This document shows positions 1 to 64,000 of a DNA stretch of 64,000 bases, in pieces (position 1 is the first letter of the stretch; every line of letters begins with the position of its first letter). Source of the DNA: Astropecten irregularis. Lineage: Eukaryota > Echinodermata > Asteroidea > Paxillosida > Astropectinidae. The stretch lies in the NCBI GenBank assembly GCA_963971285.1, contig OZ020247.1:16326614-16390613 (forward strand), in the 5' to 3' direction. The notes beneath the pieces were generated by a model. The model was not told the origin of the DNA. It ran no database searches and was given only the letters and a program-made list of their open reading frames with translations. Both the position numbers and the translations under genes were made by a program.

Positions 1-1
1 A

Positions 2-430
2 GATCGTGTTCAAAATATAGGATTTGAAAAATCCTCATGCGCTTTAACAATGGTCCCATGCACAAACCTATGGACGAAGGTGTGAACTAGACCGAATCTT
101 ACTGACTATGACAAACATAATCCAGGACCATTTCATGTCACAACTCATTTTTGTCCACGCAGGCTCTACGGGCTTGCCTATAAGCGTGGCATGAGCCAGT
201 CGTCTGGCATAGTCAGTGACATATAGTCAAGCTCCCCGCCTTCGTAATATGGTTTGTACATGGGCTCATTGCTAAAGCGCGTTAGGATTTTTTTTAAGGG
301 GGATGATTTCGCTATGCAGGGCGACTTCAGGTTCAAAATTTCAGATATATGATCTTCACTGAAAATAAAAAGACACGTGTAATTTTGTTTTTCCTGAGTT
401 TGCCCCAGAAATGAGCAGCCAGATGTCAAA
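2..430. repeat. Long satellite unit L1 (429 bp)
   Basis: It carries the foldback insert (arms about 27-164 and 175-294). The right half is A-like ('aatttcagatatatgatctt'). It ends with the rare tail 'cagatgtcaaag' and is followed directly by another L unit, the only L-L tandem in the window. Confidence 0.95.
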
Positions 431-848
431 GATCGTGTTCAAAATATAGGATTTGAAAAATCCTCATGCGCTTTAACAATGGTCCCATGCACAAACCTAT
501 GGACGAAGGTGTGAACTAGACCGAATCTTACTGACTATGACAAACATAATCCAGGACCATTTCATGTCACAACTCATTTTTGTCCACGCAGGCTCTACGG
601 GCTTGCCTATAAGCGTGGCATGAGCCAGTCGTCTGGCATAGTCAGTGACATATGGTCAAGCTCCCCGCCTTCTTAATATGGTTTGTACATGGGCTCATTG
701 CTAAAGCGCGTTTAAGGGGGATGATTTCGCTACGCAGGGCGACTTCAGTTTCAAAAATTAAGATCTATGATCTACACTGAAAATAAAAAGAAACGTGTAA
801 TTTTGTTTTTCCTGAGTTTGCCCCAGAAATGAGCAGGCAGATTTCAAA
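431..848. repeat. Long satellite unit L2 (418 bp)
   Basis: It matches the 429-bp form, but the end of the right palindrome arm is shortened by 11 bp: 'gcgcgttt' runs straight into 'aaggggg', losing 'aggattttttt'. The middle has 'catatggtc' and 'cttcttaat' as in the 427-bp form, so it is a mosaic of the two L subfamilies. Confidence 0.95.
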
Positions 849-2384
849 GATCGGGTTCAAAATATAGGATTAGACTGCGTGCTGCCATAATAATACACAA
901 ACAGTGTAGCACGTCATAACGTGATTCATAAAACATGGCAGATTTCGCTAAGCAGGGCGACTTCAGGTTCAAAAATTCAGATATATGATCTTCACTGAAA
1001 ATAAAAAGACACGTGTAATTTTGTTTTTCCTGAATTTTCCCCAGAAATGAGCAGGCAGTTTTCAAAGATCGTGTTCAAAATATAGGATTAGACTGCGTGC
1101 TGTCATATATAATACACATACAGTGTAGCACGTCATAACGTGATTTGTAAAACATTGGAGATTTCGCTAAGCAGGGCGACTTCGGGTTCAAAAATTCAGA
1201 TATATGATCTACACTGAAAATAAAAAGACACGTGTAATTTTGTTTTTCCTGAATTTGACCCAGAAAGGAGCAGGCAGTTTTCACAGATCGGGTTCAAAAT
1301 ATAGGATTAGACTGCGTGCTGCCATATTATAATACACAAACAGTGTAGCACGTCATAACGTGATTCATAAAACATGGCAGATTTCGCTAAGCAGGGCGAC
1401 TTCAGGTTCAAAAATTCAGATATATGATCTTCACTGAAAATAAAAAGACACGTGTAATTTTGTTTTTCCTGAATTTTCCCCAGAAATGAGCAGGCAGTTT
1501 TCAAAGATCGGGTTCAAAATATAGGATTAGATTGCGTGCTGTCATATATAATACACATACAGTGTAGCACGTCATAACGTGATTTGTAAAACATTGGAGA
1601 TTTCGCTAAGCAGGGCGACTTCGGGTTCAAAAATTCAGATATATGATCTACACTGAAAATAAAAAGACACGTGTAATTTTGTTTTTCCTGAATTTGACCC
1701 AGAAAGGAGCAGGCAGTTTTCAAAGATCGGGCTCAAAATATAGGATTAGACTGCGTGCTGCCATATTATAATACACAAACAGTGTAGCACGTCATAACGT
1801 GATTCATAAAACATGGCAGATTTCGCTAAGCAGGGCGACTTCAGTTTCAAAAATTCAGATATATGATCTACACTGAAAATAAAAAGAAACGTGTAATTTT
1901 GTTTTTCCTGAGTTTGCCCCAGAAATGAGCAGGCAGTTTTCAAAGATCAGGTTCAAAATATAGGATTAGACTGCGTGCTGCCATATTATAATACACAAAC
2001 AGTGTAGCACGTCATAACATGATTCATAAAACATGGCAGATTTCGCTAAGCAGGGCGACTTCAGTTTCAAAAATTCAGATATATGATCTACACTGAAAAT
2101 AAAAAGAAACGTGTAATTTTGTTTTTCCTGAGTTTGCCCCAGAAATGAGCAGGCAGTTTTCAAAGATCAGGTTCAAAATATAGGATTAGACTGCGTGCTG
2201 CCATATTATAATACACAAACAGTGTAGCACGTCATAACGTGATTCATAAAACATGGCAGATTTCGCTAAGCAGGGCGACTTCAGGTTCAAAATTTCAGAT
2301 ATATGATCTTCACTGAAAATAAAAAGACACGTGTAATTTTGTTTCTCCTGAATTTTCCCCAGAAATGAGCAGGCGGTTTTCAAA
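849..2384. repeat. Seven short units, order A-B-A-B-A-A-A
   Basis: Unit lengths are 218, 219, 220, 219, 220, 220 and 220 bp. The A-B pairs form a 439-bp dimer repeat. The first A has 'ccataataatac' instead of 'ccatattataatac'. No gene is seen. Confidence 0.95.
1009..1016. other. Per-unit 'acacgtgt' palindrome containing CACGTG (example)
   Basis: Most units have this E-box-type site at the same place, after 'aaaataaaaag'. Some variants read 'aaacgtgt', 'acatgtgt' or 'acgagt'. CACGTG is the known site class of bHLH-type factors; binding here is not shown by the sequence. Confidence 0.6.
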
Positions 2385-2425
2385 GATCGGGTTCAAAATA
2401 TAGGATTAGACTGCGTGCTGTCATA

Positions 2426-2427
2426 TA
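2426..2427. other. Target-site duplication TA, left copy
   Basis: The satellite normally reads 'ctgtcatatataatacac'. Here it reads 'ctgtcata', TA, element, TA, 'taatacac'; this is the left TA. Confidence 0.9.
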
Positions 2428-2817
2428 CAGGGTGTCCCAGAAAAAACAAAACCGAGATTCGTCAGTGTTTAGTCCTATTTTAATTTCACTTTTGAATAAT
2501 AAATGAGACATATCTGGAAAGCGTATTTCCTCAGCTTTCATTTGATACCATTCATATGATCCATACTTCACGCATGAGTGAGTAAAGACAATATGAAGCA
2601 ATGCTATCAAAAAGTTATTTGCACAACGATATTTTTATTTTAAAGAATCAATCACATGTCTAGAAACTACATTTCCTGGCCTTTGAAATGATGCCTCAGT
2701 CAAGAAAAATGAGCAAGGGATGACAGAGATATCTGCCTTTAAAATGGATTGAAAATTCATGTTTTTCAAATCCTTCGTTTATACCTGACCGATTTGTTTG
2801 CATGAATGGATGCGGAT
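2428..2817 (+). repeat. Left long terminal inverted repeat of the transposon
   Basis: This arm pairs with 3039-3445 in inverted orientation. The outer 335 bases match at roughly nine positions in ten by eye, including 'gatgcctcagtcaagaaaaa' and 'gggatgacagagatatctgc'. The inner part, up to 'ggatgcggat', is more diverged and carries small insertions and deletions. Confidence 0.9.
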
Positions 2818-2920
2818 CCATTATGTCCATTAAGAACGTGCGTGTTGAATCCCCTCCCTCCCAATCCTTCCTTCTAGCCCGGATTTATTCACTAAGTCTT
2901 TCTTTTCTATTATTTTTATT

Positions 2921-2999
2921 CACACATGCGTGAAGTATGAATCTCATGAGAGGTATGTAATTGAAGAGGGGGAACTAAGCTTTCTAGATGTATCATTTA
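2921..2999 (+). repeat. Degenerate internal copy of a terminal-repeat segment in the transposon loop
   Basis: The loop segment with 'cacacatgcgtgaagtatga', 'aactaagctttctagatgt' and 'atcattta' resembles 3292-3373 of the right arm ('catgcgtgaagtattgat', 'ataagctttccagaaatgtg', 'tcattta') in the same orientation. It looks like an old internal duplication of arm sequence. Similarity was judged by eye and is clearly lower than between the two arms. Confidence 0.7.
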
Positions 3000-3038
3000 A
3001 TCAAGATTGTTTGATTAATCATAACAAGTTTATTTAAT

Positions 3039-3445
3039 ATCCGCATCCTTTCATGGGAAAAATCGGTTAGGTGTGAAAAAGGATTTGAAAAAAAACAACA
3101 ACACAAAAACAATGAAAATTCAATCCATATTTAAAGGCAGATATCTCTGTCATCCCTTGCTCATTTTTCTTGACTGAGGCATCATCTGAAAGACAAGGAA
3201 ATGTAGTTTCTAGAAATGTGATTAATTCATTAAAATAAAAATATCGTTGTGCAAATTACTTTTTGATAACCTTGCTTCGTATTGTCTTTACTCACCCATG
3301 CGTGAAGTATTGATCATATGAATGGTATCAAATGAAAGCTAAGGAAATAAGCTTTCCAGAAATGTGTCATTTATTATTCAAAAGTGAAATTAAAATAGGT
3401 TTAAACACTGACAAATCTCGGTTTCGTTTTTTCTGGGACACCCTG
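3039..3445 (-). repeat. Right long terminal inverted repeat of the transposon
   Basis: This is the reverse complement of the left arm, from 'atccgcatcc' at 3039 to the terminal 'gggacaccctg'. It carries substitutions relative to the left arm, so the two arms diverged before or after insertion without being homogenised. Confidence 0.9.
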
Positions 3446-3447
3446 TA
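3446..3447. other. Target-site duplication TA, right copy
   Basis: This is the second TA, directly after the terminal 'caccctg', followed by the expected satellite continuation 'taatacacatac'. Confidence 0.9.
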
Positions 3448-3647
3448 TAATACACATACAGTGTAGCACGTCATAACGTGATTTGTAAAACATTGGAGAT
3501 TTCGCTAAGCAGGGCGACTTCGGGTTCAAAAATTCAGATATATGATCTACACTGAAAATAAAAAGACACGTGTAATTTTGTTTTTCCTGAATTTTCCCCA
3601 AAAATGAGCAGGCAGTTTTCAAAGATCGTGTTCAAAATATAGGATTG

Positions 3648-3661
3648 GACAGCGCGCTGTC
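3648..3661. other. 14-bp perfect palindrome in E-type units (example)
   Basis: 'gacagcgcgctgtc' equals its own reverse complement. D units keep 12 of the 14 bases as a perfect palindrome. A, B and C units have broken versions ('gactgcgtgctgcc' or '...tc'). It could bind a dimeric protein or extrude as a cruciform; the function is unknown. Confidence 0.7.
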
Positions 3662-4062
3662 ATATATAATACACACAAAGTGTAGCACGTCATAACGTGA
3701 TTTGTAAAACATTGCATATTTCGCTATGCAGGGCGACTTCAGGGTCAAAAATTCAGATCTATGATCTACACTGGAAATAAAAAGAAACGTGTAATTTTGT
3801 TTTTCCTGAATTTGACCCAGAAAGGAGCAGGCAGTTTTCAAAGATCGGGTTCAAAATATAGGATTAGACTGCGTGCTGCCATATTATAATACACAAACAG
3901 TGTAGCACGTCATAACGTGATTCATAAAACATGGCAGATTTCGCTAAGCAGGGCGACTTCAGGTTCAAAAATTCAGATATATGATCTTCACTGAAAATAA
4001 AAAGACACGTGTAATTTTGTTTTTCCTGAATTTTCCCCAGAAATGAGCAGGCAGTTTTCAAA

Positions 4063-7000
4063 GATCGTGTTCAAAATATAGGATTAGACTGCGTGCTGTC
4101 ATATATAATACACATACAGTGTAGCACGTCATAACGTGATTTGTAAAACATTGGAGATTTCGCTAAGCAGGGCGACTTCGGGTTCAAAAATTCAGATATA
4201 TGATCTACACTGAAAATAAAAAGACACGTGTAATTTTGTTTTTCCTGAATTTGACCCAGAAAGGAGCAGGCAGTTTTCAAAGATCGGGTTCAAAATATAG
4301 GATTAGACTGCGTGCTGCCATATTATAATACACACACAGTGTAGCACGTCATAACGTGATTCATAAAACATGGCAGATTTCGCTAAGCAGGGCGACTTCA
4401 GGTTCAAAAATTCAGATATATGATCTTCACTGAAAATAAAAAGACACGTGTAATTTTGTTTTTACTGAATTTTCCCCAGAAATGAGCAGGCAGTTTTCAA
4501 AGATCGGGTTCAAAATATAGGATTAGACTGCGTGCTGTCATATATAATACACATACAGTGTAGCGCGTCATAACGTGATTTGTAAAACATTGGAGATTTC
4601 GCTAAGCAGGGCGACTTCGGGTTCAAAAATTCAGATATATGATCTACACTGAAAATAAAAAGACACGTGTAATTTTGTTTTTCCTGAATTTGACCCAGAA
4701 AGGAGCAGGCAGTTTTCAAAGATCGGGTTCAAAATATAGGATTAGACTGCGTGCTGCCATATTATAATACACAAACAGTGTAGCACGTCATAACGTGATT
4801 CATAAAACATGGCAGATTTCGCTAAGCAGGGCGACTTCAGGTTCAAAAATTCAGATATATGATCTTCACTGAAAATAAAAAGACACGTGTAATTTTGTTT
4901 TTCCTGAATTTTCCCCAGAAATGAGCAGGCAGTTTTCAAAGATCGGGTTCAAAATATAGGATTAGACTGCGTGCTGTCATATATAATACACATACAGTGT
5001 AGCACGTCATAACGTGATTTGTAAAACATTGGAGATTTCGCTAAGCAGGGCGACTTCGGGTTCAAAAATTCAGATATATGATCTACACTGAAAATAAAAA
5101 GACACGTGTAATTTTGTTTTTCCTGAATTTTCCCCAGAAATGAGCAGGCAGTTTTCAAAGATCGTGTTCAAAATATAGGATTAGATTGCGTGCTGCCATA
5201 TATAATACACATACAGTAAAAACCGGTATTGCATGATTTGTAAAACATTACAGATTTCGCTAAGCAGGGCGACTTCAGGTTCAAAAATTCAGATAAATGA
5301 TCTACACTGAAAATAAAAAGACACGTGTAATTTTGTTTTTCCTGAGTTTGACCCAGAAATGAGCAGGCAGATTTCAAAGATCGTGTTCAATAGGATTGAA
5401 CAGCGCGCTGTCATATATAATACACATACAGTGTAGCACGTCATAACGTGATTTGTAAAACATTGTATATTTCGCTAAGCAGGGCGACTTCAGGGTCAAT
5501 AAATCAGATCTATGATCTAGACTGAAAATAAAAAGACACGTGTAATTTTGTTTTTCCTGAGTTTGCCCCAGAAATGAGCAGGCAGATTTCAAAGATCGTG
5601 TTCAAAATATAGGATTGGACAGCGCGCTGTCATATATAATACACATACAGTGTAGCACGTCATAACGTGATTTGTAAAACATTGCAGATTTCGCTAAGCA
5701 GGGCGACTTCGGGTTCAAAAATTCAGATATATGATCTACACTGAAAATAAAAAGACACGTGTAATTTTGTTTTTCCTGAATTTTCCCCAGAAATGAGCAG
5801 GCAGTTTTCAAAGATCGTGTTCAAAATATAGGATTAGACTGCGTGCTGTCATATATAATACACATACAGTGTAGCACGTCATAACGTGATTTGTAAAACA
5901 TTGGAGATTTCGCTAAGCAGGGCGACTTCGGGTTCAAAAATTCAGATATATGATCTACACTGAAAATAAAAAGACACGTGTAATTTTGTTTTTCCTGAAT
6001 TTGACCCAGAAAGGAGCAGGCAGTTTTCAAAGATCGGGTTCAAAATATAGGATTAGACTGCGTGCTGCCATATTATAATACACACACAGTGTAGCACGTC
6101 ATAACGTGATTCATAAAACATGGCAGATTTCGCTAAGCAGGGCGACTTCAGGTTCAAAAATTCAGATATATGATCTTCACTGAAAATAAAAAGACACGTG
6201 TAATTTTGTTTTTACTGAATTTTCCCCAGAAATGAGCAGGCAGTTTTCAAAGATCGGGTTCAAAATATAGGATTAGACTGCGTGCTGTCATATATAATAC
6301 ACATACAGTGTAGCACGTCATAACGTGATTTGTAAAACATTGGAGATTTCGCTAAGCAGGGCGACTTCGGGTTCAAAAATTCAGATATATGATCTACACT
6401 GAAAATAAAAAGACACGTGTAATTTTGTTTTTCCTGAATTTGACCCAGAAAGGAGCAGGCAGTTTTCAAAGATCGGGTTCAAAATATAGGATTAGACTGC
6501 GTGCTGCCATATTATAATACACAAACAGTGTAGCACGTCATAACGTGATTCATAAAACATGGCAGATTTCGCTAAGCAGGGCGACTTCAGGTTCAAAAAT
6601 TCAGATATATGATCTTCACTGAAAATAAAAAGACACGTGTAATTTTGTTTTTCCTGAATTTTCCCCAGAAATGAGCAGGCAGTTTTCAAAGATCGGGTTC
6701 AAAATATAGGATTAGACTGCGTGCTGTCATATATAATACACATACAGTGTAGCACGTCATAACGTGATTTGTAAAACATTGGAGATTTCGCTAAGCAGGG
6801 CGACTTCGGGTTCAAAAATTCAGATATATGATCTACACTGAAAATAAAAAGACACGTGTAATTTTGTTTTTCCTGAATTTTCCCCAGAAATGAGCAGGCA
6901 GTTTTCAAAGATCGTGTTCAAAATATAGGATTAGATTGCGTGCTGCCATATATAATACACATACAGTAAAAACCGGTATTGCATGATTTGTAAAACATTA

Positions 7001-7562
7001 CAGATTTCGCTAAGCAGGGCGACTTCAGGTTCAAAAATTCAGATAAATGATCTACACTGAAAATAAAAAGACACGTGTAATTTTGTTTTTCCTGAGTTTG
7101 ACCCAGAAATGAGCAGGCAGATTTCAAAGATCGTGTTCAATAGGATTGAACAGCGCGCTGTCATATATAATACACATACAGTGTAGCACGTCATAACGTG
7201 ATTTGTAAAACATTGTATATTTCGCTAAGCAGGGCGACTTCAGGGTCAATAAATCAGATCTATGATCTAGACTGAAAATAAAAAGACACGTGTAATTTTG
7301 TTTTTCCTGAGTTTGCCCCAGAAATGAGCAGGCAGATTTCAAAGATCGTGTTCAAAATATAGGATTGGACAGCGCGCTGTCATATATAATACACATACAG
7401 TGTAGCACGTCATAACGTGATTTGTAAAACATTGCAGATTTCGCTAAGCAGGGCGACTTCGGGTTCAAAAATTCAGATATATGATCTACACTGAAAATAA
7501 AAAGACACGTGTAATTTTGTTTTTCCTGAATTTTCCCCAGAAATGAGCAGGCAGTTTTCAAA
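4063..7562. repeat. Tandem duplication of a 1750-bp eight-unit block (4063-5812, 5813-7562)
   Basis: The two copies have the same unit order and the same rare changes, including 'gtttttactgaa' in the second unit and the shortened D' unit. The only difference I found is g at 4565 versus a at 6315. This points to a very recent tandem duplication. Confidence 0.93.
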
Positions 7563-7907
7563 GATCGTGTTCAAAATATAGGATTAGACTGCGTGCTGCC
7601 ATATATAATACACATACAGTAAAAACCGGTATTGCATGATTTGTAAAACATTACAGATTTCGCTAAGCAGGGCGACTTCAGGTTCAAAAATTCAGATAAA
7701 TGATCTACACTGAAAATAAAAAGACATACTATAATACACAAACAGTGTAGCACGTCATAACGTGATTCATAAAACATGGCAGATTTCGCTAAGCAGGGCG
7801 ACTTCAGGTTCAAAATTTCAGATATATGATCTTCACTGAAAATAAAAAGACACGTGTAATTTTGTTTCTCCTGAATTTTCCCCAGAAATGAGCAGGCAGT
7901 TTTCAAA
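7563..7907. repeat. Fused 345-bp satellite unit (C joined to A)
   Basis: A C-type unit runs to 'aaaaagaca' near 7725 and then jumps to 'ctataatacacaaac', the left half of an A unit. About 94 bp is missing compared with two full units: the tail of C and the head of A. The result is a single unit without its own junction, consistent with an illegitimate deletion. Confidence 0.92.
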
Positions 7908-8781
7908 GATCGGGTTCAAAATATAGGATTAGACTGCGTGCTGTCATATATAATACACATACAGTGTAGCACGTCATAACGTGATTTGTAAAACATTGGA
8001 GATTTCGCTAAGCAGGGCGACTTCGGGTTCAAAAATTCAGATATATGATCTACACGGAAAATAAAAAGACACGAGTAATTTTGTTTTTCCTGAATTTTCC
8101 CCAGAAATGAGCAGGCAGTTTTCAAAGATCGTGTTCAAAATATAGGATTGGACAGCGCGCTGTCATATATAATACACATACAGTGTAGCACGTCATAACG
8201 TGATTTGTAAAACATTGTATATTTCGCTAAGCAGGGCGACTTCAGGTTCAAAATTTTAGATATATGATCTTCACTGAAAATAAAAAGACACGTGTAATTT
8301 TGTTTTTCCTGAGTTTGCCCCAGAAATGAGCAGGCAGATTTCAAAGATCGTGTTCAAAATATAGGATTGGACAGCGCGCTGTCATATATAATACACATAC
8401 AGTGTAGCACGTCATAACGTGATTTGTAAAACATTGCAGATTTCGCTAAGCAGGGCGACTTCAGGTTCAAAAATTCAGATATATGATCTACACTGAAAAT
8501 AAAAAGACACGTGTAATTTTGTTTTTCCCGAATTTTCCCCAGAAATGAGCAGGCAGTTTTCAAAGATCGGGTTCAAAATATAGGATTAGACTGCGTGCTG
8601 CCATATTATAATACACAAACAGTGTAGCACGTCATAACGTGATTCATAAAACATGGCAGATTTCGCTAAGCAGGGCGACTTCAGGTTCAAAAATTCAGAT
8701 ATATGATCTTCACTGAAAATAAAAAGACTGTAATTTTGTTTTTCCTGAGTTTGCCCCAGAAATGAGCAGCCAGATGTCAAA

Positions 8782-9208
8782 GATCGTGTTCAAAATATAG
8801 GATTTGAAAAATCCTCATGCGCTTTAACAATGGTCCCATGCACAAAACTATGGACGAAGGTGTGAACTAGACCGAATCTTACTGACTATGACAAACATAA
8901 TCCAGGACCATTTCATGTCACAACTCATTTTTGTCCACGCAGGCTCTACGGGCTTGCCTATAAGCGTGGCATGAGCCAGTCGTCTGGCATAGTCAGTGAC
9001 ATATGGTCAAGCTCCCCACCTTCTTAATATGGTTTGTACATGGGCTCATTGCTAAAGCGCGTTAGGATTTTTTTAAGGGGATGATTACGCTAGGCAGGGC
9101 GACTTCGGTTTCAAAAATTCAGATATATGATCTACACTGAAAATAAAAAGACACGTGTAATTTTGTTTTTCCTGAGTTTGCCCCAGAAATGAGCAGGCAG
9201 ATTCCAAA
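8782..9208. repeat. Long satellite unit, 427-bp form
   Basis: This is the reference copy for the foldback description. It has 'gattacgctaggcagg' after the insert, the tail 'agattccaaag', and an F unit next. The variant 'cacaaaactatgg' is shared only with the L unit at 63480. Confidence 0.95.
8807..9074. repeat. Foldback (palindromic) insert inside the long unit, representative copy
   Basis: The left arm 8807-8944 begins 'aaaaatcctcatgcgcttta'. The right arm 8955-9074, read on the other strand, begins 'aaaaaaatcctaacgcgctt'. The arms pair over most of their length, with shared blocks including 'caatg', 'cccatg', 'acaaacc', 'gaagg', 'tgactatg' and, at the centre, 'ccacgc' with 'aggc'. The outer 85 bases match at about three in four positions, and the right arm lacks about 20 bases near the centre. 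The loop is about 10 bp. The insert has no relation to the normal satellite unit. Foldback or MITE ancestry is inferred; no target duplication is visible. Confidence 0.85.
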
Positions 9209-9869
9209 GATCGTGTTCAAAATATAGGATTTGACCGCGCGCTGCCATATATATATAATACACATACAGTGTAGAACGTCATAACATGATATATAAATCA
9301 TTACAGATTTCGCTAAGCAGGGCGACTTCAGGCTCAAAAATTCAGATATATGATCTTCACTGAAAATAAAAAGACACGTGTAATTTTGTTTTTCCTGAAA
9401 TTTCCCCAGAAATGAGCAGGCAGTTTTCAAAGATCGGGTTCAAAATATAGGATTAGACTGCGTGCTGTCATATATAATACACATACAGTGTAGCACGTCA
9501 TAACGTGATTTGTAAAACATTGGAGATTTCGCTAAGCAGGGCGACTTCGGGTTCAAAAATTCAGATATATGATCTATACTGAAAATAAAAAGACACGTGT
9601 AATTTTGTTTTTCCTGAGTTTGACCCAGAAATGAGCAGGCAGATTTCAAAGATCGTGTTCAAAATATAGGATTGAACAGCGCGCTGTCATATATAATACA
9701 CATACAGTGTAGCACGTCATAACGTGATTTGTAAAACATTGTATATTTCGCTAAGCAGGGCGACTTCAGGGTCAAAAAATCAGATCTATGATCTAGACTG
9801 AAAATAAAAAGACACGTGTAATTTTGTTTTTCCTGAGTTTGCCCCAGAAATGAGCAGGCAGATTTCAAA
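9209..9869. repeat. Three short units F-B-D
   Basis: The F unit (9209-9431, 223 bp) has 'ccatatatatataatac' and 'gtagaacgtcataacatg'. The B unit that follows has a D-like tail ('gagtttgaccc'). Confidence 0.95.
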
Positions 9870-10298
9870 GATCGTGTTCAAAATATAGGATTTGAAAAAT
9901 CCTCATGCGCTTTAACAATGGTCCCATGCACAAACCTATGGACGAAGGTGTGAACTAGACCGAATCTTACTGACTATGACAAACATAATCCAGGACCATT
10001 TCATGTCACAACTCATTTTTGTCCACGCAGGCTCTACGGGCTTGCCTATAAGCGTGGCATGAGCCAGTCGTCTGACATAGTCAGTGACAAAGGGTCAAGC
10101 TCCCCGCCTTCGTAATATGGTTTGTACATGGGCTCATTGCTAAAGCGCGTTAGGATTTTTTTTAAGGGGGATGATTTCGCTACGCAGGGCGACTTCAGTT
10201 TCAAAAATTAAGATCTATGATCTACACTGAAAATAAAAAGAAACGTGTAATTTTGTTTTTCCTGAGTTTGCCCCAGAAATGAGCAGGCAGTTTTCAAA
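9870..10298. repeat. Long satellite unit, 429-bp form
   Basis: It has 'gacaaagggtcaagc' and 'gatttcgctacgcagg', and an A-like tail leading into 'gatcaggttc'. This is the first of three copies of the L-A-B-E block (9870-10956, 11833-12919, 13139-14225). Confidence 0.95.
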
Positions 10299-11832
10299 GA
10301 TCAGGTTCAAAATATAGGATTAGACTGCGTGCTGCCATATTATAATACACAAACAGTGTAGCACGTCATAACGTGATTCATAAAACATGGCAGATTTTGC
10401 TAAGCAGGGCGACTTCAGGTTCAAAATTTCAGATATATGATCTTCACTGAAAATAAAAAGACACGTGTAATTTTGTTTCTCCTGAATTTTCCCCAGAAAT
10501 GAGCAGGCAGTTTTCAAAGATCGGGTTCAAAATATAGGATTAGACTGCGTGCTGTCATATATAATACACATACAGTGTAGCACGTCATAACGTGATTTGT
10601 AAAACATTGGAGATTTCGCTAAGCAGGGCGACTTCGGGTTCAAAAATTCAGATATATGATCTACACTGAAAATAAAAAGACATGAGTAATTTTGTTTTTC
10701 CTGAATTTTCCCCAGAAATGAGCAGGCAGTTTTCAAAGATCGTGTTCAAAATATAGGATTGGACAGCGCGCTGTCATATATAATACACATAAAGTGTAGC
10801 ACGTCATAACGTGATTTGTAAAACATTGCATATTTCGCTATGCAGGGCGACTTCAGGTTCAAAAATTCAGATAAATGATCTACACTGAAAATAAAAAGAC
10901 ACGTGTAATTTTGTTTTTCCTGAGTTTGACCCAGAAATGAGCAGGCAGATTTCAAAGATCGTGTTCAATAGGATTGAACAGCGCGCTGTCATATATAATA
11001 CACATACAGTGTAGCACGTCATAACGTGATTTGTAAAACATTGTATATTTCGCTAAGCAGGGCGACTTCAGGTTCAAAATTTCAGATATATGATCTTCAC
11101 TGAAAATAAAAAGACACGTGTAATTTTGTTTTTCCTGAGTTTGCCCCAGAAATGAGCAGGCAGATTTCAAAGATCGTGTTCAAAATATAGGATTTGACCG
11201 CGCGCTGCCATATATATATAATACACATACAGTGTAGAACGTCATAACATGATATATAAATCATTACAGATTTCGCTAAGCAGGGCGACTTCAGGCTCAA
11301 AAATTCAGATATATGATCTTCACTGAAAATAAAAAGACACGTGTAATTTTGTTTTTCCTGAAATTTCCCCAGAAATGAGCAGGCAGTTTTCAAAGATCGG
11401 GTTCAAAATATAGGATTAGACTGCGTGCTGTCATATATAATACACATACAGTGTAGCACGTCATAACGTGATTTGTAAAACATTGGAGATTTCGCTAAGC
11501 AGGGCGACTTCGGGTTCAAAAATTCAGATATATGATCTATACTGAAAATAAAAAGACACGTGTAATTTTGTTTTTCCTGAGTTTGACCCAGAAATGAGCA
11601 GGCAGATTTCAAAGATCGTGTTCAAAATATAGGATTGAACAGCGCGCTGTCATATATAATACACATACAGTGTAGCACGTCATAACGTGATTTGTAAAAC
11701 ATTGTATATTTCGCTAAGCAGGGCGACTTCAGGGTCAAAAAATCAGATCTATGATCTAGACTGAAAATAAAAAGACACGTGTAATTTTGTTTTTCCTGAG
11801 TTTGCCCCAGAAATGAGCAGGCAGATTTCAAA
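10299..11832. repeat. Seven short units A-B-E-D'-F-B-D
   Basis: Lengths are 220, 219, 219, 215, 223, 219 and 219 bp. The A unit has 'gattttgctaag' in place of 'gatttcgctaag', a marker also carried by the copy at 12262. Confidence 0.95.
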
Positions 11833-12261
11833 GATCGTGTTCAAAATATAGGATTTGAAAAATCCTCATGCGCTTTAACAATGGTCCCATGCACAAACCT
11901 ATGGACGAAGGTGTGAACTAGACCGAATCTTACTGACTATGACAAACATAATCCAGGACCATTTCATGTCACAACTCATTTTTGTCCACGCAGGCTCTAC
12001 GGGCTTGCCTATAAGCGTGGCATGAGCCAGTCGTCTGACATAGTCAGTGACAAAGGGTCAAGCTCCCCGCCTTCGTAATATGGTTTGTACATGGGCTCAT
12101 TGCTAAAGCGCGTTAGGATTTTTTTTAAGGGGGATGATTTCGCTACGCAGGGCGACTTCAGTTTCAAAAATTAAGATCTATGATCTACACTGAAAATAAA
12201 AAGAAACGTGTAATTTTGTTTTTCCTGAGTTTGCCCCAGAAATGAGCAGGCAGTTTTCAAA
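11833..12261. repeat. Long satellite unit, 429-bp form
   Basis: It is near-identical to the unit at 9870 at an offset of 1963 bp, and begins the second L-A-B-E block. Confidence 0.95.
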
Positions 12262-13138
12262 GATCAGGTTCAAAATATAGGATTAGACTGCGTGCTGCCA
12301 TATTATAATACACAAACAGTGTAGCACGTCATAACGTGATTCATAAAACATGGCAGATTTTGCTAAGCAGGGCGACTTCAGGTTCAAAATTTCAGATATA
12401 TGATCTTCACTGAAAATAAAAAGACACGTGTAATTTTGTTTCTCCTGAATTTTCCCCAGAAATGAGCAGGCAGTTTTCAAAGATCGGGTTCAAAATATAG
12501 GATTAGACTGCGTGCTGTCATATATAATACACATACAGTGTAGCACGTCATAACGTGATTTGTAAAACATTGGAGATTTCGCTAAGCAGGGCGACTTCGG
12601 GTTCAAAAATTCAGATATATGATCTACACTGAAAATAAAAAGACATGAGTAATTTTGTTTTTCCTGAATTTTCCCCAGAAATGAGCAGGCAGTTTTCAAA
12701 GATCGTGTTCAAAATATAGGATTGGACAGCGCGCTGTCATATATAATACACATAAAGTGTAGCACGTCATAACGTGATTTGTAAAACATTGCATATTTCG
12801 CTATGCAGGCCGACTTCAGGTTCAAAAATTCAGATAAATGATCTTCACTGAAAATAAAAAGACACGTGTAATTTTGTTTTTCCTGAGTTTGACCCAGAAA
12901 TGAGCAGGCAGATTTCAAAGATCGTGTTCAAAATATAGGATTGGACAGCGCGCTGTCATATATAATACACATACAGTGTAGCACGTCATAACGTGATTTG
13001 TAAAACATTGCAGATTTCGCTAAGCAGGGCGACTTCAGGTTCAAAAATTCAGATATATGATCTACACTGAAAATAAAAAGACACGTGTAATTTTGTTTTT
13101 CCCGAATTTTCCCCAGAAATGAGCAGGCAGTTTTCAAA
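12262..13138. repeat. Four short units A-B-E-E
   Basis: Lengths are 220, 219, 219 and 219 bp. The third unit is an E variant with 'gcatatttcgctatgcagg'. The block ends where the third L-A-B-E copy begins. Confidence 0.95.
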
Positions 13139-13567
13139 GATCGTGTTCAAAATATAGGATTTGAAAAATCCTCATGCGCTTTAACAATGGTCCCATGCAC
13201 AAACCTATGGACGAAGGTGTGAACTAGACCGAATCTTACTGACTATGACAAACATAATCCAGGACCATTTCATGTCACAACTCATTTTTGTCCACGCAGG
13301 CTCTACGGGCTTGCCTATAAGCGTGGCATGAGCCAGTCGTCTGACATAGTCAGTGACAAAGGGTCAAGCTCCCCGCCTTCGTAATATGGTTTGTACATGG
13401 GCTCATTGCTAAAGCGCGTTAGGATTTTTTTTAAGGGGGATGATTTCGCTACGCAGGGCGACTTCAGTTTCAAAAATTAAGATCTATGATCTACACTGAA
13501 AATAAAAAGAAACGTGTAATTTTGTTTTTCCTGAGTTTGCCCCAGAAATGAGCAGGCAGTTTTCAAA
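13139..13567. repeat. Long satellite unit, 429-bp form
   Basis: Same form as 9870 and 11833, here preceded by an E unit with the 'tttttcccgaattttcc' tail. Confidence 0.95.
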
Positions 13568-15097
13568 GATCAGGTTCAAAATATAGGATTAGACTGCGTG
13601 CTGCCATATTATAATACACAAACAGTGTAGCACGTCATAACGTGATTCATAAAACATGGCAGATTTCGCTAAGCAGGGCGACTTCAGGTTCAAAATTTCA
13701 GATATATGATCTTCACTGAAAATAAAAAGACACGTGTTATTTTGTTTCTCCTGAATTTTCCCCAGAAATGAGCAGGCAGTTTTCAAAGATCGGGTTCAAA
13801 ATATAGGATTAGACTGCGTGCTGTCATATATAATACACATACAGTGTAGCACGTCATAACGTGATTTGTAAAACATTGGAGATTTCGCTAAGCAGGGCGA
13901 CTTCGGGTTCAAAAATTCAGATATATGATCTACACTGAAAATAAAAAGACATGAGTAATTTTGTTTCTCCTGAATTTTCCCCAGAAATGAGCAGGCAGTT
14001 TTCAAAGATCGTGTTCAAAATATAGGATTGGACAGCGCGCTGTCATATATAATACACATAAAGTGTAGCACGTCATAACGTGATTTGTAAAACATTGCAT
14101 ATTTCGCTATGCAGGGCGACTTCAGGTTCAAAAATTCAGATAAATGATCTACACTGAAAATAAAAAGACACGTGTAATTTTGTTTTTCCTGAGTTTGACC
14201 CAGAAATGAGCAGGCAGATTTCAAAGATCGTGTTCAATAGGATTGAACAGCGCGCTGTCATATATAATACACATACAGTGTAGCACGTCATAACGTGATT
14301 TGTAAAACATTGTATATTTCGCTAAGCAGGGCGACTTCAGGTTCAAAATTTCAGATATATGATCTTCACTGAAAATAAAAAGACACGTGTAATTTTGTTT
14401 TTCCTGAGTTTGCCCCAGAAATGAGCAGGCAGATTTCAAAGATCGTGTTCAAAATATAGGATTGGACAGCGCGCTGTCATATATAATACACATACAGTGT
14501 AGCACGTCATAACGTGATTTGTAAAACATTGCAGATTTCGCTGAGCAGGGCGACTTCAGGTTCAAAAATTCAGATATATGATCTACACTGAAAATAAAAA
14601 GACACGTGTAATTTTGTTTTTCCCGAATTTTCCCCAGAAATGAGCAGGCAGTTTTCAAAGATCGTGTTCAAAATATAGGATTAGACTGCGTGCTGCCATA
14701 TATAATACACATACAGTAAAAACCGGTATTGCATGATTTGGAAAACATTACAGATTTCGCTAAGCAGGGCGACTTCAGGTTCAAAAATTCAGATAAATGA
14801 TCTACACTGAAAATAAAAAGACACGTGTAATTTTGTTTTTCCTGAGTTTGACCCAGAAATGAGCAGGCAGATTTCAAAGATCGTGTTCAAAATATAGGAT
14901 TGAACAGCGCGCTGTCATATATAATACACATACAGTGTAGCACGTCATAACGTGATTTGTAAAACATTGTATATTTCGCTAAGCAGGGCGACTTCAGGGT
15001 CAAAAAATCAGATCTATGATCTAGACTGAAAATAAAAAGACACGTGTAATTTTGTTTTTCCTGAGTTTGCCCCAGAAATGAGCAGGCAGATTTCAAA
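13568..15097. repeat. Seven short units A-B-E-D'-E-C-D
   Basis: Lengths are 220, 219, 219, 215, 219, 219 and 219 bp. The C unit has 'atttggaaaac', shared with the C units at 17049 and 20309. Confidence 0.95.
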
Positions 15098-15526
15098 GAT
15101 CGTGTTCAAAATATAGGATTTGAAAAATCCTCATGCGCTTTAACAATGGTCCCATGCACAAACCTATGGACGAAGGTGTGAACTAGACCGAATCTTACTG
15201 ACTATGACAAACATAATCCAGGACCATTTCATGTCACAACTCATTTTTGTCCACGCAGGCTCTACGGGCTTGCCTATAAGCGTGGCATGAGCCAGTCGTC
15301 TGACATAGTCAGTGACAAAGGGTCAAGCTCCCCGCCTTCGTAATATGGTTTGTACATGGGCACATTGCTAAAGCGCGTTAGGATTTTTTTTAAGGGGGAT
15401 GATTTCGCTACGCAGGGCGACTTCAGTTTCAAAATGTCAGATATATTATCTTCACTGAAAATAAAAAGACACGTGTAATTGTGTTTTTCCTGAATTTTCC
15501 CCAGAAATGAGCAGGCAGTTTTCAAA
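15098..15526. repeat. Long satellite unit, 429-bp form, variant tail
   Basis: Its markers are 'gggcacattgct', 'atgtcagatatattatc' and 'aattgtgtttttcc'. The tail markers also occur in the A unit at 22487. Its copy is at 18358. Confidence 0.95.
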
Positions 15527-16180
15527 GATCGGGTTCAAAATATAGGATTAGACTGCGTGCTGTCATATATAATACACATACAGTGTAGCACGTCATAACG
15601 TGATTTGTAAAACATTGGAGATTTCGCTAAGCAGGGCGACTTCGGGTTCAAAAATTCAGATATATGATCTACACTGAAAATAAAAAGACACGTGTAATTT
15701 TGTTTTTCCTGAATTTTCCCCAGAAATGAGCAGGCAGTTTTCAAAGATCGTGTTCAAAATATAGGATTAGACTGCGTGCTGCCATACTACACATACAGTA
15801 AAAACCGGTATTGCATGATTTGTAAAACATTACAGATTTCGCTAAGCAGGGCGACTTCAGGTTCAAAAATTCAGATAAATGATCTACACTGAAAATAAAA
15901 AGACACGTGTAATTTTGTTTTTCCTGAGTTTGACCCAGAAATGAGCAGGCAGATTTCAAAGATCGTGTTCAAAATATAGGATTGAACAGCGCGCTGTCAT
16001 ATATAATACACATACAGTGTAGCACGTCATAACGTGATTTGTAAAACATTGTACATTTCGCTAAGCAGGGCGACTTCAGGGTCAAAAAAATCAGATCTAT
16101 GATCTAGACTGAAAATAAAAAGACACGTGTAATTTTGTTTTTCCTGAGTTTGCCCCAGAAATGAGCAGGCAGATTTCAAA
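15527..16180. repeat. Three short units B-C'-D
   Basis: C' (15746-15960) is 215 bp with the shortened 'gccatactacacatac'. D has a run of seven A in 'gtcaaaaaaatcag'. Confidence 0.95.
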
Positions 16181-16609
16181 GATCGTGTTCAAAATATAGG
16201 ATTTAAAAAATCCTCATGCGCTTTAACAATGGTCCCATGCACAAACCTATGGACGAAGGTGTGAACTAGACCGAATCTTACTGACTATGACAAACATAAT
16301 CCAGGACCATTTCATGTCACAACTCATTTTTGTCCACGCAGGCTCTACGGGCTTGCCTATAAGCGTGGCATGAGCCAGTCGTCTGACATAGTCAGTGACA
16401 AAGGGTCAAGCTCCCCGCCTTCGTAATATGGTTTGTACATGGGCTCATTGCTAAAGCGCGTTAGGATTTTTTTTAAGGGGAATGATTTCGCTACGCAGGG
16501 CGACTTCAGTTTCAAAAATTAAGATCTATGATCTACACTGAAAATAAAAAGACACGTGTATTTTTGTTTTTCCCGAATTTTCCCCAGAAATGAGCAGGCA
16601 GTTTTCAAA
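16181..16609. repeat. Long satellite unit, 429-bp form
   Basis: It begins 'ggatttaaaaaatcctc', where other L units have 'ggatttgaaaaatcctc'. It has an E-like tail ('tttttcccgaattttcc'). Confidence 0.95.
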
Positions 16610-17487
16610 GATCGGGTTCAAAATATAGGATTAGACTGCGTGCTGCCATATTATAATACACAAACAGTGTAGCACGTCATAACGTGATTCATAAAACATG
16701 GCAGATTTCGCTAAGCAGGGCGACTTCAGGTTCAAAAATTCAGATATATGATCTTCACTGAAAATAAAAAGACACGTGTAATTTTGTTTTTCCTGAATTT
16801 TCCCCAGAAATGAGCAGGCAGTTTTCAAAGATCGGGTTCAAAATATAGGATTAGACTGCGTGCTGTCATATATAATTCACATACAGTGTAGCACGTCATA
16901 ACGTGATTTGTAAAACATTGGAGATTTCGCTAAGCAGGGCGACTTCGGGTTCAAAAATTCAGATATATGATCTACACTGAAAATAAAAAGACACGTGTAA
17001 TTTTGTTTTTCCTGAATTTTCCCCAGAAATGAGCAGGCAGTTTTCAAAGATCGTGTTCAAAATATAGGATTAGACTGCGTGCTGCCATATATAATACACA
17101 TACAGTAAAAACCGGTATTGCATGATTTGGAAAACATTACAGATTTCGCTAAGCAGGGCGACTTCAGGTTCAAAAATTCAGATAAATGATCTACACTGAA
17201 AATAAAAAGACACGTGTAATTTTGTTTTTCCTGAGTTTGACCCAGAAATGAGCAGGCAGATTTCAAAGATCGTGTTCAAAATATAGGATTGAACAGCGCG
17301 CTGTCATATATAATACACATACAGTGTAGCACGTCATAACGTGATTTGTAAAACATTGTATATTTCGCTAAGCAGGGCGACTTCAGGGTCAAAAAAATCA
17401 GATCTATGATCTAGACTGAAAATAAAAAGACACGTGTAATTTTGTTTTTCCTGAGTTTGCCCCAGAAATGAGCAGGCAGATTTCAAA
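16610..17487. repeat. Four short units A-B-C-D
   Basis: Lengths are 220, 219, 219 and 220 bp. The B unit has 'tatataattcacatac', a private change repeated only in its copy at 20090. Confidence 0.95.
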
Positions 17488-17917
17488 GATCGTGTTCAAA
17501 ATATAGGATTTGAAAAATCCTCATGCGCTTTAACAATGGTCCCATGCACAAACCTATGGACGAAGGTGTGAACTAGACCGAATCTTACTGACTATGACAA
17601 ACATAATCCAGGACCATTTCATGTCACAACTCATTTTTGTCCACGCAGGCTCTACGGGCTTGCCTATAAGCGTGGCATGAGCCAGTCGTCTGACATAGTC
17701 AGTGACAAAGGGTCAAGCTCCCCGCCTTCGTAATATGGTTTGTACATGGGCTCATTGCTAAAGCGCGTTTAGGATTTTTTTTAAGGGGGATGATTTCGCT
17801 ACGCAGGGCGACTTCAGTTTCAAAAATTAAGATCTATGATCTACACTGAAAATAAAAAGAAACGTGTAATTTTGTTTTTCCTGAGTTTGCCCCAGAAATG
17901 AGCAGGCAGTTTTCAAA
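17488..17917. repeat. Long satellite unit, 430-bp form
   Basis: It has an extra T at the end of the right palindrome arm ('gcgcgtttaggattttt'). The copy at 20748 has the same insertion. Confidence 0.95.
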
Positions 17918-18357
17918 GATCAGGTTCAAAATATAGGATTAGACTGCGTGCTGCCATATTATAATACACATAAAGTGTAGCACGTCATAACGTGATTTGT
18001 AAAACATTGCATATTTCGCTATGCAGGGGCGACTTCAGGTTCAAAAATTCAGATAAATGATCTACACTGAAAATAAAAAGACACGTGTAATTTTGTTTTT
18101 CCTGAGTTTGACCCAGAAATGAGCAGGCAGATTTCAAAGATCGTGTTCAAAATATAGGATTGAACAGCGCGCTGTCATATATAATACACATACAGTGTAG
18201 CACGTCATAACGTGATTTGTAAAACATTGTATATTTCGCTAAGCAGGGCGACTTCAGGGTCAAAAAATCAGATCTATGATCTAGACTGAAAATAAAAAGA
18301 CACGTGTAATTTTGTTTTTCCTGAGTTTGCCCCAGAAATGAGCAGGCAGATTTCAAA
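17918..18357. repeat. Two short units: A/E/C mosaic and D
   Basis: The first (221 bp) begins as A, switches to E-like 'cataaagtgtagcac' and 'gcatatttcgctatgcagg', and ends C-like with 'gataaatgatc'. It carries one extra G in 'gcaggggcgac'. Confidence 0.92.
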
Positions 18358-18786
18358 GATCGTGTTCAAAATATAGGATTTGAAAAATCCTCATGCGCTT
18401 TAACAATGGTCCCATGCACAAACCTATGGACGAAGGTGTGAACTAGACCGAATCTTACTGACTATGACAAACATAATCCAGGACCATTTCATGTCACAAC
18501 TCATTTTTGTCCACGCAGGCTCTACGGGCTTGCCTATAAGCGTGGCATGAGCCAGTCGTCTGACATAGTCAGTGACAAAGGGTCAAGCTCCCCGCCTTCG
18601 TAATATGGTTTGTACATGGGCACATTGCTAAAGCGCGTTAGGATTTTTTTTAAGGGGGATGATTTCGCTACGCAGGGCGACTTCAGTTTCAAAATGTCAG
18701 ATATATTATCTTCACTGAAAATAAAAAGACACGTGTAATTGTGTTTTTCCTGAATTTTCCCCAGAAATGAGCAGGCAGTTTTCAAA
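18358..18786. repeat. Long satellite unit, 429-bp form, variant tail
   Basis: Copy of the unit at 15098 in the second 3260-bp block, with the same 'gggcacattgct' and 'atgtcagatatattatc' markers. Confidence 0.95.
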
Positions 18787-19440
18787 GATCGGGTTCAAAA
18801 TATAGGATTAGACTGCGTGCTGTCATATATAATACACATACAGTGTAGCACGTCATAACGTGATTTGTAAAACATTGGAGATTTCGCTAAGCAGGGCGAC
18901 TTCGGGTTCAAAAATTCAGATATATGATCTACACTGAAAATAAAAAGACACGTGTAATTTTGTTTTTCCTGAATTTTCCCCAGAAATGAGCAGGCAGTTT
19001 TCAAAGATCGTGTTCAAAATATAGGATTAGACTGCGTGCTGCCATAATACACATACAGTAAAAACCGGTATTGCATGATTTGTAAAACATTACAGATTTC
19101 GCTAAGCAGGGCGACTTCAGGTTCAAAAATTCAGATAAATGATCTACACTGAAAATAAAAAGACACGTGTAATTTTGTTTTTCCTGAGTTTGACCCAGAA
19201 ATGAGCAGGCAGATTTCAAAGATCGTGTTCAAAATATAGGATTGAACAGCGCGCTGTCATATATAATACACATACAGTGTAGCACGTCATAACGTGATTT
19301 GTAAAACATTGTACATTTCGCTAAGCAGGGCGACTTCAGGGTCAAAAAAATCAGATCTATGATCTAGACTGAAAATAAAAAGACACGTGTAATTTTGTTT
19401 TTCCTGAGTTTGCCCCAGAAATGAGCAGGCAGATTTCAAA
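18787..19440. repeat. Three short units B-C'-D
   Basis: Copy of 15527-16180. The C' unit reads 'gccataatacacatac', differing by one base from its partner. Confidence 0.95.
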
Positions 19441-19869
19441 GATCGTGTTCAAAATATAGGATTTAAAAAATCCTCATGCGCTTTAACAATGGTCCCATGC
19501 ACAAACCTATGGACGAAGGTGTGAACTAGACCGAATCTTACTGACTATGACAAACATAATCCAGGACCATTTCATGTCACAACTCATTTTTGTCCACGCA
19601 GGCTCTACGGGCTTGCCTATAAGCGTGGCATGAGCCAGTCGTCTGACATAGTCAGTGACAAAGGGTCAAGCTCCCCGCCTTCGTAATATGGTTTGTACAT
19701 GGGCTCATTGCTAAAGCGCGTTAGGATTTTTTTTAAGGGGGATGATTTCGCTACGCAGGGCGACTTCAGTTTCAAAAATTAAGATCTATGATCTACACTG
19801 AAAATAAAAAGACACGTGTAATTTTGTTTTTCCCGAATTTTCCCCAGAAATGAGCAGGCAGTTTTCAAA
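19441..19869. repeat. Long satellite unit, 429-bp form
   Basis: Copy of the unit at 16181, with the same 'ggatttaaaaaatcctc' start. Confidence 0.95.
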
Positions 19870-20747
19870 GATCGGGTTCAAAATATAGGATTAGACTGCG
19901 TGCTGCCATATTATAATACACAAACAGTGTAGCACGTCATAACGTGATTCATAAAACATGGCAGATTTCGCTAAGCAGGGCGACTTCAGGTTCAAAAATT
20001 CAGATATATGATCTTCACTGAAAATAAAAAGACACGTGTAATTTTGTTTTTCCTGAATTTTCCCCAGAAATGAGCAGGCAGTTTTCAAAGATCGGGTTCA
20101 AAATATAGGATTAGACTGCGTGCTGTCATATATAATTCACATACAGTGTAGCACGTCATAACGTGATTTGTAAAACATTGGAGATTTCGCTAAGCAGGGC
20201 GACTTCGGGTTCAAAAATTCAGATATATGATCTACACTGAAAATAAAAAGACACGTGTAATTTTGTTTTTCCTGAATTTTCCCCAGAAATGAGCAGGCAG
20301 TTTTCAAAGATCGTGTTCAAAATATAGGATTAGACTGCGTGCTGCCATATATAATACACATACAGTAAAAACCGGTATTGCATGATTTGGAAAACATTAC
20401 AGATTTCGCTAAGCAGGGCGACTTCAGGTTCAAAAATTCAGATAAATGATCTACACTGAAAATAAAAAGACACGTGTAATTTTGTTTTTCCTGAGTTTGA
20501 CCCAGAAATGAGCAGGCAGATTTCAAAGATCGTGTTCAAAATATAGGATTGAACAGCGCGCTGTCATATATAATACACATACAGTGTAGCACGTCATAAC
20601 GTGATTTGTAAAACATTGTATATTTCGCTAAGCAGGGCGACTTCAGGGTCAAAAAAATCAGATCTATGATCTAGACTGAAAATAAAAAGACACGTGTAAT
20701 TTTGTTTTTCCTGAGTTTGCCCCAGAAATGAGCAGGCAGATTTCAAA
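19870..20747. repeat. Four short units A-B-C-D
   Basis: Copy of 16610-17487, including the 'aattcacatac' change in B and the seven-A run in D. Confidence 0.95.
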
Positions 20748-21177
20748 GATCGTGTTCAAAATATAGGATTTGAAAAATCCTCATGCGCTTTAACAATGGT
20801 CCCATGCACAAACCTATGGACGAAGGTGTGAACTAGACCGAATCTTACTGACTATGACAAACATAATCCAGGACCATTTCATGTCACAACTCATTTTTGT
20901 CCACGCAGGCTCTACGGGCTTGCCTATAAGCGTGGCATGAGCCAGTCGTCTGACATAGTCAGTGACAAAGGGTCAAGCTCCCCGCCTTCGTAATATGGTT
21001 TGTACATGGGCTCATTGCTAAAGCGCGTTTAGGATTTTTTTTAAGGGGGATGATTTCGCTACGCAGGGCGACTTCAGTTTCAAAAATTAAGATCTATGAT
21101 CTACACTGAAAATAAAAAGAAACGTGTAATTTTGTTTTTCCTGAGTTTGCCCCAGAAATGAGCAGGCAGTTTTCAAA
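20748..21177. repeat. Long satellite unit, 430-bp form
   Basis: Copy of the unit at 17488, with the same extra T. Confidence 0.95.
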
Positions 21178-21617
21178 GATCAGGTTCAAAATATAGGATT
21201 AGACTGCGTGCTGCCATATTATAATACACATAAAGTGTAGCACGTCATAACGTGATTTGTAAAACATTGCATATTTCGCTATGCAGGGGCGACTTCAGGT
21301 TCAAAAATTCAGATAAATGATCTACACTGAAAATAAAAAGACACGTGTAATTTTGTTTTTCCTGAGTTTGACCCAGAAATGAGCAGGCAGATTTCAAAGA
21401 TCGTGTTCAAAATATAGGATTGAACAGCGCGCTGTCATATATAATACACATACAGTGTAGCACGTCATAACGTGATTTGTAAAACATTGTATATTTCGCT
21501 AAGCAGGGCGACTTCAGGGTCAAAAAATCAGATCTATGATCTAGACTGAAAATAAAAAGACACGTGTAATTTTGTTTTTCCTGAGTTTGCCCCAGAAATG
21601 AGCAGGCAGATTTCAAA
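21178..21617. repeat. Two short units: A/E/C mosaic and D
   Basis: Copy of 17918-18357, including the extra G in 'gcaggggcgac'. Confidence 0.93.
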
Positions 21618-22046
21618 GATCGTGTTCAAAATATAGGATTTGAAAAATCCTCATGCGCTTTAACAATGGTCCCATGCACAAACCTATGGACGAAGGTGTG
21701 AACTAAACCGAATCTTACTGACTATGACAAACATAATCCAGGACCATTTCATGTCACAACTCATTTTTGTCCACGCAGGCTCTACGGGCTTGCCTATAAG
21801 CGTGGCATGAGCCAGTCGTCTGACATAGTCAGTGACAAAGGGTCAAGCTCCCCGCCTTCGTAATATGGTTTGTACATGGGCTCATTGCTAAAGCGCGTTA
21901 GGATTTTTTTTAAGGGGGATGATTTCGCTACACAGGGCGACTTCAGTTTCAAAAATTAAGATCTATGATCTACACTGAAAATAAAAAGAAACGTGTAATT
22001 TTGTTTTTCCTGAGTTTGCCCCAGAAATGAGCAGGCAGTTTTCAAA
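21618..22046. repeat. Long satellite unit, 429-bp form
   Basis: It starts like the 18358 copy but has 'gaactaaacc', 'gggctcattgct' and 'gctacacagggc', so the 3260-bp homology ends inside this unit. Confidence 0.95.
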
Positions 22047-23144
22047 GATCAGGTTCAAAATATAGGATTAGACTGCGTGCTGCCATATTATAATACACAA
22101 ACAGTGTAGCACGTCATAACGTGATTCATAAAACATGGCAGATTTCGCTAAGCAGGGCGACTTCAGTTTCAAAAATTAAGATCTATGATCTACACTGAAA
22201 ATAAAAAGAAACGTGTAATTTTGTTTTTCCTGAGTTTGCCCCAGAAATGAGCAGGCAGTTTTCAAAGATCAGGTTCAAAATATAGGATTAGACTGCGTGC
22301 TGCCATATTATAATACACAAACAGTGTAGCACGTCATAACGTGATTCATAAAACATGGCAGATTTCGCTAAGCAGGGCGACTTCAGGGTCAAAATTTCAG
22401 ATATATGATCTTCACTGAAAATAAAAAGACACGTGTAATTTTGTTTTTCCTGAGTTTGCCTCAGAAATGAGCAGGCAGCTTTCAAAGATCAGGTTCAAAA
22501 TTTAGGATTAGACTGCGTGCTGCCATATTATAATACACAAACAGTGTAGCACGTCATAACGTGATTCATAAAACATGGCAGATTTCGCTAAGCAGGGCGA
22601 CTTCAGGTTCAAAATGTCAGATATATTATCTTCACTGAAAATAAAAAGACACGTGTAATTGTGTTTTTCCTGAATTTTCCCCAGAAATGAGCAGGCAGTT
22701 TTCAAAGATCGGGTTCAAAATATAGGATTAGACTGCGTGCTGTCATATATAATACACATACAGTGTAGCACGTCATAACGTGATTTGTAAAACATTGGAG
22801 ATTTCGCTAAGCAGGGCGACTTCGGGTTCAAAAATTCAGATATATGATCTACACTGAAAATAAAAAGACACGTGTAATTTTGTTTTTCCTGAATTTTCCC
22901 CAGAAATGAGCAGGCAGTTTTCAAAGATCGTGTTCAAAATATAGGATTAGACTGCGTGCTGCCATATATAATACACATACAGTAAAAACCGGTATTGCAT
23001 GATTTGTAAAACATTACAGATTTCGCTAAGCAGGGCGACTTCAGGGTCAAAAAATCAGATCTATGATCTAGACTGAAAATAAAAAGACACGTGTAATTTT
23101 GTTTTTCCTGAGTTTGCCCCAGAAATGAGCAGGCAGATTTCAAA
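22047..23144. repeat. Five short units A-A-A-B-C/D
   Basis: The first two A units both have the 'aattaagatctatgatct' tail typical of the 429-bp L form. The third (22487) carries 'atgtcagatatattatc', otherwise found in the L units at 15098 and 18358. The last unit joins a C left half to a D right half. Confidence 0.93.
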
Positions 23145-23419
23145 GATCGTGTTCAAAATATAGGATTTGAAAAATCCTCATGCGCTTTAACAATGGTCCC
23201 ATCAGTGACAAAGGGTCAAGCTCCCCGCCTTCGTAATATGGTTTGTACATGGGCTCATTGCTAAAGCGCGTTAGGATTTTTTTTAAGGGGGATGATTTCG
23301 CTACGCAGGGCGACTTCAGTTTCAAAAATTAAGATCTATGATCTACACTGAAAATAAAAAGAAACGTGTAATTTTGTTTTTCCTGAGTTTGCCCCAGAAA
23401 TGAGCAGGCAGTTTTCAAA
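23145..23419. repeat. Truncated long unit (275 bp)
   Basis: It jumps from 'ggtcccat' to 'cagtgacaaagg', losing about 154 bp. Most of the left palindrome arm and the centre are gone, while the outer right arm remains. The unit can no longer fold back. Confidence 0.93.
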
Positions 23420-24296
23420 GATCAGGTTCAAAATATAGGATTAGACTGCGTGCTGCCATATTATAATACACAAACAGTGTAGCACGTCATAACGTGATTC
23501 ATAAAACATGGCAGATTTCTCTAAGCAGGGCGACTTCAGGTTCAAAATTTCAGATATATGATCTTCACTGAAAATAAAAAGACACGTGTAATTTTGTTTC
23601 TCCTGAATTTTCCCCAGAAATGAGCAGGCAGTTTTCAAAGATCGGGTTCAAAATATAGGATTTGACTGCGTGCTGTCATATATAATACACATACAGTGTA
23701 GCACGTCATAACGTGATTTGTAAAACATTGGGGATTTCGCTAAGCAGGGCGACTTCGGGTTCAAAAATTCAGATATATGATCTACACTGAAAATAAAAAG
23801 ACACATGTAATTTTGTTTTTCCTGAATTTTCCCCAGAAATGAGCAGGCAGTTTTCAAAGATCGTGTTCAAAATATAGGATTGGACAGCGCGCTGTCATAT
23901 ATAATACACATAAAGTGTAGCACGTCATAACGTGATTTGTAAAACATTGCATATTTCGCTATGGAGGGCGACTTCAGGTTCAAAAATTCAGATAAATGAT
24001 CTACACTGAAAATAAAAAGACACGTGTAATTTTGTTTTTCCTGAGTTTGCCCCAGAAATGAGCAGGCAGATTTCAAAGATCGTGTTCAAAATATAGGATT
24101 GGACAGCGCGCTGTCATATATAATACACATACAGTGTAGCACGTCATAACGTGATTTGTAAAACATTGCAGATTTCGCTAAGCAGGGCGACTTCAGGTTC
24201 AAAAATTCAGATATATGATCTACACTGAAAATAAAAAGACACGTGTAATTTTGTTTTTCCCGAATTTTCCCCAGAAATGAGCAGGCAGTTTTCAAA

Positions 24297-27200
24297 GATC
24301 GGGTTCAAAATATAGGATTAGACTGCGTGCTGCCATATTATAATACACAAACAGTGTAGCACGTCATAACGTGATTCATAAAACATGGCAGATTTCGCTA
24401 AGCAGGGCGACTTCAGGTTCAAAAATTCAGATATATGATCTTCACTGAAAAAAAAAAGAAACGTGTAATTTTGTTTTTCCTGAGTTTGCCCCAGAAATGA
24501 GCAGGCAGTTTTCAAAGATCAGGTTCAAAATATAGGATAAGACTGCGTGCTGCCATATTATAATACACAAACAGTGTAGCACGTCATAACGTGATTCATA
24601 AAACATGGCAGATTTTCGCTAAGCAGAGCGACTTCAGGTTCAAAAATTCAGATATATGATCTTCACTGAAAATAAAAAGACACGTGTAATTTTGTTTTTC
24701 CTGAATTTTCCCCAGAAATGAGCAGGCAGTTTTCAAAGATCGGGTTCAAAATATAGGATTAGACTGCGTGCTGTCATATATAATACACATACAGTGTAGC
24801 ACGTCATAACGTGATTTGTAAAACATTGGAGATTTCGCTAAGCAGGGCGACTTCGGGTTAAAAAATTCAGATATATGATCTACACTGAAAATAAAAAGAC
24901 ACGTGTAATTTTGTTTTTCCTGAATTTTCCCCAGAAAAGAGCAGGCAGTTTTCAAAGATCGTGTTCAAAATATAGGATTAGACTGCGTGCTGCCATATAT
25001 AATACACATACAGTAAAAACCGGTATTGCATGATTTGTAAAACATTACAGATTTCGCTAAGCAGGGCGACTTCAGGTTCAAAAATTCAGATAAATGATCT
25101 ACACTGAAAATTAAAAGACACGTGTAATTTTGTTTTTCCTGAGTTTGACCCAGAAATGACCAGGCAGATTTCAAAGATCGTGTTCAACTTAGGATTGAAC
25201 AGCGCGCTGTCATATATAATACACATACAGTGTAGCACGTCATAACGTGATTTGTAAAACATTGTATATTTCGCTAAGCAGGGCGACTTCAGGGTCAAAA
25301 AATCAGATCTATGATCTAGACTGAAAATAAAAAGACATGTGTAATTTTGTTTTTCCTGAGTTTGCCCCAGAAATGAGCAGGCAGATTTCAAAGATCGTGT
25401 TCAAAATATAGGATTGGACAGCGCGCTGTCATATATAATAGACATACAGTGTTGCACGTCATAACGTGATTTGTAAAACATTGCAGATTTCGCTAAGCAG
25501 GGCGACTTCAGGTTCAAAAATTCAGATATATGATCTACACTGAAAATAAAAAGACACGTGTAATTTTGTTTTTCCCGAATTTTCCCCAGAAATGAGCAGG
25601 CAGTTTTCAAAGATCGGGTTCAAAATATAGGATTAGACTGCGTGCTGCCATATTATAATACACAAACAGTGTAGCACGTCATAACGTGATTCATAAAACA
25701 TGGCAGATTTCGCTAAGCAGGGCGACTTCAGGTTCAAAAATTCAGATAAATGATCTTCCCTGAAAATAAAAAGACACGTGTAATTTTGTTTTTCCTGAAT
25801 TTTCCCCAGAAATGAGCAGGCAGTTTTCAAAGATCGGGTTCAAAATATAGGATTGAATAGCGCGCTGTCATATATAATACACATACAGTAAAAACCGGTA
25901 TTGCATGATTTGTAAAACATTACAGATTTCGCTAAGCAGGGCGACTTCAGGGTCAAAAATTCAGATAAATGATCTACACTGAAAATAAAAAGACACGTGT
26001 AATTTTGTTTTTCCCGAATTTTCCCCAGAAATGAGCAGGCAGTTTTCAAAGATCGGGTTCAAAATATAGGATTAGACTGCGTGCTGCCATATTATAATAC
26101 ACAAACAGTGTAGCACGTCATAACGTGATTCATAAAACATGGCAGATTTCGCTAAGCAGGGCGACTTCAGGTTCAAAAATTCAGATATATGATCTTCACT
26201 GAAAAAAAAAAGAAACGTGTAATTTTGTTTTTCCTGAGTTTGCCCCAGAAATGAGCAGGCAGTTTTCAAAGATCGGGTTCAAAATATAGGATAAGACTGC
26301 GTGCTGCCATATTATAATACACAAACAGTGTAGCACGTCATAACGTGATTCATAAAACATGGCAGATTTTCGCTAAGCAGGGCGACTTCAGGTTCAAAAA
26401 TTCAGATATATGATCTTCACTGAAAATAAAAAGACACGTGTAATTTTGTTTTTCCTGAATTTTCCCCAGAAATGAGCAGGCAGTTTTCAAAGATCGGGTT
26501 CAAAATATAGGATTAGACTGCGTGCTGTCATATATAATACACATACAGTGTAGCACGTCATAACGTGATTTGTAAAACATTGGAGATTTCGCTAAGCAGG
26601 GCGACTTCGGGTTAAAAAATTCAGATATATGATCTACACTGAAAATAAAAAGACACGTGTAATTTTGTTTTTCCTGAATTTTCCCCAGAAAAGAGCAGGC
26701 AGTTTTCAAAGATCGTGTTCAAAATATAGGATTAGACTGCGTGCTGCCATATATAATACACATACAGTAAAAACCGGTATTGCATGATTTGTAAAACATT
26801 ACAGATTTCGCTAAGCAGGGCGACTTCAGGTTCAAAAATTCAGATAAATGATCTACACTGAAAATAAAAAGACACGTGTAATTTTGTTTTTCCTGAGTTT
26901 GACCCAGAAATGACCAGGCAGATTTCAAAGATCGTGTTCAACTTAGGATTGAACAGCGCGCTGTCATATATAATACACATACAGTGTAGCACGTCATAAC
27001 GTGATTTGTAAAACATTGTATATTTCGCTAAGCAGGGCGACTTCAGGGTCAAAAAATCAGATCTATGATCTAGACTGAAAATAAAAAGACATGTGTAATT
27101 TTGTTTTTCCTGAGTTTGCCCCAGAAATGAGCAGGCAGATTTCAAAGATCGTGTTCAAAATATAGGATTGGACAGCGCGCTGTCATATATAATAGACATA

Positions 27201-27804
27201 CAGTGTTGCACGTCATAACGTGATTTGTAAAACATTGCAGATTTCGCTAAGCAGGGCGACTTCAGGTTCAAAAATTCAGATATATGATCTACACTGAAAA
27301 TAAAAAGACACGTGTAATTTTGTTTTTCCCGAATTTTCCCCAGAAATGAGCAGGCAGTTTTCAAAGATCGGGTTCAAAATATAGGATTAGACTGCGTGCT
27401 GCCATATTATAATACACAAACAGTGTAGCACGTCATAACGTGATTCATAAAACATGGCAGATTTCGCTAAGCAGGGCGACTTCAGGTTCAAAAATTCAGA
27501 TAAATGATCTTCCCTGAAAATAAAAAGACACGTGTAATTTTGTTTTTCCTGAATTTTCCCCAGAAATGAGCAGGCAGTTTTCAAAGATCGGGTTCAAAAT
27601 ATAGGATTGAATAGCGCGCTGTCATATATAATACACATACAGTAAAAACCGGTATTGCATGATTTGTAAAACATTACAGATTTCGCTAAGCAGGGCGACT
27701 TCAGGGTCAAAAAATCAGATCTATGATCTAGACTGAAAATAAAAAGACACGTGTAATTTTGTTTTTCCTGAGTTTGACCCAGAAATGAGCAGGCAGATTT
27801 CAAA
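24297..27804. repeat. Tandem pair of a 1754-bp eight-unit block (24297-26050, 26051-27804)
   Basis: The order is A, A(221), B, C, D(217), E, A, C/D. Shared rare changes include 'gggttaaaaaattc', 'cagaaaagagc' and 'aatagacatacag'. The right half of the last unit differs between copies, C-like in the first and D-like in the second. A third copy lies at 29779-31532. Confidence 0.9.
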
Positions 27805-29778
27805 GATCGGGTTCAAAATATAGGATTTGACTGCGTGCTGTCATATATAATACACATACAGTGTAGCACGTCATAACGTGATTTGTAAAACATTGGGGAT
27901 TTCGCTAAGCAGGGCGACTTCGGGTTCAAAAATTCAGATATATGATCTACACTGAAAATAAAAAGACACATGTAATTTTGTTTTTCCTGAATTTTCCCCA
28001 GAAATGAGCAGGCAGTTTTCAAAGATCGTGTTCAAAATATAGGATTGGACAGCGCGCTGTCATATATAATACACATAAAGTGTAGCACGTCATAACGTGA
28101 TTTGTAAAACATTGCATATTTCGCTATGCAGGGCGACTTCAGGTTCAAAAATTCAGATAAATGATCTACACTGAAAATAAAAAGACACGTGTAATTTTGT
28201 TTTTCCTGAGTTTGCCCCAGAAATGAGCAGGCAGATTTCAAAGATCGTGTTCAAAATATAGGATTGGACAGCGCGCTGTCATATATAATACACATACAGT
28301 GTAGCACGTCATAACGTGATTTGTAAAACATTGCAGATTTCGCTAAGCAGGGCGACTTCAGGTTCAAAAATTCAGATATATGATCTACACTGAAAATAAA
28401 AAGACACGTGTAATTTTGTTTTTCCCGAATTTTCCCCAGAAATGAGCAGGCAGTTTTCAAAGATCGGGTTCAAAATATAGGATTAGACTGCGTGCTGCCA
28501 TATTATAATACACAAACAGTGTAGCACGTCATAACGTGATTCATAAAACATGGCAGATTTCGCTAAGCAGGGCGACTTCAGGTTCAAAAATTCAGATATA
28601 TGATCTTCACTGAAAAAAAAAAGAAACGTGTAATTTTGTTTTTCCTGAGTTTGCCCCAGAAATGAGCAGGCAGTTTTCAAAGATCAGGTTCAAAATATAG
28701 GATAAGACTGCGTGCTGCCATATTATAATACACAAACAGTGTAGCACGTCATAACGTGATTCATAAAACATGGCAGATTTTCGCTAAGCAGAGCGACTTC
28801 AGGTTCAAAAATTCAGATATATGATCTTCACTGAAAATAAAAAGACACGTGTAATTTTGTTTTTCCTGAATTTTCCCCAGAAATGAGCAGGCAGTTTTCA
28901 AAGATCGGGTTCAAAATATAGGATTAGACTGCGTGCTGTCATATATAATACACATACAGTGTAGCACGTCATAACGTGATTTGTAAAACATTGGAGATTT
29001 CGCTAAGCAGGGCGACTTCGGGTTAAAAAATTCAGATATATGATCTACACTGAAAATAAAAAGACACATGTAATTTTGTTTTTCCTGAATTTTCCCCAGA
29101 AATGAGCAGGCAGTTTTCAAAGATCGTGTTCAAAATATAGGATTGGACAGCGTGCTGCCATATATAATACACATACAGTAAAAACCGGTATTGCATGATT
29201 TGTAAAACATTACAGATTTCGCTAAGCAGGGCGACTTCAGGTTCAAAAATTCAGATAAATGATCTTCCCTGAAAATAAAAAGACACGTGTAATTTTGTTT
29301 TTCCTGAATTTTCCCCAGAAATGAGCAGGCAGTTTTCAAAGATCGGGTTCAAAATATAGGATTGAATAGCGCGCTGTCATATATAATACACATACAGTAA
29401 AAACCGGTATTGCATGATTTGTAAAACATTACAGATTTCGCTAAGCAGGGCGACTTCAGGGTCAAAAATTCAGATAAATGATCTACACTGCAAATAAAAA
29501 GACACGTGTAATTTTGTTTTTCCTGAGTTTGCCCCAGAAATGAGCAGGCAGATTTCAAAGATCGTGTTCAAAATATAGGATTGGACAGCGCGCTGTCATA
29601 TATAATACACATACAGTGTAGCACGTCATAACGTGATTTGTAAAACATTGCAGATTTCGCTAAGCAGGGCGACTTCAGGTTCAAAAATTCAGATATATGA
29701 TCTACACTGAAAATAAAAAGACACGTGTAATTTTGTTTTTCCCGAATTTTCCCCAGAAATGAGCAGGCAGTTTTCAAA

Positions 29779-31532
29779 GATCGGGTTCAAAATATAGGAT
29801 TAGACTGCGTGCTGCCATATTATAATACACAAACAGTGTAGCACGTCATAACGTGATTCATAAAACATGGCAGATTTCGCTAAGCAGGGCGACTTCAGGT
29901 TCAAAAATTCAGATATATGATCTTCACTGAAAAAAAAAAGAAACGTGTAATTTTGTTTTTCCTGAGTTTGCCCCAGAAATGAGCAGGCAGTTTTCAAAGA
30001 TCAGGTTCAAAATATAGGATAAGACTGCGTGCTGCCATATTATAATACACAAACAGTGTAGCACGTCATAACGTGATTCATAAAACATGGCAGATTTTCG
30101 CTAAGCAGAGCGACTTCAGGTTCAAAAATTCAGATATATGATCTTCACTGAAAATAAAAAGACACGTGTAATTTTGTTTTTCCTGAATTTTTCCCAGAAA
30201 TGAGCAGGCAGTTTTCAAAGATCGGGTTCAAAATATAGGATTAGACTGCGTGCTGTCATATATAATACACATACAGTGTAGCACGTCATAACGTGATTTG
30301 TAAAACATTGGAGATTTCGCTAAGCAGGGCGACTTCGGGTTAAAAAATTCAGATATATGATCTACACTGAAAATAAAAAGACACGTGTAATTTTGTTTTT
30401 CCTGAATTTTCCCCAGAAAAGAGCAGGCAGTTTTCAAAGATCGTGTTCAAAATATAGGATTAGACTGCGTGCTGCCATATATAATACACATACAGTAAAA
30501 ACCGGTATTGCATGATTTGTAAAACATTACAGATTTCGCTAAGCAGGGCGACTTCAGGTTCAAAAATTCAGATAAATGATCTACACTGAAAATAAAAAGA
30601 CACGTGTAATTTTGTTTTTCCTGAGTTTGACCCAGAAATGACCAGGCAGATTTCAAAGATCGTGTTCAACTTAGGATTGAACAGCGCGCTGTCATATATA
30701 ATACACATACAGTGTAGCACGTCATAACGTGATTTGTAAAACATTGTATATTTCGCTAAGCAGGGCGACTTCAGGGTCAAAAAATCAGATCTATGATCTA
30801 GACTGAAAATAAAAAGACATGTGTAATTTTGTTTTTCCTGAGTTTGCCCCAGAAATGAGCAGGCAGATTTCAAAGATCGTGTTCAAAATATAGGATTGGA
30901 CAGCGCGCTGTCATATATAATAGACATACAGTGTTGCACGTCATAACGTGATTTGTAAAACATTGCAGATTTCGCTAAGCAGGGCGACTTCAGGTTCAAA
31001 AATTCAGATATATGATCTACACTGAAAATAAAAAGACACGTGTAATTTTGTTTTTCCCGAATTTTCCCCAGAAATGAGCAGGCAGTTTTCAAAGATCGGG
31101 TTCAAAATATAGGATTAGACTGCGTGCTGCCATATTATAATACACAAACAGTGTAGCACGTCATAACGTGATTCATAAAACATGGCAGATTTCGCTAAGC
31201 AGGGCGACTTCAGGTTCAAAAATTCAGATAAATGATCTTCCCTGAAAATAAAAAGACACGTGTAATTTTGTTTTTCCTGAATTTTCCCCAGAAATGAGCA
31301 GGCAGTTTTCAAAGATCGGGTTCAAAATATAGGATTGAATAGCGCGCTGTCATATATAATACACATACAGTAAAAACCGGTATTGCATGATTTGTAAAAC
31401 ATTACAGATTTCGCTAAGCAGGGCGACTTCAGGGTCAAAAAATCAGATCTATGATCTAGACTGAAAATAAAAAGACACGTGTAATTTTGTTTTTCCTGAG
31501 TTTGACCCAGAAATGAGCAGGCAGATTTCAAA
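29779..31532. repeat. Third copy of the 1754-bp eight-unit block
   Basis: It matches 26051-27804 at an offset of 3728 bp with the same unit order and rare markers. Between them, 28462-29778 (1317 bp) is a shortened relative lacking two units. Confidence 0.9.
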
Positions 31533-31959
31533 GATCGTGTTCAAAATATAGGATTTGAAAAATCCTCATGCGCTTTAACAATGGTCCCATGCACAAACCT
31601 ATGGACGAAGGTGTGAACTAGACCGAATCTTACTGACTATGACAAACATAATCCAGGACCATTTCATGTCACAACTCATTTTTGTCCACGCAGGCTATAC
31701 GGGCTTGCATATAAGCGTGGCATGAGCCAGTCGTCTGGCATAGTCAGTGACATATGGTCAAGCTCCCCGCCTTCTTAATATGGTTTGTACATGGGCTCAT
31801 TGCTAAAGCGCGTTAGGATTTTTTTAAGGGGATGATTACGCTAGGCAGGGCGACTTCGGTTTCAAAAATTCAGATCTATGATCTACACTGAAAATAAAAA
31901 GACACGTGTAATTTTGTTTTTCCTGAGTTTGCCCCAGAAATGAGCAGGCAGATTCCAAA
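31533..31959. repeat. Long satellite unit, 427-bp form, 'ctatacggg' subgroup
   Basis: It has 'ggctatacgggcttgcatat' where other L units have 'ggctctacgggcttgcctat'. This marker is confined to the seven 427-bp L units between 31.5 and 48.6 kb. The tail 'agattccaaagatcgtgtt' is followed by an F unit. Confidence 0.95.
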
Positions 31960-34900
31960 GATCGTGTTAAAAATATAGGATTTGACCGCGCGCTGCCATA
32001 TATATATAATACACATACAGTGTAGAACGTCATAACATGATATATAAATCATTACAGATTTCGCTAAGCAGGGCGACTTCAGGTTCAAAAATTCAGATAC
32101 ATGATCTACACTGAAAATAAAAAGACACGTGTAATTTTGTTTTTCCTGAATTTTCCCCAGAAATGAGCAGGCAGTTTTCAAAGATCGGGTTCAAAATATA
32201 GGATTAGACTGCGGGCTGCCATATTATAATACACATACAGTGTAGCACGTCATAACGTGATTTGTAAAACATTGGAGATTTCGCTAAGCAGGGCGACTTC
32301 GGGTTCAAAAATTCAGATATATGATCTACACTGAAAATACAAAGACACGTGTAATTTTGTTTTTCCCGAGTTTGCCCCAGAAATGAGCAGGCAGATTTCA
32401 AAGATCGTGTTCAAAATATAGGATTGGACAGCGCGCTGTCATATATAATACACATACAGTGTAGTGTAGCACGTCATAACGTGATTTGTAAAACATTGCA
32501 GATTTCGCTAAGCAGGGCGACTTCAGGTTCAAAAATTCAGATATATGATCTACACTGAAAATAAAAAGACACGTGTAATTTTGTTTTTCCTGAATTTTCC
32601 CCAGAAATGAGCAGGCAGTTTTCAAAGATCGGGTTCAAAATATAGGATTAGACTGCGTGCTGCCATATTATAATACACAAACAGTGTAGCACGTCATAAC
32701 GTGATTTGTAAAACATTGGAGATTTCGCTAAGCAGGGCGACTTCGGGTTCAAAAATTCAGATATATGATCTACACTGAAAATACAAAGACACGTGTAATT
32801 TTGTTTTTCCTGAGTTTGCCCCAGAAATGAGCAGGCAGATTTCAAAGATCGTGTTCAAAATATAGGATTGGACAGCGCGCTGTCATATATAATACACATA
32901 CAGTGTAGCACGTCATAACGTGATTTGTAAAACATTGCAGATTTCGCTAAGCAGGGCGACTTCAGGTTCAAAAATTCAGATATATGATCTACACTGAAAA
33001 TAAAAAGACACGTGTAATTTTGTTTTTCCTGAATTTTCCCCAGAAATGAGCAGGCAGTTTTCAAAGATCGGGTTCAAAATATAGGATTAGACTGCGTGCT
33101 GCCATATTATAATACACAAACAGTGTAGCACGTCATAACGTGATTCATAAAACATGGCAGATTTCGCTAAGCAGGGCGACTTCAGGTTCAAAAATTCAGA
33201 TATATGATCTTCACTGAAAATAAAAAGAAACGTGTAATTTTGTTTTTCCTGAGTTTGCCCAAGAAATGAGCAGGCAGATTTCAAAGATCGTGTTCAAAAT
33301 ATAGGATTGGACAGCGCGCTGTCATATATAATACACATACAGTGTAGCACGTCATAACGTGATTTGGAAAACATTGCAGATTTCGCTAAGCAGGGCGACT
33401 TCAGGTTCAAAAATTCAGATATATGATCTTCACTGAAAATAAAAAGACACGTGTAATTTTGTTTTTCCTGAATTTTCCCCAGAAATGAGCAGGCAGTTTT
33501 CAAAGATCGGGTTCAAAATATAGGATTGAACAGCGCGCTGTCATATATAATACACATACAGTGTAGCACGTCATAACGTGATTTGTAAAACATTGCAGAT
33601 TTCGCTAAGCAGGGCGACTTCAGGGTCAAAAATTCAGATATATGATCTACACTGAAAATAAAAAGACACGTGTAATTTTGTTTTTCCTGAATTTTCCCCA
33701 GAAATGAGCAGGCAGTTTTCAAAGATCGGGTTCAAAATATAGGATTAGACTGCGTGCTGCCATATTATAATACACAAACAGTGTAGCACGTCATAACGTG
33801 ATTCATAAAACATGGCAGATTTCGCTAAGCAGGGCGACTTCAGGTTCAAAAATTCAGATATATGATCTTCACTGAAAATAAAAAGAAACGTGTAATTTTG
33901 TTTTTCCTGAGTTTGCCCCAGAAATGAGCAGGCAGATTTCAAAGATCGTGTTCAAAATATAGGATTGGACAGCGCGCTGTCATATATAATACACATACAG
34001 TGTAGCACGTCATAACGTGATTTGGAAAACATTGCAGATTTCGCTAAGCAGGGCGACTTCAGGTTCAAAAATTCAGATATATGATCTTCACTGAAAATAA
34101 AAAGACACGTGTAATTTTGTTTTTCCTGAATTTTCCCCAGAAATGAGCAGGCAGTTTTCAAAGATCGGGTTCAAAATATAGGATTGAACAGCGCGCTGTC
34201 ATATATAATACACATACAGTGTAGCACGTCATAACGTGATTTGTAAAACATTGTATATTTCGCTAAGCAGGGCGACTTCAGGGTCAAAAAATCAGATCTA
34301 TGATCTACACTGAAAATAAAAAGACACGTGTAATTTTGTTTTTCCTGAGTTTGCCCCAGAAAGGAGCAGGCAGTTTTCAAAGATCGGGTTCAAAATATAG
34401 GATTAGACTGCGTGCTGCCATATTATAATACACAAACAGTGTAGCACGTCATAACGTGATTCATAAAACATGGCAGATTTCGCTAAGCAGGGCGACTTCA
34501 GGTTCAAAAATTCAGATATATGATCTTCACTGAAAATAAAAAGACACGTGTAATTTTGTTTTTCCTGAATTTTCCCCAGAAATGAGCAGGCAGTTTTCAA
34601 AGATCGGGTTCAAAATATAGGATTAGACTGCGTGCTGTCATATATAATACACATACAGTGTAGCACGTCATAACGTGATTTGTAAAACATTGGAGATTTC
34701 GCTAAGCAGGGCGACTTCGGGTTCAAAAATTCAGATATATGATCTACACTGAAAATAAAAAGACACGTGTAATTTTGTTTTTCCTGAATTTTCCCCAGAA
34801 ATGAGCAGGCAGTTTTCAAAGATCGTGTTCAAAATATAGGATTAGACTGCGTGCTGCCATATATAATACACATACAGTAAAAACCGGTATTGCATGATTT

Positions 34901-35258
34901 GTAAAACATTACAGATTTCGCTAAGCAGGGCGACTTCAGGTTCAAAAATTCAGATAAATGATCTACACTGAAAATAAAAAGACACGTGTCATTTTGTTTT
35001 TCCTGAGTTTGACCCAGAAATGAGCAGGCAGATTTCAAAGATCGTGTTCAAAATATAGGATTGAACAGCGCGCTGTCATATATAATACACATACAGTGTA
35101 GCACGTCATTACGTGATTTGTAAAACATTGTATATTTCGCTAAGCAGGGCGACTTCAGGGTCAAAAAATCAGATCTATGATCTAGACTGAAAATAAAAAG
35201 ACACGTGTAATTTTGTTTTTCCTGAGTTTGCCCCAGAAATGAGCAGCCAGATGTCAAA
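31960..35258. repeat. F unit plus fourteen short units
   Basis: F (223 bp) is followed by A/B mosaics, E, A and D units and an A-B-C-D run. The unit at 32403 is 224 bp because 'gtgta' is duplicated ('cagtgtagtgtagcac'). The last unit has the rare tail 'cagatgtcaaag' before the next L unit. Confidence 0.95.
33066..34381. repeat. Tandem 658-bp trimer repeat (33066-33723, 33724-34381)
   Basis: Each copy is A-E-D, of 220, 219 and 219 bp. The E units in both copies share 'atttggaaaacattgcag'. The third units differ (D/E mosaic versus D), so the copies are not fully identical. Confidence 0.85.
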
Positions 35259-35687
35259 GATCGTGTTCAAAATATAGGATTTGAAAAATCCTCATGCGCT
35301 TTAACAATGGTCCCATGCACAAACCTATGGACGAAGGTGTGAACTAGACCGAATCTTACTGACTATGACAAACATAATCCAGGACCATTTCATGTCACAA
35401 CTCATTTTTGTCCACGCAGGCTCTACGGGCTTGCCTATAAGCGTGGCATGAGCCAGTCGTCTGACATAGTCAGTGACAAAGGGTCAAGCTCCCCGCCTTC
35501 GTAATATGGTTTGTACATGGGCTCATTGCTAAAGCGCGTTAGGATTTTTTTTAAGGGGGATGATTTCGCTACGCAGGGCGACTTCAGTTTCAAAAATTAA
35601 GATCTATGATCTACACTGAAAATAAAAAGAAACGTGTAATTTTGTTTTTCCTGAGTTTGCCCCAGAAATGAGCAGGCAGTTTTCAAA
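35259..35687. repeat. Long satellite unit, 429-bp form
   Basis: It has 'gacaaagggtc' and 'gctacgcagg', and is followed by 'gatcaggttc'. It is the only 429-bp form between 22 and 52 kb. Confidence 0.95.
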
Positions 35688-37226
35688 GATCAGGTTCAAA
35701 ATATAGGATTAGACTGCGTGCTGCCATATTATAATACACAAACAGTGTAGCACGTCATAACGTGATTCATAAAACATGGCAGATTTCGCTTAGCAGGGCG
35801 ACTTCAGGTTCAAAATTTCAGATATATGATCTTCACTGAAAATAAAAAGACACGTGTAATTTTGTTTCTCCTGAATTTTCCCCAGAAATGAGCAGGCAGT
35901 TTTCAAAGATCGGGTTCAAAATATAGGATTGGACAGCGTGCTGCCATATATAATACACATACAGTAAAAACCGGTATTGCATGATTTGTAAAACATTACA
36001 GATTTCGCTAAGCAGGGCGACTTCAGGTTCAAAAATTCAGATAAATGATCTACACTGAAAATAAAAAGACACGTGTAATTTTGTTTTTCCTGAATTTTCC
36101 CCAGAAATGAGCAGGCAGATTTCAAAGATCGTGTTCAAAATATAGGATTGGACAGCGCGCTGTCATATATAATACACATACAGTGTAGCACGTCATAACG
36201 TGATTTGTAAAACATTGCAGATTTCGCTAAGCAGGGCAACTTCAGGTTCAAAAATTCAGATATATGATCTACACTGAAAATAAAAAGACACGTGTAATTT
36301 TGTTTTTCCCGAATTTTCCCCAGAAATGAGCAGGCAGTTTTCAAAGATCGGGTTCAAAATATAGGATTAGACTGCGTGCTGCCATATTATAATACACAAA
36401 CAGTGTAGCACGTCATAACGTGATTCATAAAACATGGCAGATTTCGCTAAGCAGGGCGACTTCAGGTTCAAAAATTCAGATAAATGATCTTCACTGAAAA
36501 TAAAAAGACACGTGTAATTTTGCTTTTCCTGAATTTTCCCCAGAAATGAGCAGGCAGTTTTCAAAGATCGGGTTCAAAATATAGGATTGAACAGCGCGCT
36601 GTCATATATAATACACATACTACAGTAAAAACCGGTATTGCATGATTTGTAAAACATTACAGATTTCGCTAAGCAGGGCGACTTCGGGTTCAAAAATTCA
36701 GATATATGATCTACACTGAAAATAAAAAGACACGTGTAATTTTGTTTTTCCTGAATTTTCCCCAGAAATGAGCAGGCAGATTTCAAAGATCGTGTTCAAA
36801 ATATAGGATTGGACAGCGCGCTGTCATATATAATACACATACAGTGTAGCACGTCGTAACGTGATTTGTAAAACATTGCAGATTTCGCTAAGCAGGGCGA
36901 CTTCAGGTTCAAAAATTCAGATATATGATCTACACTGAAAATAAAAAGACACGTGTAATTTTGTTTTTCCCGAATTTTCCCCAGAAATGAGCAGGCAGTT
37001 TTCAAAGATCGGGTTCAAAATATAGGATTAGACTGCGTGCTGCCATATTATAATACACAAACAGTGTAGCACGTCATAACGTGATTCATAAAACATGGCA
37101 GATTTCGCTAAGCAGGGCGACTTCAGGTTCAAAAATTCAGATAAATGATCTTCACTGAAAATAAAAAGACACGTGTAAGTTTGCTTTTCCTGAATTTTCC
37201 CCAGAAATGAGCAGGCAGTTTTCAAA
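35688..37226. repeat. Seven short units A-C-E-A-C/D-E-A
   Basis: The C/D unit (36566, 222 bp) carries an extra 'tac' in 'cacatactacagtaaaaacc'. A units here have 'gataaatgatcttc' and 'tttgcttttcctg', a local variant. Confidence 0.94.
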
Positions 37227-37653
37227 GATCGTGTTCAAAATATAGGATTTGAAAAATCCTCATGCGCTTTAACAATGGTCCCATGCACAAACCTATGGAC
37301 GAAGGTGTGAACTAGACCGAATCTTACTGACTATGACAAACATAATCCAGGACCATTTCATGTCACAACTCATTTTTGTCCACGCAGGCTATACGGGCTT
37401 GCATATAAGAGTGGCATGAGCCAGTCGTCTGGCATAGTCAGTGACATATGGTCAAGCTCCCCGCCTTCTTAATATGGTTTGTACATGGGCTCATTGCTAA
37501 AGCGCGTTAGGATTTTTTTAAGGGGATGATTACGCTAGGCAGGGCGACTTCGGTTTCAAAAATTCAGATCTATGATCTACACTGAAAATAAAAAGACACG
37601 TATAATTTTGTTTTTCCTGAGTTTGCCCCAGAAATGAGCAGGCAGATTCCAAA
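37227..37653. repeat. Long satellite unit, 427-bp form, 'ctatacggg' subgroup
   Basis: It also has 'catataagagtggc', shared only with the unit at 38967, and 'acacgtataatttt', which breaks the usual CACGTG. Confidence 0.95.
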
Positions 37654-38966
37654 GATCGTGTTAAAAATATAGGATTTGACCGCGCGCTGCCATATATATA
37701 TAATACACATACAGTGTAGAACGTCATAACATGATATATAAATCATTACAGATTTCGCTAAGCAGGGCGACTTCAGGTTCAAAATTTCAGATACATGATC
37801 TACACTGAAAATAAAAAGACACGTGTAATTTTGTTTTTCCCGAATTTTCCCCAGAAATGAGCAGGCAGTTTTCAAAGATCGGGTTCAAAATATAGGATTA
37901 GACTGCGTGCTGCCATACACAAATAGTGTAGCACGTCATAACGTGATTCATAAAACATGGCAGATTTCGCTAAGCAGGGCGACTTCAGGTTCAAAAATTC
38001 AGATAAATGATCTTCACTGAAAATAAAAAGACACGTGTAATTTTGCTTTTCCTGAATTTTCCCCAGAAATGAGCAGGCAGTTTTCAAAGATCGGGTTCAA
38101 AATATAGGATTGAACAGCGCGCTGTCATATATAATACACATACTACAGTAAAAACCGGTATTGCATGATTTGTAAAACATTACAGATTTCGCTAAGCAGG
38201 GCGACTTCGGGTTCAAAAATTCAGATATATGATCTACACTGAAAATAAAAAGACACGTGTAATTTTGTTTTTCCTGAATTTTCCCCAGAAATGAGCAGGC
38301 AGATTTCAAAGATCGTGTTCAAAATATAGGATTGGACAGCGCGCTGTCATATATAATACACATACAGTGTAGCACGTCGTAACGTGATTTGTAAAACATT
38401 GCAGATTTCGCTAAGCAGGGCGACTTCAGGTTCAAAAATTCAGATGATCTACACTGAAAATAAAAAGACACGTGTAATTTTGTTTTTCCCGAATTTTCCC
38501 CAGAAATGAGCAGGCAGTTTTCAAAGATCGGGTTCAAAATATAGGATTAGACTGCGTGCTGCCATATTATAATACACAAACAGTGTAGCACGTCATAACG
38601 TGATTCATAAAACATGGCAGATTTCGCTAAGCAGGGCGACTTCAGGTTCAAAAATTCAGATAAATGATCTTCACTGAAAATAAAAAGACACGTGTAATTT
38701 TGCTTTTCCTGAATTTTCCCCAGAAATGAGCAGGCAGTTTTCAAAGATCGGGTTCAAAATATAGGATTGAACAGCGCGCTGTCATATATAATACACATAC
38801 TACAGTAAAAACCGGTATTGCATGATTTGTAAAACATTACAGATTTCGCTAAGCAGGGCGACTTCAGGTTCAAAAATCAGATCTATGATCTAGACTGAAA
38901 ATAAAAAGACACGTGTAATTTTGTTTTTCCTGAGTTTGACCCAGAAATGAGCAGGCAGATTTCAAA
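37654..38966. repeat. Six short units F-A'-C/D-E'-A-C/D
   Basis: A' (37877, 212 bp) is shortened at 'gccatacacaaatag'. E' (38311, 215 bp) lacks four bases at 'ttcagatgatc'. Both C/D units carry the extra 'tac'. Confidence 0.94.
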
Positions 38967-39393
38967 GATCGTGTTCAAAATATAGGATTTGAAAAATCCT
39001 CATGCGCTTTAACAATGGTCCCATGCACAAACCTATGGACGAAGGTGTGAACTAGACCGAATCTTACTGACTATGACAAACATAATCCAGGACCATTTCA
39101 TGTCACAACTCATTTTTGTCCACGCAGGCTATACGGGCTTGCATATAAGAGTGGCATGAGCCAGTCGTCTGGCATAGTCAGTGACATATGGTCAAGCTCC
39201 CCGCCTTCTTAATATGGTTTGTACATGGGCTCATTGCTAAAGCGCGTTAGGATTTTTTTAAGGGGATGATTACGCTAGGCAGGGCGACTTCGGTTTCAAA
39301 AATTCAGATCTATGATCTACACTGAAAATAAAAAGACACGTGTAATTTTGTTTTTCCTGAGTTTGCCCCAGAAATGAGCAGGCAGATTCCAAA
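38967..39393. repeat. Long satellite unit, 427-bp form, 'ctatacggg' subgroup
   Basis: Near-copy of 37227 at an offset of 1740 bp, with 'catataagagtggc', but CACGTG is intact here. Confidence 0.95.
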
Positions 39394-41809
39394 GATCGTG
39401 TTAAAAATATAGGATTTGACCGCGCGCTGCCATATATATATAATACACATACAGTGTAGAACGTCATAACATGATATATAAATCATTACAGATTTCGCTA
39501 AGCAGGGCGACTTCAGGTTCAAAATTTCAGATACATGATCTACACTGAAAATAAAAAGACATGTGTAATTTTGTTTTTCCTGAATTTTCCCCAGAAATGA
39601 GCAGGCAGTTTTCAAAGATCGGGTTCAAAATATAGGATTAGACTGCGTGCTGCCATATTATAATACACAAACAGTGTAGCACGTCATAACGTGATTCATA
39701 AAACATGGCAGATTTCGCTAAGCAGGGCGACTTCAGGTTCAAAAATTCAGATATATGATCTACACTGAAAATAAACAGACACGTGTAATTTTGTTTTTCC
39801 TGAATTTTCCCCAGAAATGAGCAGGCAGTTTTCAAAGATCGTGTTTAAAATATAGGATTAGACTGCGTGCTGTCATATATAATACACATACAGTGTAGCA
39901 CGTCATAACGTGATTTGTAAAACATTGGAGATTTCGCTAAGCAGGGCGACTTCGGGTTCAAAAATTCAGATATATGATCTACACTGAAAATAAAAAGACA
40001 CGTGTAATTGTGTTTTTCCTGAATTTGACCCAGAAAGGAGCAGGCAGTTTTCAAAGATCGGGTTCAAAATATAGGATTAGACTGCGTGCTGCCATATTAT
40101 AATACACAAACAGTGTAGCACGTCATAACGTGATTCATAAAACATGGCAGATTTCGCTAAGCAGGGCGACTTCAGGTTCAAAAATTCAGATATATGATCT
40201 TCACTGAAAATAAAAAGACACGTGTAATTTTGTTTTTCCTGAATTTTCCCCAGAAATGAGCAGGCAGTTTTCAAAGATCGGGTTCAAAATAAAGGATTAG
40301 ACTGCGTGCTGTCATATATAATACACATACAGTGTAGCACGTCATAACGTGATTTGTAAAACATTGGAGATTTCGCTAAGCAGGGCGACTTCGGGTTCAA
40401 AAATTCAGATATATGATCTACACTGAAAATAAAAAGACACGTGTAATTGTGTTTTTCCTGAATTTGACCCAGAAAGGAGCAGGCAGTTTTCAAAGATCGG
40501 GTTCAAAATATAGGATTAGACTGCGTGCTGCCATATTATAATACACAAACAGTGTAGCACGTCATAACGTGATTCATAAAACATGGCAGATTTCGCTAAG
40601 CAGGGCGACTTCAGGTTCAAAAATTCAGATATATGATCTTCACTGAAAATAAAAAGACACGTGTAATTTTGTTTTTCCTGAATTTTCCCCAGAAATGAGC
40701 AGGCAGTTTTCAAAGATCGGGTTCAAAATATAGGATTAGACTGCGTGCTGCCATATATAATACACATACAGTAAAAACCGGTATTGCATGATTCGTAAAA
40801 CATTACAGATTTCGCTAAGCAGGGCGACTTCAGGTTCAAAAATTTAGATAAATGATCTACACTGAAAATAAAAAGACACGTGTAATTTTGTTTTTCCTGA
40901 GTTTGACCCAGAAATGAGCAGGCAGATTTCAAAGATCGTGTTCAAAATATAGGATTGAACAGCGCGCTGTCATATATAATACACTGCAGTGTAGCACGTC
41001 ATAACGTGATTTGTAAAAGATTGCAGATTTCGCTAAGCAGGGCGACTTCAGGTTCAAAAATTCAGATATATGATCTACACTGAAAATAAAAAGACACGTG
41101 TAATTTTGTTTTTCCTGAGTTTGCCCCAGAAATGAGCAGGCAGATTTCAAAGATCGTGTTCAAAATATAGGATTGGACAGCGCGCTGTCATATATAATAC
41201 ACATACAGTGTTGCACGTCATAACGTGATTTGTAAAACATTGCAGATTTCGCTAAGCAGGGCGACTTCAGGTTCAAAAATTCAGATATATGATCTACACT
41301 GAAAATAAAAAGACACGTGTAATTTTGTTTTTCCCGAATTTTCCCCAGAAATGAGCAGGCAGTTTTCAAAGATCGGGTTCAAAATATAGGATTAGACTGC
41401 GTGCTGCCATATTATAATACACAAACAGTGTAGCACGTCATAACGTGATTCATAAAACATGGCAGATTTCGCTAAGCAGGGCGACTTCAGGTTCAAAAAT
41501 TCAGATAAATGATCTTCCCTGAAAATAAAAAGACACGTGTAATTTTGTTTTTCCTGAATTTTCCCCAGAAATGAGCAGGCAGTTTTCAAAGATCGGGTTC
41601 AAAATATAGGATTGAACAGCGCGCTGTCATATATAATACACATACAGTAAAAACCGGTATTGCATGATTTGTAAAACATTACAGATTTCGCTAAGCAGGG
41701 CGACTTCAGGGTCAAAAAATCAAATCTATGATCTAGACTGAAAATAAAAAGACACGTGTAATTTTGTTTTTCCTGAGTTTGACCCAGAAATGAGCAGGCA
41801 GATTTCAAA
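39394..41809. repeat. Eleven short units F-A-B-A-B-A-C-D/E-E-A-C/D
   Basis: The A-B pairs form a 439-bp dimer repeat (39617-40494). The 218-bp unit at 40934 has 'aatacactgcagtgtagc' and 'aaaagattgcag', and starts the 4592-bp duplication. Confidence 0.95.
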
Positions 41810-42236
41810 GATCGTGTTCAAAGTATAGGATTTGAAAAATCCTCATGCGCTTTAACAATGGTCCCATGCACAAACCTATTGACGAAGGTGTGAACTAGAC
41901 CGAATCTTACTGACTATGACAAACATAATCCAGGACCATTTCATGTCACAACTCATTTTTGTCCACGCAGGCTATACGGGCTTGCATATAAGCGTGGCAT
42001 GAGCCAGTCGTCTGGCATAGTCAGTGACATATGGTCAAGCTCCCCGCCTTCTTAATATGGTTTGTACATGGGCTCATTGCTAAAGCGCGTTAGGATTTTT
42101 TTAAGGGGATGATTACGCTAGGCAGGGCGACTTCGGTTTCAAAAATTCAGATCTATGATCTACACTGAAAATAAAAAGACACGTGTAATTTTGTTTTTCC
42201 TGAGTTTGCCCCAGAAATGAGCAGGCAGATTCCAAA
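41810..42236. repeat. Long satellite unit, 427-bp form, 'ctatacggg' subgroup
   Basis: First L unit of the 4592-bp block, with private changes 'caaagtatagg' and 'cctattgacg'. Its tail 'gtgttaaaaatatagg' leads into F. Confidence 0.95.
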
Positions 42237-43558
42237 GATCGTGTTAAAAATATAGGATTTGACCACGCGCTGCCATATATATATAATACACATACAGTGT
42301 AGAACGTCATAACATGATATATAAATCATTACAGATTTCGCTAAGCAGGGCGACTTCAGGTTCAAAAATTCAGATACATGATCTACACTGAAAAAAAAAA
42401 GACACGTGTAATTTTGTTTTTCCTGAATTTTCCCCAGAAATGAGCAGGCAGTTTTCAAAGATCGGGTTCAAAATATAGGATTAGACTGCGGGCTGCCATA
42501 TTATAATACACATACAGTGTAGCACGTCATAACGTGATTTGTAAAACATTGGAGATTTCGCTAAGCAGGGCGACTTCGGGTTCAAAAATTCAGATATATG
42601 ATCTACACTGAAAATACAAAGACACGTGTAATTTTATTTTTTCCTGAATTTTCCCAAGAAATGAGCAGGCAGTTTTCAAAGATCGGGTTCAAAATATAGG
42701 ATTGGACTGCGTGCTGCCATATTATAATACACAAACAGTGTAGCACGTCATAACGTGATTCATAAAACATGGCAGATTTCGCTAAGCAGGGCGACTTCAG
42801 GTTCAAAAATTCAGATATATGATCTTCACTGAAAATAAAAAGACACGTGTAATTGTGTTTTTCCTGAATTTTCCCCAGAAATGAGCAGGCAGTTTTCAAA
42901 GATCGGGTTCAAAATATAGGATTAGACTGCGTGCTGTCATATATAATACACATACAGTGTAGCACGTCATAATGTGATTTGTAAAACATTGGAGATTTCG
43001 CTAAGCAGGGCGACTTCGGGTTCAAAAATTCAGATATATGATCTACACTGAAAATAAAAAGACACGTGTAATTTTGTTTTTCCTGAATTTTCCCCAGAAA
43101 TGAGCAGGCAGTTTTCAAAGATCGGGTTCAAAATATAGGATTAGACTGCGTGCTGCCATATTATAATACACAAACAGTGTAGCACGTCATAACGTGATTC
43201 ATAAAACATGGCAGATTTCGCTAAGCAGGGCGACTTCAGGTTCAAAAATTCAGATAAATGATCTTCCCTGAAAATAAAAAGACACGTGTAATTTTGTTTT
43301 TCCTGAATTTTCCCCAGAAATGAGCAGGCAGTTTTCAAAGATCGGGTTCAAAATATAGGATTGAACAGCGCGCTGTCATATATAATACACATACAGTAAA
43401 AACCGGTATTGCATGATTTGTAAAACATTACAGATTTCGCTAAGCAGGGCGACTTCAGGGTCAAAAAATCAGATCTATGATCTAGACTGAAAATAAAAAG
43501 ACACGTGTTATTTTGTTTTTCCTGAGTTTGACCCAGAAATGAGCAGGCAGATTTCAAA
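42237..43558. repeat. Six short units F-A/B-A-B-A-C/D
   Basis: F is 223 bp. The next unit (42460, 221 bp) has 'attttattttttcctg'. All have counterparts at 46829-48150. Confidence 0.95.
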
Positions 43559-43985
43559 GATCGTGTTCAAAATATAGGATTTGAAAAATCCTCATGCGCT
43601 TTAACAATGGTCCCATGCACAAACCTATGGACGAAGGTGTGAACTAGACCGAATCTTACTGACTATGACAAACATAATCCAGGACCATTTCATGTCACAA
43701 CTCATTTTTGTCCACGCAGGCTATACGGGCTTGCATATAAGCGTGGCATGAGCCAGTCGTCTGGCATAGTCAGTGACATATGGTCAAGCTCCCCGCCTTC
43801 TTAATATGGTTTGCACATGGGCTCATTGCTAAAGCGCGTTAGGATTTTTTTAAGGGGATGATTACGCTAGGCAGGGCGACTTCGGTTTCAAAAATTCAGA
43901 TCTATGATCTACACTGAAAATAAAAAGACACGTGTAATTTTGTTTTTCCTGAGTTTGCCCCAGAAATGAGCAGGCAGATTCCAAA
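43559..43985. repeat. Long satellite unit, 427-bp form, 'ctatacggg' subgroup
   Basis: It has 'ggtttgcacatgg' in the right palindrome arm, shared only with its copy at 48151. Confidence 0.95.
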
Positions 43986-46401
43986 GATCGTGTTCAAAAT
44001 ATAGGATTTGACCGCGCGCTGCCATATATATATAATACACATACAGTGTAGAACGTCATAACATGATATATAAATCATTACAGATTTCGCTAAGCAGGGC
44101 GACTTCAGGTTCAAAAATTCAGATACATGATCTACACTGAAAATAAAAAGACACGTGTAATTTTGTTTTTCCTGAATTTTCCGCAGAAATGAGCAGGCAG
44201 TTTTTTAAGATCGGGTTCAAAATATAGGATTAGACTGCGGGCTGCCATATTATAATACACATACAGTGTAGCACGTCATAACGTGATTTGTAAAACATTG
44301 GAGATTTCGCTAAGCAGGGCGACTTCGGGTTCAAAAATTCAGATATATGATCTACACTGAAAATACAAAGACACGTGTAATTTTGTTTTTCCTGAGTTTG
44401 CCCCAGAAATGAGCAGGCAGATTTCAAAGATCGTGTTCAAAATATAGGATTGGACAGCGCGCTGTCATATATAATACACATACAGTGTAGCACGTCATAA
44501 CGTGATTTGTAAAACATTGCAGATTTCGCTAAGCAGGGCGACTTCAGGTTCAAAAATTCAGATATATGATCTACACTGAAAATACAAAGACACATGTAAT
44601 TTTGTTTTTCCTGAATTTTCCCCAGAAATGAGCAGGCAGTTTTCAAAGATCGGGTTCAAAATATAGGATTAGACTGCGGGCTGCCATATTATAATACACA
44701 TACAGTGTAGCACGTCATAACGTGATTTGTAAAACATTGGAGATTTCGCTAAGCAGGGCGACTTCGGGTTCAAAAATTCAGATATATGATCTACACTGAA
44801 AATACAAAGACACGTGTAATTTGGTTTTTCCTGAGTTTGCCCCAGAAATGAGCAGGCAGATTTCAAAGATCGTGTTCAAAATATAGGATTGGACAGCGCG
44901 CTGTCATATATAATACACATACAGTGTAGCACGTCATAACGTGATTTGTAAAACATTGCAGATTTCGCTAAGCAGGGCGACTTCAGGTTCAAAAATTCAG
45001 ATATATAATCTACACTGAAAATAAAAAGACACGTGTAATTTTGTTTTTCCTGAATTTTCCCCAGAAATGAGCAGGCAGTTTTCAAAGATCGGGTTCAAAA
45101 TATAGGATTGAACAGCGCGCTGGCATATATAATACACATACAGTGTAGCACGTCATAACGTGATTTGTAAAACATTGTATATTTCGCTAAGCAGGGCGAC
45201 TTCAGGGTCAAAAAATCAGATCTATGATCTACACTGAAAATAAAAAGACACGTGTAATTTTGTTTTTCCTGAATTTTCCGCAGAAATGAGCAGGCAGTTT
45301 TCTAAGATCGGGTTCAAAATATAGGATTAGACTGCGGGCTGCCATATTATAATACACATACAGTGTAGCATGTCATAACGTGATTTGTAAAACATTGGAG
45401 ATTTCGCTAAGCAGGGCGACTTCGGGTTCAAAAATTCAGATATATGATCTACACTGAAAATACAAAGACACGTGTAATTTTGTTTTTCCTGAGTTTGACC
45501 CAGAAATGAGCAGGCAGATTTCAAAGATCGTGTTCAAAATATAGGATTGAACAGCGCGCTGTCATATATAATACACTGCAGTGTAGCACGTCATAACGTG
45601 ATTTGTAAAAGATTGCAGATTTCGCTAAGCAGGGCGACTTCAGGTTCAAAAATTCAGATATATGATCTACACTGAAAATAAAAAGACACGTGTAATTTTG
45701 TTTTTCCTGAGTTTGCCCCAGAAATGAGCAGGCAGATTTCAAAGATCGTGTTCAAAATATAGGATTGAACAGCGCGCTGTCATATATAATACACATACAG
45801 TGTTGCACGTCATAACGTGATTTGTAAAACATTGCAGATTTCGCTAAGCAGGGCGACTTCAGGTTCAAAAATTCAGATATATGATCTACACTGAAAATAA
45901 AAAGACACGTGTAATTTTGTTTTTCCCGAATTTTCCCCAGAAATGAGCAGGCAGTTTTCAAAGATCGGGTTCAAAATATAGGATTAGACTGCGTGCTGCC
46001 ATATTATAATACACAAACAGTGTAGCACGTCATAACGTGATTCATAAAACATGGCAGATTTCGCTAAGCAGGGCGACTTCAGGTTCAAAAATTCAGATAA
46101 ATGATCTTCCCTGAAAATAAAAAGACACGTGTAATTTTGTTTTTCCTGAATTTTCCCCAGAAATGAGCAGGCAGTTTTCAAAGATCGGGTTCAAAATATA
46201 GGATTGAACAGCGCGCTGTCATATATAATACACATACAGTAAAAACCGGTATTGCATGATTTGTAAAACATTACAGATTTCGCTAAGCAGGGCGACTTCA
46301 GGGTCAAAAAATCAAATCTATGATCTAGACTGAAAATAAAAAGACACGTGTAATTTTGTTTTTCCTGAGTTTGACCCAGAAATGAGCAGGCAGATTTCAA
46401 A
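43986..46401. repeat. Eleven short units after F
   Basis: F is followed by two A/B-E pairs with 'gactgcgggctgcc', a D with 'cgcgctggcatat', another A/B, the D/E unit at 45526 that begins the next 4592-bp copy, then E, A and C/D. Confidence 0.94.
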
Positions 46402-46828
46402 GATCGTGTTCAAAATATAGGATTTGAAAAATCCTCATGCGCTTTAACAATGGTCCCATGCACAAACCTATGGACGAAGGTGTGAACTAGACCGAATCTT
46501 ACTGACTATGACAAACATAATCCAGGACCATTTCATGTCACAACTCATTTTTGTCCACGCAGGCTATACGGGCTTGCATATAAGCGTGGCATGAGCCAGT
46601 CGTCTGGCATAGTCAGTGACATATGGTCAAGCTCCCCGCCTTCTTAATATGGTTTGTACATGGGCTCATTGCTAAAGCGCGTTAGGATTTTTTTAAGGGG
46701 ATGATTACGCTAGGCAGGGCGACTTCGGTTTCAAAAATTCAGATCTATGATCTACACTGAAAATAAAAAGACACGTGTAATTTTGTTTTTCCTGAGTTTG
46801 CCCCAGAAATGAGCAGGCAGATTCCAAA
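46402..46828. repeat. Long satellite unit, 427-bp form, 'ctatacggg' subgroup
   Basis: Copy of 41810 at an offset of 4592 bp without the two private changes of that copy. Confidence 0.95.
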
Positions 46829-48150
46829 GATCGTGTTAAAAATATAGGATTTGACCGCGCGCTGCCATATATATATAATACACATACAGTGTAGAACGTC
46901 ATAACATGATATATAAATCATTACAGATTTCGCTAAGCAGGGCGACTTCAGGTTCAAAAATTCAGATACATGATCTACACTGAAAAAAAAAAGACACGTG
47001 TAATTTTGTTTTTCCTGAATTTTCCCCAGAAATGAGCAGGCAGTTTTCAAAGATCGGGTTCAAAATATAGGATTAGACTGCGGGCTGCCATATTATAATA
47101 CACATACAGTGTAGCACGTCATAACGTGATTTGTAAAACATTGGAGATTTCGCTAAGCAGGGCGACTTCGGGTTCAAAAATTCAGATATATGATCTACAC
47201 TGAAAATACAAAGACACGTGTAATTTTATTTTTTCCTGAATTTTCCCAAGAAATGAGCAGGCAGTTTTCAAAGATCGGGTTCAAAATATAGGATTGGACT
47301 GCGTGCTGCCATATTATAATACACAAACAGTGTAGCACGTCATAACGTGATTCATAAAACATGGCAGATTTCGCTAAGCAGGGCGACTTCAGGTTCAAAA
47401 ATTCAGATATATGATCTTCACTGAAAATAAAAAGACACGTGTAATTTTGTTTTTCCTGAATTTTCCCCAGAAATGAGCAGGCAGTTTTCAAAGATCGGGT
47501 TCAAAATATAGGATTAGACTGCGTGCTGTCATATATAATACACATACAGTGTAGCACGTCATAATGTGATTTGTAAAACATTGGAGATTTCGCTAAGCAG
47601 GGCGACTTCGGGTTCAAAAATTCAGATATATGATCTACACTGAAAATAAAAAGACACGTGTAATTTTGTTTTTCCTGAATTTTCCCCAGAAATGAGCAGG
47701 CAGTTTTCAAAGATCGGGTTCAAAATATAGGATTAGACTGCGTGCTGCCATATTATAATACACAAACAGTGTAGCACGTCATAACGTGATTCATAAAACA
47801 TGGCAGATTTCGCTAAGCAGGGCGACTTCAGGTTCAAAAATTCAGATAAATGATCTTCCCTGAAAATAAAAAGACACGTGTAATTTTGTTTTTCCTGAAT
47901 TTTCCCCAGAAATGAGCAGGCAGTTTTCAAAGATCGGGTTCAAAATATAGGATTGAACAGCGCGCTGTCATATATAATACACATACAGTAAAAACCGGTA
48001 TTGCATGATTTGTAAAACATTACAGATTTCGCTAAGCAGGGCGACTTCAGGGTCAAAAAATCAGATCTATGATCTAGACTGAAAATAAAAAGACACGTGT
48101 TATTTTGTTTTTCCTGAGTTTGACCCAGAAATGAGCAGGCAGATTTCAAA
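46829..48150. repeat. Six short units F-A/B-A-B-A-C/D
   Basis: Copy of 42237-43558. Its A unit has 'aattttgttttt' where the other copy has 'aattgtgttttt'. Confidence 0.95.
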
Positions 48151-48577
48151 GATCGTGTTCAAAATATAGGATTTGAAAAATCCTCATGCGCTTTAACAAT
48201 GGTCCCATGCACAAACCTATGGACGAAGGTGTGAACTAGACCGAATCTTACTGACTATGACAAACATAATCCAGGACCATTTCATGTCACAACTCATTTT
48301 TGTCCACGCAGGCTATACGGGCTTGCATATAAGCGTGGCATGAGCCAGTCGTCTGGCATAGTCAGTGACATATGGTCAAGCTCCCCGCCTTCTTAATATG
48401 GTTTGCACATGGGCTCATTGCTAAAGCGCGTTAGGATTTTTTTAAGGGGATGATTACGCTAGGCAGGGCGACTTCGGTTTCAAAAATTCAGATCTATGAT
48501 CTACACTGAAAATAAAAAGACACGTGTAATTTTGTTTTTCCTGAGTTTGCCCCAGAAATGAGCAGGCAGATTCCAAA
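48151..48577. repeat. Long satellite unit, 427-bp form, 'ctatacggg' subgroup
   Basis: Copy of 43559 with the same 'ggtttgcacatgg' change. Confidence 0.95.
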
Positions 48578-51500
48578 GATCGTGTTCAAAATATAGGATT
48601 TGACCGCGCGCTGCCATATATATATAATACACATACAGTGTAGAACGTCATAACATGATATATAAATCATTACAGATTTCGCTAAGCAGGGCGACTTCAG
48701 GTTCAAAAATTCAGATACATGATCTACACTGAAAATAAAAAGACACGTGTAATTTTGTTTTTCCTGAATTTTCCGCAGAAATGAGCAGGCAGTTTTTTAA
48801 GATCGGGTTCAAAATATAGGATTAGACTGCGGGCTGCCATATTATAATACACATACAGTGTAGCACGTCATAACGTGATTTGTAAAACATTGGAGATTTC
48901 GCTAAGCAGGGCGACTTCGGGTTCAAAAATTCAGATATATGATCTACACTGAAAATACAAAGACACGTGTAATTTTGTTTTTCCTGAGTTTGCCCCAGAA
49001 ATGAGCAGGCAGATTTCAAAGATCGTGTTCAAAATATAGGATTGGACAGCGCGCTGTCATATATAATACACATACAGTGTAGCACGTCATAACGTGATTT
49101 GTAAAACATTGCAGATTTCGCTAAGCAGGGCGACTTCAGGTTCAAAAATTCAGATATATGATCTACACTGAAAATAAAAAGACACATGTAATTTTGTTTT
49201 TCCTGAATTTTCCCCAGAAATGAGCAGGCAGTTTTCAAAGATCGGGTTCAAAATATAGGATTAGACTGCGGGCTGCCATATTATAATACACATACAGTGT
49301 AGCACGTCATAACGTGATTTGTAAAACATTGGAGATTTCGCTAAGCAGGGCGACTTCGGGTTCAAAAATTCAGATATATGATCTACACTGAAAATACAAA
49401 GACACGTGTAATTTGGTTTTTCCTGAGTTTGCCCCAGAAATGAGCAGGCAGATTTCAAAGATCGTGTTCAAAATATAGGATTGGACAGCGCGCTGTCATA
49501 TATAATACACATACAGTGTAGCACGTCATAACGTGATTTGTAAAACATTGCAGATTTCGCTAAGCAGGGCGACTTCAGGTTCAAAAATTCAGATATATAA
49601 TCTACACTGAAAATAAAAAGACACGTGTAATTTTGTTTTTCCTGAATTTTCCCCAGAAATGAGCAGGCAGTTTTCAAAGATCGGGTTCAAAATATAGGAT
49701 TGAACAGCGCGCTGTCATATATAATACACATACAGTGTAGCACGTCATAACGTGATTTGTAAAACATTGTATATTTCGCTAAGCAGGGCGACTTCAGGGT
49801 CAAAAAATCAGATCTATGATCTACACTGAAAATAAAAAGACACGTGTAATTTTGTTTTTCCTGAATTTTCCCCAGAAATGAGCAGGCAGTTTTCAAAGAT
49901 CGGGTTCAAAATATAGGATTGAACAGCGCGCTGGCATATATAATACACATACAGTGTAGCACGTCATAACGTGATTTGTAAAACATTGTATATTTCGCTA
50001 AGCAGGGCGACTTCAGGGTCAAAAAATCAGATCTATGATCTACACTGAAAATAAAAAGACACGTGTAATTTTGTTTTTCCTGAATTTTCCGCAGAAATGA
50101 GCAGGCAGTTTTCTAAGATCGGGTTCAAAATATAGGATTAGACTGCGGGCTGCCATATTATAATACACATACAGTGTAGCATGTCATAACGTGATTTGTA
50201 AAACATTGGAGATTTCGCTAAGCAGGGCGACTTCGGGTTCAAAAATTCAGATATATGATCTACACTGAAAATACAAAGACACGTGTAATTTTGTTTTTCC
50301 TGAGTTTGCCCCAGAAATGAGCAGGCAGATTTCAAAGATCGTGTTCAAAATATAGGATTAGACTGCGGGCTGCCATATTATAATACACATACAGTGTAGC
50401 ACGTCATAACGTGATTTGTAAAACATTGGAGATTTCGCTAAGCAGGGCGACTTCGGGTTCAAAAATTCAGATATATGATCTACACTGAAAATACAAAGAC
50501 ACGTGTAATTTGGTTTTTCCTGAGTTTGCCCCAGAAATGAGCAGGCAGATTTCAAAGATCGTGTTCAAAATATAGGATTGGACAGCGCGCTGTCATATAT
50601 AATACACATACAGTGTAGCACGTCATAACGTGATTTGTAAAACATTGCAGATTTCGCTAAGCAGGGCGACTTCAGGTTCAAAAATTCAGATATATAATCT
50701 ACACTGAAAATAAAAAGACACGTGTAATTTTGTTTTTCCTGAATTTTCCCCAGAAATGAGCAGGCAGTTTTCAAAGATCGGGTTCAAAATATAGGATTGA
50801 ACAGCGCGCTGTCATATATAATACACATACAGTGTAGCACGTCATAACGTGATTTGTAAAACATTGTATATTTCGCTAAGCAGGGCGACTTCAGGGTCAA
50901 AAAATCAGATCTATGATCTACACTGAAAATAAAAAGACACGTGTAATTTTGTTTTTCCTGAATTTTCCCCAGAAATGAGCAGGCAGTTTTCAAAGATCGG
51001 GTTCAAAATATAGGATTGAACAGCGCGCTGGCATATATAATACACATACAGTGTAGCACGTCATAACGTGATTTGTAAAACATTGTATATTTCGCTAAGC
51101 AGGGCGACTTCAGGGTCAAAAAATCAGATCTATGATCTACACTGAAAATAAAAAGACACGTGTAATTTTGTTTTTCCTGAGTTTGCCCCAGAAAGGAGCA
51201 GGCAGTTTTCAAAGATCGGGTTCAAAATATAGGATTAGACTGCGTGCTGCCATATTATAATACACAAACAGTGTAGCACGTCATAACGTGATTCATAAAA
51301 CATGGCAGATTTCGCTAAGCAGGGCGACTTCAGGTTCAAAAATTCAGATATATGATCTTCACTGAAAATAAAAAGACACGTGTAATTTTGTTTTTCCTGA
51401 ATTTTCCCCAGAAATGAGCAGGCAGTTTTCAAAGATCGGGTTCAAAATATAGGATTAGACTGCGTGCTGTCATATATAATACACATACAGTGTAGCACGT

Positions 51501-52749
51501 CATAACGTGATTTGTAAAACATTGGAGATTTCGCTAAGCAGGGCGACTTCGGGTTCAAAAATTCAGATATATGATCTACACTGAAAATAAAAAGACACGT
51601 GTAATTTTTTTTTTGCTGAATTTTCCCCAGAAATGAGCAGGCAGTTTTCAAAGATCGTGTTCAAAATATAGGATTAGACTGCGTGCTGCCATATTATAAT
51701 ACACAAACAGTGTAGCACGTCATAACGTGATTCATAAAACATGGCAGATTTCGCTAAGCAGGGCGACTTCAGGTTCAAAAATTCAGATATATGATCTTCA
51801 CTGAAAATAAAAAGACACGTGTAATTTTGTTTTTCCTGAGTTTGCCCCAGAAATGAGCAGGCAGATTTCAAAGATCGTGTTCAAAATATAGGATTGGACA
51901 GCGCGCTGTCATATACAATACACATACAGTGTAGCACGTCATAACGTGATTTGGAAAACATTGCAGATTTCGCTAAGCAGGGCGACTTCAGGTTCAAAAA
52001 TTCAGATATATGATCTTCACTGAAAATAAAAAGACACGTGTAATTTTGTTTTTCCTGAATTTTCCCCAGAAATGAGCAGGCAGTTTTCAAAGATCGGGTT
52101 CAAAATATAGGATTGAACAGCGCGCTGTCATATATAATACACATACAGTGTAGCACGTCATAACGTGATTTGTAAAACATTGGATATTTCGCTAAGCAGG
52201 GCGACTTCAGGGTCAAAAAATCAGATCTATGATCTACACTGAAAATAAAAAGACACGTGTAATTTTGTTTTTCCTGAGTTTGCAGCAGAAAGGAGCAGGC
52301 AGTTTTCAAAGATCGGGTTCAAAATATAGGATTAGACTGCGTGCTGCCATATTATAATACACAAACAGTGTAGCACGTCATAACGTGATTTGTAAAACAT
52401 GGCAGATTTCGCTAAGCAGGGCGACTTCAGGTTCAAAAATTCAGATATATGATCTTCACTTAAAATAAAAAGACATGTGTAATTTTGTTTTTCCTGAATT
52501 TTCCCCAGAAATGAGCAGGCAGTTTTCAAAGATCGGGTTCAAAATATAGGATTAGACTGCGTGCTGTCATATATAATACACATACAGTGTAGCACGTCAT
52601 AACGTGATTTGTAAAGCATTGTATTTTTCGCTAAGCAGGGCGACTTCAGGGTCAAAAAATCAGATCTATGATCTAGACTGAAAATAAAAAGACACGTGTA
52701 ATTTTGTTTTTCCTGAGTTTGCCCCAGAAATGAGCAGGCAGATTTCAAA
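48578..52749. repeat. F unit plus eighteen short units, with a local four-unit duplication
   Basis: The four units 49240-50116 (A/B, E, D, D) recur at 50337-51213, offset 1097 bp; the last unit of the second copy has an altered tail ('aaaggagcag'). Later units are A, B, A, E, D, A and a B/D mosaic. The unit at 51434 has 'aattttttttttgctg', a T-run change. Confidence 0.94.
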
Positions 52750-53178
52750 GATCGTGTTCAAAATATAGGATTTGAAAAATCCTCATGCGCTTTAACAATG
52801 GTCCCATGCACAAACCTATGGACGAAGGTGTGAACTAGACCGAATCTTACTGACTATGACAAACATAATCCAGGACCATTTCATGTCACAACTCATTTTT
52901 GTCCACGCAGGCTCTACGGGCTTGTCTATAAGCGTGGCATGAGCCAGTCGTCTGACATAGTCAGTGACAAAGGGTCAAGCTCCCCGCCTTCGTAATATGG
53001 TTTGTACATGGGCTCATTGCTAAAGCGCGTTAGGATTTTTTTTAAGGGGGATGATTTCGCTACGCAGGGCGACTTCAGTTTCAAAAATTAAGATCTATGA
53101 TCTACACTGAAAATAAAAAGAAACGTGTAATTTTGTTTTTCCTGAGTTTGCCCCAGAAATGAGCAGGCAGTTTTCAAA
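52750..53178. repeat. Long satellite unit, 429-bp form
   Basis: It has the private change 'cttgtctataag' next to the palindrome centre. Confidence 0.95.
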
Positions 53179-54495
53179 GATCAGGTTCAAAATATAGGAT
53201 TAGACTGCGTGCTGCCATATTATAATACACAAACAGTGTAGCACGTCATAACGTGATTCATAAAACATGGCAGATTTCGCTAAGCAGGGCGACTTCAGGT
53301 TCAAAAATTCAGATATATGATCTTCACTGAAAATAAAAAGAAAAGTGTAATTTTGTTTTTCCTGAGTTTGCCCCAGAAATGAGCAGGCAGATTTCAAAGA
53401 TCGTGTTCAAAATATAGGATTGGACAGCGCGCTGTCATATATAATACACATACAGTGTAGCACGTCATAACGTGATTTGTAAAACATTGTATATTTCGCT
53501 AAGCAGGGCGACTTCAGGGTCAAAAAATCAGATCTATGATCTACACTGAAAATAAAAAGACACGTGTAATTTTGTTTTTCCTGAGTTTGCCCCAGAAAGG
53601 AGCAGGCAGTTTTCAAAGATCGGGTTCAAAATATAGGATTAGACTGCGTGCTGCCATATTATAATACACAAACAGTGTAGCACGTCATAACGTGATTCAT
53701 AAAACATTGCAGATTTCGCTAAGCAGGGCGACTTCAGGTTCAAAAATTCAGATATATGATCTTCACTTAAAATAAAAAGACACGTGTAATTTTGTTTTTC
53801 CCGAATTTTCCCCAGAAATGAGTAGGCAGTTTTCAAAGATCGGGTTCAAAATATAGGATTAGACTGCGTGCTGCCATATTATAATACACAAACAGTGTAG
53901 CACGTCATAACGTGATTTGTAAAACATTGGAGATTTCGCTAAGCAGGGCGACTTCGGGTTCAAAAATTCAGATATATGATCTACACTGAAAATAAAAAGA
54001 CACGTGTAATTTTGTTTTTCCTGAATTTTCCCCAGAAATGAGCAGGCAGTTTTCAAAGATCGTGTTCAAAATATAGGATTAGACTGCGTGCTGCCATATA
54101 TAATACACATACAGTAAAAACCGGTATTGCATGATTCGTAAAACAATACAGATTTCGCTAAGCAGGGCGACTTCAGGTTCAAAAATTCAGATAAATGATC
54201 TACACTGAAAATAAAAAGACACGTGTAATTTTGTTTTTCCTGAGTTTGACCCAGAAATGAGCAGGCAGATTTCAAAGATCGTGTTCAAAATATAGGATTG
54301 AACAGCGCGCTGTCATATGTAATACACATACAGTGTAGCACGTCATAACGTGATTTGTAAAACATTGTATATTTCGCTAAGCAGGGCGACTTCAGGGTCA
54401 AAAAATCAGATCTATGATCTAGACTGAAAATAAAAAGACACGTGTAATTTTGTTTTTCCTGAGTTTGCCCCAGAAATGAGCAGGCAGATTTCAAA
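53179..54495. repeat. Six short units A-E/D-A-A/B-C-D
   Basis: The first A has 'gaaaagtgtaa', breaking CACGTG. The C unit has 'attcgtaaaacaatacag', shared with 57725. Confidence 0.94.
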
Positions 54496-54924
54496 GATCG
54501 TGTTCAAAATATAGGATTTGAAAAATCCTCATGCGCTTTAACAGTGGTCCCATGCACAAACCTATGGACGAAGGTGTGAACTAGACCGAATCTTACTGAC
54601 TATGACAAACATAATCGAGGACCATTTCATGTCACAACTCATTTTTGTCCACGCAGGCTCTACGGGCTTGCCTATAAGCGTGGCATGAGCCAGTCGTCTG
54701 ACATAGTCAGTGACAAAGGGTCAAGCTCCCCGCCTTCGTAATATGGTTTGTACATGGGCTCATTGCTAAAGCGCGTTAGGATTTTTTTTAAGGGGGATGA
54801 TTTCGCTACGCAGGGCGACTTCAGTTTCAAAAATTAAGATCTATGATCTACACTGAAAATTAAAAGAAACGTGTCATTTTGTTTTTCCTGAGTTTGCCCC
54901 AGAAATGAGCAGGCAGTTTTCAAA
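54496..54924. repeat. Long satellite unit, 429-bp form
   Basis: It has 'acagtggtcc', 'aatcgagg' and 'gtgtcattttg', shared only with the copy at 58163. Confidence 0.95.
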
Positions 54925-55976
54925 GATCAGGTTCAAAATATAGGATTAGACTGCGTGCTGCCATATTATAATACACAAACAGTGTAGCACGTCATAACGT
55001 GATTCATAAAACATGGCAGATTTCGCTAAGCAGGGCGACTTCAGGTTCAAAATTTCAGATATATGATCTTCACTGAAAATAAAAAGACACGTGTAATTTT
55101 GTTTCTCCTGAATTTTCCCCAGAAATGAGCAGGCAGTTTTCAAAGATCGGGTTCAAAATAAAGGATTATACTGCGTGCTGTCATATATAATACACATACA
55201 GTGTAGCACGTCATAACGTGATTTGTAAAACATTGTATATTTCGCTAAGCAGGGCGACTTCAGGGTCAAAAAATCAGATCTATGATCTAGACTGAAAATA
55301 AAAAGACACGTGTAATTTTGTTTTTAGTGAGTTTGCCCCAGAAATGAGCAGGCAGATTTCAAAGATCGTGTTCAAAATATAGGATTGGACAGCGCGCTGT
55401 AATATATAATACACATACAGTGTAGCACGTCATAACGTGATTTGTAAAACATTGCAGATTTCGCTAAGCAGGGCGACTTCAGGTTCAAAAATTCAGATAT
55501 ATGATCTACACTGAAAATAAAAAGACACGTGTAATTTTGTTTTTCCCCGAATTTTCCCCAGAAATGAGCAGGCAGTTTTCAAAGATCGGGTTCAAAATAT
55601 AGGATTAGACTGCGTGCTGCCATATTATAATACACAAACAGTGTAGCACGTCATAACGTGATTCATAAAACATGGCAGATTTCGCTAAGCAGGGCGTCTT
55701 CAGGTTCAAAAATTCAGATATATGATCTTCACTGAAAATAAAAAGAAACGTGTAATTTTGTTTTTCCTGAGTTTGCCCCAGAAATGAGCAGGCAGTTTTC
55801 AAAGATCAGGTTTTCAAAAACCTGAAGTCGCCCTGCTTAGCGAAATCTGTAATGATTTATATATCATGTTATGACGTTCTACAAATTCAGATCTATGATC
55901 TAGACTGAAAATAAAAAGACACGTGTAATTTTGTTTTTCCTGAGTTTGCCCCAGAAATGAGCAGCCAGATGTCAAA
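54925..55976. repeat. Short units A-D-E-A and a rearranged 173-bp unit
   Basis: The first four are 220, 219, 220 and 220 bp. The fifth (55804-55976) starts as a normal junction, turns into an inverted fragment, then resumes as a D tail at 'aattcagatctatgatct'. Confidence 0.92.
55819..55882 (-). repeat. Inverted 64-bp satellite fragment (F type)
   Basis: The sequence from 'aacctgaagtcgccctgctt' to 'atgacgttctac' is the reverse complement of the F-unit stretch 'gtagaacgtcataacatg' through 'cgacttcaggtt'. It is the only reversed satellite piece I found. It is bordered on the left by a hairpin (55806-55814 pairing with 55817-55825). Confidence 0.92.
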
Positions 55977-56403
55977 GATCGTGTTCAAAATATAGGATTT
56001 GAAAAATCCTCATGCGCTTTAACAATGGTCCCATGCACAAACCTATGGACGAAGGTGTGAACTAGACCGAATCTTACTGACTATGACAAACATAATCCAG
56101 GACCATTTCATGTCACAACTCATTTTTGTCCACGCAGGCTCTACGGGCTTGCCTATAAGCGTGGCATGAGCCAGTCGTCTGGCATAGTCAGTGACATATG
56201 GTCAAGCTCCCCGCCTTCTTAATATGGTTTGTACATGGGCTCATTGCTAAAGCGCGTTAGGATTTTTTTAAGGGGATGATTACGCTAGGCAGGGCGACTT
56301 CGGTTTCAAAAATTCAGATCTATGATCTACACTGAAAATAAAAAGACACGTGTAATTTTGTTTTTCCTGAGTTTGCCCCAGAAATGAGCAGGCAGATTCC
56401 AAA
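55977..56403. repeat. Long satellite unit, 427-bp form
   Basis: 'ctctacggg' subgroup, preceded by the rare tail 'cagatgtcaaag' and followed by an enlarged F unit. Confidence 0.95.
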
Positions 56404-58162
56404 GATCGTGTTCAAAATATAGGATTTGACCGCGCGCTGCCATATATATATATATAATACACATACAGTAAAAACCGGTATTGCATGATTTGTAAAACAT
56501 TGCAGATTTCGCTAAGCAGGGCGACTTCAGGTTCAAAAATTCAGATATATGATCTACACTGAAAATAAAAAGACACGTGTAATTTTGTTTTTCCCGAATT
56601 TTCCCCAGAAATGAGCAGGCAGTTTTCAAAGATCGGGTTCAAAATATAGGATTAGACTGCGTGCTGCCATATTATAATACACAAACAGTGTAGCACGTCA
56701 TAACGTGATTCATAAAACATGGCAGATTTCGCTAAGCAGGGCGACTTCAGGTTCAAAAATTCAGATATATGATCTTCACTGAAAATAAAAAGACATGTGT
56801 AATTTTGTTTTTCCTGAATTTTCCCCAGAAATGAGCAGGCAGTTTTCAAAGATCGGGTTCAAAATATAGGATTAGACTGCGTGCTGTCATATATAATACA
56901 CATACAGTGTAGCACGTCATAACGTGATTTGTAAAACATTGGAGATTTCGCTAAGCAGGGCGACTTCGGGTTCAAAAATTCAGATATATGAAATACACTG
57001 AAAATAAAAAGACACGTGTAATTTTGTTTTTCCTGAATTTTCCCCAGAAATGAGCAGGCAGTTTTCAAAGATCGTGTTCAAAATACAGGATTAGACTGCG
57101 TGCTGCCATATATAACACACATACAGTAAAAACCGGTATTGCATGATTTGTAAAACATTACAGATTTCGCTAAGCAGGACGACTTCAGGTTCAAAAATTC
57201 AGATAAATGATCTACACTGAAAATAAAAAGACACGTGTAATTTTGTTTTTCCTGAGTTTGACCCGGAAATGAGCAGGCAGATTTCAAAGATCGTGTTCAA
57301 CTTAGGATTGAACAGCGCGCTGTCATATATAATACACATACAGTGTAGCACGTCATAACGTGATTTGTAAAACATTGTATATTTCGCTAAGCAGGGCGAC
57401 TTCAGGGTCAAAAAATCAGATCTATGATCTAGACTGAAAATAAAAAGACACGTGTAATTTTGTTTTTCCTGAGTTTGCCCCAGAAATGAGCAGGCAGATT
57501 TCAAAGATCGTGTTCAAAATATAGGATTGGACAGCGCGCTGTCATATATAATACACATACAGTGTAGCACGTCATAACGTGATTTGTAAAACATTGGAGA
57601 TTTCGCTAAGCAGGGCGACTTCGGGTTCAAAAATTCAGTTCTATGATCTACACTGAAAATAAAAAGACACGTGTAATTTTGTTTTTCCTGAATTTTCCCC
57701 AGAAATGAGCAGGCAGTTTTCAAAGATCGTGTTCAAAATATAGGATTAGACTGCGTGCTGCCATATATAATACACATACAGTAAAAACCGGTATTGCATG
57801 ATTCGTAAAACAATACAGATTTCGCTAAGCAGGGCGACTTCAGGTTCAAAAATTCAGATAAATGATCTACACTGAAAATAAAAAGACACGTGTAATTTTG
57901 TTTTTCCTGAGTTTGACCCAGAAATGAGCAGGCAGATTTCAAAGATCGTGTTCAAAATATAGGATTGAACAGCGCGCTGTCATATATAATACACATACAG
58001 TGTAGCACGTCATAACGTGATTTGTAAAACATTGTATATTTCGCTAAGCAGGACGACTTCAGGGTCAAAAAATCAGATCTATGATCTAGACTGAAAATAA
58101 AAAGACACGTGTAATTTTGTTTTTCCTGAGTTTGCCCCAGAAATGAGCAGGCAGATTTCAAA
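56404..58162. repeat. Eight short units F/C-A-B-C-D-B/E-C-D
   Basis: The first (227 bp) begins as F with the longest (ta)n tract of the window (56439-56457), then switches to C ('gtaaaaaccggtattgcatg') and ends as E. The 217-bp D at 57289 carries the 'ttcaacttagg' marker seen at 25-31 kb. Confidence 0.94.
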
Positions 58163-58591
58163 GATCGTGTTCAAAATATAGGATTTGAAAAATCCTCATG
58201 CGCTTTAACAGTGGTCCCATGCACAAACCTATGGACGAAGGTGTGAACTAGACCGAATCTTACTGACTATGACAAACATAATCGAGGACCATTTCATGTC
58301 ACAACTCATTTTTGTCCACGCAGGCTCTACGGGCTTGCCTATAAGCGTGGCATGAGCCAGTCGTCTGACATAGTCAGTGACAAAGGGTCAAGCTCCCCGC
58401 CTTCGTAATATGGTTTGTACATGGGCTCATTGCTAAAGCGCGTTAGGATTTTTTTTAAGGGGGATGATTTCGCTACGCAGGGCGACTTCAGTTTCAAAAA
58501 TTAAGATCTATGATCTACACTGAAAATTAAAAGAAACGTGTCATTTTGTTTTTCCTGAGTTTGCCCCAGAAATGAGCAGGCAGTTTTCAAA
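58163..58591. repeat. Long satellite unit, 429-bp form
   Basis: Copy of 54496 at an offset of 3667 bp. Confidence 0.95.
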
Positions 58592-60347
58592 GATCAGGTT
58601 CAAAATATAGGATTAGACTGCGTGCTGCCATATTATAATACACAAACAGTGTAGCACGTCATAACGTGATTCATAAAACATGGCAGATTTCGCTAAGCAG
58701 GGCGACTTCAGGTTCAAAATTTCAGATATATGATCTTCACTGAAAATAAAAAGACACGTGTAATTTTGTTTCTCCTGAATTTTCCCCAGAAATGAGCAGG
58801 CAGTTTTCAAAGATCGGGTTCAAAATAAAGGATTATACTGCGTGCTGTCATATATAATACACATACAGTGTAGCACGTCATAACGTGATTTGTAAAACAT
58901 TGTATATTTCGCTAAGCAGGGCGACTTCAGGGTCAAAAAATCAGATCTATGATCTAGACTGAAAATAAAAAGACACGTGTAATTTTGTTTTTAGTGAGTT
59001 TGCCCCAGAAATGAGCAGGCAGATTTCAAAGATCGTGTTCAAAATATAGGATTGGACAGCGCGCTGTCATATATAATACACATACAGTGTAGCACGTCAT
59101 AACGTGATTTGTAAAACATTGCAGATTTCGCTAAGCAGGGCGACTTCAGGTTCAAAAATTCAGATATATGATCTACACTGAAAATAAAAAGACACGTGTA
59201 ATTTTGTTTTTCCCGAATTTTCCCCAGAAATGAGCAGGCAGTTTTCAAAGATCGGGTTCAAAATATAGGATTCGACTGCGTGCTGCCATATTATAATACA
59301 CAAACAGTGTAGCACGTCATAACGTGATTCATAAAACATGGCAGATTTCGCTAAGCAGGGCGTCTTCAGGTTCAAAAATTCAGATATATGATCTTCACTG
59401 AAAATAAAAAGAAACGTGTAATTTTGTTTTTCCTGAGTTTGCCCCAGAAATGAGCAGGCAGTTTTCAAAGATCAGGTTCAAAATATAGGATTAGACTGCG
59501 TGCTGTCATATATAATACACATACAGTGTAGCACGTCATAACGTGATTTGTAAAACATTGCAGATTTCGCTAAGCAGGGCGACTTCAGGTTCAAAAATTC
59601 AGATATATGATCTACACTGAAAATAAAAAGACACGTGTAATTTTGTTTTTCCCGAATTTTCCCCAGAAATGAGCAGGCAGTTTTCAAAGATCGGGTTCAA
59701 AATATAGGATTAGACTGCGTGCTGCCATATTATAATACACAAACAGTGTAGCACGTCATAACGTGATTCATAAAACATGGCAGATTTCGCTAAGCAGGGC
59801 GACTTCAGGTTCAAAAATTCAGATATATGATCTTCACTGAAAATAAAAAGACATGTGTAATTTTGTTTTTCCTGAATTTTCCCCAGAAATGAGCAGGCAG
59901 TTTTCAAAGATAGGGTTCAAAATATAGGATTAGACTGCGTGCTGTCATATATAATACACATACAGTGTAGCACGTCATAACGTGATTTGTAAAACATTGC
60001 AGATTTCGCTAAGCAGGGCGACTTCAGGTTCAAAAATTCAGATATATGATCTACACTGAAAATAAAAAGACACGTGTAATTTTGTTTTTCCCGAATTTTC
60101 CCCAGAAATGAGCAGGCAGTTTTCAAAGATCGGGTTCAAAATATAGGATTAGACTGCGTGCTGCCATATTATAATACACAAACAGTGTAGCACGTCATAA
60201 CGTGATTCATAAAACATGGCAGATTTCGCTAAGCAGGGCGACTTCAGGTTCAAAAATTCAGATATATGATCTTCACTGAAAATAAAAAGACATGTGTAAT
60301 TTTGTTTTTCCTGAATTTTCCCCAGAAATGAGCAGGCAGTTTTCAAA
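58592..60347. repeat. Eight short units A-D-E-A-B/E-A-B/E-A
   Basis: The last four form a 439-bp dimer repeat (59470-59908, 59909-60347). The B/E units join a B left part to an E right part. Confidence 0.95.
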
Positions 60348-60774
60348 GATCGTGTTCAAAATATAGGATTTGAAAAATCCTCATGCGCTTTAACAATGGT
60401 CCCATGCACAAACCTATGGACGAAGGTGTGAACTAGACCGAATCTTACTGACTATGACAAACATAATCCAGGACCATTTCATGTCACAACTCATTTTTGT
60501 CCACGCAGGCTCTACGGGCTTGCCTATAAGCGTGGCATGAGCCAGTCGTCTGGCATAGTCAGTGACATATGGTCAAGCTCCCCGCCTTCTTAATATGGTT
60601 TGTACATGGGCTCATTGCTAAAGCGCGTTAGGATTTTTTTAAGGGGATGATTACGCTAGGCAGGGCGACTTCGGTTTCAAAAATTCAGATCTATGATCTA
60701 GACTGAAAAAAAAAAGACACGTGTAATTTTGTTTTTCCTGAGTTTGCCCCAGAAATGAGCAGGCAGATTCCAAA
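60348..60774. repeat. Long satellite unit, 427-bp form
   Basis: 'ctctacggg' subgroup. A private change gives 'gatctagactgaaaaaaaaa'. It is followed by F. Confidence 0.95.
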
Positions 60775-61435
60775 GATCGTGTTCAAAATATAGGATTTGA
60801 CCGCGCGCTGCCATATATATATAATACACATACAGTGTATCACGTCATAACATGATATATAAATCATTACAGATTTCGCTAAGCAGGGCGACTTCGGGAT
60901 CAAAAATTCAGATCTATGATCTACACTGGAAATAAAAAGAAACGTGTAATTTTGTTTTTCCTGAATTTTCCCCAGAAATGAGCAGGCAGTTTTCAAAGAT
61001 CGGGTTCAAAATATAGGATTAGACTGCGTGCTGTCATATATAATACACATACAGTGTAGCACGTCATAACGTGATTCATAAAACATGGCAGATTTCGCTA
61101 AGCAGGGCGACTTCAGGTTCAAAAATTCAGATATATGATCTTCACTGAAAATAAAAAGAAACGTGTAATTTTGTTTTTCCTGAGTTTTCCCCAGAAATGA
61201 GCAGGCAGTTTTCAAAGATCGTGTTCAAAATATAGGATTAGACTGCGTGCTGCCATATATAATACACATACAGTAAAAACCGGTATTGCATGATTTGTAA
61301 AACATTACAGATTTCGCTAAGCAGGGCGACTTCAGGTTCAAAAATTCAGATAAATGATCTACACTGAAAATAAAAAGACACGTGTTATTTTGTTTTTCCT
61401 GAGTTTGCCCCAGAAATGAGCAGGCAGATTTCAAA
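60775..61435. repeat. Three short units F-B/A-C
   Basis: F has 'gtgtatcacgtc' rather than 'gtgtagaacgtc' and a tail like the unit at 3624 ('ctacactggaaat'). Lengths are 223, 219 and 219 bp. Confidence 0.94.
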
Positions 61436-61726
61436 GATCGTGTTCAAAATATAGGATTTGAAAAATCCTCATGCGCTTTAACAATGGTCCCATGCACAAA
61501 CCTATGGACGAAGGTGTGAACTAGACCGAATCTTACTGACTATGACAAACATAATCCAGGACCATTTCATGTCACAACTCATTTTTGTCCACGCAGGCTC
61601 TACGGGCTTGCCTATAAGCGTGGCATGAGCCAGTCGTCTGACATAGTCTACACTATGAAAATAAAAAGACACGTGTAATTTTGTTTTTCCTGAGTTTGAC
61701 CCAGAAATGAGCAGGCAGATTTCAAA
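61436..61726. repeat. Truncated long unit (291 bp)
   Basis: The left palindrome arm and centre are kept, but at 'gacatagtc' it jumps to 'tacactatgaaaataa', deleting the outer right arm and the start of the conserved half. Two extra bases ('at') sit near the join. The core 'cagggcgacttc' is missing from this unit. Confidence 0.93.
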
Positions 61727-63479
61727 GATCGTGTTCAACTTAGGATTGAACAGCGCGCTGTCATATATAATACACATACAGTGTAGCACGTCATAACGTG
61801 ATTTGTAAAACATTGTATATTTCGCTAAGCAGGGCGACTTCAGGGTCAAAAAATCAGATCTATGATCAAGACTGAAAATAAAAAGACATGTGTAATTTTG
61901 TTTTTCCTGAGTTTGCCCCAGAAATGAGCAGGCAGATTTCAAAGATCGTGTTCAAAATATAGGATTGGACAGCGCGCTGTCATATATAATACACATACAG
62001 TGTAGCACGTCATAACGTGATTTGTAAAACATTGCAGATTTCGCTAAGCAGGGCGACTTCAGGTTCAAAAATTCAGATATATGATCTACACTGAAAATAA
62101 AAAGACAAGTGTAATTTTGTTTTTCCCGAATTTTCCCCAGAAATGAGCAGGCAGTTTTCAAAGATCGGGTTCAAAATATAGGATTAGACTGCGTGCTGCC
62201 ATATTATAATACACAAACAGTGTAGCACGTCATAACGTGATTTGTAAATCATTACAGATTTCGCTAAGCAGGGCGACTTCAGGTTCAAAAATTCAGATAT
62301 ATGATCTTCACTGAAAATAAAAAGACACGTGTAATTTTGTTTTTCCTGAAATTTCCCCAGAAATGAGCAGGCAGTTTTCAAAGATCGGGTTCAAAATATA
62401 GGATTAGACTGCGTGCTGTCATATATAATACACATACAGTGTAGCACGTCATAACGTGATTTGTAAAACATTGGAGATTTCGATAAGCAGGGCGACTTCG
62501 GTTTCAAAAATTCAGATATATGATCTTCACCGAAAATAAAAAGACACGTGTCATTTTGTTTTTCCTGAATTTTCCCCAGAAATGAGCAGGCAGTTTTCAA
62601 AGATCGGGTTCAAAATATAGGATTAGACTGCGTGCTGCCATATAATAATACACAAACAGTGTAGCACGTCATAACGTGATTTGTAAAACATTGCAGATTT
62701 CGCTAAGCAGGGCGACTTCAGGTTAAAAAATTCAGATATATGATCTTCACTGAAAATAAAAAGACACGTGTAATTTTGTTTTTCCTGAAATTTCCCCAGA
62801 AATGAGCAGGCAGTTTTCAAAGATCGGGTTCAAAATATAGGATTAGACTGCGTGCTGTCATATATAATACACATACAGTGTAGCACGTCATAACGTGATT
62901 TGTAAAACATTGGAGATTTCGATAAGCAGGGCGACTTCGGGTTCAAAAATTCAGATATATGATCTTCACTGAAAATAAAAAGACAAGTGTAATTTTGTTT
63001 TTCCTGAATTTTCCCCAGAAATGAGCAGGCAGTTTTCAAAGATCGGGTTCAAAATATAGGATTAGACTGCGTGTTGCCATATAATAATACACAAACAGTG
63101 TAGCACGTCATAACGTGATTTGTAAAACATTGCAGATTTCGCTAAGCAGGGCGACTTCAGGTTAAAAAATTCAGATATATGATCTTCACTGAAAATAAAA
63201 AGACACGTGTAATTTTGTTTTTCCTGAATTTTCCCCAGAAATGAGCAGGCAGTTTTCAAAGATCGGGTTCAAAATATAGGATTGAACAGCGCGCTGTCAT
63301 ATATAATACACATACAGTGTTGCACGTCATGACGTGATTGGTAAAACATTGTATATTTCGCTAAGCAGGGCGACTTCAGGGTCAAAAAATCAGATCTATG
63401 ATCTAGACTGAAAATAAAAAGACACGTGTAATTTTGTTTTTCCTGAGTTTGCCCCAGAAATGAGCAGCCAGATGTCAAA
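61727..63479. repeat. Eight short units D(217)-E-A-B-A-B-A-D
   Basis: 62163-63040 forms two 439-bp A-B dimers followed by another A. B units here have 'gatttcgataagcagg'. The final D has 'tgttgcacgtcatgacgtg' and the rare tail 'cagatgtcaaag'. Confidence 0.95.
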
Positions 63480-63906
63480 GATCGTGTTCAAAATATAGGA
63501 TTTGAAAAATCCTCATGCGCTTTAACAATGGTCCCATGCACAAAACTATGGACGAAGGTGTGAACTAGACCGAATCTTACTGACTATGACAAACATAATC
63601 CAGGACCATTTCATGTCACAACTCATTTTTGTCCACGCAGGCTCTACGGGCTTGCCTATAAGCGTGGCATGAGCCAGTCGTCTGGCATAGTCAGTGACAT
63701 ATGGTCAAGCTCCCCGCCTTCTTAATATGGTTTGTACATGGGCTCATTGCTAAAGCGCGTTAGGATTTTTTTAAGGGGATGATTACGCTAGGCAGGGCGA
63801 CTTCGGTTTCAAAAATTCAGATCTATGATCTACACTGAAAATAAAAAGACACGTGTAATTTTGTTTTTCCTGAGTTTGCCCCAGAAATGAGCAGGCAGAT
63901 TCCAAA
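63480..63906. repeat. Long satellite unit, 427-bp form
   Basis: It shares 'cacaaaactatgg' with the unit at 8782 and is followed by F, so the first and last L-F pairs of the window are closely related. Confidence 0.95.
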
Positions 63907-64000
63907 GATCGTGTTCAAAATATAGGATTTGACCGCGCGCTGCCATATATATATAATACACATACAGTGTAGAACGTCATAACATGATATATAAATCATT
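63907..64000. repeat. F unit, partial at window end
   Basis: It starts 'gatcgtgttcaaaatatagg', then 'tttgaccgcgcgctgcc', and is cut by the window edge at 'aaatcatt'. Confidence 0.93.

Follow-up and report, generated by a model that had tools for sequence, protein, structure and literature searches.

The hairpin insert of the long satellite units

The window analysed here is the whole stretch of 64,000 nucleotides at C10:16326614-16390613 of the Astropecten irregularis genome. Its bulk is a 219-bp satellite, 439-bp dimers are found as well, and a tandem-repeat scan listed satellite periods alone. Long (L) units of this satellite carry an additional piece of DNA, exemplified by positions 8807-9074. 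When this piece was used as a blastn query, 29 sites were found in the window and no others, so that normal units gave no match. The insert was complete (1-268) at 26 of the sites, which agrees well with the 29 long units and about 27 hairpins counted in the initial annotation. Mean identity was 98.4% (range 96.6-100%) over the 24 complete copies that aligned without gaps, a mean that omits two complete copies with one additional base.

All copies lie on the minus strand relative to a dispersed reference hairpin (L036). Besides 8807-9074, complete copies are located at 27-294, 9895-10162, 11858-12125, 13164-13431, 15123-15390, 16206-16473, 17513-17781, 18383-18650, 19466-19733, 20773-21041, 21643-21910, 31558-31825, 35284-35551, 37252-37519, 38992-39259, 41835-42102, 43584-43851, 46427-46694, 48176-48443, 52775-53042, 54521-54788, 56002-56269, 58188-58455, 60373-60640, and 63505-63772. 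Part of the hairpin is missing from the three others, at 456-712 (final 11 bases missing), 23170-23283 (large internal deletion), and 61461-61648 (truncated at base 188).

Alignment of the insert to its own reverse complement gave a left arm of 137 bases (8807-8943) and a right arm of 131 bases (8944-9074) without a forced loop, near to the arms of about 138 and 120 bp and the loop of about 10 bp that had been proposed initially. Arm columns were complementary in 94 of 126 cases (75%). The palindrome score was 78, compared to a mean of 9.2 (sd 3.8, maximum 31) in 1000 dinucleotide-preserving shuffles, and the DNA fold of -57.9 kcal/mol (z = -8.16) was not equalled by any of 200 shuffles. The insert is a genuine imperfect palindrome, and the earlier hairpin assignment holds against shuffled sequence.

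At the left junction (8799-8806, plus strand), the satellite sequence 'aggatttg' passes into the element at 'TGAAAAATCC' with a short common TGA. The initial annotation had described the two junctions as 'ggatttga' and 'gatttcgcta', and both are present as described; what has to be added is a run of about 10 bases on the right (9075-9084, plus strand) that is part of neither the palindrome nor the normal unit. These bases precede the return of satellite homology and read AAGGGGATGA here and AGGGGGAGG in L079, a locus with the same trimmed form. Judged by their sequence, they look like a leftover of the flank of a donor element, and AGGGGGAGG is as in the flank of satellite units on C12 and C15 that are described below. 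The right junction of the L unit has little or no common sequence. A TA-CAC end, typical of dispersed copies, is absent from either side of the window unit.

The genome searched comprised 475.7 Mb in 168 contigs. A satellite core motif had 43,530 matches with up to three mismatches and none in the control; if each core match stood for 219 bp, the satellite would amount to some 9.5 Mb, or 2% of the genome. Window-type L units were found on C9, C10, and C12, all devoid of the outer flank and retaining about 9-10 bases of it. The window-type left junction had 835 matches in the genome (up to three mismatches; control 0), a count that includes a third form, which is two bases off the pattern there, and the 100 matches listed lie on C9 and C10. 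This third form was observed at 556-800 and 1446-1691 of L078 (C9, 14.457 Mb), where one side of the hairpin is truncated and satellite sequence restarts at a different place.

The spacing of the inserts recurs within the window. An interval of 3260 bases separates 16206 from 19466, 17513 from 20773, and 18383 from 21643, and an interval of about 4590 bases is repeated in the series 37252, 41835, 46427 and again in 38992, 43584, 48176. These repeated spacings indicate block-wise copying of L units, with the near-identical block spacing of a higher-order repeat. On C12 and C15, hairpins are about 1.0-2.1 kb apart.

Dispersed hairpins and a larger element

The hairpin is also found outside the satellite, on many contigs. 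A search with arm ends that admitted both satellite arms returned 4247 matches, compared to nine in the control, with variants on other contigs. A terminal motif selected against the usual satellite arms had 49 exact matches and none in the control, and at least eight of the 49 are satellite variants (L030, L031, L032, L037, L038, L080, and L081 twice). Even with these set apart, the presence of dispersed copies favours the initial proposal of a MITE or foldback element. A longer end motif had 289 matches (up to three mismatches; control 0); of the 100 listed among them, 84 fall in a tandem array on C1 and 15 in another on C8.

Most dispersed hairpins have company. Among the 30 loci L009-L038, five belong to the 219-bp satellite and 25 do not; 22 of these 25 show larger-element sequence on at least one side, and three consist of the hairpin alone. 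Twelve further loci outside the satellite and the arrays include seven with larger-element sequence (L082-L087 and L090) and five without it (L044, L045, L046, L088, and L089). The hairpin thus adjoins pieces of a larger dispersed element in 29 of the 37 non-satellite, non-array loci read, which are partly non-independent: L009-L012 represent nearly the same stretch of sequence, and L023-L027 and L028/L029 are neighbours on C10.

The dispersed hairpin exceeds the satellite piece in length. Its ends are of the CACTGAAAAAAATCC type and run to CACT(CT)GAAAAA, and in L013, L044, and L036 it measures about 280-290 bases from end to end, with inverted arms. It has the terminal inverted repeats and the dispersal of a miniature inverted-repeat transposable element (MITE), and an absence of coding capacity for a transposase would follow from its length. 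TA is present at both ends in four of the eight hairpin-only loci (TA/CACT...CAGTG/TA), namely L013, L044, L046 (where a run of ATT precedes it), and L089 (whose left end is shortened by two bases). Only one end can be read in L014 and L045, where it has TA; in L088 the readable end has TG instead, and the ends of L015 are unreadable. By its ends, the hairpin fits a TA-target MITE of the Tc1/mariner type, and a transposase of that type would presumably have mobilized it.

Clear ends with target duplications had been anticipated for dispersed copies, and this expectation is borne out in part. TA accompanies the ends in some of the hairpin-only loci as described; it is the sole target-site signal, and may belong to the end motif rather than to a duplication. 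An empty site was not found when the flanks of the larger element were joined and searched in one spelling of the join, which had a single match, with two mismatches (control 0). The matching locus has the right flank without the hairpin, lacks the expected left flank, and so does not establish that the larger element has the hairpin nested within it.

The end motif of the larger element had 11,025 matches in the genome (up to three mismatches; control 0). Comparing this number to the 289 matches of the hairpin end, we infer that a minority of the larger elements carry the hairpin. At C1:33393959-33456237, the larger-element end motif itself forms a tandem array with a period of about 1150. 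The arrangement flank-hairpin-inverted flank was observed at three loci (L021, L039, and L084), where the hairpin stands between two oppositely oriented copies of the left flank and could have served as the pivot of an inverted duplication.

One possibility is that an inverted duplication within the satellite gave rise to the palindrome, which later moved out to other sites. In its favour, single, diverged satellite-like pieces (about 68-77% identity) adjoin dispersed hairpins at two loci, at 1352-1605 of L039 and 2079-2381 of L040. These pieces might also bear on where the satellite itself came from; a reading of the satellite as a part of the larger element is not helped by their orientations, which disagree. 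On the other hand, dispersed copies extend further than the satellite form, up to the TA-CAC end that the latter lacks, and blastn of the insert found no match in the normal units of the window. The dispersed copies are also more diverse and occupy many branches outside the satellite group in a tree rooted at its midpoint, which does not give a direction. An origin within the satellite is thus most improbable, and we favour its capture from the dispersed population.

Probable capture and trimming in the satellite

Satellite units on C12 (L043) and C15 (L080 and L081) contain the hairpin together with larger-element flank, and have satellite on both sides. Their hairpin-flank junction also exists outside the satellite. 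L090, a dispersed tandem dimer on C8, has the junction at the same position as the C12/C15 units, and its two copies align to the C12 insert with 84% identity over 450 columns and 85% over 413 columns, respectively. A G-rich run is found at this junction in the first L090 copy and not in the second. A scan of 15 loci located the hairpin-flank junction in the three satellite loci L043, L080, and L081 and in L090. Pattern matches in L016, L028, and L029 were rejected by eye.

In the C12/C15 form, one arm is missing a part that is still present in the window form, and so the window form is not a direct descendant of it. Rather, the sequences make it look like a trimmed relative. No parent of both the trimmed and the untrimmed form was found among the loci read.

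A tree was calculated from 70 of the 102 distinct hairpins, 27 of the 44 satellite hairpins among them, and rooted at its midpoint. It took eight of the 25 C10 satellite hairpins, four of the 19 hairpins of the C1 array, and all others, after removal of matches that covered less than some 225 query bases. A branch with support of 100/99 separates the 27 satellite rows and the two L090 rows from all other rows, and the dispersed copies are placed on many other branches. Together with the shared junctions, this topology fits what was apparently a single capture by the satellite. The branch that unites the satellite hairpins without L090 has weak support (77/24), so two related captures may have taken place instead.

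It is reasonable to think, with a probability of roughly 80% for the whole account, that the L units arose by capture of a larger element, trimming, and spread within arrays. The hairpin would be the palindromic core of a non-autonomous, TA-bounded DNA transposon (a MITE) that mostly sits beside pieces of the larger dispersed element. From this element, a shortened copy consisting of the hairpin and a piece of the left flank would have ended up in one 219-bp satellite unit. Two deletions would then have removed roughly one third of the satellite unit along with the outer flank, leaving the hairpin and about 10 flank bases, that is, the L unit of the window. Finally, L units would have been copied within larger blocks by unequal exchange or another array process of that kind, a spread that was probably passive. 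The dispersed copies and their ends, the shared junctions, the two forms, the tree, and the block spacing are what is observed; from these we infer the order of the steps and deletion as the mechanism of trimming. The earlier suggestion of a MITE that entered one unit and was then multiplied by array expansion is thus supported by the dispersed copies, the pairing, the partial TA ends, the tree, and the junctions. It has to be corrected in two respects, as the hairpin seems to have arrived attached to a piece of the larger element, and the window unit looks as if it was trimmed later.

Insertion of a solo hairpin MITE straight into a satellite unit would dispense with the larger element, whose pieces in C12 and C15 would then stem from a separate event. 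Solo copies with TA ends do exist, the window unit has no long flank, and the weak support (77/24) for satellite hairpins without L090 would be compatible with separate events. However, the TA-CAC end is missing on both sides of the window unit. The G-rich remnant of the trimmed form (AGGGGGAGG in L079) also follows the hairpin in the C12/C15 units, a longer G-rich run occupies the same junction in one of the L090 copies, and both satellite forms group with L090 at 100/99. Direct insertion is therefore unlikely, and arrival with a piece of the larger element is the reading that we carry forward.

Folding, other arrays, and known systems

It could be argued that the hairpin was retained because its folding is useful, for instance as a centromeric dyad or a replication barrier. 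The abundance of the satellite (43,530 core matches) would be in keeping with such a role, as would the position of its arrays, which among the matches listed are mid-contig on C9, C10, and C12 and less so on C15. Overall pairing speaks otherwise. Mean palindrome identity was 0.788 in 36 dispersed copies and 0.747 in 25 C10 satellite copies. Other window-type copies had 0.755 (three on C10), 0.764 (two on C12), and 0.800 (two on C9), the last slightly above the dispersed mean, although overall pairing in the satellite does not exceed that of dispersed copies. Identity dropped to about 0.69 in ten C12/C15 copies and to 0.676 in two copies of the third form, and the C1 and C8 arrays had 0.737 and 0.740, respectively. 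Variable sites among 24 window copies were somewhat rarer at paired (9 of 188) than at unpaired positions (8 of 80), a difference that is not significant (chi-square of about 2.6, calculated by hand). Neither palindrome identity by group nor this comparison of variable sites gave a clear sign of selection for pairing. Moreover, arrays on C12, on C15, and one on C9 have lost much of one arm and persist as arrays, which argues against a need for folding, and part of the hairpin is gone from three of the 29 window copies. The CENP-B box motif had no match in the 12 sequences scanned. Retention for the sake of folding is thus quite improbable, and passive spread of the captured hairpin is preferred.

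The hairpin family is also present in two arrays that are built differently. One, at 19.35-19.45 Mb of C1, has a period of 1211; in the three loci checked, its unit does not match the 219-bp satellite and contains a 72-bp repeat about three times. The other, at 5.87 Mb of C8, has units of mostly 1.13-1.18 kb that are composed of pieces of the larger element. In topology tests, for which the groups were defined after viewing the tree, a single group of satellite (without L090) and C1 hairpins was rejected (p-AU 0.00046). Groupings of satellite with C8 (p-AU 0.053) and of C1 with C8 (p-AU 0.065) were both borderline and retained. The differing make-up of the units is a stronger argument for separate amplification than these tests.

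The occurrence of one hairpin family in the 219-bp satellite, the C1 array, the C8 array, and local dimers raises the idea that the palindromic core or its carrier repeatedly starts or feeds tandem amplification. This idea is weakened by the units with damaged arms that are still arrayed, and we hold it only tentatively, with chances well below even. If it were true, foldback DNA would act as a seed of new satellites in the genome of Astropecten irregularis. The presence of one family in differently built arrays makes foldback-promoted tandem amplification testable.

Capture and amplification of a transposon hairpin by a satellite is a known process, and the interest of the present case is in its visible stages and its recurrence. 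In Messor ants, the MITE-like element IRE-130 is described in multiple copies inside satellite DNA, along with the mariner element Mboumar, which duplicates TA on insertion (PMC2581405). The hairpin described here is similar in kind, being a short MITE-like element with many copies within a satellite. As far as the cited description goes, it differs from IRE-130 in that one can still see the hairpin in trimmed as well as untrimmed form, in a dispersed relative that shares the junction, and in additional arrays. IRE-130 is moreover associated with a mariner element there, whereas the transposase of the present hairpin is putative.

In Drosophila virilis, the foldback element Tetris is tied to the TIR-220 satellite, with units of about 220 bp (PMC4079207). 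Both cases combine a foldback-like non-autonomous element with satellite-like arrays of about 220-bp units, and long inverted arms are seen here, although for tandem repeats inside the arms, which a Tetris-like element would have, the scan of the window listed satellite periods alone. In what is reported of Tetris the satellite repeat comes from tandem repeats in the arms of the element, whereas here a hairpin was added to some units of a satellite that has no match to it. In Xenopus, miDNA4 is a Tc1/mariner MITE with an internal satellite, Xstir likewise combines MITE and tandem repeat, and microhomology-related internal deletions were proposed for miDNA4 (PMC12628747). A MITE and a tandem repeat are joined in these cases as well; in the Xenopus elements, as described in that source, the tandem repeat is internal to the MITE or derived from it, whereas here the core of a MITE lies within a satellite unit. 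Models for MITE-derived satellites are in print in the same source (PMC12628747).

How transposons and satellites are connected is often deduced from end products only. Here, one genome appears to hold a relative of the donor, the untrimmed form, the trimmed form, and block-wise spread, and this joint preservation of stages makes the order of the steps testable.

The window contains one further insertion. At 2428-3445, one satellite unit harbours a single inverted-repeat element of 1 kb, which has CAGGGTGTCCCAGAAAAA at its ends. Its arms of about 390-410 bases align with 360 identities, 28 mismatches, and 23 gaps, and its flanks fit a TA duplication. An end of the same kind, CAGGGTGTCCCAG, adjoins the lone satellite-like piece of L040, near base 2430 of that locus (C9, about 13.3164 Mb).
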